A stretch of 64,000 nt of DNA. Origin: Yamagishiella unicocca. Its lineage: Eukaryota; Chlorophyta; Chlorophyceae; Chlamydomonadales; Volvocaceae. The stretch's first letter is position 1; each line of letters begins with the position of its first letter. The translations under genes and the position numbers were made by a program. Positions 1 to 64,000 of this stretch are shown here, piece after piece. The DNA lies in contig BDSL01000175.1 in the NCBI GenBank assembly GCA_003116995.1, positions 1 to 64,000 of the forward strand, read 5' to 3'. The notes under the pieces were generated by a model, which had not been told where the DNA came from, did not search any database, and saw nothing but the letters and a program-made list of their open reading frames with translations.

Positions 1-78
1 CCCCTGACTGCCCCGACCCCCTCCTGCACCCCCCTGACTGCCCCCCCCCTCCTGCACCCCCCTGACTGCCCCGCCCAG

Positions 79-3000
79 GAGCGCGAGCGGCTGCGGTGGC
101 GCGCCCGCGGACTGGACGACCTGGACGTGGTGGAGGATGACGTGGAGGAGGTGGGGGGGGGGGCGGCGTGTAGGCGGGGCGGCGGGGCGGCTGGCTGGCT
201 GGCTGGGTAGTATGTGCGGCCTGCGTTTCATGGGGGGCCGGCCGGAATTGCACGGAGGAGGGGGTTGCCTGGGACCTGCACAGCCTTCATTGGTTGTGCA
301 GGTCCTATTTAACCTTCATTGGTTGGGTTCCCATCCTCATGAGCTGCCGCGCCTCATCTCTCGCCTCATCCGCCGCCAGGCCTCTCGGCTCGAGGCGCTG
401 ATTGAGGAGCTGACGGAGAAGGCCGCCCTGCAGCAGCAGCAGCAGCTACTGCAGCAACAGCAGCAGCAGCTACTGCAGCAACAGCAGCAGCAGGCGGCTG
501 CGGCTGTGGCGGCCGCTGGCGGGGCAGCGGGGGTGGCCGGGCCCGGGATCACTCCCGGAGGCTCGCTGCCCGCTGCCGGGGCCGGGGCCGGGGCCGCTGC
601 CGGCGGCTTCTCTCCCTCCAACCTCACCGCCCTGACCGCGTGGGGAGCCGGCGGCGGGGTCTGCGGCGGCGGCGGTCGGCGCCTCAAGACGGCGACGGAG
701 ATGCTGGCGGAGGCTAAGGAGCGCCGGCAGCGGCTGGAGCTGGCGATCAGGGGCCCGCCGAACTGCCAGGCAAGCGGCGGCAGCAAGGGCGCACTGCGTG
801 TGTATGGGATGGTTTCGGAGCCTCAGGGGACTCGGGTGGGGTCATGGTCCCGCCCGCCCGCCCAAAGGTTACCTCTCAGCGGCTGAGCCGTCCATGCAGC
901 ACCCCACAAGCCGCGCTCTCATGGCACCTCATCACCTCTGAGCCCGCAACCCCCCTAACCCCCCCTACATCTATTCTAAGCGGTTTTCCTCCGTACACGG
1001 GTTTTCCTTGCAATCCCCCCCTCCTGCCCCAGGTCCTGCTGACGGGTCCGGAGCGCGTGGCCTCCCTCATGGACGCCTTGGCCATCGCCGAGTACATCTC
1101 CCTCTTCGGCCGCCTGTGCGGCCTCTCGCCCGCCGTCATGGGTCTGCCGCCCCCCCCGCCGGGAGCCAGCGCTGGTGCCGCCGCGCAGGCCGCCGCCGCT
1201 GCCGCGGGCGTGCTGGCCAGCATGGCCACCGGCGGCGCTACGGCCCCCTCGCCGCTGCGCTGCCTGCAGCACGCGGTGTGCTGGCCGCTGGACAGCCCGC
1301 TGCTGGAGGAGCTCTACTCGGCGCTGCTGCGCTTCCTCATCTCGCAGTGGGTGAGTGGCGCGGGGGGGGTGTGATAAGGTAATCGGGAGGGGGGCAGCGG
1401 GACCGTCAAGGACCCGGTCGCTGGCATGGGGCGGTGGCGGGGCCGGAGAGAGGGGCGGCATGCGACTCCGGCGGGTTCCGGGCCCCAGTTCAGGCTCTAT
1501 TCGTGGCTGGCCCTCCCCCACTGGCTTCACCCAGTTGTGCTCCTCCCCTCGTGTAACCCCTCCTCCACCCTCCCCCCCTCGTCCTCAGGTCCGCACGGGC
1601 GGCCCCACGCTGGCCGGCCGCCTCAAGCGCTGGCTGCGGCTGCTGTCTGCCCCCGGCTGCTGGCCCGAGGTGCTGCGGCGCTACCTGCTGCTGTCCAGGC
1701 GGGTGACAGGGCGGGGGGGCGGGGGGCAGTGGTGGGTCGGCGGAGCCGAGCGGAACGGAGGACGGTGAAGGGGACGTGGTGCAGCCCTGCCAGGGGGGGC
1801 TGACCCCGCTCTGCCATGAAGTGCTGATGCCGCCCTGCCGTACGGGCAACCCCCTCCTCCCCCGGTTCTTTTTTGCAACCCCTTCCGCCCCCCAGGTCCC
1901 ATGCATCCCGAAACGTCTTTCCTAAACGGTTTTTTTTTCTCGCATTCACGGGTCTTCCTCGAAACCCCCCAGGTCACACGTGACAGTGAGCCCCGCTGAC
2001 CTGGCGGACCGGCGCCTGGCGCTGCTGGCGGATGACTGCATGGCGATACAGGTGAGGCGGGGGTTGGAAGGTCGCGGGGTGAGGCCAACGGTGAGGCCAA
2101 CGGTGAGGCCCAGTTGATGCGGCCATCGGTGCACGAGGCGTTTTAGGTGTTGGAGGGGGCCAGGGTGACAGACACCAGGACGGAGTCTCGCTTCAAGGCT
2201 ATGTGATCGCCCGCCCTGACGCGCATGTTCCCCTCCCCCCCCTCCCCTTCCCAGGCCGCTGTGCTTCTGAGCCACTCGCCCTACTTCACGCAGCCCCCCG
2301 CCTTCCACCTGCGACTGCTGGCCGCACTGTGCAACGACGCAGCGGGGTGTGACGGCACCAGGTCGGAGATCAGCAACCGCCAGGTGGGCGGGACTGGGGC
2401 GGGAGCTGGGGGTTGGGGGTTGGGGGGACCTAGCACCCAGCTGGAGCTGGGGGTAGGGTTGCGTGGGAGGAGGGCTGCCGGACAGTGGGGCCGGAAAGAA
2501 GGTCGGGGCTACCCCAACCCACCCACCCAACCCAACCCAACCCAACCCAACCCAACCCAACCAACCCAACCAACCCAACCAACCCAACCAACCCAACCAA
2601 CCCAACCAACCCAACCCAACCAACCCAACCCAACCAACCCAACCCAACAGGACGCCCTGGAGAAGCTGCAGGTGCAGAAGTACCACTCGGATGCGGAGGT
2701 GAGGCCGGGGTCGCGAGGAGTGCGTGTGCTAGGAGCCAGGGGCATGGTGGGATGGGGTCCAGGTTGGGATCCCGCTGGCGGCGATAAGCCAGAAAGGGAT
2801 GCCGGCGACGTGTTGGGTTCGTTGGTAGCGAAGCTCATTTGCCACCCATTAGCCGTGCTTCTCCTCCGTTCCCTGTCCACATCGCTTTCCATGTCGGCAC
2901 ACCCTGCCCTGTGTTGCCCGGGGCTGGCCAGTTCCGCAAGCGGGAGAAGCAGCAGCAGCAGCAGCGCCGGGCTGCGGAGCGCCATCGGAGGCAGCAGCTG

Positions 3001-6000
3001 ATGGAGGCGGCGGCGGCGGCGGCAGGGGGCGGACCGGACTATCACGGTGGGGAGGACGGCGGAGGCGGCAGGGCGCCGGGGCCGGCTCGAGGACGCGGCA
3101 GGGGAAGAGGCCGGGGTCGGGGACGGGGACGGGGCCGCTCCTTTGCGGTAGCTCTTGAGGGCCCTGTTGGCGGCGCGGCGGCGGGGGCTGGGCTGGGCGG
3201 ATTGGATGGCGGCGGCGGAGGAGCAGGCGGGGCGCCCGGCAGCGGCAGCGGCGATGAGATGGCGGCGACGCCGATGCTGACGTCAGCGCCGTCACACCAG
3301 AGCGGCGGGCCGCTGGCGGAGGGAGGCGATGAGGATGACGGCGGCGACGCGGAGAGGGACGCGACGGCGACGCCGCCGCTGGCGGCGGCGGCCACGGCCG
3401 TGGCGGCGGCGGCGGCGCCTCCGCCGGCGGTGCCTCCGGGCCCTCCGGGGGTCCTTGGCGACGACGATGATGACGGCGGGGACTCGGCCGGTGATGACGG
3501 CGACGACTCGGCGGCGGAGGAGGGCCAGGGGGTGAGTCGCGGGGGGCCGTTGGGCCGAGCAGGGAGGGGCTGTGGGGGAGGTAGGGCGGGGTGCGGAGGC
3601 GGCGAGGGACCGGTGCTTAGGGCGGATGCCCATGTACTACTATTGGTACGTGCCTGCAAGGGGGCGGTGGAGTCGCCAGCAAGGGATCCGACCTGCCCCG
3701 TGTTCCTGACGCGCTGCCGCAGCGGCGCAAGCGCTCCAGGGGGGCCTCGGAGGCGGAGCTGCGTGCTCGCGAGGAGGAGTGGTTCAGCCGCGACAACTCG
3801 CACGAGGCGGAGCTGCGCAAGGTGGCGGTGCGCCTGGAGCCGCTGGGGAGCGACAGGTGGGGCGCAGGGCGGCAGAAGGGGCTTCGAGGAAGACCCGTGG
3901 ATGCGAGGAAAAACCGTTCAGAACAGACGTTTTCAGATGCATGCTGGAGAACTGGGGCAGAAGGGGCGGGGGGGGGCCAGAAATGAACCGGTTACTCGGC
4001 CGAGGTGGGGGAGCAGTGAGGAAGCTCGTGCAAGGGAGGGGGTCCCAGGAGGGAGGGCGGCAAGAGGGGGTGTTGAGACAAGTAACGCCCCTCCTCCCTC
4101 CCATCTCGCTCCACCGGTCCTCCCCCCTCCGCCCAGGTACCACCGGCGCTACTGGCTGCTGGGCGGCGCTGGGCCGCTCCTGTTCGTGGAGGACGTCTCG
4201 CAGCCGGAACACGGCCTGGGCACTCCGGCGGCGCAGCGGGTGCAGCACCCGGGGCCGCACACAGCCTCGGGGGGGGCGCAGGTCGCCACGGGGGCAGCGG
4301 CGGCGGAGCCACCCGCCGCCCCCTGCGCCGCGAGCCGCGCCTCTGAGGGAGAGGCCGCAGCTGGGGCCGCAGCTGAGGCCGCCGGCCCCGGCGGCAGCGC
4401 CGTCGTTGAGGCCGCTGACGTGTCCGCGGCGGAGGTGGCGGCCCCGGCGGCTGGTCCGCCCGCGGCCCCGGCTGCTGCTGCTGCCGCCCCGCCCGCCGCC
4501 CCAGTCGGGGTGCAGCAGCCTGCTGTGGGGCTGCTGTCCAGCCGCGAGGAGCTGGATGCGCTGCTGGAGGGGCTCAACCGGCGAGGACCCCGGTGGGTGG
4601 CTGGGTGGGGGGCGGTGGGTGGGCGGGGCTGGGCGGGTGGGTGCGGGTGAGTGCCGAGTGCGTACGGGAACAAGCGTGAAAGGGCAGTTGGGCGCGTGGC
4701 TGGAGAAGGGAGGGCACGTTGAGGGGTGCCTACAGTTGCAACTACCCAACTGGTCGCAAACTAACTCCCAACCGACGTACGTGGCGCAGGGAACGTGAGC
4801 TCTTCGCCGTACTGCGGCGGAAGTACTCCCAGCTCGTGGCGGCACTGCAGCCGCCGCCGCCGCCCCCGCCCCCGCCGCCACCCGAGCCGCCGACGCCGCC
4901 GACGCCGCCCCCGCCTCCCACGCCGCCGACCCCGTCCACCGAGACAGACGACCAGGGCGGCCCCGCGCTGCCGCCCGCCAGGGCCGCAGCGGTGGCGGCT
5001 GCGGCTGCTCGGGCTCGGGCCACAGCGGGTGGTGATGATGACGACTCTGAAGCCACCCAGTCGGTGGACATGGGGGGAGCCAGGGCCGCAGCAGCGGATG
5101 ACATGGAGGTCGACTCGAAGCCACCAGCGGCGCCGACGGTTGCTGCGGGTGCGGGTGCGGGTGCGGTTGCGCCGGTGGATGTTAAGGTCGAGCTGCCGAC
5201 GCCGGTTCTGCGGGGGGCCGCTGCTCCAGCGGATCAGCCCGCCACCACCACCGTCATGGTAAAGGAGGAAGCGAAGGAGGAGGCGATGGGGGAGGCGAAG
5301 GAGGAGGCGAAGGAGGAGGCGATGCAGGAGGCAGCTGCAACGGTGGCAGCAGCAGCGCCGGAGGTGAAGGCGGAGGCGGTGGCCGGCGGTGAGGCGGGGC
5401 CCTCGGCGCCCCAGGCTGAGGCGGAACCGGAGGCTGAGGATGGCGGGAAGAAGGCGCCGGAAGGACCGGCAGGCGCCCCCCCCTCCGCCTCCGAGCAAGC
5501 AGCCCCTAAGGCGGAGCCGTTGGAGCGGGTCGAGGAGCAGAGGCAGGGGACTGCCTCGGCCCCGGAGCAGGCGCAGGAGCAGGCGCAAGAGCAGGCGGAG
5601 CAGGGGATTTCGCCAAGCAAGAAGGAGGAGGGGCAGCAGGCGGAGGAGCCGGAGGAGGAGGAGGAGCTGCCGCCTGTTAGCAGCGCCGTACTGGAGCTGT
5701 TGGGGGGCCCCCAGCTGCCCAGGGACAGCTTCTGGCTGCGGCGAGGCAGGAGGATCTTCCACATGCCGGATCCGGATCCAGAGCTGCTGCCGGTCGAGGT
5801 GCTGCAGGTGGGTTGGTACCTTTGCCGCGGTGGGGGTGCGAGGAAGGCCCGTGGGTATGAGGGAAACCGTTTAGGAGAGACGTATCGACTCATGGTTCGT
5901 CAGTGAGGGCTCCTGACCACTCCACCTGCCACAACTGCCACCACCTGCCCCAACTGCCACCACAACCGCCACCACAACTGCCACCATAACTGCCGTAACT

Positions 6001-9000
6001 GCCCCCAGGCCAAGCGGTTGCGCTCCGTGCTGTCCCGCACTGTGGCGGAGCTCAGCTGCATGCTGACGGGGCTGGCGGCGGCGGGCTTCCAGCTGGCAGC
6101 GCCGGCGGAGGAAGCGGGAGGGGACGCCGCCGCCGCACCCGCCGCCGCACCTGGCGCTGGCGACAGTGGGGCTGATGGCACCGCCGCTGACGCCGCCACC
6201 GGAGCAGGGGACGCGGCTGCTGGCGGAGGAGGCGGCAGTGGGGATGCTGCCGCCGACGCCGCCGCCAGCGGGGCCGCCGCCGGCGGCGCTGCTGGCGGCA
6301 GCGGCTCCGAGGGCGGTGAGGACGGCATCGAGGCCTGGCGGGAGCGGCTGAACGCGTGCGAGCGAGAAGGCGACGCGGCGGCCCTGTTGGAGGCGCTGGA
6401 GCGGCTCGAGGTGCGGCCGGGGGGTAGTGCAGCGGGAGGGCAGTGGGGAGCAGCCCCTGCGGGAGTAGGGTTTTTAAGGAGAGGCCATGTGTTAGGAAGC
6501 CCATTAAGACACCGTCTGGTGCATGCATACGGTACGTTTGGAGCAGGGGGCGGGGGTTAGGGGAGGTTGTGTTGGGGTGGCCCACGTGTCGCTGTGCAGC
6601 CCTTGCAGCGGGCCGCTCCGATCCCTCACTGACGAACCATGAGTTGTTCCGGTCCTCCTCCTCCACGTTGCCTGGCCTGAAAGGAATCTGAACCCATGCA
6701 CCCGCTGCCTCCTGGTCCGCAGGCCGCCATCAACGGACTGGGCGAAGGGCTGCCGGCCGGCGGCGACGACGCCACCCTGGCTGCTGCGGTTTCGGAGGCG
6801 GAGCTGTACGAGTCGGAGTTCATGCTGGCTCCGCTGGACCCCTCCTACCCGGCGCAGCTGCAGCAGCTACTGCGGCAGCAGCGGCAGCAGGGGGCGGCGG
6901 AGGCGGCGGCGGAGGGGACCCCGGCGGAGGCCGGGGCCGCTGAGGCTGCGCCGGCAGCGGCCGAAGCGGCGCCGACGGGTGCTGCTGCTGCGGCGGCGGC
7001 GGCGGCGGCTCCAGCGGAGGCGGAGGCGGGGCAAGCAGGCGACGGCACGGTGTCAGCTGGCGGGGAGGGCACGGAGGGGAGCCAAGGCGGCGGCGGTGCG
7101 GCGGCGGGCGGCGCGGCACTGCCGGCGCAGGTGCCCCTGGCGGAGATCGCGGCGGCGGCGTCGATGACGAGTCGGTGAGTGGGAGGGGGAGGAGGGGGAG
7201 GGGCGGGTGGTGAGTGCGGCGTGTAGGGGCGGGTGAGGCGAAGGGGCGGAGTAGGGTGCCATTGGGCTCAGGTAGCATCGAATACAGGTACTCTGATACA
7301 CGCCGGCTACGTGGAAGGGCACTCGGCCGCACGTCCGGCCGCCCGCCCTCCCCGCTGCCTCACTCGTGTCGCTGCCTCGTGTGCGCCCCAACCCCACCCC
7401 GCCACCACGTCTGTTCTAACCGGTTCTGTCTCGCATCTACGGATCTCCCTCGCAACCCCGCCACCGCAGAGGCCGGGTCCGCATACCGCGACAGCGAACC
7501 ACCACCACCACCACGACCGCCGCCGCTGCGGACCCTACCGTGGCGTCTTCCGGCCCCCAGCCGCCCCCAGCGCTCCCGCCACCCGCTCCTGCCTCTGCCT
7601 CCGAGGCCGCCGCTGACCAGGGGACGGCCGCCAGCGTGCCACTCCCGCCAGCGCACCACCCCTCACCCACCACCACGGCCGCCGCCGCCGGCTCTGAACC
7701 CGGTCCTGAGCCCATGTCGATCGACGGGCAGTCTGCGGTGGTGACGGTTTCCACGGAAGCCGCGGCGGCGGCGGCGGCGGCGGCAGCACCCGCTGCCGCC
7801 GCCGCCGCCGGCGGTCCTCTCCGCCTGGTTGCGGCTCTGGACGAGCTGGACGACAGCGACAATGAGGAGGAGCGGCTGCGCAACAGCGCCGACCCCGTGG
7901 TGTCGGGGGTGCCGGACCTGGAGGCGGTGCTCAACCTGCGGCTGTTCAACCCGGCCAAGGGGGCGGCGCTGTGGAGGTCGGCGAGGGAGCGGGCGGTGTG
8001 GCTGCGGGACCTGCGGGCGGCGGCGACGGTGGCGGGCGGGCCCACGGAGGCGGCGGCGGCGTACTCCGCCAACGTGCTGGTGGACAGGTGCTCGCCCATG
8101 ATCAAGGTGGGGGTGGTATAAAAACTGTATTACGCAACGGGACAGGATAGATGGCGCATGGTCGCATGGCGCGGGGGGCCGGCGGGAGTGGGCAGGTGGG
8201 TGGGTTGCGAGGTGGGGAAACCCGTGTACGCGTAAGAAACCGTTTCGTGACAGACGGCAGGTATGTGGGTGGGTGGGCAGCAGGTGGGTGGGTGGCTCAG
8301 TGCGGCCCGCTGACCGCCAGTCAAGCACTGCACCAGCCGTCCTGACCGCCAGACCCGGCCCGACCCGCCGGTCCGTCCTCGCAGGCGGCAAAGCGGCGGC
8401 GGGAGTTTGAGGCCCTGGGCGGGGCGGCCGCGGCCGCAGCCGCAGCCGCGGCGCGTAAGGCCAAGAAGGGCCCCGCCGCGCTCATCGCACTGCTGGGGCC
8501 CGCAGCCGCGGCGGCCGCCGCCGCCGCCGCGGCCGCCGCCGCCGCCGAGTACCCCGACCTGGACTGCTACACGGACGACCCGGCGCTCATCGGCATGGGC
8601 TCCTCCGCCAGCTGGACGGGTCTGTGCCTGCGCTGTGGACTGGAGGGCGAGCTGCTGTGCTGCGACGGCGCCGGCTGCAACCGCGCCATGCACCTGTCGT
8701 GTGCAGCACTGGCGGACGTACCCGAGGGGGACTGGCTGTGCCCCGTCTGCATGCGAGCAGCCGCCGGAGGCGGCGGCGGCATGGTGGCGGGCGGCGGCGG
8801 CGGCGGCGAGTACATGTCGGATGACGGCATGGATCCGCCGCCGCTCCACCAGCCTCGTGGGTACGCGGCGGCGGCGGCGGTCCAGGCGGCGGCGTACCAG
8901 CAGCAGCATGCGCAGCACCTGACGACGCGGCGGCAGCTGGCGGCGGCGGCTGCCGGTGTCGGCGGCGGAAAGCGGAGCCGTGAGGCCTCCGTGGACCCCT

Positions 9001-9080
9001 CGGGTGGCGCCATGGCGTCGGGGGTGACCATGACGCGGTCGGGGCGGCGGGTGAAGCAGAACCAGCGGGAGGACATATGA
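79..9080 (+). CDS. DDT-WHIM-PHD chromatin remodelling accessory protein (5' end outside window)
   Basis: Fifteen exons are in view: 79-150, 380-769, 1033-1350, 1589-1698, 1973-2051, 2255-2383, 2651-2698, 2932-3531, 3723-3856, 4137-4592, 4790-5807, 6009-6410, 6723-7174, 7470-8106, 8385-9080. All phases agree and give 1846 residues plus TGA. Numbering from the first visible codon: a Gln/Ala-rich stretch (~38-70); a DDT-like helical domain (155-260, with LMDALAIAEYISLFGRLCG); a WHIM1-like helix ending LRRYLLL (261-297); an Arg/Gly repeat; a WHIM2/WSD motif LGSDRYHRRYW (~624-634); long acidic and Ala-rich linkers; and a PHD finger (1696-1738) with all C4HC3 ligands (CLRC, CCDGAGC, HLSC, CPVC). 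This order is that of ISWI-partner proteins (ACF1/BAZ and plant RLT types), which position nucleosomes with an ISWI ATPase. That role is inferred. The gene starts upstream of base 1. The intron after 1698 needs a GC donor (GCGGGT) to keep frame and is the least certain junction. Confidence 0.85.
969..1020 (+). repeat. Dispersed intronic element, copy a (forward, before 3' splice site)
   Basis: Block order TTCTAA, CGGTTTTCCT, TACACGGG, TTCCTTG, AATCCCCC. It ends 12 nt before the acceptor at 1032. Related copies lie at 1900-1970, 3882-3943, 5832-5895, 7402-7461 and 8202-8260. Confidence 0.6.
1900..1970 (+). repeat. Dispersed intronic element, copy b (forward, abuts 3' splice site)
   Basis: Contains CATGCATC, AAACGTCT, CTAAACGGTTTTT, CTCGCAT, CACGGGTCTTCCTCGAA and a C-run that merges into the acceptor AG at 1971-1972. 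It is nearly identical to the reverse complement of 3882-3943 over about 60 bp. Confidence 0.75.
2514..2649 (+). repeat. CCCAA/CCAACC tandem array in an intron
   Basis: About 135 bp of near-perfect CCCAA and CCAA units fill the 3' half of the intron 2384-2650 and run straight into the acceptor AACAG at 2650. The array therefore occupies the place of a normal pyrimidine tract. Confidence 0.9.
3882..3943 (-). repeat. Dispersed intronic element, copy c (reverse, after 5' splice site)
   Basis: Reverse complement of copy b, starting 25 nt after the donor at 3857. It shares the CATGCATC end, ACGTCT, AACGGTTTTT, CTCGCAT and CACGGGTCTTCCTCGA blocks. A shorter degenerate copy lies at 3977-3995. Confidence 0.75.
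5832..5895 (-). repeat. Dispersed intronic element, copy d (reverse, after 5' splice site)
   Basis: Read on the minus strand it gives ATACGTCT, TCCTAAACGGTTT, CCTCATACCCACGGGCC and TTCCTCGCA. It begins 24 nt after the donor at 5808. Confidence 0.65.
7402..7461 (+). repeat. Dispersed intronic element, copy e (forward, before 3' splice site)
   Basis: Blocks CACGTCTGTTCTAAC, CGGTTCTGTCTCGCAT, TACGGATC and CCCTCGCAACCCC. It ends 8 nt before the acceptor at 7469. Confidence 0.65.
8202..8260 (-). repeat. Dispersed intronic element, copy f (reverse, 5' half of intron)
   Basis: On the minus strand: CCGTCTGTCACGAAACGG, TTTCTTACGCGTACACGGG, TTTCCCCACCTCGCAACCC. It lies within the intron 8107-8384, about 95 nt after its donor. 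Confidence 0.55.
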
Positions 9081-9112
9081 GCGAAGCAGAACCAGCGGGA
9101 GGACATATGAGC
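9053..9112 (+). repeat. 30-bp tandem duplication spanning the stop codon
   Basis: 9053-9082 is repeated exactly as 9083-9112. The first copy carries the last codons (ending REDI) and TGA of the PHD gene. The second copy, in the same register, lies wholly in the 3' UTR. Confidence 0.95.
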
Positions 9113-10856
9113 GAGCAGGGGGGGAGGGGAGGGGCGGCAGGAGGCCCCGCTGTACGGCAAGGAGCGAGGGGGGCCCCCGCTGTACGGCATGATGCCCGCC
9201 CCCTCCCCTACCAGCTGGCAGGGAGACGGGCGGGCGGGCGGGAGGGCGCATGGCTGCTGCCTCGATGAGGTAGAGATAGGCACGTGGGTGGGGTGTAGGG
9301 GGGAGGCACGGCACGGCACGGCGCAGCCCCGGTGGTGGTGGGGTTGGGGGGTTCAAGAAAGAACCGTTTACGGGGGGGATGGACGGCCACACGCGGAGGG
9401 GCCGCGGAGCGACTGGGTCCGCAGTGGCGGCGCCACCACAGTGCGGCGCTGCCCGGGTGCGCCACCATACACGTGGGTGCGCCACCATACACGTGCGGCG
9501 CTGCCCGGGTGCGGTGCGGGTGGTTCAGTTAAGGGTCCGCACATGCACTCCCCCCACGGTGCACCTGCAACGTGACACGGCAGCACCGACAGCGGCACCG
9601 ACAGCGGCGCAAGGGCTGGCTGGCTTGCTGGCCACCTCAGCGGGTCCAGTGGCGTGTATCGGAAGTCCGTCCGTACGGCACTGGCGAAACGGCTCTGGAG
9701 CGGGGGTCACCCCCCGAGCGGTGCGCTCTGCCCAGACCTCATCGCGATATATACCTTCATGTGCGTGTGCGATCGTGTACGGACGTGTACGACGAGTACG
9801 TGTAGATATGCACACACGCACGCACTCGCGTTTCCATGTGCGAATGCAGTGCGGGCCAGCGGGGAGCTAGGGATGTCGTTATTGGTGGAGTTCGTCTTAG
9901 GATGATGATGAGGACAGTGATGGTGGTCAAGTGCGCTGTAGGAGGTGAGGTACTCGGATAGGATACTTGCAGCAGATGTCGGGGAGGGTGCTTGCAGGGG
10001 GTTTCGGGTGGCGCCCCGTCGTGTTTGGTAATTCCGATGGGTGGCTATACATCTTGGTGGCAGTACCAATGTTGAGGGATTGCCGTCATCCTGCATTGTA
10101 CTTGACTGCTGCTGATCCCGGGACAAGGGCTGATGGTATCACTAAGAGGGCGCAGGTAGCGGTACGCGTTGGGTGCGGCCGGGGAGCAATGTGGCGAGCA
10201 GTCGACTTGACATTTCCGACTTGAGACTGCTGGATTGCTATCCCGAGTGTTTGGAGGCAGCGCTCATGCATCGGGATCTCGAAGGCTGTAAATCAGCGCT
10301 GTTACCGGAGGCACTGACTGGCCGCCAAAAGTTGTCGCCAGGCAACGTCGAACGACCTGGCTCCGCTCCAGATGTCGTCACGCGAGTATCAACAGTGACT
10401 GACAGCTGGTAATGGCCAACATAACAACACATGCCATAGCGAGGTCTGTGAGGGCAGGAGACCACACGGGTTGGGAGGGTGGTTGGGCGGTTGGGTCGCT
10501 GCCCATCGCTGCCTTGCCGTTGATGCGCATTTCAGGTTACATCTTTATAGCAGCTGTCATGTGAAGGCATGCTCGTGCATGGCCGTGACTAAAGGTCGTC
10601 GTAACCACATTGTGCCATTCTTGCGGGAACGACTGCGACGTTTTATAAACACGCTTAACTGATGCACACGCCTACGTTCCATTAATCTCAAGGTATATCG
10701 CTGTCTTAACGTGCCGCAGCACCCTGTGCGGCGCCTCATTGCGCTGTGACGTGACGAAGACATTTGCCGTTATCATCTGGCCTTAAATAACATAATATCT
10801 TCTCCGTAGGTGGAGGCGAACAGCGACTCGTGCAGGTTTAGCAGAAACAAGTTGCC
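9113..10856. other. Intergenic region with the 3' UTR of the PHD gene
   Basis: No gene is recognised here. A TGTAA polyadenylation candidate for the upstream gene lies at 10287-10291, implying a 1.2-kb 3' UTR. A partial reverse copy of the dispersed intronic element is at 9344-9375, and a 20-bp direct repeat (GCGCCACCATACACGTG) occurs twice around 9458-9497. Confidence 0.5.
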
Positions 10857-13089
10857 ATGGCGGCCGCATCCCAGCTGTGGTATGTTCCCCACCGACCGGA
10901 CCTCGTGCTCCTTGGTGAGAACCGATTTCCAAATTGGATTAGAGTGATTACCGCATGCTGGTACCAGGGGTGGTTGCCCGCCGCGGTCCCCGAGTGGCTC
11001 CCGTTTTAGCAGGTGTATGCACTTCTCGTTACGTATAAGGCTATACACTGTCGTTATATTGTAGTATTGCGAGGGAAGAAAACCGGGCTTCCGGGACGGC
11101 GGGAGCACGTCCGTGCCGGCAGGCTCATGGCAACGACAAGGGGCCGCGAGCGAGCCAACCCAATTCATATGGCTAGGACATACTCGCTTGTTGCTAAAGA
11201 GATCGCATATCCTGGGGTTGCTACGGCCGTATGACCAGCACCAGCACCCTCCCTCTGCTCCCTATGTCCGCACGGTGTCTGCCCCCACACACGCACACGT
11301 CATACGAGTACCCCAAACCCCCTCACCCCCTCTCCCCCGCTGCCCTCCCTCTTCCCGGGGGTCCTCGCCCCCCCGCAGCCCCCTGCGACGGGGAGGGCCC
11401 TGTGCCCTGCAGCGGCAGCATGTACGTCAGCATTGACCACCTGCACCCCCCAGAGCGCGCCGACCGGCAGTGGCGCCACCCCCGCTCCACCGGCTATCTG
11501 ACCTGCTTCGGCGACATCGCCAAGCAGCAGCCCCGAGTGGTCCGCTGCGTGTGTGGCGCCTCGCCCTGCACCCTGCGGTCGCTGCAGGAGCGGGGCGGGG
11601 TGCCGGATGGGCTCATACCGGCAGACTGGGCCACCAAGTATGAGCTGCCGCCCAATGACGCGGCCAACGCGGCGTCAGAAAGTGCGAGGGGGCTTCGGGG
11701 CGGGGGTAGCGGGAAGGAAAGGGAGGAAAGGGGGCCGGGAGGAAAGGGGGGGGCTCCTCGTCCTGTATGCCTGGGCGGGCTTTCTAGCTGCACCCCCTCC
11801 CCCACCACACACACACAGACAGCACCCTACCCCAGCCAGCTCCGCCCCCCCCCCCAGCATGTGTGCCACCTCACGTCCACCGCGTGACTCCGCGACATCC
11901 CCTGCCGCACCCGCTGGCAACCCACAACCCATAAACCCCAACTCACAACCCCTGCCAACCCCCAACCCCCAACCCCCAACCCCCAACCCCCAACCCCTGG
12001 CAACGCACAACCGACAACCCACTCCCGACGCCACTCCCCACCCCAACGCGCTGCTTGTCTGGTTGCAGCTCGGCGTACCACCGCCGTGCAGCTGTGGCTG
12101 GAGTGCACCGCCAAGGCGGAGAGGGAGATCCCACCGGAGGAGGGGAAGGAGCAGCCGCCGGAGGAGAAGGTATTGGCGGCAGCCGAGGTGCGTGCGGACC
12201 TCGCTGCCGCTGCCGCTGCCGCGACCTCATAATAAATAAGGACTGATGACGCAGCGACCGGTAGCAGGCCTGCCAGTCTAACCTTCCGTTCCCCTCACAA
12301 CCACCGTCCCCCTTCGTGGCCTCTCTCTTAATCCTTCGCGCCTTCATGCTCGGGGCCACTTCTACCTAGCTAGCTGCCTGAACCCGCGCCCCGGGCCCCC
12401 AACTACCCCCAACGGTCCCCCAACTACCCCCCCAGCCGATGCTAACCGACTACCTCAAGGGCAGGGTGTGCTTCCACTGCAACCTGCCGTCCAGCCGCAT
12501 GCAGCGATGCAGCCGCTGCCTGCAGGTGCGCAGGGAGCGGGAGGGGAGGGGCAGCGGGGAGGTAGGGAGGGGTTATTGGCATAAAAAATGTGGGTGGGGA
12601 GGGGAGGCGAGTGCGGTGCGGTACTGGGCCAGCTGGTGATGGGTGTAGGAGCGGGTGGCAGGCAGTGGGCGGGGGCTCGGGATGGGCTGGGCGGTAGGAG
12701 GCGCCGGGACGGGAGGGGGAGGTCAGCGGCAGGACGCAGGCTCGCACGGGTATGCCGGTGGGCTTACATTGGCACGTGCGTTCGCACCCCCGCCCTTTGG
12801 TTCACCTGGCCCCCCCTGACCCCCCCTGACCCCCCCTGACCGCCCCTGACCCCCCCTGACCCCCCCCCCTCAGGCACGTTACTGCTCCAAGGAGTGCCAG
12901 CGGACACACTGGGCCACGCACAAACAGGAGTGCGCGGCAGCGGTGGCGGCGGCGGCCGCGCCCGCCAAGTCTTCGGAGCCGGAGGCGGCAGCAGCGACAG
13001 ATGGGGGCGCCGCCGCCGCAACGGACGGGGCAGCTGAGCCGGTGACGGCGGCGGCTGATGCGGCCACTCCCTCGGCTCCCGCGTCCTGA
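10857..13089 (+). CDS. MYND-type zinc finger protein, 261 aa
   Basis: Exons 10857-10914, 11379-11681, 12069-12187, 12436-12525 and 12874-13089. Phases match at all four junctions and the stop is TGA 13087-13089. The ATG at 10857 has a good context (GTTGCCATGG). An alternative in-frame ATG at 11231 would make the first intron coding, but the pyrimidine tract before 11379 and the exact phase match favour the spliced start. Residues 172-210 form a MYND finger: CFHC, CSRC, YCSKEC, then H202, H206 and C210, split by the last intron. The N-terminal 160 residues are unrecognised but hold several Cys (CVCGASPC). The tail is Ala-rich. MYND fingers bind proline-rich peptides in chromatin and signalling complexes. 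No SET domain is joined to this one, so the function is unknown. Confidence 0.8.
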
Positions 13090-13914
13090 GGCGACTACCG
13101 GCGACGTGCTCTTGTGTTTGGTTGGGTCGTGATAGGGATGCCGCGAGGGAGGGAGGGAGGGAGGAAGGGGCGACACGGCGAATAAATGGACGTTGGGGGA
13201 TCGTGATGCGTGCCAGACGGTGCGGGACGGTGTCAGGCTGGTCGAGGAAGGTCCAGCTGCGGGGGATGTGAAGGCCGGCAGCCGTGAGCCCTGACGAGCC
13301 CTCACAGCCTCGCCAGACGGAAGCAGGTGACTGGCGGGAATGCCATCGACACACTGCAGCGTGTGCGCATGTAAGAACGCCCGCAGCTCTCGAGCAGAGG
13401 GGTTCCCCCCCGCCTGTCCCAGCTACATGTTTGTCAGAAGCATTTTGCCTCGCCTGCCAGCCTAGTAGCTTAGCCCCTCTTAGCCAGTCTTTGCTGGGTT
13501 GGCAAGGCCAATGGCCTCTTAAGCTTCTTCGCCACGTGGTTGCACATGGTCCTTGCATGGCTTGGATGAGTGAACCAATGTAATGCAGGACGTGCAGGAT
13601 AATCTGGACCGCTGGCATGGGAGTGGGGCAAGGTTTACGCTCCGGAACCATCGCGGGAATCATTACCGGTACTCGTAAACCATCATCGTGATCTATTACC
13701 AAATTGCTGCATGTAAGGAGTTCTTGTTGTAAAGGCCCCCTTACAGGCTTTACGGGACATTTAGCGAAGCAGGAACCGATAAATCGTTTTAGTATTTACT
13801 GCCTGGGACAGCGAGGCAGCTGAGGCAGAGTCTCAACCCAGTGCGTTATAGCTACCTGCCATGCGTGTGACTCTATAATTATTGCTACCAACGGCATCCA
13901 AGCGTCAACACACA
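13090..13914. other. Intergenic: 3' UTR of the MYND gene and promoter of the JmjC gene
   Basis: No coding signal. Candidate TGTAA polyadenylation signals at 13370-13374, 13579-13583, 13712-13716 and 13728-13732. Confidence 0.45.
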
Positions 13915-16900
13915 ATGCCTCGGGCTGCGCATGCGCCGCTGGTGAGGTCGCTACTGTTCCATCTATCCTAAAACGCAGGATCTACACACACGGATTTGTT
14001 CCTGGCTGAGCCACAAGCGTTTTTGCTGCTGCAGAGTGGCGCCAAAGGCGTGGCCACGCTGGACGCGGCTACCCTGGACCCCGAGACGTTCTGGGCGCAT
14101 CACGTCGCATTGCGCAAGCCGGTGAGGCCCAGGAGGCCCCTGAATCTCATTTGACGGCAGTGCTCGGGTCTATTAAGGTCGTTTTGGGGGCATTCCTCCT
14201 ACACCAAGCAACGGGAGGCGGGAGAGGGCTCGGCTGGCGCCGGAGGGGTCCGCGGGTCCCGCCCCGCCGCTCTCGCTGTTCCCCGATCCCCATCGCGCAC
14301 TCCCCTCCTCTCCCCTCGCCCTCTGCTCTGCACCTGCGGCCAGGCCCTCATCCGCGGCCACCCATCCGATCTGGCCTGGAGAGCCAGCAGCCTGTGGTCC
14401 GATGACTACCTCACCCGAAAGGCGGTGGGTGGGGCTGGGAGGGTGCTCTGTGGGGCTAGTCAGGTGGAGCCATTGGCTTTGGCAGCCGTCAGCTGCTTTG
14501 GTCCGTAACGACTGTGTGGATTTGCCCAACCACCGCCCTCCCTGGAGACGAACCCTCCTGGACGGTGCCAACCCCAACACCGCGCAGCCGGCCGACGCCG
14601 ACCGCGTGTACGTTCGTACGCTTGTTCCTTTGCATGTTTGATTCACGGAATGTTACGCTGCGAAACAGTTTCCTACGGGACGAGTGCGCGGGTTTTTGTG
14701 CGTGTGTAGGTTCATATAGTACGACTTATGTGTGTGTGTGTTTGTGTATATGTGCTTGCAGGGCAGCGCACAGGTCCTGGTGGAGGTGCGGGGCTCACCG
14801 GGTGGGGGCTACGGCCGCGGAGTCAAGCGGCGGATGACCTTCGGGCAGTTCGTGAGGCGGGTGGCGGCGGGGGACACCGGGCTGTACCTGTCGGCGCAAC
14901 AGGTGGGTCCAGGGAGGAAGGCCGGAGCAGGGGGGCTGGGAAGGTCCTGCGTGGCGACTAGACAGGAGAAAAGAAGATACGAGCAGGCGGGGTGGGGTGG
15001 ACAAGGTGGGTCCGTTACCGCCGCTGACTCCGACTTCGAACTCCAACCCTCGTTCCCCCTCGTCCCCTCGGTCCCCCATCCACCTCCCCGCCCCACCCCG
15101 CCCCGCCCCCCTCCCTGGCGCTCTGCGCCCCTCCCTGGTGCTCTGCAACCCCCTCTCCCCCGCAGGTCGGTGTGGCCCCAGACGGCCACCCTCAGCTGCT
15201 CGCGGAGCCGCTGCTGAGCCTGGCTTCCGCTGGATCCAGATCTGGATCCGGCGCTGGGTGTGCTTCCGCTGACTTCCCCGCCTCCCTGGCGCTGGCGGGC
15301 CACCTGGTGCCGCAGTCGCTCAACATCTGGATGGGCGCGGCGGAGGATGGTGGGTGGGCTAGGCAAGCTAGGGGCTCTTGACAGGGGAGCCGCATGACCT
15401 GATATGTGTACAGTGGGCTAGATGCCCAACCCAGCAGTTGGGCTGCCCGGGGCCCTCCAGGGAAGGGGCTCTCATGCAGGAGGCAAGAGCCCTGCTGACC
15501 ACCCCTGCTGACCACCCCTGCTGACCACCCCTGCTGGCGGTGGTCCCACCTCAGGCAGCAGCAGCGGCCTTCACCACGACTTCCACGACAACATCTACCT
15601 GCTGCTGCGCGGCACCAAGCGCTTCCGCCTCTACCCGCCCCACGAGGCCGCCCGCATGTACACGCACGGCAAGGTGGCGCGCATGTACGACAACGGCCGG
15701 ATCGTGTACGAGGGACAGGTGGGTAGGTCTGGGTGGGCGGGGGCGCCGCTGCATGTGCGGGGTTACGCTTGGTGGGTGGGGGGCCCGTGGGGGATGTTGA
15801 TGTCTGAGAATGAGTTGTAGCTGAGATGGTATCCGTGACTGTGGGACCGACCCAGCGGCCTGAGGGGCTCGTCGGTGGTGACCCTGTCGGGGCGCTGGAC
15901 CGGGAGCTGCGCAAGCATATCCATTGAGGCCCTTGCTCGTACATCGTACGACAAATCCTTTCCTCATCGTATGCTCCAGGGTGACGTGCTGGCTGACGGT
16001 ACGGACGCGAGCGAGGTGGACAGGTGGCGGAGCAGGACCAGCGCGGAGGCGGCGGTGGCGGAGGCGGAGGCGGCGGTGGCGCGCGGCGAGCGGGTGGGTG
16101 CTGTCTGGTGGCTGGGTGCGTTCGGCCCCCCGCGTTACGAGTCCTGCTACCGCAGCCGCGACAGCTGCCACCCCTTGGCACCGCCAATGCCACCGCCACT
16201 GCCCCTACCGCCGCCAGGACCCCCACCCCCGCCACCGCAAACACACCCACGCAGGGCGCCCAGGCCCTCCTGGCGGCGGCTGAGGCCTCCCTGGAGGAGC
16301 TGCTGGAGGCGGAGCTGGGTGATGCACTGGGGGGCGGCGACGAGGGCTCCTCGGAGCAGGAGGAGGGGTGGGGCCGGGATCTGAAGGACGACTTCGACGA
16401 GGCCGACCTGGGGGACGGTGATGAGGGGTCTTCGGAGCAGGAGGAGGGGGAGGGCAGGGGAAAGGCAGGGGGCAAGAAGGGGGCCAAGGGCGCGGACGGC
16501 GGTGCCGACAGCGAACTGGTGGTCGACACGGACACGCCGCCCAGCTTCAGCCGGGTGCCGCTGGGTGACCCGCGGGTCAGTGACGCGGAGCTGGCGGCGG
16601 CGTTCCCGCAGTTCCCCGGCCGCGCGGCGGCGGTGGAGGTGACGGTGGAGGCGGGCAACATGCTGTACCTGCCCGCGGGTAGGTCGGCGGGGAGGGGTGA
16701 GGCAAGAGGGGGAGGGGAGGGCGAAGGAGAGGAGGGGGAAAGGGGAGGGACGTGTTGTGGGGGGAGGTCGGCCATCGCATGCCTTGTTGGTTGGAGGCTG
16801 GCGGCTGGCGGGAACGGCGTCTGTGAGGCCGGCCGCGCAGTCTGATCAAGGTGTGCGGACGGGTAGTTGCTAGGTGGGACCTCACTGGGTCGGCCGGCAC

Positions 16901-17317
16901 GGCTGCTGCAAGGATGGTGAAGCCATTGTGGTGGAGGGGTGGGTGAAGCCGTTGTGGTGGAGGGGTGGGTGAAGCCGTTGTGGTGGAGGGGTGGGTGAAG
17001 CCGCATGACCGTCATGGCGACCACGCCGCCAGGTCCTGACGAAGTTCACCCGGCGGCGCTGCAGGCTGGTTCCACGAGGTCACGTCGTACGGGGCCCCCG
17101 GCGGACCCGAGGGCGGCCACCTGGCCTTCAACTACTGGTTCCACCCGCCGGATCGGCTGGATCCGAGCCGCCGCGGCTTCAGGGCGCCGTACACCTCGGA
17201 CTTCCTGCCGGCGCTGTGGCGCTCGCGCACGGCGGCGGGTCTGCCCGGGGGCATGGAGCCGGGGGCGGGGGCACAGCCGGCGCCGGAGCAGGCCGGCAAG
17301 GCAGTGGGTGAGGGGCC

Positions 17318-17348
<31 letters not shown>

Positions 17349-18436
17349 CCGCCTCACTCGGCCCTGCGCTCGTCGCCGCCATCGCAAGGGCGGCCCAGCT
17401 CGAGCGCGAAAGGCAGGTCGGCAAAGAGACGCGCGTCCGCTGACGGCGGCGACGGCGGCGGCGGCGACGACAGCGATGCCGCGGCGGTAGGAGCGGGCGG
17501 GAGTGGCGGCCGCCGCCAGCGCGCTCGCCGCGACGGCGAGGCGGCGGTGGCGCCGCCGCCTCAGACCGTGGATGCAGCTGCTGTCAGTCCGGGGTCGGAG
17601 GACTCGGACCTGGACCCCCCCCGGCGGCCGCTTGACGCCCGGGCCGCCCGGGCGCTGCTTGCGAAGCTGGAGGCAGCCGCCCAGCGGGGCGAGGGCCAGG
17701 ACGGGCAGGAGGATGGCGGACAGCTCAACGAGGAGGTGGGTGGAGCCCGAGCGTCTCAGGAGCGGGAGCGGTTGCGGCTCCTTAGCTGCTGCCGCTGCCG
17801 CTGCTGCTGCTGCTGCGGGGACGTCGTTTAGCCGGACAGCCGTCCTACCGTCGGCACTTACCTCACTCCCCACATCCCTCCGTCCTGCCGTGTTGAGGGC
17901 CCACGAAACGCTGCAACCCGTGTTTGAAGCGCCACATCCCCCTCCCTTGCTGCCAGCCCCCCACCCTTCCCGGGCCTTTTTCCAATCCCCCTCCCTGCCC
18001 CTCCCCTCCCTCCCCCTCCCCTCCGTCCCTGGCCCCCCCACAGGAGTATCAGCTGCTGATGATGATGGAGGCGGCCCGCCGTCGTGGCGCGGCCATGCAG
18101 GCCATGCGCGCCTTCTTCGAGAAGGAGATGAAGCTGCGCCGCTACCGCCGCATGCGCGCGAGGCTGCCCCCGGGACGCAGACACCACCCGGTGGTGGCCG
18201 TGCCCCCCCAGGTGAGAGCGTGGAGACCGGCAACGGCCGAGGCGGCAGCGGTAGCGGTTGGCGGAGGCGGTGGTGGGAAGGCGGCGGTGGCGGCGGTGGC
18301 GGCGGCGGCGGCTGCGGGCGGGAAGGCTGGTGGTGGTGGTGCCAGGAGCGGGCAGGAGGTGGGTCGGCGGCAGCAGCCTGGGCGGGCTGCGGGTGCGCCG
18401 TCTGGGAGGGGCGGCAAACAGGGGCAGCGGCGGTAG
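13915..18436 (+). CDS. JmjC / cupin-8 domain 2-oxoglutarate Fe(II) dioxygenase, 761 aa
   Basis: Ten exons: 13915-13941, 14035-14121, 14344-14424, 14762-14902, 15166-15349, 15555-15718, 15980-16093, 16255-16678, 17065-17735, 18044-18436. All phases agree. The N-terminus (TFWAHHVALRKPALIRGH) is the usual lead-in of cupin-8 JmjC proteins. The iron-binding HxD is in LHHDFHDN (~178-184), and the distal histidine is in GWFHEVTS (~408-415) followed by HLAFNYWFHPPD. About 230 residues separate them, far more than usual, because an acidic Glu/Asp-rich insert (~270-350) interrupts the barrel. The C-terminal 270 residues are Gly/Ala/Arg-rich with a basic helical patch (EYQLLMMMEAARRRG). It is likely a protein or histone hydroxylase/demethylase; the substrate cannot be read from sequence. 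A donor-like GTGAGA inside the last exon (18211) makes the final 75 residues less certain. Confidence 0.8.
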
Positions 18437-19119
18437 TGGAAGAGATGGCTAGCAGGCTGGGAGGTGGTGGAGGGGGAGGTGGTGGGGCGCACCCGATGGG
18501 GCAAAGGGCCGCTTCTTTGGCGGCGGTGCAGGGTATTGTTGCGGGCGGCCTGACTTCTGAATCCACATGCGTGATATTTAGGGTTTTGCTGTCTGGTAGC
18601 GAGATTGGTTACGACGCGGCTGCGGCATACGTGCGTGCAGGGGTAGGCTGGGTGGCTTGGCGGGGAGAGGGGCGGGCGGGAGGCGGAGAGAGGGGAGGGG
18701 GGGGAGGGCTCCCGCTTGACCTACTGCTGCTGCTGCCCCCGGCCGGGTCGGACGGCTGGGCGAGGTGGCGGGGAGGACCTGGCGGTGGGTGGAAATGATA
18801 TTCCGGTGCAGTGGCCATGACGGTAGCGGGCAGTGGGCCTGCCTGCGTACAGCGATGAGGGCGCATTTGAATGCTCGGTCCTCCCTCACTGGCGACTCTT
18901 GCCTCATATTTAAAGACTCCGAATAACAGACGCTCCGTTTCTCCTGGCTCTCTCGTCGTCGATCGTGCAGCTAAACCTTCGACTAATGTTGCGTAATTAC
19001 CGCCAACGGGGGACACCACAAAACACACGGCCCATGGCCCCTTACACCAGCCTGCAACCACTACCGAACTGAGGGTGGGCATCCCCCCTGGATTAGTTTA
19101 GGCGTCGGTCACGGTGGCA
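18437..19119. other. Intergenic, 3' flank of the JmjC gene
   Basis: No recognisable gene and no clear TGTAA signal seen. Confidence 0.4.
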
Positions 19120-19205
19120 TATTAGGATTAGCAACCTGCGGATTGGAAACCGTGCCCCGGCGTATTGGGATTAGCAACCTGCGTATTGGAAACCGTGCCC
19201 CGGCG
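19120..19205 (+). repeat. 43-bp direct repeat, two copies
   Basis: 19120-19162 and 19163-19205 differ at only a few positions (both contain GGATTAGCAACCTGCG and GGAAACCGTGCCCCGGCG). They lie at the outer edge of the retrotransposon remnant. Confidence 0.9.
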
Positions 19206-19237
19206 TGCCAGCGCGTCGAGTCCTGTCCGCAATCCTT

Positions 19238-19710
19238 TCAGCCCCGATCTCTGCCTCTCTCCCCTCCTGATCTAGCGCCTAGATAGACGCGCTCTCCGGG
19301 GTATACATGGCGTACCCCGGAGAGCGCGTCTATTTCCCCAACTAGTACCACCTCCCCCGGGAGGTCGCCCGCGCGCTTAACGCTGCGGAAGACGCCGGAG
19401 CCGAAAGTGGTGGTGATGCCGTCCTTGTCCAGTAACTGCACGGACAGTGCATGTATGGGGGACCCCGGCAGGAGCAGTACACTACCCAGCTACAGCTGTA
19501 CGGTGCGGCCGTGTACGCTGGTGGCTAGCGTTGTGCTCCCGTGCTCTGTTACACGGGCAGGGGGCCCTTTCGGCAGCTAAAGAACAATGGTTCCCGCAGT
19601 GGGCGGATGTCGTACAGTACTGTAGGGTCGCCAGTGACATGCGCGCAAGCGCCTGAATCCACGAGCCACAAGCCGCTGCTCTTAGGTAGTGGACAGGTTG
19701 CGGCGGCGAA
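19238..19710 (-). pseudogene. copia retropepsin and downstream pol fragment
   Basis: Minus-strand translation gives the aspartic protease signature WLVDSGACAHVTGD near 19690-19620. After a frame break it gives QLLDKDGITTTFGSG (19441-19395), typical of the gag-pre-integrase region of copia polyproteins. The reading then fades towards 19238. The segment is broken and truncated. Confidence 0.75.
19283..19333. repeat. Perfect 21-bp hairpin, 9-nt loop
   Basis: 19283-19303 is the exact reverse complement of 19313-19333 (ATAGACGCGCTCTCCGGGG... / ...CCCCGGAGAGCGCGTCTAT). It lies in the pol-derived minus-strand segment that follows the protease. Confidence 0.95.
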
Positions 19711-20518
19711 TGATGGGCCTGCACCGCCGGCTGATGGGGCGGTGCAGGCCCATCAGCCGGCGGTGCAGGCCCATCAGCCGGCGGTGCAGGCCCATCAGCC
19801 GGCGGTGCAGCATCAGGCTGGCAGCAACAACACAACCACGCACCGCATGCATGCGGCGGTCCACCAGGTGATCGCTGGTGGGGGAGGTGCCGGGGATGCA
19901 GGCGGCAGCAAAGGCACGGCATTTCAGATGTTCGCCGCCGCAACCTGTCCACTACCTAAGAGCAGCGGCTTGTGGCTCGTGGATTCAGGCGCTTGCGCGC
20001 ATGTCACTGGCGACCCTACAGTACTGTACGACATCCGCCCTCGGCCAGACTGTTGGCGCTGCGGCCTGGACGACGGCCATCAGGGTCGCAACTGCCCCAA
20101 CCACGCCCTGAAGGAGCCCTACCTGAGGTACTGTCGCTTGCACGCCGAAGCAAGTGGTTATCTCTCTGCCAATAAACAGCTGGATTGGCAGCGGCAGGAG
20201 GCGCCTAAGTACTGGGTCGCTCCGCAGCCACAGCCGCAGCCGCAGTCACTGCCGCAACATTACACGTCGGTGCAGTATGGACTGCCGCGGGTGTACGGAC
20301 CACAGTACGGACAGCAACAGACACAGGTGTACGGACCACAGTACGGACAGACACAGGTGTACGGACCACAGTACGGACAGCCGTACTCGACGCTGGGCTT
20401 CCAGGCTGCGCCGCCAGGCTTCCAGGCTGTATCCCCGACCACCACTACCACCACTTCTGCCGCTGATTGCGTTAAAGTGCTGCACCGCTCCCAGCACATT
20501 CACCCCACCGGCAGCTGA
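19541..20518 (+). pseudogene. Chimeric plus-strand ORF made of inverted copia pieces, 325 aa
   Basis: The ORF runs through a 21-bp tandem repeat (~19741-19815), a gag C-terminus, the protease signature WLVDSGACAHVTGD (~19973-20014) and then a zinc-knuckle-like CWRCGLDDGHQGRNC (CX2CX5HX4C, ~20055-20099), followed by Gln/Tyr-rich repeats (VYGPQYGQ). In intact copia elements the knuckle precedes the protease, so this order shows a rearrangement junction just after 20040. The end is antisense to the genuine gag frame. It is treated as a by-product of rearrangement. Confidence 0.6.
19601..20040. repeat. 110-bp perfect inverted repeat with 220-bp spacer
   Basis: 19601-19710 is the exact reverse complement of 19931-20040. 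Both arms encode the copia protease active-site segment, once on each strand. The spacer 19711-19930 includes about four 21-bp units (core GGTGCAGGCCCATCAGCCGG) and a short palindrome. Confidence 0.95.
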
Positions 20519-21058
20519 TGCCTCAGCGGCAGCCCTGGCCAGAGATTTCTCCTCCCTCACTAGCTTGGCGTGCAAATCCTCCAGGCTGGGCGAGGGTCTG
20601 ACGTTCTGCAAGGTCGTCACGAGGACCTTGTAGCTGATCGGGAGTCCCTGCACGTCCTCATCAGCTTTGGTCAAGTCCAAACGACACTGCCGTGCCCGGT
20701 TGACGAAAGCGTCGATGGACTCGTCGGGCGCCTTCTTCAACTTGACAAACTCCTCATGTAGCTCGTCAACACGCTCCTGGGACCTCATTTCGAACGTCAA
20801 ATGCAGGGCGCGCCACATCTCGAATGCCGACTCGCATTCTTGGAGTGCTGGTCCGAACACCTTTAGGGCCTTCACCCGTATATCGGCGCGGAGCTTTCTA
20901 TCCTGTTTAAGTTGTTCCACGGTAGGGGCCAAGGTCTCGAACCCAACGTCCAGGAGGGACTTCACGCCGAGATAGTCGGCATAGTTCTGAACCTGGGCCT
21001 CCCACTCTGGGAAGTGGCCGCGGCCCCTCAGAATCTCTACTGAGCTCGACTTCACCAT
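20246..21058 (-). CDS. copia gag polyprotein, N-terminal UBN2-type domain
   Basis: ATG at 21058 opens a 270-codon frame. The first ~200 residues are intact and copia-like: WEAQVQNYADYLG, then a helical core with MWRALHLTFEMRS and VNRARQCRLDLT, and SLEDLHAKLVREEKSL near the end. These match the UBN2/gag-polypeptide family of Ty1/copia capsids. From about 20450 down, the frame enters low-complexity repeats that also read on the other strand as part of the rearranged zone. The start lies 91 nt downstream of the primer-binding site, a normal leader length. Gag builds the particle that houses reverse transcription. Without pol this copy is defective. Confidence 0.8.
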   Translation of the reverse strand: MVKSSSVEILRGRGHFPEWEAQVQNYADYLGVKSLLDVGFETLAPTVEQLKQDRKLRADIRVKALKVFGPALQECESAFEMWRALHLTFEMRSQERVDELHEEFVKLKKAPDESIDAFVNRARQCRLDLTKADEDVQGLPISYKVLVTTLQNVRPSPSLEDLHAKLVREEKSLARAAAEASAAGGVNVLGAVQHFNAISGRSGGSGGRGYSLEAWRRSLEAQRRVRLSVLWSVHLCLSVLWSVHLCLLLSVLWSVHPRQSILHRRVMLRQ

Positions 21059-21148
21059 TTCGGTGCTTCCTGGACCTACTAGCCGTCGCGATCTTCACGT
21101 GCGACTCAGCGCTCTATTATATCAAGAATGCAGCACCTTCAGCGTAAA

Positions 21149-21163
21149 GCGGGGCTCATAACC
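21149..21163 (-). other. Retrotransposon primer-binding site
   Basis: Directly abutting the LTR, the minus strand reads GGTTATGAGCCCCGC. This resembles the complement of an initiator-Met tRNA anticodon arm (GGGCYCAUAACC) rather than a tRNA 3' end, as known for half-tRNA priming in Drosophila copia. Confidence 0.7.
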
Positions 21164-21374
21164 TGTTGAGACTCTTTGTGTGGTCCAGCGAGAACCGGAT
21201 AGAGTCTGGACTCAATTGACTCTGGATACGTGCTTCGGACTCCTCTTTGTTTACACACTACTAATTATGCTTAACTTTGGAGAGCAGTGCCGCGAGCCTA
21301 AAGGGCCAACAGCACTGTCGTACACGCCAGCACTTAGCGTGTGGGGGCAGACCGCACCCCAACACATCTCAACA
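21164..21374 (-). repeat. copia 5' LTR, 211 bp
   Basis: The ends are perfect 8-bp inverted repeats, TGTTGAGA at 21164-21171 and TCTCAACA at 21367-21374. Gag and the primer-binding site lie on its inner side. Outside it GCCGG (21375-21379) matches the satellite target CTGGCCGGTTC and may be half of a 5-bp target-site duplication. Confidence 0.85.
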
Positions 21375-21379
21375 GCCGG

Positions 21380-22013
21380 TTCATGATGCGCTGCTTATTT
21401 GTCGCCGCGGCTAATGGCACGGAATGTCAACCCTCCCGATGACGGAATAAGCTGCTGGGCTGCTGCCTGAGGGCCCAGGAATCTCCTGTGCAATGCCAAT
21501 AAGTCACCTGGCCGGTTCGCAGTGTGCTGCTTAGTTGTCGTCAGGGTCGCATGTGCGAATCCAAACTCTCCCGATCACGGAATAAGCTGCTGCGCTGCCG
21601 TCTAAGGGCCCAGTACCTCCCGGTATAATACCAATAAGCCCTTGGCACACCTGGCCAGTTCATGATGCGCTGCTTATTTGTCACCGCGGCCAATGGCACG
21701 GAATGTCAACCCTCCCGATAACGGAATAAGCTGCTGGGCTGCTGCCTGAGGGCCCAGGAATCTCCTGTGCAATGCCAATAAGTCCTTGGTACACCTGGCC
21801 GGTTCGCAGTGTGCTGCTTAGTTGTCGTCGGGGTCGCATGTGCGAATCCAAACTCTCCCGATCACGGAATAAGCTGCTGCGCTGCCGTCTGAGGGCCCAG
21901 TACCTCCCGGTATACTACCAATAAGCCCTTGGCACACCTGGCCAGTTCATGATGCGCTGCTTATTTGTTGCCGCGGCTAATGGCACGGAATGTCAACCCT
22001 CCCGATAACGGAA
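21380..22013 (+). repeat. Higher-order satellite: alternating A/B monomers of ~143 bp
   Basis: A monomers start at 21380, 21659 and 21946 (TTCATGATGCGCTGCTTATT). B monomers start at 21516 and 21803 (TTCGCAGTGTGCTGCTTAGT). A and B share CCCGAT-ACGGAATAAGCTGCTG and AGGGCCCAG-A blocks but differ throughout, while A1/A2 and B1/B2 are almost identical. The repeating unit is therefore a dimer of ~287 bp. A1 lacks ~8 bp, and A3 stops after ~68 bp at unique sequence. Confidence 0.95.
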
Positions 22014-22322
22014 TGGTGCGGGGGCCGGATGGGGAGGGCGCCAACCCGGGCGACATGGCAGGGCGGGCTCCAGGGGGGGCAGCGGGGTCTTGCACGCCGG
22101 CGAGCCAAGCTGCCAGCAAGGGGTCCGCAGCCCCTTTGCGGCTGCACGCCCCTGCCGACTGAGGGAGGGCGAGGGGCGCACTGGCTGGGCGGCATGGCCC
22201 CGCGCGGTCCTGGCTGCTTGAAACGGATCCACCTCCGACGCACGCGCTCGCTGGTGGTTGCTGCTCGCGCCGCATGACGTCATGGTTGCCAAGGCCTCAC
22301 GCCAGCAGTCCCTCCGCCGCAG

Positions 22323-24121
22323 GGGAGCCGTACGACAGCTCCGAAACCGCCTGGGTGGAGCCGTTTGAGCGCTACCCGTTGGCTGCCCTCGCCAGCCCCC
22401 TCGCCTTCGCGCTGCGCGCCTTCGAGGACTCCCCGCCGGACGACGAGCACCAGGTCGCGATGCTGGCAGCGCAGCGGCTGGCCATCCAGCCCCCGCGGCG
22501 TCACGCCCCACCGCTTGTCGCCCTCCAAGCCAGCGACCCCACGCGCAGGCGCCCACGCGCTGTTCGCGGCCTGGCTCGCCTCACCACCGCGGGGATGTTC
22601 TTCGACTCCCAGACATGCCGGGGGGTGTGTTTCCGGAGGAGTTGGAGCATCCAGGTGGCCACCATAGAGTGAGTTCGGGGGCAGCCAGGAACCCGTACAC
22701 CGAGCTACCGACGGAAGGAGGATTGAGAGACAGAGAGATCAGGGTGGATAAGGGTTGATACGCGTTTGGGGGTGCATGCTGGAACGAGGCCGGGGCGGGG
22801 CGGGGGGGGGGCGACCGGGTGGACAAGCGGCCCGCCATTTGTCAGCCTGGGCTGGGCTGGCGTGCAGCCGCCCCCAGATGAGCGAATGGCGCCGTCCCCA
22901 CTTTCCCTGCCCGTGCCAAAGTGGTATCGTGGTATCCACCCGGCCGGAGGACGCTGATGCCCGTGCTGCGGCCGCCTGCCTACCTGCCCACGTACTGGTG
23001 GCGCTTCCCCTGCACCGCACCGCAGGTGAGCGTTCCACACTCGCCGTGCCATAACCTAACGAACACTTTGCTGTGTATATACGAGCAATACGCGTATCCG
23101 CGCTGCCCCGCAGGAGCATGGGGACCCCCCTGGTGCTCGTGTCGTACATGAAGAACCTGCCGGACAGCAGCAAGCACCCCTTCCTCATGGCAATCACCCA
23201 ACAGCGGCGGGGTGAGGAGCGGGGGGGCGCCTGGAAGCCCAACCCGGTTTCGGAGTCAGGCGGCCTGGAGGACGAGGGGCAGTCAGATTGTGGTGAGGAT
23301 GCGGGGGCCCGGGGGGGCGGGGAGTGGGGGGTGAACTGGCGCGTGCGTGGCCATGGTAGCGTTTGGGGGCCCCCTTGCAGCTAGCGCTAGTCTAGCGGGC
23401 ACGGACTGGACCTGCTGTCCCCGCTGCCGCCCTAGCGTGTGACTTCCGCCTGCGCGGAGTCTGTTCCATCAGTGGGCAAGCCACCAGCGCTGCCATGCAT
23501 CTCCCTTCGTGGCCGCTGTTTGCCTACATGCAAGAGCCCCTCCCTCGCGTCCGTCCGCTGACTCGCCCCATGCCACCCTCACCGCATCGCACTTCCTCTG
23601 CTGCTCCCGGCATCATCTCGGAGCCGCCGTCGCCTTCACGGGGCCCTCACCAGCACCTCCGACCTGCCAGAAGCCAGCAGCGGCCTCGCCCAAGGACCAG
23701 GCACCGCCGCTGGAGGCACCCGCCAGCAGCGCTGATGGCAAGGCCGATGGCCGGGCGGCCGCCAGGGCGGCCATGTACTGGGGCGCCGGCTTCTCGCTGC
23801 GCGACCCAGAGGCCTTTCTGAACGACCCCGCCATGCTGGGGCTGACCGCGCTGCTGGAGGCAAGCGAGGCAGCGGCGGCGGCCCACAGGGAGGAGACGGG
23901 CAGCCGCGGCAGCAGCGGGCGGGGCCCCGCATCCTCCTCCTCATCCTCGGATAAGCTGCCCGCTGCGGGCTGCGGGCTGCGGGCTACGGCGACGCGCCCC
24001 TGTGGGGCATTCTGAGCTGCCCCCGGTATGCCAAACGCGCACATACCCTCTTCAAGCACGTGTGGGGCGAGGTGGTGCGGCAGGGGGTGGAGCACTTCCA
24101 GGAGCAGCCAGCAGAGGACTA
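22323..24121 (+). CDS. Unrecognised multi-exon gene with a frame break near its end
   Basis: Exon-like blocks with strong G/C third positions: 22323-~22470 (EPYDSSETAWVEPFERYP), 22612-22652 (MPGGVFPEELEHP), a block ending at the donor 23024/23025 (PPAYLPTYWWRFPCTAPQ), ~23115-23210 (GTPLVLVSYMKNLPDSSKHP), and ~23680-24121. The last block reads MYWGAGFSLRDPEAFLNDPA in one frame to ~23980, then YGDAPLWGILSCPRYAKRAH in another up to TAG 24119-24121. The switch falls in three copies of the 7-mer GCTGCGG. Without a shift the frame stops at 24015. I do not recognise the family. The 5' exon and several junctions could not be fixed. TGTAA at 24461-24465 gives a normal 3' UTR and supports a transcribed gene. 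It could be a recent pseudogene or a gene with a sequencing indel. Confidence 0.4.
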
Positions 24122-24460
24122 GCGGCGCGTGGCGCCGCCACCACCAGCACCCCTGGCCGCGGCAGCTTCTGGGCTGCAGGGCTTGCAGTTCAGGTTGTCG
24201 CCTGCGTCGGGGTTGGTGGCGGTTGTGGCCGCGTACCCCTCCACGTCGCCTCACCCTCCCTCGGTTCGACCGATGTTGACTGCTGGTGGGTGGCAGGCAG
24301 GGCAAGCTCCACGTGCAGGGGATCGGGATGCTAGGGAGGTCATGGCTGCGCTGCTGCGATGCCTTCTCGCATTTGGGATAGCTGCGCTAGGGGAGGGGTT
24401 CGGCATGAGGAAGCCGCCAACTGATGGCCAGGCATTGTACGGCAGCTTTTTGTACATGTG

Positions 24461-24465
24461 TGTAA
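24461..24465 (+). terminator. TGTAA polyadenylation signal
   Basis: Lies 340 nt after the TAG at 24121, in the usual position for a volvocine polyadenylation signal. Confidence 0.5.
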
Positions 24466-25799
24466 TTTGATGTATGTTAACATGCCTGTGCTGAAGAGGA
24501 TTTAAGAGACGCCTGTTCATCGCGCCCTACCCCCGGGGGGGGGAGCATCACGGCTGCGGAAACAAACCAGCGACCCAAACGACAACGTCTCCGACACGGT
24601 GGCGCACCGTGCGCACTGGTCTGGCAGCCACCTGCCACCGTGCGATTCATCATGGACCCCGCCTCACGGGTCGCTGCTCGTGGTCGCCACGACCTCGCCT
24701 GCCTGCCTGCCCGGCAGCCATACAGCAGCCACAAGGCCTTCAGAGCCAGGCCGCCGTAATGAGCGAGATGTCCGCACCCTCCTTGGCACCCGACCACGCG
24801 GACCGCAGCCTCCACGCCATGCTCTCATGTACGTACACGCTCCAGCCGGCGAAGCAAAACCCCCCTAGGGTACTAAACCTTCAAAATATATCGACGACGT
24901 TGTCTTCGAACAACCGCATTCCTGCCGTACGCAGCTCCACCCTGCAGCAGCGCAGCCCCGACCCCAGCTCCCGCCCCTGCTGCTGCCAGCCAGCACCTAC
25001 CTCGCAGCTCGGCGACACTTCACCCTGCCCCCCGCCGCCGCCTACACCCTGCTATCAAACACACCCACCATCCGTCAACAATACAACGGTGACCAGCAGC
25101 GCTACTCCGCTCCATTCCCACGCCAACAAAAAAACATGCGTATTCGCTGTCGCAGCACCGCCGCCGCTGTGTACGCGGTGCCGCGGCGCCCCCTCTTGAT
25201 CATTTCTCTTGATCATTTTTCTCAACATCATCACCTTCCTCAAAAACTCCGTCGCCGTACAAAACGCGACCGGCTTGGGCCTCACTTCCCATTGGGTTTC
25301 TTGCCATAAGCAACCAAGACCGCGACGCTGTTTCACGCACCTTCAATGATTGATTCGGATTTCCCGGTGAGTTTAGAATTTCGCTGTGTCCTAGCCCGCA
25401 CCACAATTAAGGTAGTCGGTGAAGTTTGTTCTCGCTGTTCGTCCATTCAAATCCCTATACTAGGCGACCCGGCAGTTGGGTACCTGCCGCAGCTCTTTTG
25501 GGTTCAATTTCTCTCACCTGACTTCGGCCCCCCAGCACAAGGATACCTCGCGCGCCCAGGGTGGGAGTGCCGCCCACTCCTTTCATTGCTCGCTGCACTG
25601 CACCGCACTGCACTGCACGTCGCATCGCATATCCCCCATTCCCCCGTCACGAGCCCCCAAGCTCGATGAGCCCGGTTCGCCCCCCCCCCCCCATCGGAAA
25701 TCTAGCCGCTAGGTAGTCGGTCCGGCGCACAAGGCCCGACACGCCCCTCGACATCGGGGGTCGATGGTGGGTCGATGGTGGGTCGCAGGACGGGCACCA
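24466..25799. other. Convergent intergenic region
   Basis: Several ORFs exist but none has consistent third-position bias or a recognisable family. This is the 3' flank of both neighbouring genes. Confidence 0.4.
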
Positions 25800-28700
25800 T
25801 CAGTCCTGGTGGTGCTTCACGCCGGCGACTGCTCCCCAGCTGGCTCCCAAGTAGCGGGCGACGGCGGCGGGGGAGGCGGCCGCGGAGCGCAGGTAGACGT
25901 AGCGGTGGTGCAGGTCCATCGTGAGTCGGATGGTGAAGCCGATGCAGCACTTGCGGACAGCTCCCAGCAGCGAGGCGGACAGGCCGCTGGTGTACCCGAT
26001 GCGCTGGAAGAAGAGGGTGGTCACGACGAAGTCGTACAGCAGCACCAGTACGGCGTACGGCAACGGGCACTGCGGGCAGGGGCGGGAGACCAAGGACAGG
26101 GCGGGCTGTGTTGCGGAGGCTTCAAGGTTTCGGGAAAGCGGGAGAGAGCGAGAGAGCGAGCGTAGGAGAGCGAGTCTCCGCAACTACAACACGTCGTCAC
26201 GCCACGGTCAGTTCGCATGGGGCCGCCGGCGGAGAGGGATGGCAATACAGAGGGGGAAAGAACCCACTGATTGCTCACGTGCGTGCCGTACATACCGTGA
26301 CTGATCCCATTAACCCCGTTGTACAACCGGTTGGGCTTCAGGCGGCATGCCGCTAAGTCGGTTTGCGGAGGCCTTACAGGCACCTCCGCACTGCTCTACC
26401 CGCCCCGTAACTCCGAAACCAATCCTCGACCCCTTCCCTCCGCCCCAAGCTCCTGCCCCCCCCTTGCGCTCCCATGTCGAGTAACCGGTTCTTTCCTGCC
26501 CCCCTGACCTCCCCCCTGCGCTCACCGGCTCGAACAGCGCCGGCAGCACGCAGTCGGACACCAGTGTGGCGCCCTGCTGCACGTATCTCAGGGTGGACGC
26601 GGGCAGCTGCACCCAGCCGGCCAGCTGCACCACCTTGGCGCTCGTGCGCAGAGCGCTCGTGAGGCACCACCAGCCGCCGCGGTGAGGCAGGTACAGCCGG
26701 AAGCTGCGGGCAGCGGGGGGCCGGGGCGGGGGAGGGAAGCGGGGCGGGGCGGGGCGGCAGCGGGTTATGGCGTGCATAGTAACTGCGAGTGCCAACCAAC
26801 ATGTACGAAGTCTGAAAGGAACAAAACACCTGGGCCTGAGGCCAGCCGACTTAGCCTCCCGTACTTGGCCTCCCGTACTTGGCCTCCCGTACTTGGCCTC
26901 CCGTCCTTGGCCTCCCGCCCCAGCCGCCCCCCCTAGTCGCACAACACGCGAGTGCGGCGCCACCTGCCGCCTGCACCTACCCCGGCACGCCGTTCATCAC
27001 CGCCAGCATCATGAAGTATGCCGACGAGAACAGCAGCGGCGCCGGCAGGTCCCCCCGCCGCACCGGCTGCTCGCGGAGCGTCCTGGACAGTGCGCTGCAC
27101 AGCAGCATCAGGTGCACCACCACCCACACCCGGCACAGGGGCAGCGTGCGGCGAGTGACAGAGGCCTGGTAGCGCGACTCGTCACCGCCATCAGCGGTGA
27201 GGGTACCGGTGCCCGCGCCGGCTCTGGACACCTGAGTGCTGCCGCTGCTGCCGCCGTCCCCCTGGCCTTCAAAGCCGGCCAGGCTGGCCCAGAGCAGCCG
27301 CGCCGCCGCCACCAGCACAGATCGACGCCCGGTGGAGTGCGCGTACCCGCCACCTGGCTGGGCGGGAGTCTCCGCGGCGCCACCCTCTGGATGGCGACTT
27401 GGCACCTGGCAGCACCCTGCCACCTGCCGCGCCAAGTGCGCCGGTTCCTGATCCTCCGCCGGCGCCGGCACCGGCTGCCCGACATGCCGCCGCCAGCTGG
27501 CGCCAGCACCCCCCTGCTTCTGCGCCGCCAGCTGCTCGGGGGTGAGGCCTGCTGCGTCCCGCGCCGTGCACCAGGCCCGGCGCGCTCCCTCCCCTCCGCT
27601 GTCCAGCGCCCACTGCAGGGCGGCAGCCGCCAGCAAGCCGTCAGAGGCCGCCAGCACGTGGAGCGGAGTCAGGCCCTGGCCGTCACGCAGCCCCCACCAG
27701 CAGCCGCCGCTGCCGCTGCTGCTGCTGCTGCCGCCGCTGCTGCTGCTGCTGCCGCCGCTGCTGCTGCTGTCCAGAGCGCCGCTCCCACCTGCAGCAGGCT
27801 GAGCAGCCGCACCACCACCACCGCCACCACCACCATAGCCTCCTGGTGCGCCCTTCAGCGCAGCGGAGGTGGAGGCTACTGCGGCGGCGGCGGCATCCGG
27901 TGCATGGGGCAGCTGGTTTCGGAGCAGCAGCGGAGAGTCGGAAGCGCAGCGGCCCTCGGCGGCGGCGGCAGCTGTCTGCGCCCACGCCGCCGCCGTACGC
28001 AGCATGGCCACGTCACCCGAGGCAGCGGCCAGGTGCAGCAGCGACGGACCAGGGGTGGCGGCGGCGGCGGCGGCGGGCCCGTCAGCGGCGGCGGCGGCGC
28101 CTCCCGAGGCGCGGAAGACCTCCGCCACGTCGTAGCCCAGTGCCTCAAAATCCGCCATGAGCCGCTCCGCCAGCGGCCCGCAGCCGTACGACACCACCGC
28201 CTCCAGCAGCGCCAGCCCCACCCGCAGCAGGGTGGCGGCGTAGGCGGGCTGCCGGCGGCGGCCCTCCAGGACCTCCTCCCGCAGGTCCACGCTGCCCGAG
28301 AGGAGGATGGTGGAGGCGGCGGCGGGACGCAGGGAGCTGCCCGAGCTGCGGGCTGCCGGGGGACCTCGGCTGCTGCTGCTGCTGCCGCGCTCGCCGCTAG
28401 GAGCCCCGGGCTCCGTAACCGCCGCCCCTGCCGCCGCCTCCGCCGCCTCCGATGCTGCCGCCCCTGCCGCCGCCTCCGCCGCCGCTACCTGCAGGTTGTC
28501 GTGGACGAACTCCAGCCACATGCCCAGATCCGTCACCAGCTGGTCGGCGGTGCTGGGTTCGGCGGCCGCAGCTGCCCCCGCGCCGTCCACACCGCCCTGC
28601 TCCTCCTCGTCCTCCTCCTGCTGCTGCGCCACCAAGGCCGCCAGCTCCCCGGCCATGGCCGCCATGGCGGCGGGCAGCAGCAGCAGCGGTTTGGCTGCCA

Positions 28701-30556
28701 GCATGCGGCTGCTGTCGCGCCACAGCTCCAGCTGCAGCAGGAGGGGGCCGGAGCGGGCGCCGCCGCGGCCGCTGCCCAGACCCGCAACCGCCAGCTCGTA
28801 GGGGCACACGGGGGGTTGCGGGGGGCCGCGGGAACCCCTCCGACCACTGGGCCGGCCCGCAGCAGCAGCCGCACCACCACCCGCAGCTGCCTCCGAGGCA
28901 TCGGACCTCCCCACGAAGGTAGTCGCCGGAACACCGGCAGCCGAGGCATCGCCCTCCCCGTCCCCGTCCCCGTCCAAGACGGCGATGCGGTTCTTGGCCA
29001 CACTGTCGTCGGCGCTGCCGTCGTCGTCCACGTCGCCGCCAGTCGCGACTGCCGCCGCCGCCGCCGTCACCGCCGCCACCGCCGCCGCCGCCGCTATCGT
29101 CACTGCAGTGGCTCCCGCGGGATCCGCGCTCCATCCCGCAGCCGCCACGCCGCCCCCCGCTCCGCCCCCCGCTCCGCCCCCAGCCGCTGCGGGCCCCTCA
29201 TCTGCCTCCATGCTGCCTGCGCTGTCCAGCGCGGGTGTCGTGGGCGCAGGCACCCCCAGCACCGGCAGGTGGCGGCCCAGAGCCCGCACGGAGAAGCTGT
29301 AGCGCCCCGCGCCGTCGTCGCTGGTGAGGTCCGGCGGCCCGCTGACGCGCACCGAAACCTTAACCGCCTCGCCAACCGACACAGGCGCCACCAGTACTTG
29401 CTTCGACACCATGAACCGGACCGCCGACCGCGGCTGTGGCCCCTGGCCGAGCACACCGCCGACGTCGCCGCCGCTGTCCGCGACGGCGGCAAACGCCCAT
29501 CGCGCCAGCTCGTCGTCGTACACGGCCTCCACTACGGCGGCGCGGCACTGCAGCTGCAGCTTCAAGCCGTGAGTCGCGGCCACGCCCATGCCATGCAGCC
29601 ACGTGTTCAAGCCGGTGCTCAGCTTCTCCAATGCGGCCGCGCCGCCGCTGCCGCCAGCCCCAGCCAGCACCTCCCCCAGGCCCAGGAGGCCCCCCGGGTA
29701 GGCCCCGCCCCGCGCCTCACTGCCGGCGGCTGCGCTGCCCTGCACCCCCTCTGCCTCCTCCTCCCCCACTGGCTCCACTGCTAGCAGGTCCACCGACAGC
29801 AGCGCGCAGCCGGGTCGCAGCCCCCCGCCCACCACGATGCGCTGGTTGCCCAGGTCGATGGTGTGTCGCAGCGTGTCGAGGATGGGGGCTGGCAGGCCGG
29901 AGGGGGACGTGTTGGGAATCTTGATGTACTGCGGTATGCGTGTGTGGAGGGGCGTTTGGGGGAGTTGGGGATAGGGGAGAGGAAGGGTAGGGGTAGAGGA
30001 TTGGGCATGCATGGGCGTGGCAGGGTTCGCTCGGCTGTGATAGGGGCGCGCTCGGGCGTGGGCTCGCGGGAGGTGTTTGGTCGCAGGAGGCACCGCCGGC
30101 CTGACAGGACAGGGCAGGGTAGGCATGTAGGCCGGGGATGCTGACCGAGTCGTAGTATCACATACCAATATCCACCATGTCAACATAACACACATTTTGT
30201 GACGAATGCTAGTTTCTCATGTACTACCACATGTAATACTTCACGCTGGTGAAGTGGGGATCAGGCAACTCGCATCCGGAACACCACTTCCTGACCAATT
30301 ACGCAACGCATGGACACAGCGGCTCGACCCCTCACAAAAAACAGCAGGAAACAACGTTCCCTGGAGGACCTCCGTCCCCCTCGTTCCACAGCCCCTCGGC
30401 GTCCCGCCACCCCTCCATCCCGTGTTAACTCCCCCTCCCCCTTACAATGGTGTCCAGGGGCGAGCTGGCCGAGTAGCGGAGGATCTTGCGGCCGTGACGC
30501 ACGGTGGTGGTCTTGACCTCAAGAGTGACCTCCGCGTTGGCGGGGGGGTAGGGCAT
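25800..30556 (-). CDS. Ankyrin-repeat multipass membrane protein with SPL(SBP)-type C-terminal region
   Basis: Minus-strand exons: ?-30446, 29928-26981, 26703-26526 and 26069-25800 (TGA). Phases match. The 5' end is unresolved; 30556 is the first ATG of the leftmost exon seen. The long second exon (982 codons) opens with YIKIPNTSPSGLP and GLRPGCALLSVDLL, matching the conserved block after the SBP domain of plant SPL1/12-type and algal CRR1-type proteins. Two ankyrin motifs follow (SLLHLAAASGDVAML, + coordinates ~27970-28045; GLTPLHVLAASDG, ~27600-27680) among Ala/Ser/Gly-rich spacers. Hydrophobic helices follow: VWVVVHLMLLCSALS, LLFSSAYFMMLAVMNG and YAVLVLLYDFVVTTLFF. Plant SPL1-type proteins share this ankyrin-plus-membrane end. 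No SBP zinc finger was found upstream before the next gene, so it may be a derivative that lost DNA binding. Confidence 0.7.
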
Positions 30557-30886
30557 GTCCTCTCGGATGACGCAGGACGCCAGGCCGCGAGGTTGCTTGA
30601 GGGTACCGCTGGAGCCAAAATGTCGCCGGCTGGGTAGTGGCCCCAGCCTCAAGCGGGGCTGCGCTGGTCTGCCCTGCTGCCAAGCTGCCAGGCTGATGTC
30701 CTTAACAGGTTCCCGTACAACGCGCTGGTCGGCGCATTTGACCTTGTCTTTTGTGCGCCCTATGTCGGGAATCGTCGAGCTCTTCAAGTCGATTTCATCC
30801 ATCTGCCGAGGCGCTCGGCCTGAACATTCGCCAAGTTACAGCATCAACGCCCATGAATTGAAAAACGGCGCGGGTGTCTCATTTAC

Positions 30887-31205
30887 CTGGCGTTTGAGGC
30901 GCGTCCCCTTGTCCAATCTCATGGGCTAATCCATCTGGTTGTGGTAGACCGCTTGCCTTAGGCAGGACATCCCTTGAAGGCGTGTCCATGGGTGGCGATT
31001 TTACCCCATCCGCCGCTGGTCTTAGCCGTCCTTCTGGCACCACTTTGGCCGTGGGCGCATCTGGGATTGACGCTGGCAAGTCTAACGCAATGCGCGCAGC
31101 CCGCTTTACTGACAGTGCGACCAAGTTTAGGAGTGCAACGAGTGCCGCTCCAACAGCGACCAGCGCAGGCAATCTTAGAGAATCGGTAAGGACGAATCCT
31201 GACAT
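30887..31205 (-). CDS. Possible 5' exon or small single-pass membrane protein
   Basis: From ATG 31205 the minus strand encodes ~106 residues with one hydrophobic helix (LPALVAVGAALVALLNLVAL, residues ~12-31), then a Pro/Asp-rich tail. A donor GTAAAT follows at 30886 in phase 1. Codon bias is weaker than in neighbours. It could be an upstream exon of the ankyrin gene, but I could not find a phase-matched acceptor that joins them. Confidence 0.3.
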
Positions 31206-32408
31206 TACCACATGGGCTATGCGGTGGTATTACCGTTTTACCGATGCTGGGCAACCCAACCCAAACGGACGACACGCGAAAGTATGAAAGTAATCAGGCA
31301 CCGGTGCGTGATCTTCTTCCACATGCACTTGAGCGCACATCGCATCCAGGGATACTCCGTACGCCAGCAGCTTGCAAGAGGGGATTGCAATATACGACAT
31401 CGCCGTACTCCCAACGCTGATGCCCGGGCGCTAGGCCTTCTGTTTTGCTTAACCACTGAGCACGGGCGTCCATACTCTCTGCTGCGAGTTTAGCTCTACC
31501 CTCAAGCTCTCCCGGACGTAAAAGAAGGCGGAAGGCGAATAGCGGCGGGCGGCTTAAGGCAATCGGGCACATGGCAGCAGCATACGCGCCGTCATTACAT
31601 AGGGAAACCTCAGCCATTTATGCGGCTGGCTTAGCATAGGTTTTCCGCATGTATGCGGCTGGAATACGTTGAAGACCCGCGTATCCACCCTTGCCCAGCA
31701 GTGCTCAACAGCCACAACACACCCTCTCATGTCCGTCCATTCTCAAAATCCCCATGCGGCGAGTCATTTCGATGCCGCTGCGCAGTCGATATCGCTCGCT
31801 CGCGGCCTTTCATGCTTGCCACCGGCAAACCTCCCCGCCACACGTACGACTTGCTAGGCCGCCCCTGCCGGCCCATCAGCTACCACGCCATTAGCATGCG
31901 AACGTTACCACCAGCCAAAGCTATAAAAATAATAGGTGGGATCTGTTTCCGCGTGGGGCGGGCCGTTGACAGCATCCACATAGGGTGCTGCGCAACACCG
32001 CGGATGCCAGTCCGTGACCGCAGGAAGAATCAATTCCCCTCGTTACGGGGCTATATGAGGTATGCAAAAATGAATTGCCCGTGCCTGTCCGCGCGACTGT
32101 CAAGACGAAGGCTTCGCGCAGCCAGCCGTGTCTCGAACACTCAAGGGCTCGGGTCATGCCATCAGTTCGGCCTCCCCGAGTTCCAGCCACCGCAGCCACC
32201 CTCGCGACCCCTCGCGCCACACAACACCTCCAAGCTGCTCCCGCAGCCAAGGACAGCCGCGGCGGGTGTCCCTCTTTTCTTCTGGCAGCGTGCGGCAGCA
32301 CCCTGCTAGTCAGCTCGGCTGCTGACCGCCCCCCAACACGGCCCGACACGGCCCGTGGACCCCCCCTCCTCACACCAATACACACCCTGCTGCCCTCGTC
32401 CCTGAACC
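31206..32408. other. Intergenic; 3' UTR of the minus-strand GT90 gene
   Basis: No gene recognised. A minus-strand TGTAA signal (TTACA at 31595-31599) lies ~810 nt after the GT90 stop. Confidence 0.45.
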
Positions 32409-35400
32409 TCACGGCTCCCAAATCAGTTCTTTCAGCAGCCCTGGAAAGTACTTAGTCACGTCCTCTTCCAGGAACTTCCGGGCGGGCTTGATGAAGCGCC
32501 ATGTGCCGACCAGGTTGCCGTCTTCCCCCTCCGTGATGTTCCTGAACGAAATCGGGTTGTACGTCATGGTCTCCGAGTACCCCTCGAAGAGCTTCAGCCA
32601 GAAGCACTCCCGCGCCTCTCTGGACAGGTAGCGTCCCGCCAGCTGTTGCGCCTCCAGCGCCATCTTATGCGCTGCGTCGTCGTTGCCGCGGGCCCAGTCC
32701 ACTGCATCCAGGATGTCCTCCGGGCCGGACCCCACCTTCCAGACCGGAATGTAGTGCTTGTACGGCTTCATAAGGTGATGGTAGAAGGCCTGCACGCGCC
32801 GGTTGGGTTCAGTTAGGTTCGGTGCTGGAGGCACTGCAGCGCGAGCACCAGCGACCAAACGTTTGACCCAGCCGGTCCCAACATGCCCCAACATTCCCAC
32901 TTGACCCTCCACGGAATGCCGAACGCCACCTGACACCGTATTCACTAACCATGTAGCCGGACTCCTCTTTCATCACCAGTGACCCAAGGGTCAGCAGCAT
33001 CTCGAGCTTCGAGGAGAGCCCCTGGAGGCGAAACGCGGGTGGAAGAAAGCGGGAGAGGGACGCAGGATACGAGGGATGCTGGGACTGGTCCAGTCGTACG
33101 GTACGATCAGCAGAAGTGGATATCTGCCCGGAATGCTAGTATGCACACCGCTCTAACCCCCGCTGCCGACCCACATCATTTTTTCCGCGCGGAGAGGAGG
33201 AACCCTCACCCTGCGGACTCACACTTGCACCCTCGCGCGCTACTGCCAGGAAGCCAGGTGCTGGCTGGACCCCTCGGGCGCGGTGTTAACGAAAGCAACG
33301 TATGCCGCGATTGCGCGACCTCATCAACTGACAACTTGCTCGCTTTGCTGCGCCCAAACCGGTTTGGCGTGCCCGCTAAAACCCAGTCAGTCCGCCCCTC
33401 CCCTCCCCCCCCTCCCCTCACCGCCCCACACCGCCCCCTCCCCTCCCCGCTCCCCACCTGCCCGTCCACGTGCAGCACGTAGCGGTAGCGAGCATGGTCG
33501 CTCATGGGCAGGTGCTGGTGCATGCTGATGTCCAGCTTGTCGCTGCAAGGCACGACATCAGGGGAGCAGGCGCGACCCACGGGCCAGCAACGGAGATGGC
33601 TGGCGAACGTATTGCCAAACGGAGCCACCGCTCCGTGAAGCGCAGGCGGGCCACCACGCCAACGATGACAGCAGCCCCCTACAGAGGCACACGTCCCTCC
33701 CCCCCCTGCTGCCTCCCACGTGCCTCCCGCTCGCGCCCTTACGTGTAGTTCTGCGCCCAGTGATGCAGGAACTCGCGCACGGGGCATATGGAGGTGCTCA
33801 GCCCCTTGTACACGCACAGCGGCGTGCCTCCCGGGCCCAGGCGCTGCGTGTTGGGGTCCGCGGGGTGTACGTAGCGGGCGTAGCCGGAGAAGCGCGCGAT
33901 GAGCTTCTGCAGGCGGCCGGACCAGGGCAGGTCGGCGTTCAGCTGGTCCATCTTGTCCAGGAAGTCGGTTTGGTAGCGCTTCATGTTGAAGTGGAAGTTG
34001 GGGACTGCGGGCAGCAGAAGGGGCGTCGGGGGCAGGCATCAGCGTCACTTCGGTGGTGTGCTGGGGTACGGAGGTAAGGCACCAGAAGATATCCACATGT
34101 GGTAGCGGCAGTGGGTGCCAGGGAGACGCAGGTCGCGTCACTCGGAAGTCTTCAGACTCCGACGGCGAACCCGCCACCTAAAACCCCGCTCCCCCTCCCG
34201 CCGCCACCTAAACCCTCCCCCCGCCGCCACGCACTGAGTATGTCCGGGTGCGCCGCGCTCTTGCAGAACCGGAACACCGGGTAGTTGATGCCGTCGGTGG
34301 TGTTGGTGAGGCGGACGGGCCGGTCGATGGTGTGCCAGACGAACTCCACATCGGGCAGCACGGCGCCGTACGTTTCCTCCAGGTGCAGCAGCACCTTGAG
34401 GTAGGCCGCCCACAGGGTCACCTGCGTGGTAAGTACGACACATGGAGCTGCTCGGCCGGCCTGCCGGCCTGCGCACTGTGCCTCCCCGCGTGCCTGCCCG
34501 CGGCCCGCGTGTCTCAGCAGCCTGACCCCAACCACTTACGTGATGCCCGAAGCGCCGGAGGTCCATGCCTTTGGTCTTGGAGATGACGTACACCTTTCCG
34601 TGGTAGATCGCCACCGCAAGACCCTTCTCCCGATAGCCGGCGCTGAGGCAAAGGGTAGGGGGGTTTAAAGAGAATCCGCGAATCCACCGGAGGGGGCCGG
34701 TCAACATGTGTAAAGCCGAGTTGCGGGTGGCGGCCCCTCCGCCTTCAGGCGCAAAGTGTGAAGCGAATGAAAAAAGTGAGGTAAACCAGGTCGTACAGCA
34801 TGGTTTCAGCATGGCTTTCGGATAGATGCATGGCGGCATGTAGGACCCAGGAAGTCCAGTCAGGGGGCGGCGGGGGATTTAGCCCTTGGCGAGTGGGCTG
34901 GAGGTATGGACGGGCGAGGGGGCGTGGAGGGAAGGAAAGGGCACGGCAAATCAGGAGATCTGGCAATCAGCAGCGCCGGCTCAGCAGGCTGCCTACACCT
35001 ATGCCCAGCCACACTGCTCAACCAGGCGGCGCACTAAACGTTCAGGTGGCCAGGAAAATCATAACTCTAGATGAATCCTGATAACCCCTCATGCATAGCC
35101 GCGGTCCAGGGATAGCTATAGCGATGAGACCGCCGGCTGCAGTGTGCATCGATACCGTACCACTCCGTGCGGACATAACTAGCTCTTCGTAGTCGCGACC
35201 CAATTGCCTATCCAAGCATAGCAATGCGACGACGAATCGCCACCCCTGTATGTCAACCTGGCGTCCATACCTGTGCGTGGCCATTGTGCGGTACAAGAGA
35301 TTGGGCGTAATACCGCCAGTCCGCTTGAAGAGGCTGAGATCGCGCTCTATCGATTTGTAGAGTGGCGCGTAATTGTCGCATTCTTTGGGAATGGGATCGC

Positions 35401-35512
35401 GAGCTGCTGTCATTGTGCAAAATAGTACTAACAGCAGCTGGGCAACTCGAGCGACCGGCAGAGCGGGCATGGCTCGACTGGCAAGGTCAACCTTGCCCGC
35501 CCTGCCAGCCAT
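32409..35512 (-). CDS. GT90 (CAP10-type) glycosyltransferase, 443 aa
   Basis: Seven exons on the minus strand: 35512-35271, 34642-34540, 34421-34235, 34004-33743, 33542-33458, 33021-32950, 32789-32409. All phases agree. A hydrophobic signal or anchor follows the second Met (residue 15; VARVAQLLLVLFCTMTAA), so the protein should enter the secretory pathway. The C-terminal half shows the GT90 core: YRYVLHVDGQ, a LVMKEESGY block, then YHHLMKPYKHYIPVW and ILDAVDWARGNDDAAHKMA. GT90 enzymes (Rumi/POGLUT, fungal CAP10) transfer glucose or xylose from UDP-sugars in the ER or Golgi. The acceptor here is unknown. It is divergently arranged with a paralogue at 36040-39753, with which it aligns end to end. 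The alternative start at 35470 would give 429 aa. Confidence 0.85.
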
Positions 35513-36039
35513 ATATGCAAGCTCTGATTGCGGTGTCAGCGCCGTTCGCAGCGGGCCCTAGCCCGCCTGTCCGTTACATGCAGCATTGTGTTTACGCTAA
35601 AACGAACCCAATATGGTTTATCATGCGTGTCGCAACAATAAATTATACAATTATTCACAGTGCCATTGTACCCAAATTTATTTTGATTAATGTACGGATC
35701 GCTCCAAACTGCAAAACAGCCGACCGTCAGAAGCTTGCTCGGTTAGTATCCCGACCAGCGGTCACCGAGGAGCATGGGCGAATTGCCATATTATATTTTA
35801 CACCCGCTATTTTAACACAGCCTAAGCGTCGTAGTTTGAGCCATACACGACTTCACTCGATTAAAGTCCGCAAGCAGTACCTGTACCCCAATAGGTCACG
35901 ATTATCCTCCTTCGACAAGACTGTGCCAAGTTTGCGGAGGAACTTGTCGCTCCGCTGGTCGACTTCTGCAACGGGCGGGACGCTCTGGCAGGGCGACCAT
36001 CATGATGTAACGTCTGCTGTTTGGGCGTGTGCGCCTTAG
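35513..36039. promoter_or_regulatory. Shared 527-bp divergent promoter region
   Basis: Lies between the starts of the two head-to-head GT90 genes. It is clearly more AT-rich than its surroundings (for example 35625-35700). No specific binding site could be assigned. Confidence 0.5.
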
Positions 36040-39000
36040 ATGGGGGGTCGGGTGGGTGGCTTACCTGCGGCCCAACGCCGCGACCGCCAGGGGCAGCAGC
36101 AGACGCAGCGCCAACAGCAGCCGCACCAGCTCCAGCCCTCCGGCGGCACCACGAGGGAGGATGACCAGCCATCAGGTGGCCTGCAAGCATTCCACCATGC
36201 ACCGGGTGGTCGCAGCTACTGCTCCCACGGCCGCGTGGGGGGCGGCGGCTGTAGCCACCCGCTGGCCTCCACCGCAGTGCTTGCGTCTCGGGCGGCGTGC
36301 TGCCTGATGCTGCTGCTGCTGCTGTCGCCGCCCGCTGCCATCGCCGACCTGACCCGCTACTACGGCAACACCACCTACCCGCTGGACGAGCAGCTCGCCT
36401 ACTGCGACACCCTGAACGAGCTGTACGACGGCATTACTCACGACCTCCGGCTCTGGAACACCTCGGCGGGCATCACCCGCGAAGCACTGTCCCTTGCCAC
36501 CAGCCGCTACACCACCACCGGCAACCAGAAGGGCATGACGCTGGCGTTCTACGACGGCGTGCCGTACCTGATCGACGAGATCAAGATGGGCGGGCTGGGC
36601 CACCACGTGAACATCCTCTTCACGTACATGCTCGTCATGCTGGACCTGCAGCGGCAGTACGGCAGCCAGATCCCTGACGTGGAGTTCGTTATCGCCAGCT
36701 CCGACCGGCCGCTGGTGCTAACCGCCGACCAACCGGCGGACAAGGTGCCGCCGGTGATGCGCTTCTGCTCCTCGGACGAGCACGCCGACATCAAGATCCC
36801 GGTACGGACGAACTCGGGCGCTAGGGAGATGATAGATGCACATGACGTAGGCTGTAGTCGGGGGCCGTGCGGACCAAGGAAGGAGCCCCCGGGCCTGGCG
36901 GGCGACCGCGCTCCGGTCTGGCTCTGGGGAGGGGGCTAGTAGTGCCGGGCGCCGCAGCTACTACTGCTGCTGTTGTTGCTGTTGTTGCTGTTGTTGCTGT
37001 TGTTGCTGTTGTTGTTGCTGTTGTTGCTACGTTGGCCAAGGCCGGGGCGGGGTGGACCCGGCGCTCCCGCCCCTCTCCGCCGCCCTCGCTCCACCCCGCC
37101 CCGCCGCACCCGCCGCAGATCTTCCACTTCTACACCAAGAAGTACACGCAGCACTACCTGGTCAACGCGGACTCGCGGGCGGCCAAGCACCCCTGGGAGC
37201 AGCGCAAGGCGGTGGTGTTTGGCCGGTGAGCAGGGGGCGGAGGGAGGGCGGAAGGGGCGAGGTGGGGTCGAAATGGGTTACTGGTGTATGGTGTGTTTTA
37301 CGTGTTGGGCCCTGCCTGTGGTCCAACTGTTCCACTGCCGCCGTGAAGGTCTAGCAACCAATCCAAGGCAAGGGCAAAGGGTAAAGGGCGGTGTCCTTGG
37401 AGATTTCGAGGCCTCAAACCCCGGCTACTCCCGCCGCTCCCCCTCTGTCGTGTTGGCTCCCGCAGCTTCTCCAGGTACTACCGCCACATCCACCCCAAGG
37501 CCAACAGCACCCTCCGTATTGGCGCCAACCACCACTCCATCTGCAGGAAGGTAGGTGCTGCGGGAGCCCCGCGCGTCGCTCCTCGCGCCTCACTCCTCGC
37601 GCCTCACTCCTCGCGCCTCACTCCTCGCGCCTCACTCCTCCACTCCTCGTCTCCCTGCACCAGTCCCCTGGGCCTCCGGCCTGCTGTCACGACAAATACA
37701 AGTCCGCCCCTGGCACAAATTTCGCTCAAACACGCGCGTGCCCGGGGCCCTCCACTTTCCCCTGCCCTTCGCTTCCCCGTGGATCCCCGCTCCCCCGCTC
37801 CCCCTCCCCCGCTCCCACAACTGCACCGCTCCTACAACTGCATCGCTCCTACAACTGCACCGCCCCAATACCTCCCCCGCCCCAACACCATGCAGGAGAC
37901 GCCCCTCACGCTCACGTGCTCCGTCCGCACCCACTTCATGGAGTGGGCCGCCCGGCACCACCCGCTCATCCTGGACGTCAAGTCGGGCCCGCGGGTGTCG
38001 CTGGAGAAGCACGCCGAGTACAAGTACCTCATACATGTAAGACACGACCACCGACCCACAGACCCGCGCCCTCACTTCTCACCCCCGGGTGGCTGCCGGC
38101 ATGGCGGGAGCTCCCAGTGGGTGGCACCAGGGCACATGGCCGGGTGCGGGTGGCGGGGGTCAGGAAGCCTTGGTGCTGTGCAGTGGCGCGAGGAGCGGGG
38201 CGGCGGCGGGGCAGGTCAGCGGCACTGGATGCAGGCAGCGCTGGTCCGATGTCGGGAGGCAGCTTGCCTCGAGTCCCTGGGGCCCCTTCCCCTACCTTGA
38301 ACTCGAATCCCGCGTCACTAAAACCCTAAACGCTGCCCTCCCCAGCTGGACGGCCAGGCCCTGAGCTCCCGTCTTGAGCAGCTGCTCCCGCTGCGGTCCC
38401 TGGTGTTTAAAGAGGACTCGGGCTACAAGACGTTCTACTACCACCTGGTCAGGTGGGGGGGGTACAGGAACAACACCGGTGGTGGGGAGGGGGCGGGGGG
38501 AGGGTGCGCCCAGCCGCCACGCAACGGCCCACCTGCCAGCAGTGCAAAACCTACCTACCTGCACCGAAACGCGCCCAACTGCCGCAACGAGCCCCCCGCC
38601 GTCACCGCCAGCTGCTGCTGCCGGCTGCTGCAGCAGCAGCGGCTGCCGCGGAGGGACCCTCTCGGACGTGCATGCAGCAGGCGCAGCATGAGCATGTGCC
38701 CAGCACCTTGGTCGCCAGCAGGCGGGGAGGGGCCCGCGCACCTGGACCCAAGCGACCCACACACCCGCTCGCACCCTCCCGCAGGCCGTACGAGCACTAC
38801 GTGCCCTTCTGGAAGCACGGCAGCGGCCCCGAAGACGTGCTGGACGCCTTCAAGTGGGCGGAGGCGCACGACCAGGAGGTGCGGCCCGAGGGGCGGGGCG
38901 GGGCAGGAGGTGAGGGGGGGGACGGAGCCGGCCAGGAGGCTGCCGCCGAGGTCCACCGGCGTGGCGTGGTGGGATCTGCCCCACATCGCAAACGGGCCTG

Positions 39001-39753
39001 CTGCTGCGCGGGGTACCCGTCCCCTGCCAGGATCCCTCCCTGGAACCGGCCGCCACCCCCTCGTGGCGCTTCCTAAATTAAGGCGGCCCCCTCCCCCCTC
39101 CCCCCTCCCCCCTCCCCCCTCCCCCCGCTCCCCCCTAACCCCGCTCCCCCCTCCCGCCTCCCCCTTCGCGCACCCGGCTGGCGCCCTCAGGCCCAGCGTA
39201 TGGCCGCCGCCGCCCAGGAGGTCGCCGTCAAGTACCTCTCCAAGAGGGCCCGGTCGTGCTACTGGCTGCGGCTGTTCCAGGTGGGCCAACCCCGGACCGG
39301 GTGTGAACGCATCCGGCAGTGGGGGGGGGCACCACTCGCTTTACCGGTCTAAACATAGGCGATGTACGTTCCTGGTGGTACGACACGAAACGATCCCGCT
39401 GGGTGCTGCTGCTCGGAGAACAAGCGGAGCTCATCACGGGGGTTTGGGGCTGCGTCACAGCGACACCATAACAGCGAACAGGGGATGAGGTACGGGGCCG
39501 CCGCGGTGAGGCCGCGAGAGGTGAGGCCAGCTCCCGCTCACCCGGGTACCGGTCCGCCCCTGTTGCCGACTGCCGCCCCCCCTCCTGCGACATCCCCCCC
39601 TCCGGCCCCGCCTGCCCCCAGGCCTACGCGGCGCTGCAGCGCTTCACGCCCTCCAGGGAGGGCAGGCCCTACGCGATCACGGTGGAGGAGTACCTCGAGA
39701 CGGTGGGACGCAAGTACGAGCGGGGGAAGCAGCTGCACAAGATCGAGTACTGA
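36040..39753 (+). CDS. GT90 (CAP10-type) glycosyltransferase, 505 aa
   Basis: Eight exons: 36040-36801, 37119-37225, 37466-37550, 37896-38036, 38346-38452, 38785-38878, 39191-39280, 39622-39753. All phases agree and the stop is TGA. A Gln-rich cytosolic head (1-78) precedes a membrane anchor (~79-101, CLMLLLLLSPPAAIA), giving a type II Golgi topology. Luminal blocks: LGHHVNILFTYMLVMLDLQ, DVEFVIASSDRP, IFHFYTKKY, HAEYKYLIHLDGQALSSRL, LVFKEDSGYKTFYYHLVR, PYEHYVPFWKHGSGPEDVLD. These correspond one for one with the minus-strand paralogue, including the HLDGQ and PYEHYVPFW signatures of GT90. The donor-sugar and acceptor are not predictable. Intron positions differ from the paralogue almost everywhere. 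Confidence 0.88.
36958..37030 (+). repeat. TTG/CTG trinucleotide array in intron 1 of the plus GT90 gene
   Basis: Alternating TTG and CTG triplets over ~70 bp. The frame through it reads as poly-Leu on the plus strand but it lies inside the intron 36802-37118. Confidence 0.9.
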
Positions 39754-41373
39754 GGGCGGCGGGGGCGGGGGCGGGAGGGGGCCAGAGAGTGAGGGAGGGA
39801 GGGAGAATAGCCGGCCGGAGAGATGTAGGGAAGGGGGGCAGCTTGGACAGGGGCGAGCGACTGGCTAGCGAAGGCGGACTGTACGAGCGAGGGCGAGTGG
39901 TCGGGGGGGCAGGTGCGGGCGAGTGGTCGGGAGGGCAGGTGCGGGTGAGGGCGGTGGATGTTGTTGAGGGTGACACGAACCAGCAATGTGGGCTGGGGCA
40001 GCACTGCTGGAAGCGTAGTACAGGCAGGCTAGCGGAGAGCAGGTTACTGCTACCCGGTCGACTAGTCGCGCTGATTTTGTTGGTGGGGTGGTGCTCCCGC
40101 GGCGTCCCCGACTGACACACTTCCGTAGCCCAGATGGGCGATATGCTGGTTGAAGCGTACGACGCGTCGGAACGGCTGTGGGCCCTTAAAAAGCTAAGGG
40201 CTCGGTGCGAGGCCAGCTGCTGTTCGTGTTGGGGCAGCTCGCTCGCTGCAGCAGGTGGGGTCACAGCCAGGGCTGCAGGCGACCGCATCCAGCAGCGGCC
40301 GCCTTTCGATTTGTCCACCCACCTACGCGCTACTCTAGCAGGGCCGCCCCACTCCAGATTGGAAAGACATCAAACCGAGACACGCACTCGGGCCCCCTGC
40401 CAACCAACCAACCGACGACGCACAACCAAATTACCAAACCGCTGTCCACAACACATACACATATGGAGCCCATTGTTAACAATTACTATTGCACACAACC
40501 CGTTTTATGGTCCCTTCAATACAGCCGGGCAGCTTCGACTGTACGTGCCTACAGCCAGTAGTGCAGGGTACGCAATGAAGGAGGAGCCAGTGGTGCATAT
40601 CTTTTGAGCGGCGCCTGCCTGCTGCTGCACAACACACCCAGTTAGCGGGAGTTCGAAGGTCGCCGTCTCTGTAACCAACACGCGAACTCCGTTTGACGGA
40701 AGGATGAAAGCATATAACATGCTGTTGCTTCTGGCTAGTGCCGCCGGGCGGGCTGGGTGCACGAGAGGACGAGACATCGCGCTGCGCCCTGCTGCATGCT
40801 CCGGCCCCTTCATGTGCGGGGGCTGTAATGGTCGGTCGCCCGCTGGAGGGCAGCTTCTCTGCTTGGGGCCGACCTCGCTCATTACACCTCCAGAGCCATC
40901 CCCAGCTTTGGCCCCTTGGACGGGTCCAAGCCGTCCAGCTGGGCAGCGCAGGGGGGGGACGCAGCGGGGTGAGGATGATCGTTACTTGCGCGCGGTCGGG
41001 ACCGGATACAGGGTAGGATACCGGCAATGAAGGAGGCGGCGACGATGGGGGCAGCTGCCGTGGGAGGTTCGTCCAGCTATCCACGGAGCAGCGGATAGCG
41101 CCGGGCGCGAGTGCACTAGGAGGCTGTGCGGGCGCGTCACAGGGGCACAACAAGCAGTGTGCGGATATGTGCCCAGTAAGAGGGCGCATGTAAGCGTGAT
41201 CTGAAGGCGAGTAACATCCACGATGCGAGCTCCTTGAAGAACGTTGTTCCGCTCACACTTCGTAAGTGCTTACTACTCGTACGATCATCCTTACATTTGT
41301 GCACCCTGTTACGGGGCACATATCCAAAGGCGGTGCATATCTCCTCGCACTACAAAACGGGCCCAGCAAGGCA
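39754..41373. other. Convergent 3' region between the GT90 and VDAC-like genes
   Basis: No coding signal. Plus-strand TGTAA candidates at 40670-40674 and 40824-40828. A minus-strand signal (TTACA 41291-41295) sits 79 nt after the VDAC-like stop. Confidence 0.5.
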
Positions 41374-44300
41374 TTACCTAGCTCTCACCTCAGCGGTCAG
41401 AGTGACCCGTGGGCCGGCCGAGAGGGTGTCCCGGTACATGAGCGACACCAGGCCCTTGCTGGACACCTTGGCCTTCACCACACCGCTCCCGCCGCCCGGC
41501 TGCTGCTGCTGAGGCGGCTGCTCACCGTCCGGCCCCTGCTGGTCGAGCAAGCGCGCAACGATACAACAGCACCGACTCATCAGGACGGCAGCGGAGGCGA
41601 ATGGCCCGGACCAACTGGACCCTAAGCAAGTGAGGATGCATGGAGGCGCATGGGAGGCTGCAGCAGCTGGTTCCCTATCCTGGTCGCGGCACTGCTGCTG
41701 CTGTTGGGCTGTGGGGATGGTGTGTCATGGACGGGTAGCGACCATAACCCGCCGTCAGTAGTAGCGCCGTACCTTCCCCTGATGCATCCGGGGCTCGGTT
41801 ACTGCGCATGACCGGCGTGATCATGCACGTGACTAAGGTAACGTGACTAAGATAACGTGACTAAGATAACCTGACTAAGATAACGTGACTAAGAAAACGT
41901 GACTAAGATAACGTGACTAAGGTAACCACAGCACGCCGCATCCAGTCCGTCCAGACAAGCAGCCTAGCCAGATGTCCACCCCGCTGTGAGAGAGGTGCCT
42001 GGCCGCCAGACAGCGGCCCGGGAGCTCACCTTGTCGGGCTGCGGCAGCCGAAAGCTGATCCCCAGGGAGAACGTCGGAGGCGGCTCCACGGCCTTGGCGG
42101 CCACCACCGGCTGAACTGAACCCCCCGCGCCGCCCCCGCCCTCCACCGCCGCCCCGCCCCGCCGTCCTCGCGTCCCCAGCAGTGCCTCCATCGCCGGCCC
42201 CACGCCCGTCGCCGCCTCCAGCCCCAGCGCCAGCCCGGGCCTCAGGCTGTAGCCGTACAGCAGGGTGGCTGTGGTTCCCGCCGCCCCCAGCTGCAGCCCC
42301 AGCTGCTGCCGGTCGTCGTGCCAGGCGGCGGCGGCGGACCAGCGAGTGAGGCCCCGAGTGGAGGAGCTGAAGGCGGCCTCGCCACCCAGGGCAACCTGCA
42401 GTGGTGGGCACGTACGCATGGAGTGAGTTTATGCGGGGTATTAGTCATTGACATGAGAGGTTCATCTGGAGAGACCATGTTTGCGCAAACATGGCCGACT
42501 AAGATTATGTTAAAAGAGTTCATTGCCGGCAATAAGTGAGTACTAGGTTTGGTGGGCGTATGATGGTTCGCCTTTGGGACGTGTAGGAGAGGGCAGGCAG
42601 GGGAAATGAAGGGCGGGGACGGCAGGGCTTGGTTCATGCCAAGCAAGGCTTGGGCCTAACCTGACATGTTACTGTTGGGCCAGAACTGCATCGGCGCGTC
42701 TGTGGACGAACGGAAGGAGCGGCGAGCTGATCGTTCCACGCCTACCTAGCGGCCCACGTACGCGCACGCAGCAACTAATACACCAGCCCTCCAGCCGTGA
42801 CCAATGTCCGGCGATGTGCCCGATGGCTCTGCCTTTTTATATTGAGGCCACCGTAACAGGAACCACTAGTAGTTGGCCGCTTCCTGGCGTCTCGGTCCTC
42901 ACCTGGCCTGTCCCCGCCACCACTGCGGCTGTGAGTAGGGGACGGTACGCGACGGTGGCGCTGGTCTTGGCGTGCAGGTACGTCCCGGCGTAGTCCAGGG
43001 TGAGCTGCAGCTGGACGACGTGAGGTGAGGCGAGGTTGGGACGGGTGGATGGAATGAGGCGAGGTGACGAGGCGGCGTGCGGGCAACGATTGATCAGTGG
43101 ATATGTTGAGAGCTAGGCAGTGTGCTGCGACTAGGATGGGCCACGAGCGAAGGAAGCCGCGACGAAGTCGTCATTCGTTGCCTGGGATCCCGACGGTACA
43201 TATACTAAATATGAAGGGGTTCCTTTTATTTCTCCTGAATAGAATGTGCGCCATTGCGGCCTGCCTGCCTGCCTGCTGCTGCTGTCGCCCCCCGTTGCTG
43301 CCCGCCGCCGCCTGCGCGGAGTTCCGCCCCCACACGCACTGGACGCCTCTCGCTTCAGTTTTGGCACTCAACCGCTCCCGAGTGCCGCTCGTTGATTCCC
43401 AGATTCAGATCGGACTAGATTGCTTAATGAATAGCTGCTAGGACCCATGTGTTGCATCCTGAATGCTTGCAGCCTATGCGCCCATGCGCACGTACCTTTG
43501 GCGGCGGCTGCTTGGACGGCTCCCCCAGGCCGGGCAGCGGCACCACACCGCCAATCACCACCTTGCCGGGACTGCGCGGCTTGGCTGGTGGTGCCGTCGG
43601 AGAGGTCTGCTGCTGCTGCTGCTGCTGCCGCTGCAGGCTCCCTTCCTCGCCGCCGCGGCCGTTGGACTCCCTCGTGGGCAGGATGAAGGCGCGGCTGAGG
43701 GTGGCCTGGTGCCCCGCCCGCACACGGACGCAACGAACGGCAGATACACACCGTCAGCAAGGTGAGTCCGAAATAAGTCAGTGTTCGAGAGACAGCAGCA
43801 ACAGCAGCAGCAGCAGCAGTTGAGTTCGAGAGACAGCAACAGCAGCAGCAACAGCAGCAGCAGCAGCAGTTGCGGACTTGAGCGGGCACGTACCTCCGCA
43901 GTGCCGCTGCTCGCGAGCAGCAGGTCCCCCAGCCAGCAGCCGTCACCCGACGAGTAGCCGACCAGCGCTTGTCCGCTCAGCGGTGAAGAGGGCGCGGCGC
44001 TGCTGGAGGCGACACTGCGAGGGTGGCGTCCAGTTACCGCAGTGCAGTGCGCCGCGATGGTGGGTCGCAGACTAACGTGATGCTGTTTACGTATGTATCG
44101 GTCATCATCGGCGAAGAAGGAGGCAAGTGGACGACGAAAGTGCGATGGCGGCCTGATCATAGCAACAACGAGACGGAGAACGACCCATTGCGCGACCCAT
44201 GGGTCACTTCAATGAGACACCGGCGCCCAGCGCGCCTTAAGCAGATACTACACACACATGATAGACCCCCATGCATGCGTACGACAGCTACCATCCGTGC

Positions 44301-44672
44301 AAGCAACGGAGTGAGGTCCGGCCGCAGCCTACGACTCCTTCCCGCCCTTCTACCCCGGAAGCCAGCAACCCCCGACATCCGTGCCCTGCTTGCGACCCCA
44401 AACTAGCGTGCTTGCGTCCTGCTACTCACTGCTCACGCCATATGCCAGTTAATCATTACGTTAGCGACATTCCTGCCTCCTCCCTCCGCGCTGTTCGTTT
44501 GGCTTCTCGCGACCCATCACAGCACGCACAGCACTCACGCCGATGTGGCGGTCGTGGATAACGTAATGCCTGTGCTGGTGGCGGAGGAAACCACGAACTT
44601 GGAGCTGCCGGCGGTGCCGTGCATGCCTTCGGAGCGGTTGCCGTACAGGACATCCTTGGCCAGCTGCCCGAA
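41374..44672 (-). CDS. VDAC / porin-3 family outer-membrane beta-barrel protein (first exon not found)
   Basis: Six exons on the minus strand: 44672-44539, 44014-43894, 43705-43496, 43010-42903, 42395-42030 and 41508-41374 (TAA). Phases agree and give 357 residues. The first exon in view opens FGQLAKDVLYG and continues KFVVSSATSTGITLSTTATS, the characteristic start of mitochondrial VDAC proteins. Amphipathic beta-strand sequence follows (LQLTLDYAGTYLHAKTSATV, VALGGEAAFSSSTRGLTRWS), ending GVVKAKVSSKGLVSLMYRD. Gln/Pro-rich (~exon 3) and Gly/Ala-rich (~exon 5) inserts enlarge loops, making it longer than the usual ~280 aa. The real start must be in a short exon upstream of 44672, since the open frame reaches a stop at 44817 without ATG. 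It would form a metabolite pore in the mitochondrial outer membrane. A Tom40-like role is possible. Confidence 0.7.
41826..41930 (+). repeat. 15-bp minisatellite in an intron of the VDAC-like gene
   Basis: Unit ACGTGACTAAGATAA, about seven copies with single-base changes. It is AT-richer than the surrounding sequence. Confidence 0.95.
43793..43871 (+). repeat. Duplicated CAG-rich tract in an intron
   Basis: Two copies of a GAGACAGCA(A)CAGCAG... block each ending GTTG, in the intron 43893-43706 of the VDAC-like gene. It lies just upstream (minus strand) of exon 3, which itself contains a CAG run coding for Gln. Confidence 0.85.
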
Positions 44673-45269
44673 CTGCGCTAAGGTCTTCACAGGGCAGGGA
44701 GGTGGCGGCGGCGCCGCTGCCACCTCCTCTCGCCTACTACCCGTACGGCGCTCGGCCGCCCACGTGTCGGCGGCCGCGGCTGCGGGCGGCTTCGTCCTGC
44801 TGCTGCATCGAGAGGGTTAGCAGCAAGCAGGTGGATGGGATTGAGAAACAGCCGGCAACAGGCAGAGCAGCTCGCTTGCTTGCTTGAGGTGCATTCAGCG
44901 GACGGTAATGGCGGCGCGCGTGTTCCGTTCCGTGTTGAAGTGCTGCATGTGCGCGCAGGACGGACGGCACCCTCGCTGCATGCATGGGGATGCTCGTTAA
45001 GCCGGCCCCGTAGCGATCCGCGGCAAGTCGCGGCAAGAAATTAAGCAGCGGCGGGAACGAGACAACGGCACTCATGAGAGAAGTAAGGAATAGCGCTCGG
45101 CGAACAAGTCAGAGCAGGCAAGCACATGCAATGTGCGCAAGTCGTAATAACGGTTGCTGCTGGCCACGCACCTTTGTGTGCTAGACGCCATCGTTGCTCA
45201 AGCGGTCGCGCGCGATAGGCCGCACAGGGCGACTGGGGCAGTAACTGCGTTTATCTGGTCAAATTGGCT
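44673..45269. other. 5' flank of the VDAC-like gene
   Basis: Must contain its missing first exon and promoter. No confident exon could be chosen. Confidence 0.4.
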
Positions 45270-45274
45270 TTACA
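45270..45274 (-). terminator. TGTAA polyadenylation signal of the SET gene
   Basis: TTACA on the plus strand, 1.1 kb after the SET-gene stop. It would place the 25-bp tandem array within the 3' UTR. Confidence 0.4.
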
Positions 45275-45875
45275 CCGTCACCTAAAGATAAAACGTTTGC
45301 ACTGCGGCAGCAGGTCGACAGGTGATGAGCTGTGCGAAAACCAAAGTCGGACGGGGGCCCACAAATAATGACGTAAACGCCGGCGGCCATGACGATACGA
45401 CACAATGCTTCCAGGCTTCGTCTGTCGGTGCGGACAGAGCATACCTCTCCGTAATGCAAGGCACCAAAGCCACCAAAGCCAGCCGGCTAGGGCTGCCGCA
45501 CGTCCCTGTTCCGATGCAACGAGCCCTTCGTTCCGGCGAGTGCGGCATTCGGGTGCCGTCGCCAAAACACCCCACAATTCAATTCCACTCTGCTGCGGCG
45601 ACAAACACGTCGATTGTTCCACACAAAGCCGATGCATTGAGGGTGCTGCTTGCCTTCCCATGCGTCGGCGGGCACGAGCGGTCGAGTTGAGTGCAGGTGT
45701 TGACGGTCCAATGACCGAGTGATACTGAAGGTTGCGACCGACCCCTGGGTCACACGCGGCAATTAACAGCATCGACGTGTCATACAAAAGAGCTCGCTGC
45801 TGCCTGGTATGCAAGCTTTCGGCACATCTGTTGCTGTTCCATGTCGCAACGGTGAATGCCGTGCTGCAACAAACC

Positions 45876-46070
45876 GTGTTCATTAATGCACAGTGAAACC
45901 ATGTTCATTAGCACACAGTCAAACCGTGTTCACTAGCACACAGTCAAACCGTGTTCACTAGCACACAGTCAAACCGTGTTCACTAGCACACAGTCAAACC
46001 GTGTTCACTAGCACACAGTCAAAGCGTGTTCCCTAGCACACAGTCAAACCGTGTTCACTAACACACAGGG
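45876..46070 (+). repeat. 25-bp tandem array, ~8 copies
   Basis: Unit AACCGTGTTCACTAGCACAC plus AGTCA, with the outermost copies diverged (GTTCATTAATGCACAGTGA). It lies ~330 bp downstream of the SET-gene stop. Confidence 0.95.
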
Positions 46071-46395
46071 TATTCCGAAGCCGAATCTAGTGCCGAATCG
46101 TGGCATTGGTCCCTATCTGCTCAATACACCCGCGTGCGTCCCACTGTGCCGTCCGTCTGAAATTCCTCCTTGTCCGCATCGGCCGACCAACTCCCAACCC
46201 GTACGACCTCGTCCCATGCTCGTCCTACCGTATGGATGCATTGTCCGGCGAGCCGCTTGATGGAGTTGAAAAGGCAAATGCTCTCATGCTGGTGACCCCA
46301 CCTCCGGGGCGAGATACGTGCCGCATCAATATCACCATCCACCATCCACCACCCACCAGCACCACCCACCAGCACCAGGAGTAGCACCATCGCCT

Positions 46396-49300
46396 TCATG
46401 GCGACACCACCTCCGCTTCCACGGCCACCGCCTGCGTTCGCAGTCCCACCATACCCCCCTCAGGAGCGCCTGCGTCGTGCACACCACCACCCACCACCGT
46501 GGGTCCCGCCGCCGCGACCGCACCAACAGCTCCCCCAGCGGCAGCAACAACCGGCGGAGCAACCCCGGGGAGCCGGACGTCCTCTGCGCCGTACCACTTG
46601 CTGCACACGTCAAGGACCTGCTCGTACGTGTCGTACTCGAGGACGCCGAACCGCGCAGACAGCGCGTCGTAGCAATTGATTTCAGCCTGGCGATACTCAT
46701 CCGCATCGGGCCCAAGCGAGGCCTTCACGCCGTACAAGAGCCGTACGGCGCACGCCACCGCCAAGTCGGAGCCCGGCGCTACCGCCGACGCCACATCCAG
46801 CGCCTGCGCCAGAAGATCGACGTACGACAACAGGAAGCGGCGCGGCAGCTCCTCAACTCGCCACCGCCGCGCCGCCAGTGAGCGCATCGCTGCAGCCGCT
46901 GTGAGCTCACCGCCTCCGTCGTCTCCGCCACCGCCAGCGCCCCCGGCGCCGCTGGTAGGCTTGCGGCGGCCCGCCGGCGCCTTGCGTGCGGACCGTGCTG
47001 TCGCTCCCTCGGTCATGCCTTCCGAAGCCTCCGCTGCCACCCCCGCGGCTGCTTGCACTGCCCCGCCCCGCTCCTCTTGAATTCGCTGCAGCAGCCCCAG
47101 CGCCCCCACCACCGCCACCAGCTGGTCCAGCAGCACGAACACGCTGCCCTCCAGCCACAGCAGCTCCTGCTGGGACAAGCCCTGGCCGCCTTCGCCGTCG
47201 GCAGCACCACCTGCCTCTCCCCCTCCGCCATCGGCTCCACCGTCCACCGCCGCCGCCCGCAACAACTGCTGCCAGCAGTTGGATAGGTAGCCGTGCAGCT
47301 GCGTCAACTCCTCAACGACCTCGGTAACCGCCTCGTCCATCGGCACAGGACCCGTCGCCGTCTCCGGCGTCTCTGCGGCCGTACCTACGGCTTCCCCCAA
47401 GAGGGGGTCTGACGGCAGCGACGGCGACGGCGCCGCTACCCAGCGCCTGCCGGACAAGAGGTCCATGAGGTGCGGCGCCGCCACCCTGCTGCAGGTGGTG
47501 TGAAGCCCCTCCAGGAAGGCGGGCAGCTCGTGAGGCAGTCGCGATGGCCCCCCTCGCCGCTGCACCCCCCCGCCGCCTCCACCAGCATCGCTGCCGTCCT
47601 GCTCCCCCGACCCTCCCCGAGCATGCCCCTCCTCCCCCTCCCCCTCCCCCTCCTCCCCCCCCTCCTGCTGCTCGAGGCGGCACCGCTCGCAGGCGCAGAT
47701 GAAGCCGTAGTGCTGCGCCAGGTAGGCTCGCCGCAGCTCCAGGGGGGCCAGCGCGCGGCGACCGAAGTAGCTGATGGTCACCTGCAAGGACCGGGTAGGC
47801 GTCGCGGCGGCGTATGTAGCGGAGCGATGACGGGGAGAGAGGACTTCGCTTACGCGTTCGAGATCTGGGCAACGCGGCGTGCGCACGTATGTGTAGGCCG
47901 TGCTTGTGCTAGGAGTTGTTTTGTGAAGGCGGAAAGGCAAGGACGACGGCCCTGATGGGCTGCCGTGATTGGAGGGATGGAGCAGCATCAACGACCCACG
48001 CGACCAAGCCGTGCTATGGCGACCCGCTGCGCACCACGTGGTGTCCGGCGGCAGCTGCCATCACACGCCTCACTGCAATGCCTGCACCCCACTCCACTGG
48101 CGGCGCCAACCCCCCTACCCCTCCCAACCAGCACCTCCCCCTCCGCGCTGCATCCGGCGTGCCTAGCACACATGCCTCTCCCAATCTACAACACTGCTGC
48201 AGCCCTCACCTGCTGCCCCGCCCGCATGTCCACCGCCGCCCGCACAACCATGACGTCCCCCACCAGTCCGTAGCTGCTGGCGGGCGCGCACGAGTGGTTG
48301 ATGAGGCTGAAGGGCGGCCACAGCCCCACGCAGGGACCCTGCTGCTCGGCGTCCAGCATCCTGCACACGTGTGTACGGCGACCAACGGGGGTCGCTCAGG
48401 TCCAGCCGTATCAGCGCCCATCCCAACCCAAGGGCTCACGTCCTACCCACCTGAGGGCCGCGACCGCCGCGTCTGGCCGCGGCTCGCCGTACGCATTGTA
48501 CGACACAACGCGTGCGATGGCGTCAGGAGGCAGCGGGCGGCGCACCGCCGCGGCGCCGCCTCCGCCCTCGGCCTCCCCGGGTGAGGCAGCGGAGGGGCCG
48601 AAGGGCTGCGAGCGGAGGTCGGAGGCCGGAGGGGCCGCCGTCACGGCGTTAGCGTACGGCGGTAATGAAGAGGAGGCCGTCGATGTGTGCGGCCACCGAG
48701 AGAGTGGTGCCGGGGATGTGAAGTAGGTGCTGCGCTGCCCCACAAGCACAACCCGACCCGACCCGGACCTGGTTTAAGTGGCGCCGCTGGTCCTACCCCG
48801 GGGGTCGGGCTCGCTCGCAAGCACGCGGGAGGGCCAATCACCGCATGGGCACCCTCCCTCTCGTCGACATCGCGGCCTGTGCACACATGCAAGCTGCCGG
48901 CCAGCCAGTTGCCGTCCATACCCAGCCGACCGCTACCCCCGCCGACCTGCCGGAACAGCTGCTTGAGGTGGCCTAGCCGCCGGCCCGCCGCACGCCCACC
49001 ACCGCCGCTGTCGTTGCCGTCGTACAGACTGAGCAGCCATGCCGCCGCCAGCGGGCTCATCTCCGCCTCCGTCAGCGCCTCAGCCAGGTCCACGGACGTG
49101 GGGGAGGTGCCGCCGGCAACTTGCCCCTGGGGTAGCTGACCCGTGGGTCGCGCCCTCAGCAGCGCCAGAGGGTAGCACGCCAACAGCAGTGTCCCGCAGG
49201 GGACGTCGTCCTTCAGATACACACCCACGCCGGCGCCTTTGCGGGGGAGATAATGTCGTACGTGGGGGGAAGAATGCTGTGACTTGGGTGACGGCGCTAT

Positions 49301-50072
49301 CCGGCGGCAGCTGCTGGTTCGCGGCTGCCTACCTACCTGGCACCTCCCGCAGCTCCAGGGGGCCCACATAGTACGGCACCTCCTCGCCAGGGGTGTAGAG
49401 TAGCTCGTCCAGCTCGGCGGGATCGACAGAGTCAGAGCGGGCGGAGGAAGGGGGCGGGGACGGGCCCCCAGCGGTAGCAGTGGCCCTTGCAGCACCGACG
49501 CTGCGTCTGGACGGGACTGACGCTGGGCCATGCGGGCCGGCAGCAGCTGATGACGAGCATGACGATGTCTGTGACAGCTGTGGTGTTGGTGCTACGGTCC
49601 GCCGGCGTGGCCAGCCAAGAACGTCCACACCGAGTGCTGCTGCGGCGGCGACGACGTCATCGGACTCCTGCTGCCGTCCTCGGAGACCATGTTGCCACCG
49701 CTGCCGTCGATGCCGTTGGAAAGTCCCATGAGCGCTATGGGCAGCCAGCATGTTGGTGCCGGTGGAAGGGCCGCTTGGAACTGCTGCGCGCGAGCTACTG
49801 CCGGAGAAACCAGAGTGACTGCCGCCACAAGCATTACAGCATGTGTTTCGGCAGTGTAGAGCTTCCAGTATACCGGAACTGGATCTGCGTGTTGCGGCAC
49901 CTTGGCACGGTTGTGGCCGGAATTTTGCTATGCCGAAAACCCAAGGCCACTGCGGCCGTTGCGGCAGCTGCACATGTGGAGTGGCTAAACATGACACGCT
50001 CACTCCTGGGTCGGTAGCGGCGAGCGACATTGAGCAGCGTGGTTTGGGGCCCAAGGGGCACAGGTGTGCCAT
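46396..50072 (-). CDS. SET-domain protein (SMYD-like), 948 aa
   Basis: Minus-strand exons 50072-49337, 49236-48947, 48734-48451, 48360-48210 and 47781-46396. Phases agree. Residues 1-245 are low-complexity, with an organelle-like N-terminus; a second ATG at 50030 is an alternative start. The SET domain begins GAGVGVYLKDDVPCGTLLL (~246), continues through RVVSYNAYG, reaches the cofactor motif FSLINHSCAP (N458-C461) and VTISYFG (Y492), and ends with a post-SET CACERC (516-521). This arrangement is typical of SMYD lysine methyltransferases. No MYND finger is inserted in the SET domain. The last exon adds ~430 residues: an acidic/Gly segment, then a helical region (QLHGYLSNCWQQLL; YRQAEINCYDALSARFG) like the SMYD TPR-like C-terminus. 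The donor at 48946 (GTCGGC) is the weakest splice site. It likely methylates histone or non-histone lysines. Confidence 0.8.
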
Positions 50073-50510
50073 ATCGCTACGTGGACCTAACGTGGCCGCC
50101 GAGTCATCTAATATTGATCGAAAGTAAACGCTCTTACTCAGTCCTTAGAACACATGAACGGAAGAACAACCACTTTGACGCCCAATTTCGTACAACAGGT
50201 ACAACAACGGCGGTCGAGACTGTCGGGAGGTGACCAAATGATACCAGGCTCTCTGATACAGCAGGCAGAGTTCCTGCACTGTTGAGGTATCGGCTGACGC
50301 CTTTCTTGAATACCTGCGTCATCATCGTGGTGCTTCTTAATTGGAAATAGGCACACGGCCTTCCGATATAAGCTGTAATACATACGCACCTGTGTTTGCT
50401 GGCCATCTGCGCATTTCTGGAGGCCACGTGCGGTCCGAAGCAAGTTGATTGGTGTGCATGAGGCCACACCGACGCGTCAGGATTAGCCCCTGATCGACCC
50501 CACGTGCGGA
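50073..50510. promoter_or_regulatory. 438-bp divergent promoter region
   Basis: Lies between the starts of the SET gene (minus) and the S26-like gene (plus). No individual element could be assigned. Confidence 0.45.
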
Positions 50511-52430
50511 ATGGCCTCCAAGCTCGGAGGCTTCTTAACTGTGAGGTGAGTTCGTCAGCTGTAGCCTCATGCTCCAAAGAAAGCGCAGTAAGGTGTTGCG
50601 CGATGGTGCGTGGACCACTCGTCGCGGGCCCGACGTCCAGACCAACATTCTAGGCGCCCCATGTACCCCTTCACTCGCACCTCCTGCTCATTGCCGCCCA
50701 CTTGCCTGGGAGCCCACCTTCACGGTGCCGCCGTGTCGGCCCTGTCGCCTCACGTCGCCTCATGTCGTACCAGGTACCGGCTGGCCAAGCTGAGTGATGC
50801 CGCGGAAGAGTTCATGTCGGCGGTGTTCCAGGCGGACAAGTTCCAGCAGCGGACCGGGGGGCTGCGCTGGCCCCTGCGGCAGGCCGGCAGCGAGCCCAAC
50901 AGCACCGCGCAGCAGCGCGACGGCGACCGCAGCGGCGGCGGCCTTGCTGGTGCCGTACAGGCCGCCTACCGCCGGGCGCAAGAGGTGTACGACTCCCCGC
51001 TGACGGAGCACATGTACCTGACGGGACCCGCTATGGCGCCCACACTCAACCGGCGTGGCGCCAAGGTGGGTGCGGGGCCGGGAGGGGACATGAGTGGGGG
51101 TAGGGTAGGGGTAGTTGAGGGTGGAAATGCTGTTGCTGACACAACAAAAACATATGACCTAGCTGGAGACGGGATTGGTGAGCGCACTTGTCCCTGTCGC
51201 CGCGACCTGCATGGTCTTTGGACTGGCGGGCCGGATGTGAAATGGAGGCCGGCAGGAAGCCCGGGCCCTGCTGCAAACCCTCAGTCCCCACCCCTTAGCC
51301 CCCACCCGCCCCCATCTTCCCGGGTGCTGGTCTTGTGGTCCTTTGGCCCCTGGTGACGGCCACAACGACGACTTCAGTTCGACCTGCACCTGCGCCAGCC
51401 TACCCCACACACATACGGACTTCCTCCCTGCACCCTGCTCCCCTAAAGAGAACCATCCCCTCCCCAAATGACGCCCGCCCCCCCCCGGCCTCCCGGCCCC
51501 CTCCTCCAGGACTCTGCTGCTCGCGAGCGGCTGGTGGTTCGTGTGCTCCGACGCCCGGGCCCCGGCAACGTGATGGTGGGTGACGTGGTGGCCTTCCACT
51601 CGCCGCTGGCGCAGCCGGACGACCCCACACACGTCATGGTGGGTGTCGGGTGGGAGGCCAGCTGGCGGTTGGACTGGCGGTTGGCGCTCCAGGGAATCTC
51701 CATTTGCTTGCGCTCACGTAGCACGTTGTGGCGGGAGCCAGCTCGCGGAGCCTACCCAGGGGGCACCTTCCGCCGGCTGCGGGCGGCTGAGGGAGTGCGC
51801 CGCCTCACCGAGGTCGCGCTTCCATCCTGTCCCTCGTCCCCTCCCCTCACCGCCTCCCCCCTTCCCTCCCCTCACCGCCTCCTCCCCTACCCGTCCCTCC
51901 CCTCACCGCCCCCTCCCCTCCCGCAGGTCCGGCGGGTTGCCGCGGTGGAGGGGCAGGAGATGGTTTCCTCCAGCGAGGCTGAGCCGCCCTTCCTCATCCC
52001 TCCTGGCCACTGCTGGGTGCTGGCGGACAACGCGGTGCTGCGGCCGGAGGACGGCGAGGTCATCGACTCGAGGTCGTACGGCCACATACCGTTCAGCGCG
52101 GTCATCGGGCGGGTGGTGTACGCGGCGGCGTCGCGGGCGGATCATGGTCCGGTGCGCAACAACCCGGCGCACAGCGAGGACGGCGGGGAGGACGCGGCGG
52201 TGGTGGCTGCGGAGGTGGACGTGGAGGGGCTGCTGCGGGAGGAGGAGGGAGAGGAGGGAGAGGAGGAAGAGGAGGAGGAGGAGGAGGAGGACGGGAAGGA
52301 GGAGGGAAAAGGGAAGGAAGGGGAGGGGAAGAGCGGTGGGAAGGGGGACGGCGGCAGTGAGAAGGAGGGCGAGGGTAAGCGGAGAGGGAAGAAGCCGGAG
52401 GAGGAAGGGAGCGGTGGTAAGAAGAAGTAG
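50511..52430 (+). CDS. S26 signal-peptidase-fold protein with both catalytic residues replaced, 319 aa
   Basis: Exons 50511-50545, 50774-51065, 51510-51638 and 51927-52430. Phases agree. The first exon (MASKLGGFLTV) joins in phase 2 to RYRLAKLSD. The family signature is clear: YLTGPAMAPTLN (~93-104), VMVGDVVAFHSP (~131-142), VRRVAAVEGQEM (~153-164) and CWVLADNAVLRPEDGEVIDSRSYGHIP, matching boxes B to E of type I signal peptidases and the mitochondrial IMP subunits. The nucleophile Ser of G-x-S-M-x-P-T is Ala98, and the general-base Lys of the K-R-V box is Arg (~154), so it should not cleave peptides. The C-terminus is a highly charged Glu/Lys tail of ~110 residues. It may act as a structural partner in an inner-membrane protease or another organelle complex. 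Confidence 0.8.
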
Positions 52431-53543
52431 CCGAGTGGAATAGGGGCAATGGGTCGGCAGGAACGGAGCTCTCAGAGAAGAGAGGAGAGGAGGGTCGTGT
52501 GGCTCGTTGGAGGTAGAGCGGCGGAGCAGCGGGGGGAACGGGGGCCGTTGCGGCCAGTTCGAACAGCGACGATGGGGACGAGGGCCCCTGGGTCGATCAG
52601 GCTGGCCTACGGCGCCGTGTACCCTGGGCCACTGCCCAGACCCGCGGCCGCCAAGATGAGGATGCAGATGAGGATGAGGGTACCGGTATAGGAAGGTCGC
52701 TGGGGTGAAGCAGGGTTTTAGCGGTGCGAGGGCAGCACGTGAGAGAGCAACAGCGGAGTGGCGCGGGCAGGGAGGGTGGGAGCTAGCGCTCTGGAACGAG
52801 GAAGAACCTCAGTGAGAGGCACGGAGAGATATTGTTTGGACCTGCCCGTGCAGTACGACAGATCTCATTGCATCGGCACTAATATTGGTGTGAGGAACCT
52901 GATTACGCGCGGATGTTGCGGCCGCCGCAGATGGCCGTTGGCGGGTGGGTCGGCCGCAGCGCTTGGTGTGGCGTGCAGGGGGAGGTGGAGATAGTATTAT
53001 TTCGGACGGAAGAGCGAGCGGGCTAGGCTGTGTAGGCGGTCGCCACTACGGAACAAGCGGTTTCGCGAAGCGGTTCGGGTGATGAGTCACCAGGATTCAA
53101 CGCGCGTGGAAGCGCATCAACAGGGCCGGCGCTAATGAAAGCCCATTGCGCCAGGCGTCATACATAGTACTCAAACGTGGCACTTCGTTGACACTCCATC
53201 AACGCCAGAGCATCCAATCAGCAACCGCTTTGTACTTTAGGCGCCCAAACGCGCTCTTTGCGGTGACCTGGACAGCATGCAACTGCGCTGGCCGGCGCGG
53301 GCGCAAACTGCCTCCAGCCGCCGCGTCCCTGCATGTCGGTACGGGGAGTAACCAAGCCTATTGCTGAATTTGCTGTTGACGCCACAGCGCCCAGACTGCG
53401 GCCCTTCTTGACTTTGCTGCGAAGACCAGCGCCAAGGTCAGCTGAGGAGACCAGCAACCACGCACAGTATCGCTCATCGCAGTCTAGGCAAGTGCAGCGC
53501 CAAGGCCCCGAGCTGCTCCGACCCGGACAGCGACAGGCAGCAG
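52431..53543. other. Intergenic region
   Basis: No gene, repeat or clear polyadenylation signal recognised. It must hold the 3' UTR of the S26-like gene and the promoter of the hydrolase gene. Confidence 0.4.
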
Positions 53544-55142
53544 ATGGTCCCGGCCGCCCGCACCCGAGCTGCTGCGCTGCGGCCGATGCAGCAGCGCTCT
53601 CAGCCCCGCTACCAGTACCTGCTGTCCCTGCCGCCCGCCTATCACGAGTGGCCGCAGCAGCCCTGGCCGCTCGTCCTGTTCCTGCACGGCGCAGGGGAGG
53701 GAGGGTCCGGAGAACTGGACAGGGTAGGGCCGGGGGCGATGGCGCGATGCGGGAGCGGATGTACGGCACAGAGCAACTGCAGGTTGTGAGGTAGAGGCTG
53801 CGGCTAAAGGGGATCCCTCAGCGGTGCAGAGCCGGGCGGGGTGACCCGCGCTCCACGGCTAGCGGTGATCGTCGATGCCGCTCCCAGGCCCTTTGCCTTA
53901 CCGTACCCCCAACTCCCCACATGCTCCCGCCTTCCGCGTGTCCGAGAAAAATCGCAAGTTAGTTTCTGCTCTCTTCTCCTGTGTCGCTCAACCGGGTCTT
54001 CTCGCCCCCCGCAGGGCCATGCGCCAACTATCCCGTCCCTGTCACGTAACCGGTTGTTGTGCCCATCCCCCCAGGTCAAGCTCCACGGTGTTCCCCGCCT
54101 GGTGGCGGCATACAGCGGCGACGAGGGGGCCCGGGTGGCAGGCAGCCGGCCGGAGCCCGTGGATCCCGAGTGCGCGTCTCTGGTGGCGGAGGGCGCCCTC
54201 ACGGTGGCCCCGCAGCTGGACTACGCACGTCACGGCTACGGCTGGCGAGTGGAGGGCCTTATGGCGCTGCTGGACGAGCTGACAGGGGCGAACAGGAAAC
54301 AGCACCCGCAGCCCCAACAGCAGCGGCAACGATATGAGCCATGGAACGTCAGCAGCAGTAGCAGCAGCAGCAGCGGTGGTGGCGGAGGCAGTGGTACCCG
54401 AGGGGGCAGCAGTGGCGGAGGAAGTAGCGGCAGCGATGTGCTGGAGGAGCCCCCCGTGCTGCTGCCGCTGCGTGTGGACACCAACCGGGTCTACGTGACG
54501 GGTGTGTCCATGGGCGGGTACGGCACCTGGCAGCTGGGGGCGGCCCACCCGGAGCGCTTCGCAGCGCTGGCGCCCGTGTGCGGCGGAGCCGACCCGCGGG
54601 TCGTTTCCATTGCGGCGCTGCGCGACGTGCCCATTTGGACCTTCCACGGCGAGCAGGACGAGGTGATTCCTGTCTCGGCCAGCGAGGAGGTCATGGAGGT
54701 GCTGCAGGTGGGTCTGGGGAGGGAGCAGAGGGCAGGTGGGTCTGAGGGAGCAGAGGGTAGGTGACGGACTGCGACGTACGTGGTACCTTTACCAGGAGGC
54801 AGCTCCGGGACTTGGGTGGTTGCCGCGGATATATTTCCACATCACACGTTATCGACCCACGGGTCAGGCGCTGACTGTGTATGTCTGTGCCGCTCCCTCC
54901 GCCTCCTCGCGGCCCCCCCCACGGCGTAGGCCTCCGGCTCCGCCGCCCGCTTCACCCGCTACCCGGACCTGAGGCACGACTGCTGGACGCGGGCTTACAA
55001 CACGCCGGAGCTGTGGCGCTGGATGCTGGACCAGTCCCGGACCCACCGGGACCAGCAGCAGCGGCGCCAGGGCGGCGGCGGAGCTCGCGGGGGAGGTGCT
55101 GGTAGAGGCGGGGGCGGGTTGGGGGCCCCGACCCCCCGATGA
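53544..55142 (+). CDS. Alpha/beta hydrolase, predicted esterase/peptidase with PHB-depolymerase fold, 341 aa
   Basis: Exons 53544-53723, 54075-54707 and 54930-55142 (TGA). Phases are all 0. The frame is also open upstream of ATG 53544, so a longer N-terminus is possible. Family blocks appear in order: YQYLLSLPPAYHEW, WPLVLFLHGAGEGGSGE (oxyanion region), VKLHGVPRLV, the nucleophile elbow VYVTGVSMGGYGTW with Ser205, FAALAPVCGG, IWTFHGEQDEVIPV with Asp255, and RHDCWTRAYNTPELWRWML with His287. The complete Ser-Asp-His triad implies an active enzyme. The family covers secreted or organellar esterases and predicted peptidases; the substrate is unknown. A Gln/Ser/Gly-rich insert (~137-180) interrupts the fold before the nucleophile strand. 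TGTAA at 55649 supports the 3' end. Confidence 0.85.
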
Positions 55143-55648
55143 TGGAGGGTTGGAGATGCACCATGCACACAGTGTTCTTTGGATTGTGCGATGGTGGTGC
55201 AGCGATGCAACGACGAAATAAAGTGGTTTCGTGACGCAAAAACGTCGTTCTTGGGCTATCCTCGGCGACCAATTGAAAGCGGTGGTGGTGGTGGGCGACT
55301 GGGTTGTGCTCGGGGGGCTTTTATAAGAGAATCCGCGAATCCACGGCCGACAAACCGAGGGCGGTGAAGGTGATGGTCCAGCGGAGAGGCTTGAGGGGCA
55401 GTAGTACCGGATATCGGATGACCGGTACTAGGGTGACCGGTACTAGGACCAGGGGGATAGGGTCCTCAGCTGGATGTGGCCGGGGGGCAGCAGCGCAGGA
55501 TATCGCCGCGCAGTCTACCGGGGGGCGCTGAGGACACGTGAGCGCGCCGCGGCTGGGGGCTGCAGCAGCTCCCTTACGAGGTCATTACTGGTGAAAATAG
55601 GTTCACATCCACGGCTGGTGTCTGTGTATAAAGCGAAAATGGGAGTTG

Positions 55649-55653
55649 TGTAA
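55649..55653 (+). terminator. TGTAA polyadenylation signal
   Basis: Lies 507 nt after the hydrolase stop codon. Confidence 0.5.
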
Positions 55654-56182
55654 GGAGCTTTGGCCAATGATGGCCTGGCCGAGCAGAGGACATAACAATA
55701 AGTGCGGCCGTTTGCTTCGTTTTACCTTGAGAACCGTCATTCGATTTTCAGCATCTGGGTGCGATTGCGTTTCTGGGATCCAGCGGTGGTACGAGCCCAC
55801 CTATCAAAAAAGTGTGAAGCTGAGAGGGCTGACAGGGCCTCGGAAGCAGGAGCTGCCCCAATTGTTCGCAGCGAAGGAGGAGCTACAAACATGAGGCATA
55901 GACCGCATCGTCACGCACACCGCCAGCCACAACCCGCGACAGCGCTATAAGGCGGCTGAACGTCCACCACCACCAGCAGCGCCACCCCACCACCACCAGC
56001 ATAACCACCAGCACCACCATCAGCAACTAGCGAGCGGCCCAGCCGGGGACATCCGCAATCCGTTGGGTCCTTACTTGCGGCCATCTGCCTGCTGCGCTCC
56101 TCTGTGCAGCACCTCTCCCCAGCGTTCCCTTGCAGCAGCACCTTCCGCCAGCCCCGCGGGCTCGTACCATCCGGCAGCCCAC

Positions 56183-59100
56183 ATGGCGGCCGCCCTCAGG
56201 CTCACGGTGTGGGCTGCGGCACTGACGTGCGGGTCACTGCTGCTGCTGCTGCAGCCGCTGCCGGCCGTCCACGCCATGACAGCCCCCGACCAGCGTGAGT
56301 CCACCCTTCCCCCCGGCTCGCTTGGCCGCCCCTCCCAGCTTGGCCTAGGATGGTGGACGGCCCGGTACCCCCATCACCCACCCACCCACCCACCCACCGA
56401 CCCACCTGGGAATGGCCCCTGCATGCAGTTGCCGCACTCATCGCCCTACGTGACGCCAACATCAACAAGAGCGTCTCCTGGGCTCGCACGCTGTCGCACT
56501 GGACCTGCCCCACCGACCCGGCGGACTCGGACCAGCCGTGCGACCCCTGCTCCAAGGACTGGAGCGGCAACTGGGAGTTCATCCACTGCCGCGGGGCGCA
56601 AGGCGGTGAGTCCCAGGCCTCCCGGGGGTCCGGGGACCTGCGGGGACCTGCAACCTGACGCAGGAGCTCCAGGGCTGGCTGCGGGACGCCTGAGGGCCGG
56701 GGGGGCGGGTGGGTGTTGGGAGTGGAGGGGCCGGGAGACGAGGTGCTGGGCTGCAAGTGAACTTCATCCCTCACTTGTTCGGTCCTCAGTGAAATGGAAA
56801 CGTTGCCATTCATGCGATTGTTAGTTTGGCAAAGTTGAAGCAAGCTCCCCCGCAAGCATGGCCCTGGCTCTGACACCGACCCTGCACACCGCGCCTGCAT
56901 CCTCTCGTCCCGCCCCCGGCCCGGCTGCTCCACCCCGCCGTCCTTGTCAGCGTACGGCGAGAGCTCCGACGGGCGGTTCGACGGCCTGGTGACCAACGTG
57001 CACATCACCGACCAGAAGCTGGAGGGGCCGCCGCCCCGTGAGTGACGGAGAGTGCCGCACCTGGGTCCGCGCGGAGGGAGGGGAGCTGCGCACAATGAGT
57101 GCACCTGGCTAGGCCAGCTTTGCCTCTGTCGCTGCTACCCGGTCGTGATGAACTACCAGTATCTCGCCCCGGGCCTCCACCCCTCCCCTCCTGCCGAGTC
57201 CATTTTTGTGACCATCCACCCTAGTCCAGTAGCATGTGCGCGCGTTCAGGTGTCCGAAAGCCATGCACCCACTACAATTCCCTTGTCGAGTCAACGGTTC
57301 TTTTTTGTAACCCCCCTCCTGCCGCCCCGCCCGCAGGCGAGCTGTGCCGGCTGCAGCACCTGCGCGAGCTGGATCTGGACGGATCCAACTTCAACGGCCC
57401 CTTCCCCGACTGGATACTGTCGTGCATGCCGCTGCTGCAGGAGCTAGACCTGTCGTACAACAGGGTACGTAGGCGCGACGCAGCGCAGCGGGAGTTATCA
57501 GCGGGGGCCGGCTGGGCGGCGAGGTGCTCCGAAGCCTTCTTAGAGCCCGTCCTGGTTTGGGATTGCAAGAGCCGGGTTCGGGGTGGCCTGCTAACCAATC
57601 ATTTTCAGTATGGCGCGCGGCGCCGCTACCTGGCTATGCTGACCTCGCCTGATCGCTGGCCACCTCTGCTTCCGCGCATGTGCAGTTGACGGGCACCCTT
57701 CCGAACGAGATATGGCGCAAGAGCTCGCTACAGGAGTTCAAGGTCCGTACCGGGGGAGGGGTCAGCGCTGTCGATCTTGTCGTTTGTGTGTCTGCTGCGA
57801 GCTGGCTGCCAGCTCACCCCGTAGCCGCACCCCTGCGGCGCAGTTGCCTGCTGGCTGGCCCAGACAGTGTGACCCGCCTCACATAGCCGTGCACCTCGCT
57901 TCGCCTCACTCCGCCTCATTGCCAGCTGACGGGTGGATGGACCGCTTGGCTGACCCCTGCCGCCTCCCGCCCACCCACTCAATCCGCTTTACGCCACCCA
58001 CATCCCCATCCGCGATCGCCTTCCGGCCACCCGGGTGCGAAGATCGAGTACAACGAGGTGCGGCCCTGCGCACGCAGCAGTCCGGGTGGAGGAAGGGGGA
58101 TGGGACGGGGCATATCGTAAGGCGGCTGCGGCAGCGGCAGCGAAACTAGGTCTTGCTGAGCCCTGGCACAGGGCTTTTTTAAGCTAATCATTATTGGATA
58201 TTATCGCACGTTTGTTGCCTTTGCGACGCACTTCTCCGGCTTGTGTATGAACGATCACGCAGCCATTGCATCATGTTGCGCGGTCTCCAGAAGCCGCCCC
58301 CCCCCAACACCTCCCTCCCTCCCCCGCCTTGCTCCCACCATCACGATCCCCAGTTCGTGGGTACCATCCCGCCTGCTCTGGGAGACCTGCCGCGCCTGCG
58401 TGAGTGGCTCTCGGCTTAGGAGCTGGTGGAGCCAAGTGGTGGAGGGCCGCTTGTTGGATGTACGACGGAGGCACCGCCGGCAAGGGGCCACAACGAAAGG
58501 ATGTCGCAGCTGGGAATTGCGCAAGATGATGCCGCTAAGGGTCCATTGACCGCACAACAACTGGCCGCCAGCTGCCTCCACCCACCCGCCGACATGCCCC
58601 GGTGTACGCCTGCGCCCCCGCGCATCGACCCACATCGACCCTACATCGACCCACATCACTCGCCAAGCTCATAAAGCCACATAGCAAATACCGCCCATCG
58701 ACCCACATCGACCCACTCGTACATGCAGGCGTCCTGCGGCTGGAGCACAACCACCTGTCGGGCACCATCCCGCAATCGTTCAGGTGAGTTAGGGGAGAAC
58801 CCCAACGCACATTTCAACTCTGCATTGTCCGTCCATCCGTCCCCGCACCCAAGGACTGCACGGTATATGCTGTCGGGCCGCCATCCGGACCCCAGGCCTA
58901 CTGCTGCTGCAGCGTTTTTCTTGCAGCCCTGCTGCTGCTGCTTGCCACCCCGGACCGCCGCCCGACCGTTTGACCGATTGATTTCTGGTCCTCCGACCCC
59001 GCAGCAAGCTCTCTGGAGTCCTGAACGGCGTGGAGCTCGCCGGCAACAAGTTGAAGGCACGTTGCTCGCTTGGGCGGGCGCACGTGTCTGTGCTTAGCTG

Positions 59101-59364
59101 CGCCTGCATGTGTATTGCTTGGCCAATGACGTTGTACGTCACGAGCCTAGCGACAGCCTGCCTCAGCAGCCCGCCTGCGTCCCCGCCCTCCCGCCTCTGC
59201 CCTACCGGCTGTAGGGCGACTTATCGGCCTTGTCCCAGGCGCGCCCCATGTACGTCACCATCCACAACAACCCCGGCCTCTGCGGCATGGTCCCAGCCGG
59301 TATCCGCTTCGCCCACGGCTACAACCCCTTCAACACCCGACTGGGGAGGCCTTGCAGCGGCTGA
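56183..59364 (+). CDS. Secreted leucine-rich-repeat protein, 292 aa
   Basis: Ten exons: 56183-56294, 56429-56605, 56951-57037, 57337-57464, 57686-57742, 58043-58057, 58354-58399, 58729-58783, 59005-59056, 59215-59364. All phases agree. A signal peptide (AAALTCGSLLLLLQPLPAVHA) precedes a plant-type LRR N-cap (ALIALRDANIN, then CDPCSKDWSG-W-FIHC) and about six plant-specific LRRs (LRELDLDGSNFNGPFPDWIL, LQELDLSYNR, LTGTLPNEIW, FVGTIPPALGDLPRL, LRLEHNHLSGTIPQSFS, VELAGNKLKGDL). A C-cap with two Cys ends the protein. No kinase or membrane anchor is present, so it is probably extracellular and protein-binding. Exon 6 is only 15 nt, and the intron after 59056 uses a GC donor. The donor after 57742 (GTCCGT) is weak. 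Confidence 0.82.
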
Positions 59365-59495
59365 GGGGCTGAGTCAGGCTGGCGATCCCGGTCTAGATCG
59401 ATGCTTTGGGTCTGTGGCCATGCAACCGGGACATATCATGTATCGCTCAGTGGTGACGGCTGCTGAAGCATTGCCGGATGGAGTGGTCCTAGAGA

Positions 59496-59500
59496 TGTAA
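59496..59500 (+). terminator. TGTAA polyadenylation signal
   Basis: Lies 131 nt after the LRR-gene stop. Further TGTAA copies follow near 59620 and 59740. Confidence 0.55.
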
Positions 59501-59960
59501 TAGTAATGGTAAGTACTGCTCTAGTTCGTTAATCAGAGAGCATGGCGACCACGTACACACAAGCCAAGAGGTTTAGGGAGTCCGCATGGATACATGCGCA
59601 CACCGCTTCATGTCCTACAGTGTAAACCCAATGCTGACACGCGTGAAGAGAAACGATGGCATGGGATATCACAGGCTTTGTTGACACGTTCACGGCTTAG
59701 GCTCAGGTGTTGCCCTTCGAATCCAAGTGGACGTTGTTGTTGTAACGGGTACAGTGGGTTCCAAACGTGTAAAGTCGGCCGATTTCAGTATTTGTTGTAA
59801 CAGTTGCAGAACGGGGAGGTGGGGGCGTCGCAATCTGGCTGGCTGGCGCTTCAACCATGCATCATCTCCTTCATTTGGATTGAATGTCACGCTCCCACAC
59901 GGATGAAGGCACAAATAACGTGAGGGGACCTTCCTGTCGTCACGCGGAAGCCCAGGCGGG

Positions 59961-60017
59961 AGCCATGAACATGCAGCAGCCATGAACATGCAGCAGCCAT
60001 GAACATGCAGCAGCCAT
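59961..60017 (+). repeat. 17-bp tandem repeat, three copies
   Basis: Unit GCCATGAACATGCAGCA at 59962, 59979 and 59996, just downstream of the MRG15-like stop (minus strand). Confidence 0.9.
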
Positions 60018-60048
60018 GCTCAGCACTGACTGTCTGTCTTCATCCCCG

Positions 60049-62519
60049 CTAGAAACCCTTGCTTCCGTCCCACAGCCTGTCATTCTTCCTTTCCGTGGTG
60101 CCCACGAACCCCGCCGCTGCGACCGCGTCCGCGATCTCTCCGGTCAGCCCTGCCATGAACTCGTAGTGCTCCAGGTAGTCTTCCCGCGGGGCCAGCAGCG
60201 AGTCCAGCTGCTCGGCCACCCAGTTCATCAGATCCTGGAGGTGGGGTGTGGGGGGGGGGGGCGGTTGGAGCCAGCCCATTCGCATGGTAATTGCATGCCC
60301 ACAACACATTAAGGACAGCAGCAAGCCAACCTGGCGCCCTCCGACCCACCTGCACCGCCGTGGCGGTCTGGATGAGCAGTTCCTCATTCATGTTCCCCGC
60401 CCCCGCGGCCGCCAGCAGGTCCGGCAGCTTCACGAACAGCCGCAGCAGGTGCTCGGCGCCGTACACGGAGGAGGGCAGCCGCCCGTCCGCCAGCAGCGCC
60501 ATGGCCTGGAGGGCGGGTTGGGGCCGCAGGGGAGGAAGGGGGCGGCATGTAGGCAACCACAGGTTGGCGAGACGCGTGAGGGTTGCGGCCGGAGGAGGGG
60601 CGCGTGGGTGCGAAAAACATCATGGTACGTTCGTGCAGGCGGTGGTTGCAGGTTGCAGGTGTTGGTTGCAGATGTTGGTTACAGGTGTTGGTTGCAGGTG
60701 TTGGTTGCAGGCGCTACATTGCGGGTGACGTTCTGCGCCCCTCCGGCCCACCGCCTACCTGGGGCCGCTCGCTCCGGTACAGCAGCACCGCCATGAGCGC
60801 CTTGTCGAAGTAGGTCCGCAACCCCGCAGCCACCTCGGACTCCACGGCACCGGAGCCGCTCCCCTCGGCGGCCTGCCGGGCGGCGAGGAGGGCGGGAGGG
60901 CGGAGGCAGCGGAAGCTGAGGGCGGGAGGATGTGGAAGGGAAGAGGGGCTGGCGGCCCGGCAGTGCTCGTCCCTCTTCACCACCTCCCCCCCCTCAATCG
61001 GCGTCCTCTCCCCTTACCCTCATCCTCACACCCGGTAGCGCCAACCACAACCACTTAAGCGCCCACGCCAGCCGCCTGCTGCCTCGACAGCCTCCCCCTG
61101 CCCTTCCTCCGCCGCACCTGCTCGCAGTACCTCCGCAGCACCTCCGCCACACTGGGGCTCCGGGGCAGCGGTACCAGCCGAGCGTCGGTCACAATGGCGT
61201 CGTAGTCGTCCAGTAGGGCCTTATGGGGGGGAGCACGGCAGGGGGCGACGAGGTAATGGAGGCGGACGGGGGGGAACGGAGCCTCAAAGCGCGCCTTCCT
61301 GACGGCTCATACGCCCGGTTGTGCACGTTGCTGCCTGCATGCTCTCGAAGCGCTCACACGGCAGTGCTCCTGATCAGGCGTTTGCGAAAATCTGCGTACG
61401 TGTAGATGAAGGCGGCGCTTCGGGGCCGCCCCACCGCAGACGTGCGCCGCGATGTGCAGCACCATATTGCAGCACCTGCAACGATGCAGGTACAGTCGGC
61501 CCCCTTCCCCCCGTGCATTCCTCGACTCCCGCTCCCCTCCCTCCTGGGGCCACACATCGCGATTGCCCCCCTTTCAGCGCCCCGGACGCAAGCTACGCCC
61601 TCCGCAACTCAGCTCGCCTCGCCGTCTCACTTTCCCCCTAACGTGTTGTCGTCACCGGCGCCACCAACACACCTTTTTCAGCACGGGGGAGATGTCCAGC
61701 TCGAGCTGCAGCCCCCGCGGGGCCGCACCCCCGACCGCCCCTCCCGCCGCGTCGCCGCCTGCACCCGCCGCCGCCCCGCCTGCCGCCGCGCCGCCCACGA
61801 CCGCCCCCCCGATGGCGCCGAGGTCCGCCGCCAGCCGCGCGCCCTTCTTGCCGCCGCCGCCGCCGCCAGTCGCCGCCGCGAAGCGCTCCTTGGGCATCTT
61901 GCGGGCTTGGGCGCCCCCGCCGCCCCCCTTGGCTCCGCCGCCAGCAGCAGCCTGCGCAACAGCCGCACCGCAGGGTGACAGCAGGCAGGTAGAGCCCGTG
62001 TTCACCAACGTTCAGGCGGCGTGCAGCGGGGGCCGCGGATAGGAAGCCAGTGGGCAGGGAGATTCCTCCCGACCGCTTTCCTGACGGCGCCACCGCACCC
62101 CTCCTCCATCCCCGGCCGCTCCATTCGCTGCCCCACACTCGCTGCCCCGCACTCACCCCTGCAGCCCCCGTCGCCATACCCAGCTCCGCCGCCTTCACCA
62201 GCCCCGGCGCCTCCACCCATTCGTCGTACTTCTTGTTCCAGCCCGAGTAGTGCAGGAAGTAGTACCACTGCCCCTCGGGCCAGTCAGCATTGCGCTTGAA
62301 CTCCGCCTGGGGTCGGGGGCCGCGGGGGGGGGGCCAGTTGCACCCGGCTGGTAGGGGCGTGTGGAGATATAGCTGCTGGTGTGCGGCCTCGCAAAGCCGT
62401 ACCTTGAGGATTTTGGCTTCATAGTGTCGATCAACGTGTGGTACGAACACACGCTCGCCGACAACGAAGTCCCCCGAGTCCCCGCTTCCTAAGCAAGAGT
62501 CCCCGCCAGCGCCGGCCAT
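60049..62519 (-). CDS. MRG15/Eaf3-like chromodomain-MRG protein, 367 aa
   Basis: Seven minus-strand exons: 62519-62403, 62306-62157, 61951-61673, 61219-61118, 60872-60759, 60505-60350, 60234-60049 (stop). All phases are 0. Residues ~18-80 are a chromo-barrel domain (GERVFVPHVDRHYEAKILK; GQWYYFLHYSGWNKKYDEWV) with the aromatic cage residues expected for methyl-lysine binding. A Gly/Ala-rich linker leads to the MRG domain (~175-367): LELDISPVLKKALLDDYDAI, LVPLPRSPSVAEVL, LRTYFDKALMAVLLYRSERPQ, SSVYGAEHLLRLFVKLPDLL, and DLMNWVAEQLDSLL. Proteins of this type are shared subunits of NuA4 acetyltransferase and Rpd3S-type deacetylase complexes and read H3K36 methylation. The length is near the family norm. 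Confidence 0.93.
60640..60716 (+). repeat. 13-bp tandem repeat in an intron of the MRG15-like gene
   Basis: Unit GTTGGTTGCAGGT, about five copies with single changes, in the intron between 60759 and 60505. Confidence 0.9.
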
Positions 62520-63823
62520 GGCTGTGCGTAGCTTGCACCACCTTAGCCGGAGCCCTGCTGCAGCTGCTGCCGCCTGTGCAGCTGGTCAAGGCCGACCACC
62601 GTTGAGTTGTACGCCAGAGGTAGTATGGCTCTGGCACCCGCCGCAGCGACGGCGGCAGGCGCCCTTCCTAAGCCTCTAACCAGGGATATGAAGATGCCCT
62701 TTGTCTACGCCGTTTGTTGCAGGCGCAACCAGGCAAGGTTCCGCCTTGGGAAAGCCCCGCCAAAACTACTGAGCTGTTCCCCTTGAACAAAGAACTGCCG
62801 CGCAGCTAGGATCTCCGAATGAAGGAACGTCCGTTACAAAGGCAGACTATCAGGATTGCCAACAGGCGATCATAATGGGATGTCCTGAACGCCTCCCGCT
62901 TGTGTGCTTCACAATTGGAATGCAGTAGGTGTTGAGAAGTTAATGTGAACTATAATTTAGGAAGGTATTCTTTGTCTACGTCTTAACCTGTCGTGCGGGG
63001 ACCAGCGGACGGTGATTTGTCCACAAACACAGTAACGCTCGCCGCAACGTCATTGCTAACGAGTTACACCAAAATATTTCAATTAAAATTTGGTAAGAAT
63101 CGACAGCAACATTGCGGCGAGCACCAGGCAGACATTCAGACCCAGGGGCCTCACGACAAAGGAACGTGGGTGACATACTTTGGTCGCTGACAATTGCCAC
63201 ACTTGAAACGTGCGACATCAACATTTGCAACATGCAAAATCAAACAGATATCGCCCTGAAAGACACGGAGGCCCTCCTCGGCTCGACACAAGCAGGTACA
63301 GCGCCACAACGCATACAGTTCCAAGAACCGAGCTTGTCTTGGGGCTGCATTTACGACGAAGTTATGTGATACGGCAGGTGCGAGCTGCATGCGGCCGGGA
63401 TGGGTATACGTTTGCCTACGCCTCACGCCTTCTCCTGTATGCCAGGTACATCGTGCCAGTTGTAGCCGTCAACGTGGTGCTCGTTGTAGTCCTCCTCTAT
63501 ATTTTTGTCTGGCGATAGCCGACTCCCTGACTTCTACCTCAACGCTGGGTGCGTTTTGCTACAAGCACGTGGATCCAGCGCTCATCTGACGCCCGGAGCT
63601 CAGCCGCTCGATTGAGCACTGCCCCGGTGCTGACCCCGAAGTTGCTGGACAGCCACGCGGCTTGCGCCGAAGCTTCCTGTTGCCGTGGCCCCGCCCATCG
63701 GGACCCCCATTCGATCTGCACGGCGGCAACAACCAGGAGTGATTTGCATAACGCCAGCGCCAGCTCCGGCGGCACTCTGACGTTAGGCGCTGACATCGGC
63801 CGCAGCCCAAGCTGCACGTAGCT
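62520..63823. other. 1.3-kb divergent intergenic region, partly AT-rich
   Basis: No gene recognised. 62880-63100 is AT-richer than the rest. It holds the promoters of the MRG15-like gene and the following plus-strand gene. Confidence 0.4.
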
Positions 63824-64000
63824 ATGACCACTGGCCTGCCCGAAGCCCGGCAACACCACCAGCAGCGGACGACCAGCCTGCACCAGCGCCAGCCGCAGCA
63901 GCGCGCCGGCATGGAGGCGCCGCCGCCCGGGGCGCCCTCCTACGGCTACCCGGGCCAGGTGGCCCCCGGAATGGCTGTGGAGGGCCCTCGGCTGCCGCCT
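63824..64000 (+). CDS. N-terminus of a Gln/Pro-rich protein, cut by the window end
   Basis: ATG 63824 opens a frame that stays open to the last base (59 codons). It starts MTTGLPEARQHHQQ, is rich in Gln, Arg and Pro, then has PPPGAPSYGYPGQVAPGM. A second in-frame ATG is at 63911. Such heads occur on transcription and RNA-binding factors, but no domain is in view and no function can be given. Confidence 0.5.
   Translation, partial: MTTGLPEARQHHQQRTTSLHQRQPQQRAGMEAPPPGAPSYGYPGQVAPGMAVEGPRLPP

Follow-up and report, generated by a model that had tools for sequence, protein, structure and literature searches.

The repeats of some 60 nt that lie beside splice sites in a gene of the green alga Yamagishiella unicocca are very probably 3' fragments of a high-copy retroelement of non-LTR type that inserts at runs of C. 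We analyzed a 64,000-nt stretch of contig BDSL01000175.1 (the window) together with loci elsewhere in the genome that carry the tail of this family, designated family A. The copies have a fixed 3' end, truncated 5' ends, a C-run at the junction and, in a quarter of cases, detectable duplications of the target, and this combination is the anatomy of target-primed reverse transcription on C-runs.

The first-pass annotation of the window had described six related copies in six introns of one gene, and the profile search and the gene model agreed. A profile built from the relatives recovered all six with E-values of 8e-25 to 0.002 in 356 kb of sequence. The host gene (79..9080, plus strand, with 15 exons in the window) is predicted, like the other gene models, by a self-trained gene finder working without transcripts; its predicted product comprises 1879 aa with no inner stop, and a single relative of its last exon, P0001, carries PF00628, the PHD finger. 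One protein predicted in the window has seven relatives, from Volvox reticuliferus (59%), Chlamydomonas, Edaphochlamys, Gonium and Astrephomene (48–59%), which points to a volvocalean green alga. On the plus strand, copy a (967..1016; nhmmer E 4e-6) has its 3' end 16 nt before acceptor 1032 in intron 836–1032, copy b (1900..1967; E 8.7e-17) 5 nt before acceptor 1972 in intron 1732–1972, and copy e (7407..7458; E 2.5e-9) 11 nt before acceptor 7469 in intron 7175–7469. The minus-strand copies have their 3' ends after the donor: copy c (3879..3956; E 8.3e-25) 22 nt after donor 3857 in intron 3857–4136, copy d (5833..5888; E 2.2e-7) 25 nt after donor 5808 in intron 5808–6008, and copy f (8203..8256; E 0.0021) 96 nt after donor 8107 in intron 8107–8384. 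An eye count in the alignment puts copies b and c, earlier called near-identical, at about 86% identity, with a gap of 3 nt.

A 21-base core of family A matches 7000 places genome-wide, against 10 for the reversed pattern. We collected copies from the window and from 58 of 60 tail loci (L001 falls within the window and L047 overlaps L013), the sampled loci being the best-scoring copies; 3 of 106 matches without the 3' end were left out, giving 103 copies. Two of the loci (L059 and L060) are 92% duplicates over 2.2 kb, so one event is counted twice. Copy length ranged from 20 to 1254 nt with a median of 87, and 97/103 copies measured 20–212 nt. The aligned loci shared their 3' end and differed in their 5' breakpoints, as is characteristic of non-LTR retroposons, and CCC began at most 3 nt from the element end in 101/103 copies.

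Across the whole set, the 5' and 3' flanks of the copies were more alike than re-paired flanks (Mann–Whitney p 5e-18). The target-site duplications that the first-pass annotation had proposed to look for were present in 26/101 copies, at a level above 95% of controls in 60-nt flanks, while the other 75 copies had none above that level. The detectable duplications were 12–51 nt long; 20 of the 26 began 0–1 nt from the 3' end, and the upstream copy started with a C-run in 22. Such duplications, variable in length and beginning at the 3' junction, are likewise a mark of non-LTR retroposons. Because the C-run is part of the duplication wherever one can be detected, it belonged to the target, which reverses the earlier suggestion that the C-rich end of the element supplies the pyrimidine tract. 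A conserved 3' stem-loop was not supported by the consensus fold of 31 chosen copies, which contained three pairs at −0.61 kcal/mol and no two-sided changes. A 3' stem-loop marks the stringent types only and does not define all LINE/SINE types.

Ninety-seven of the 103 sampled copies lay in introns, six in sequence labelled N and none in exons. C5-runs occur at 14.0 per kb in introns, 4.8 in exons and 3.8 in N, and the division of the copies between introns and N (97 vs 6) was consistent with the C5-run counts of the two classes (p 0.11). By raw count, the 3' end was directed toward the nearer splice site in 87/89 complete introns. Both this concordance and a second raw count of 156/158 are too high because they include the copies' own length, for which we corrected by removing the copies: once known copies were cut out of the introns, 82/89 of the family A sample were concordant. 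With the copies masked and with gene models that used neither intron composition nor the pyrimidine tract, the count was 73/79. A dispersed intronic family with orientation tied to the nearer splice site thus holds in the 103-copy sample, and an even spread over introns and intergenic DNA without orientation bias, which would have spoken against it, was not seen there.

The orientation rule is mainly a consequence of intron composition, since the same asymmetry of C-runs exists in introns free of copies. From donor to acceptor, G decreases from 51% to 18% and C increases from 20% to 51%, and the native C5-runs of copy-free introns are concordant in 388/448 cases (87%). For families A, C, D and E, we compared the copies with native runs of at least 4 matched on distance and C content, excluding 7/158 copies with too few matches; 141/151 copies were concordant versus 131.0 predicted (P 0.0045). 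This slight excess above the C-run expectation stays unexplained. A larger excess in an earlier comparison came partly from the copies' own length having been left in.

Four further tails, families B to E, behaved like family A, with 85/95 copies concordant after length correction; the fit was weaker for family B (19/26). In the window, a family D fragment (3978..3998, minus strand; E 6.6e-4) shares its intron with copy c, and a family E copy (8112..8159, minus strand; E 5.6e-13), its C-rich end at the donor, shares one with copy f. A plus-strand family D copy (26454..26501; E 1.9e-9) is antisense in intron 26070–26525 of a minus-strand gene and has its 3' end close to donor 26525. Also on the plus strand, a family E-like copy (54019..54057; E 2.9e-4) precedes acceptor 54074 and a family D copy (57261..57313; E 1.4e-11) precedes acceptor 57336. 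Two minus-strand family B copies, 34659..34707 (E 3.8e-10) and 55316..55365 (E 5.2e-16), lie outside predicted genes. Three sites previously taken for shorter relatives of the six copies, 26474–26500, 54034–54074 and 57284–57319, therefore match families whose tails differ from that of family A (D, E and D, respectively), and a fourth, 9344–9375, matched the family A profile at chance level (E 3.0) and none of families B to E at E < 0.1.

We propose that the element RNA has a 3' end resembling ...CCTCGAAACCC. A nick in a C-run would leave a DNA 3' end of Gs, which could pair with the CCC end of the RNA and prime reverse transcription; synthesis would mostly halt early, keeping only the last 20–212 nt (the length of 97/103 copies), and repair would duplicate the target, C-run first, over the 12–51 nt seen where a duplication is detectable. 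With introns grading from a G-rich donor to a C-rich acceptor, the sense strand would offer targets close to acceptors and the antisense strand close to donors, and such strand-asymmetric targets would make the 3' end of the element face the splice site whichever way the element is oriented. The C-run of the target would remain between the element and the AG, so that the pyrimidine tract of the acceptor survives and the insertion is presumably tolerable. Insertions into coding exons would be purged by selection.

The proximity to splice sites had suggested introners, elements that create the intron they occupy: they bring one of its splice sites, and the duplicated target provides the other. 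Copy ends are indeed often 2–16 nt from a splice site, and at one locus (L058) the duplicated stretch, judged by eye, adjoins the donor. Against this, all 121 occupied introns retain at least 72 nt once known copies are taken out, none falling below 60 nt, so the copies sit inside pre-existing introns; the remainder has a median of 335 nt (n=121) versus 260 nt in copy-free introns (n=139), and just 1/121 occupied introns is more than 60% element. Two window introns carry copies of two families each, and the varying 5' breakpoints leave no fixed second splice site. An introner origin is thus highly improbable, and descent from MITEs or other DNA transposons appears more improbable still: the copies are short, abundant and near genes, as MITEs are, but their only fixed end is the 3' end, inverted terminal repeats were sought by eye only, and the duplications vary in length and start at the 3' C-run. 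From the overall reading in the first-pass annotation, the dispersed, splice-oriented intronic family survives, while the introner-like and MITE-like labels and the tract-supplying C-rich end do not. The orientation rule could also be the work of selection on splicing, with insertions at C-runs everywhere and a later loss of any whose intron half or strand is unfavorable, as disruptive. The excess of 141 over 131.0 would fit, as would the lack of exonic copies although 347/2004 native C5-runs are exonic; yet the 87% concordance of C-runs in copy-free introns leaves only the remainder for selection to explain, and we regard this account as possible but unlikely.

The retroelement reading draws further support from a longer relative that shares the 3' region, another property of non-LTR retroposons: at seven places, an open frame for a putative protein ends 85–100 nt ahead of the family A 3' region. 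Long copies with open frames lie around C110:222–225 kb (minus strand), C16:1289 kb, C22:358 kb and C154:2–6 kb. No reverse transcriptase tied to family A was found among the 150 scored of 610 RVT_1 candidates. Within 12 kb of any of 134 listed family places, those scored candidates included matches only on contigs C24, C99 and C129, and Exo_endo_phos_2 was found on C30 and C129; by our own estimate, such proximity is near chance. The RVT_1 place on C99 was the only one noted as same-strand and upstream of a family place, 7 kb off. The family A tail was not found in 30 other reverse transcriptase loci searched with 1.5-kb flanks. A LINE family with 1489-aa open frames, reached through L096 and L097, was dropped as a partner for want of a family A tail in the 1551 nt searched downstream of one of its copies, a stretch that began about 600 nt past the matched piece. 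In the copy on C126, a related LINE piece lies 58 nt before the ORF piece of the family.

Penelope-like retroelements have 5'-truncated copies, and tandem repetition of the end segment is typical of them. Family A might accordingly consist of nonautonomous elements of that kind rather than of LINE/SINE type. Its copies are 5'-truncated, and one copy of about 2 kb carries a 340-nt stretch at both ends, 99.7% identical, an arrangement closer to Penelope-like tandems than to a plain LINE. This is, however, the single tandem case looked at, and only three GIY-YIG matches exist genome-wide (C1, C30 and C103), in frames of 96–168 aa and none beside a listed long copy. Rfam at the gathering score returned only two tRNA genes, in L043, and otherwise weak, chance-like matches with no hammerhead. 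We therefore consider a Penelope-like origin rather unlikely.

Insertion at C-runs by a non-LTR-type element has partial parallels. In green-algal SINE/LINE pairs, short retroposed copies share their 3' end with a longer element and several tails occur within one genome, as here (PMC3747384). The Chlamydomonas reinhardtii SINEX-1 to -6_CR, with RandI/Dualen or L1-1_CR as partners, end in (ATT)n, (CTTT)n or (A)n, and green-algal LINE tails comprise (A)n, (CATA)n, (CA)n, (CAA)n, (TAA)n, (ATT)n, (CTATTT)n, (CCAT)n, (ACAATG)n, (CTTGTAA)n or none (PMC3747384). No (C)n is among these tails, and the family A junction, a C-run owned by the target, differs from SINEX, a distinction drawn from tail descriptions. 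R2 and the non-LTR retrotransposons of snRNA genes, microsatellites and telomeric repeats likewise combine sequence-directed insertion with the avoidance of gene disruption (PMC5035012), but here insertion is directed to C-runs as a loose class, not to a single site, and results in a niche within introns that comes with a rule of orientation. Family A resembles introners in its numerous intronic copies touching splice sites; introners, however, make their intron, whereas family A introns appear pre-existing, and the variable 5' ends and detectable duplications of 12–51 nt, compared with 3–9 bp in the earlier introner families described, set it further apart (PMC9860276). A literature search outside subscription journals, preprints and Repbase found no report from volvocine algae of an intronic retroelement directed to C-runs.

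A strict orientation at both splice sites can thus arise without a splicing function, from the pairing of primer and target in strand-asymmetric introns, and the case cautions against taking elements for introners because their copies lie close to splice sites. It also offers a route by which retroelements lengthen introns and leave the splice sites intact. If several families use one C-run-directed machinery, its identification would yield a retroelement system that naturally favors introns. More speculatively, and with little confidence, a guild of retroelements with different tails may use intron ends as a haven, their RNA ends taking C-runs close to splice sites as primers and the duplication of C-runs helping to build and maintain the mirror-image G-to-C gradient that draws more insertions. 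The excess over the C-run expectation would then point to an additional connection with splicing or transcription.

Six copies of a dispersed element had been proposed in the first-pass annotation to form one intronic family linked to splice sites. The copies are indeed one family (family A): they align with one another, are recovered by the family profile (E 8e-25 to 0.002) and occupy six introns of a single gene, to which the gene-finder models assign 15 exons within the window. The three forward copies end 16, 5 and 11 nt upstream of their acceptors, and the 3' ends of the three reverse copies lie 22, 25 and 96 nt downstream of their donors. The family is patchy in the window: all six copies fall within the first 8.3 kb, and the profile found no seventh copy at E <1 in the remaining 55 kb (9600–64000). 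At E <0.1, copies of other families were found twice inside this gene and five times outside it. In the window intron 2384–2650, a long AACCC-type repeat (2500–2650) reaches the acceptor.

Genes were predicted from sequence alone; the sample itself served to train the hidden Markov gene finder. It yielded 260 complete introns, whose donor and acceptor profiles were clear, and long window proteins without interruption, for one of which we found seven relatives, every one from volvocalean green algae (48–59% identity), which points to a host in that group. Across the source assembly (133.4 Mb, 1415 contigs; the window is C175:1–64000), the 21-base core of family A with up to three mismatches gave 3511 + 3489 matches, and the reversed pattern 10; the pattern of another short family, B, gave 2806 matches vs 2 for its control.

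Among 103 family A copies, 97 were placed in introns, 6 in non-genic sequence and none in exons. The proposed tie between orientation and the nearer splice site held: of the copies in 89 complete introns, 52 occupied the acceptor half in sense orientation and 35 the donor half in antisense orientation; the other 2 did neither. Concordance was 82/89 once all known copies were removed from the intron, and on the same basis 19/26, 27/30, 26/26 and 13/13 for families B, C, D and E. With copies masked and models lacking intron composition or pyrimidine-tract scores, it was 73/79; this run placed 11 copies in non-genic sequence, 5 in partial introns and 8 in exons, masked letters giving the gene finder no signal. 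Two of the sampled loci, L059 and L060, duplicate each other.

The suggestion that the elements are introner-like was not supported. Introners make the intron, as described in the excerpted text of PMC9860276, and the copies here appear to differ in this. The median length of predicted introns was 440 nt with copies vs 260 nt without, and after copy removal the occupied introns still measured 335 nt (median), with a minimum of 72 nt. The copies are very probably not introners and appear to lengthen pre-existing introns.

Element anatomy was judged on loci retrieved by similarity only. Family A copies share a common 3' end and differ in their upstream stop points, ranging from 20 to 1254 nt in length (median 87, n=103), and CCC begins within 3 nt of the element end in 101/103. 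Paired flanks were more alike than re-paired ones (p 5e-18). Using 60-nt flanks, duplication exceeded 95% of controls in 26/101 copies (5% expected), while clear duplication was absent in 75/101. The matches in the 26 copies were 12–51 nt long, 20 of them beginning 0–1 nt from the element end, and the upstream flank copy started with a C-run in 22; in copies with detectable duplication, the C-run is thus part of the target. The fixed 3' end, varying 5' stops, C-run junction and flank duplications together are the signature of target-primed reverse transcription.

Such a target accounts for most of the orientation rule. From the first to the last fifth of copy-free introns, G falls from 51% to 18% and C rises from 20% to 51%; the mirror-image gradient was visible in introns of the window and of loci L002–L060, copy-free ones included. 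Per kb, introns hold 14.0 runs of five or more C, exons 4.8 and other sequence 3.8, and native runs in copy-free introns were themselves concordant in 388/448 cases. Matched on distance and C content, native runs predicted 131.0 concordant copies among the 151 of families A, C, D and E, where 141 were seen (P 0.0045). This modest excess could come from selection on splicing, from a finer target preference or from unmasked remnants. Exons hold 347/2004 of the native runs, and the lack of any exonic copy in the main models despite these runs suggests selection. Outside known copies, C5/G5 runs were denser in occupied than in free introns (17.4 vs 11.6 per kb) with an equal base gradient, which fits either targets drawing insertions or duplications adding runs.

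In long copies, the related 3' sequence extends over some 770 nt or more. At seven places, by comparison of positions, an open frame stops 85–100 nt upstream of the common 3' region; the open frames run to as much as 896 aa around the C-terminal piece and, around another piece, to 1258 aa. We could link no reverse transcriptase to family A among the 150/610 RVT_1 candidates scored, whose positions were compared with 134 listed family places. Matches within 12 kb of such a place occurred on three contigs (C24, C99 and C129), by our own estimate about the number given by chance. At C99:369341–376787, a plus-strand match lies 7 kb upstream of a long plus-strand family A copy and could be chance or a partner. 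GIY-YIG matched three times genome-wide; the 98 Exo_endo_phos_2 matches were weak, and two contigs have one within 12 kb of a listed place. One roughly 2-kb copy (L094–L095, C71:238200–242400), in which no reverse transcriptase was seen, carries at both ends a 340-nt stretch 99.7% identical, the 3' one reaching the end of the fetched sequence; the doubling resembles a tandem or pseudo-LTR.

At least four further short families (B–E) in L002–L060 and the window have different tails and a C-run at the end. By eye, a motif resembling GTGTCCGACGRCTATGC lies upstream in C, D and E, and CTCCAGCATGC occurs in both E and A, suggesting that tails may have been exchanged between related families. On contig C92, a LINE copy bearing an open frame of 1489 aa is followed downstream by a U2 spliceosomal RNA gene (L097:445–638; Rfam 143.6 bits) and is a possible U2-associated LINE. 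Two adjacent tRNA genes lie on the minus strand at L043:2586–2760.

Among the described kinds surveyed, the nearest is the SINE/LINE pairs of Chlamydomonas, the SINEX families, for which passages of PMC3747384 name no C among the 3' repeats. The mechanistic analogue, from the excerpted text of PMC5035012, is the target-specific non-LTR retrotransposons. The pattern is real and striking, its mechanism ordinary and its niche unusual: the copies are probably retroelement 3' fragments inserted at C-runs of strand-asymmetric introns.
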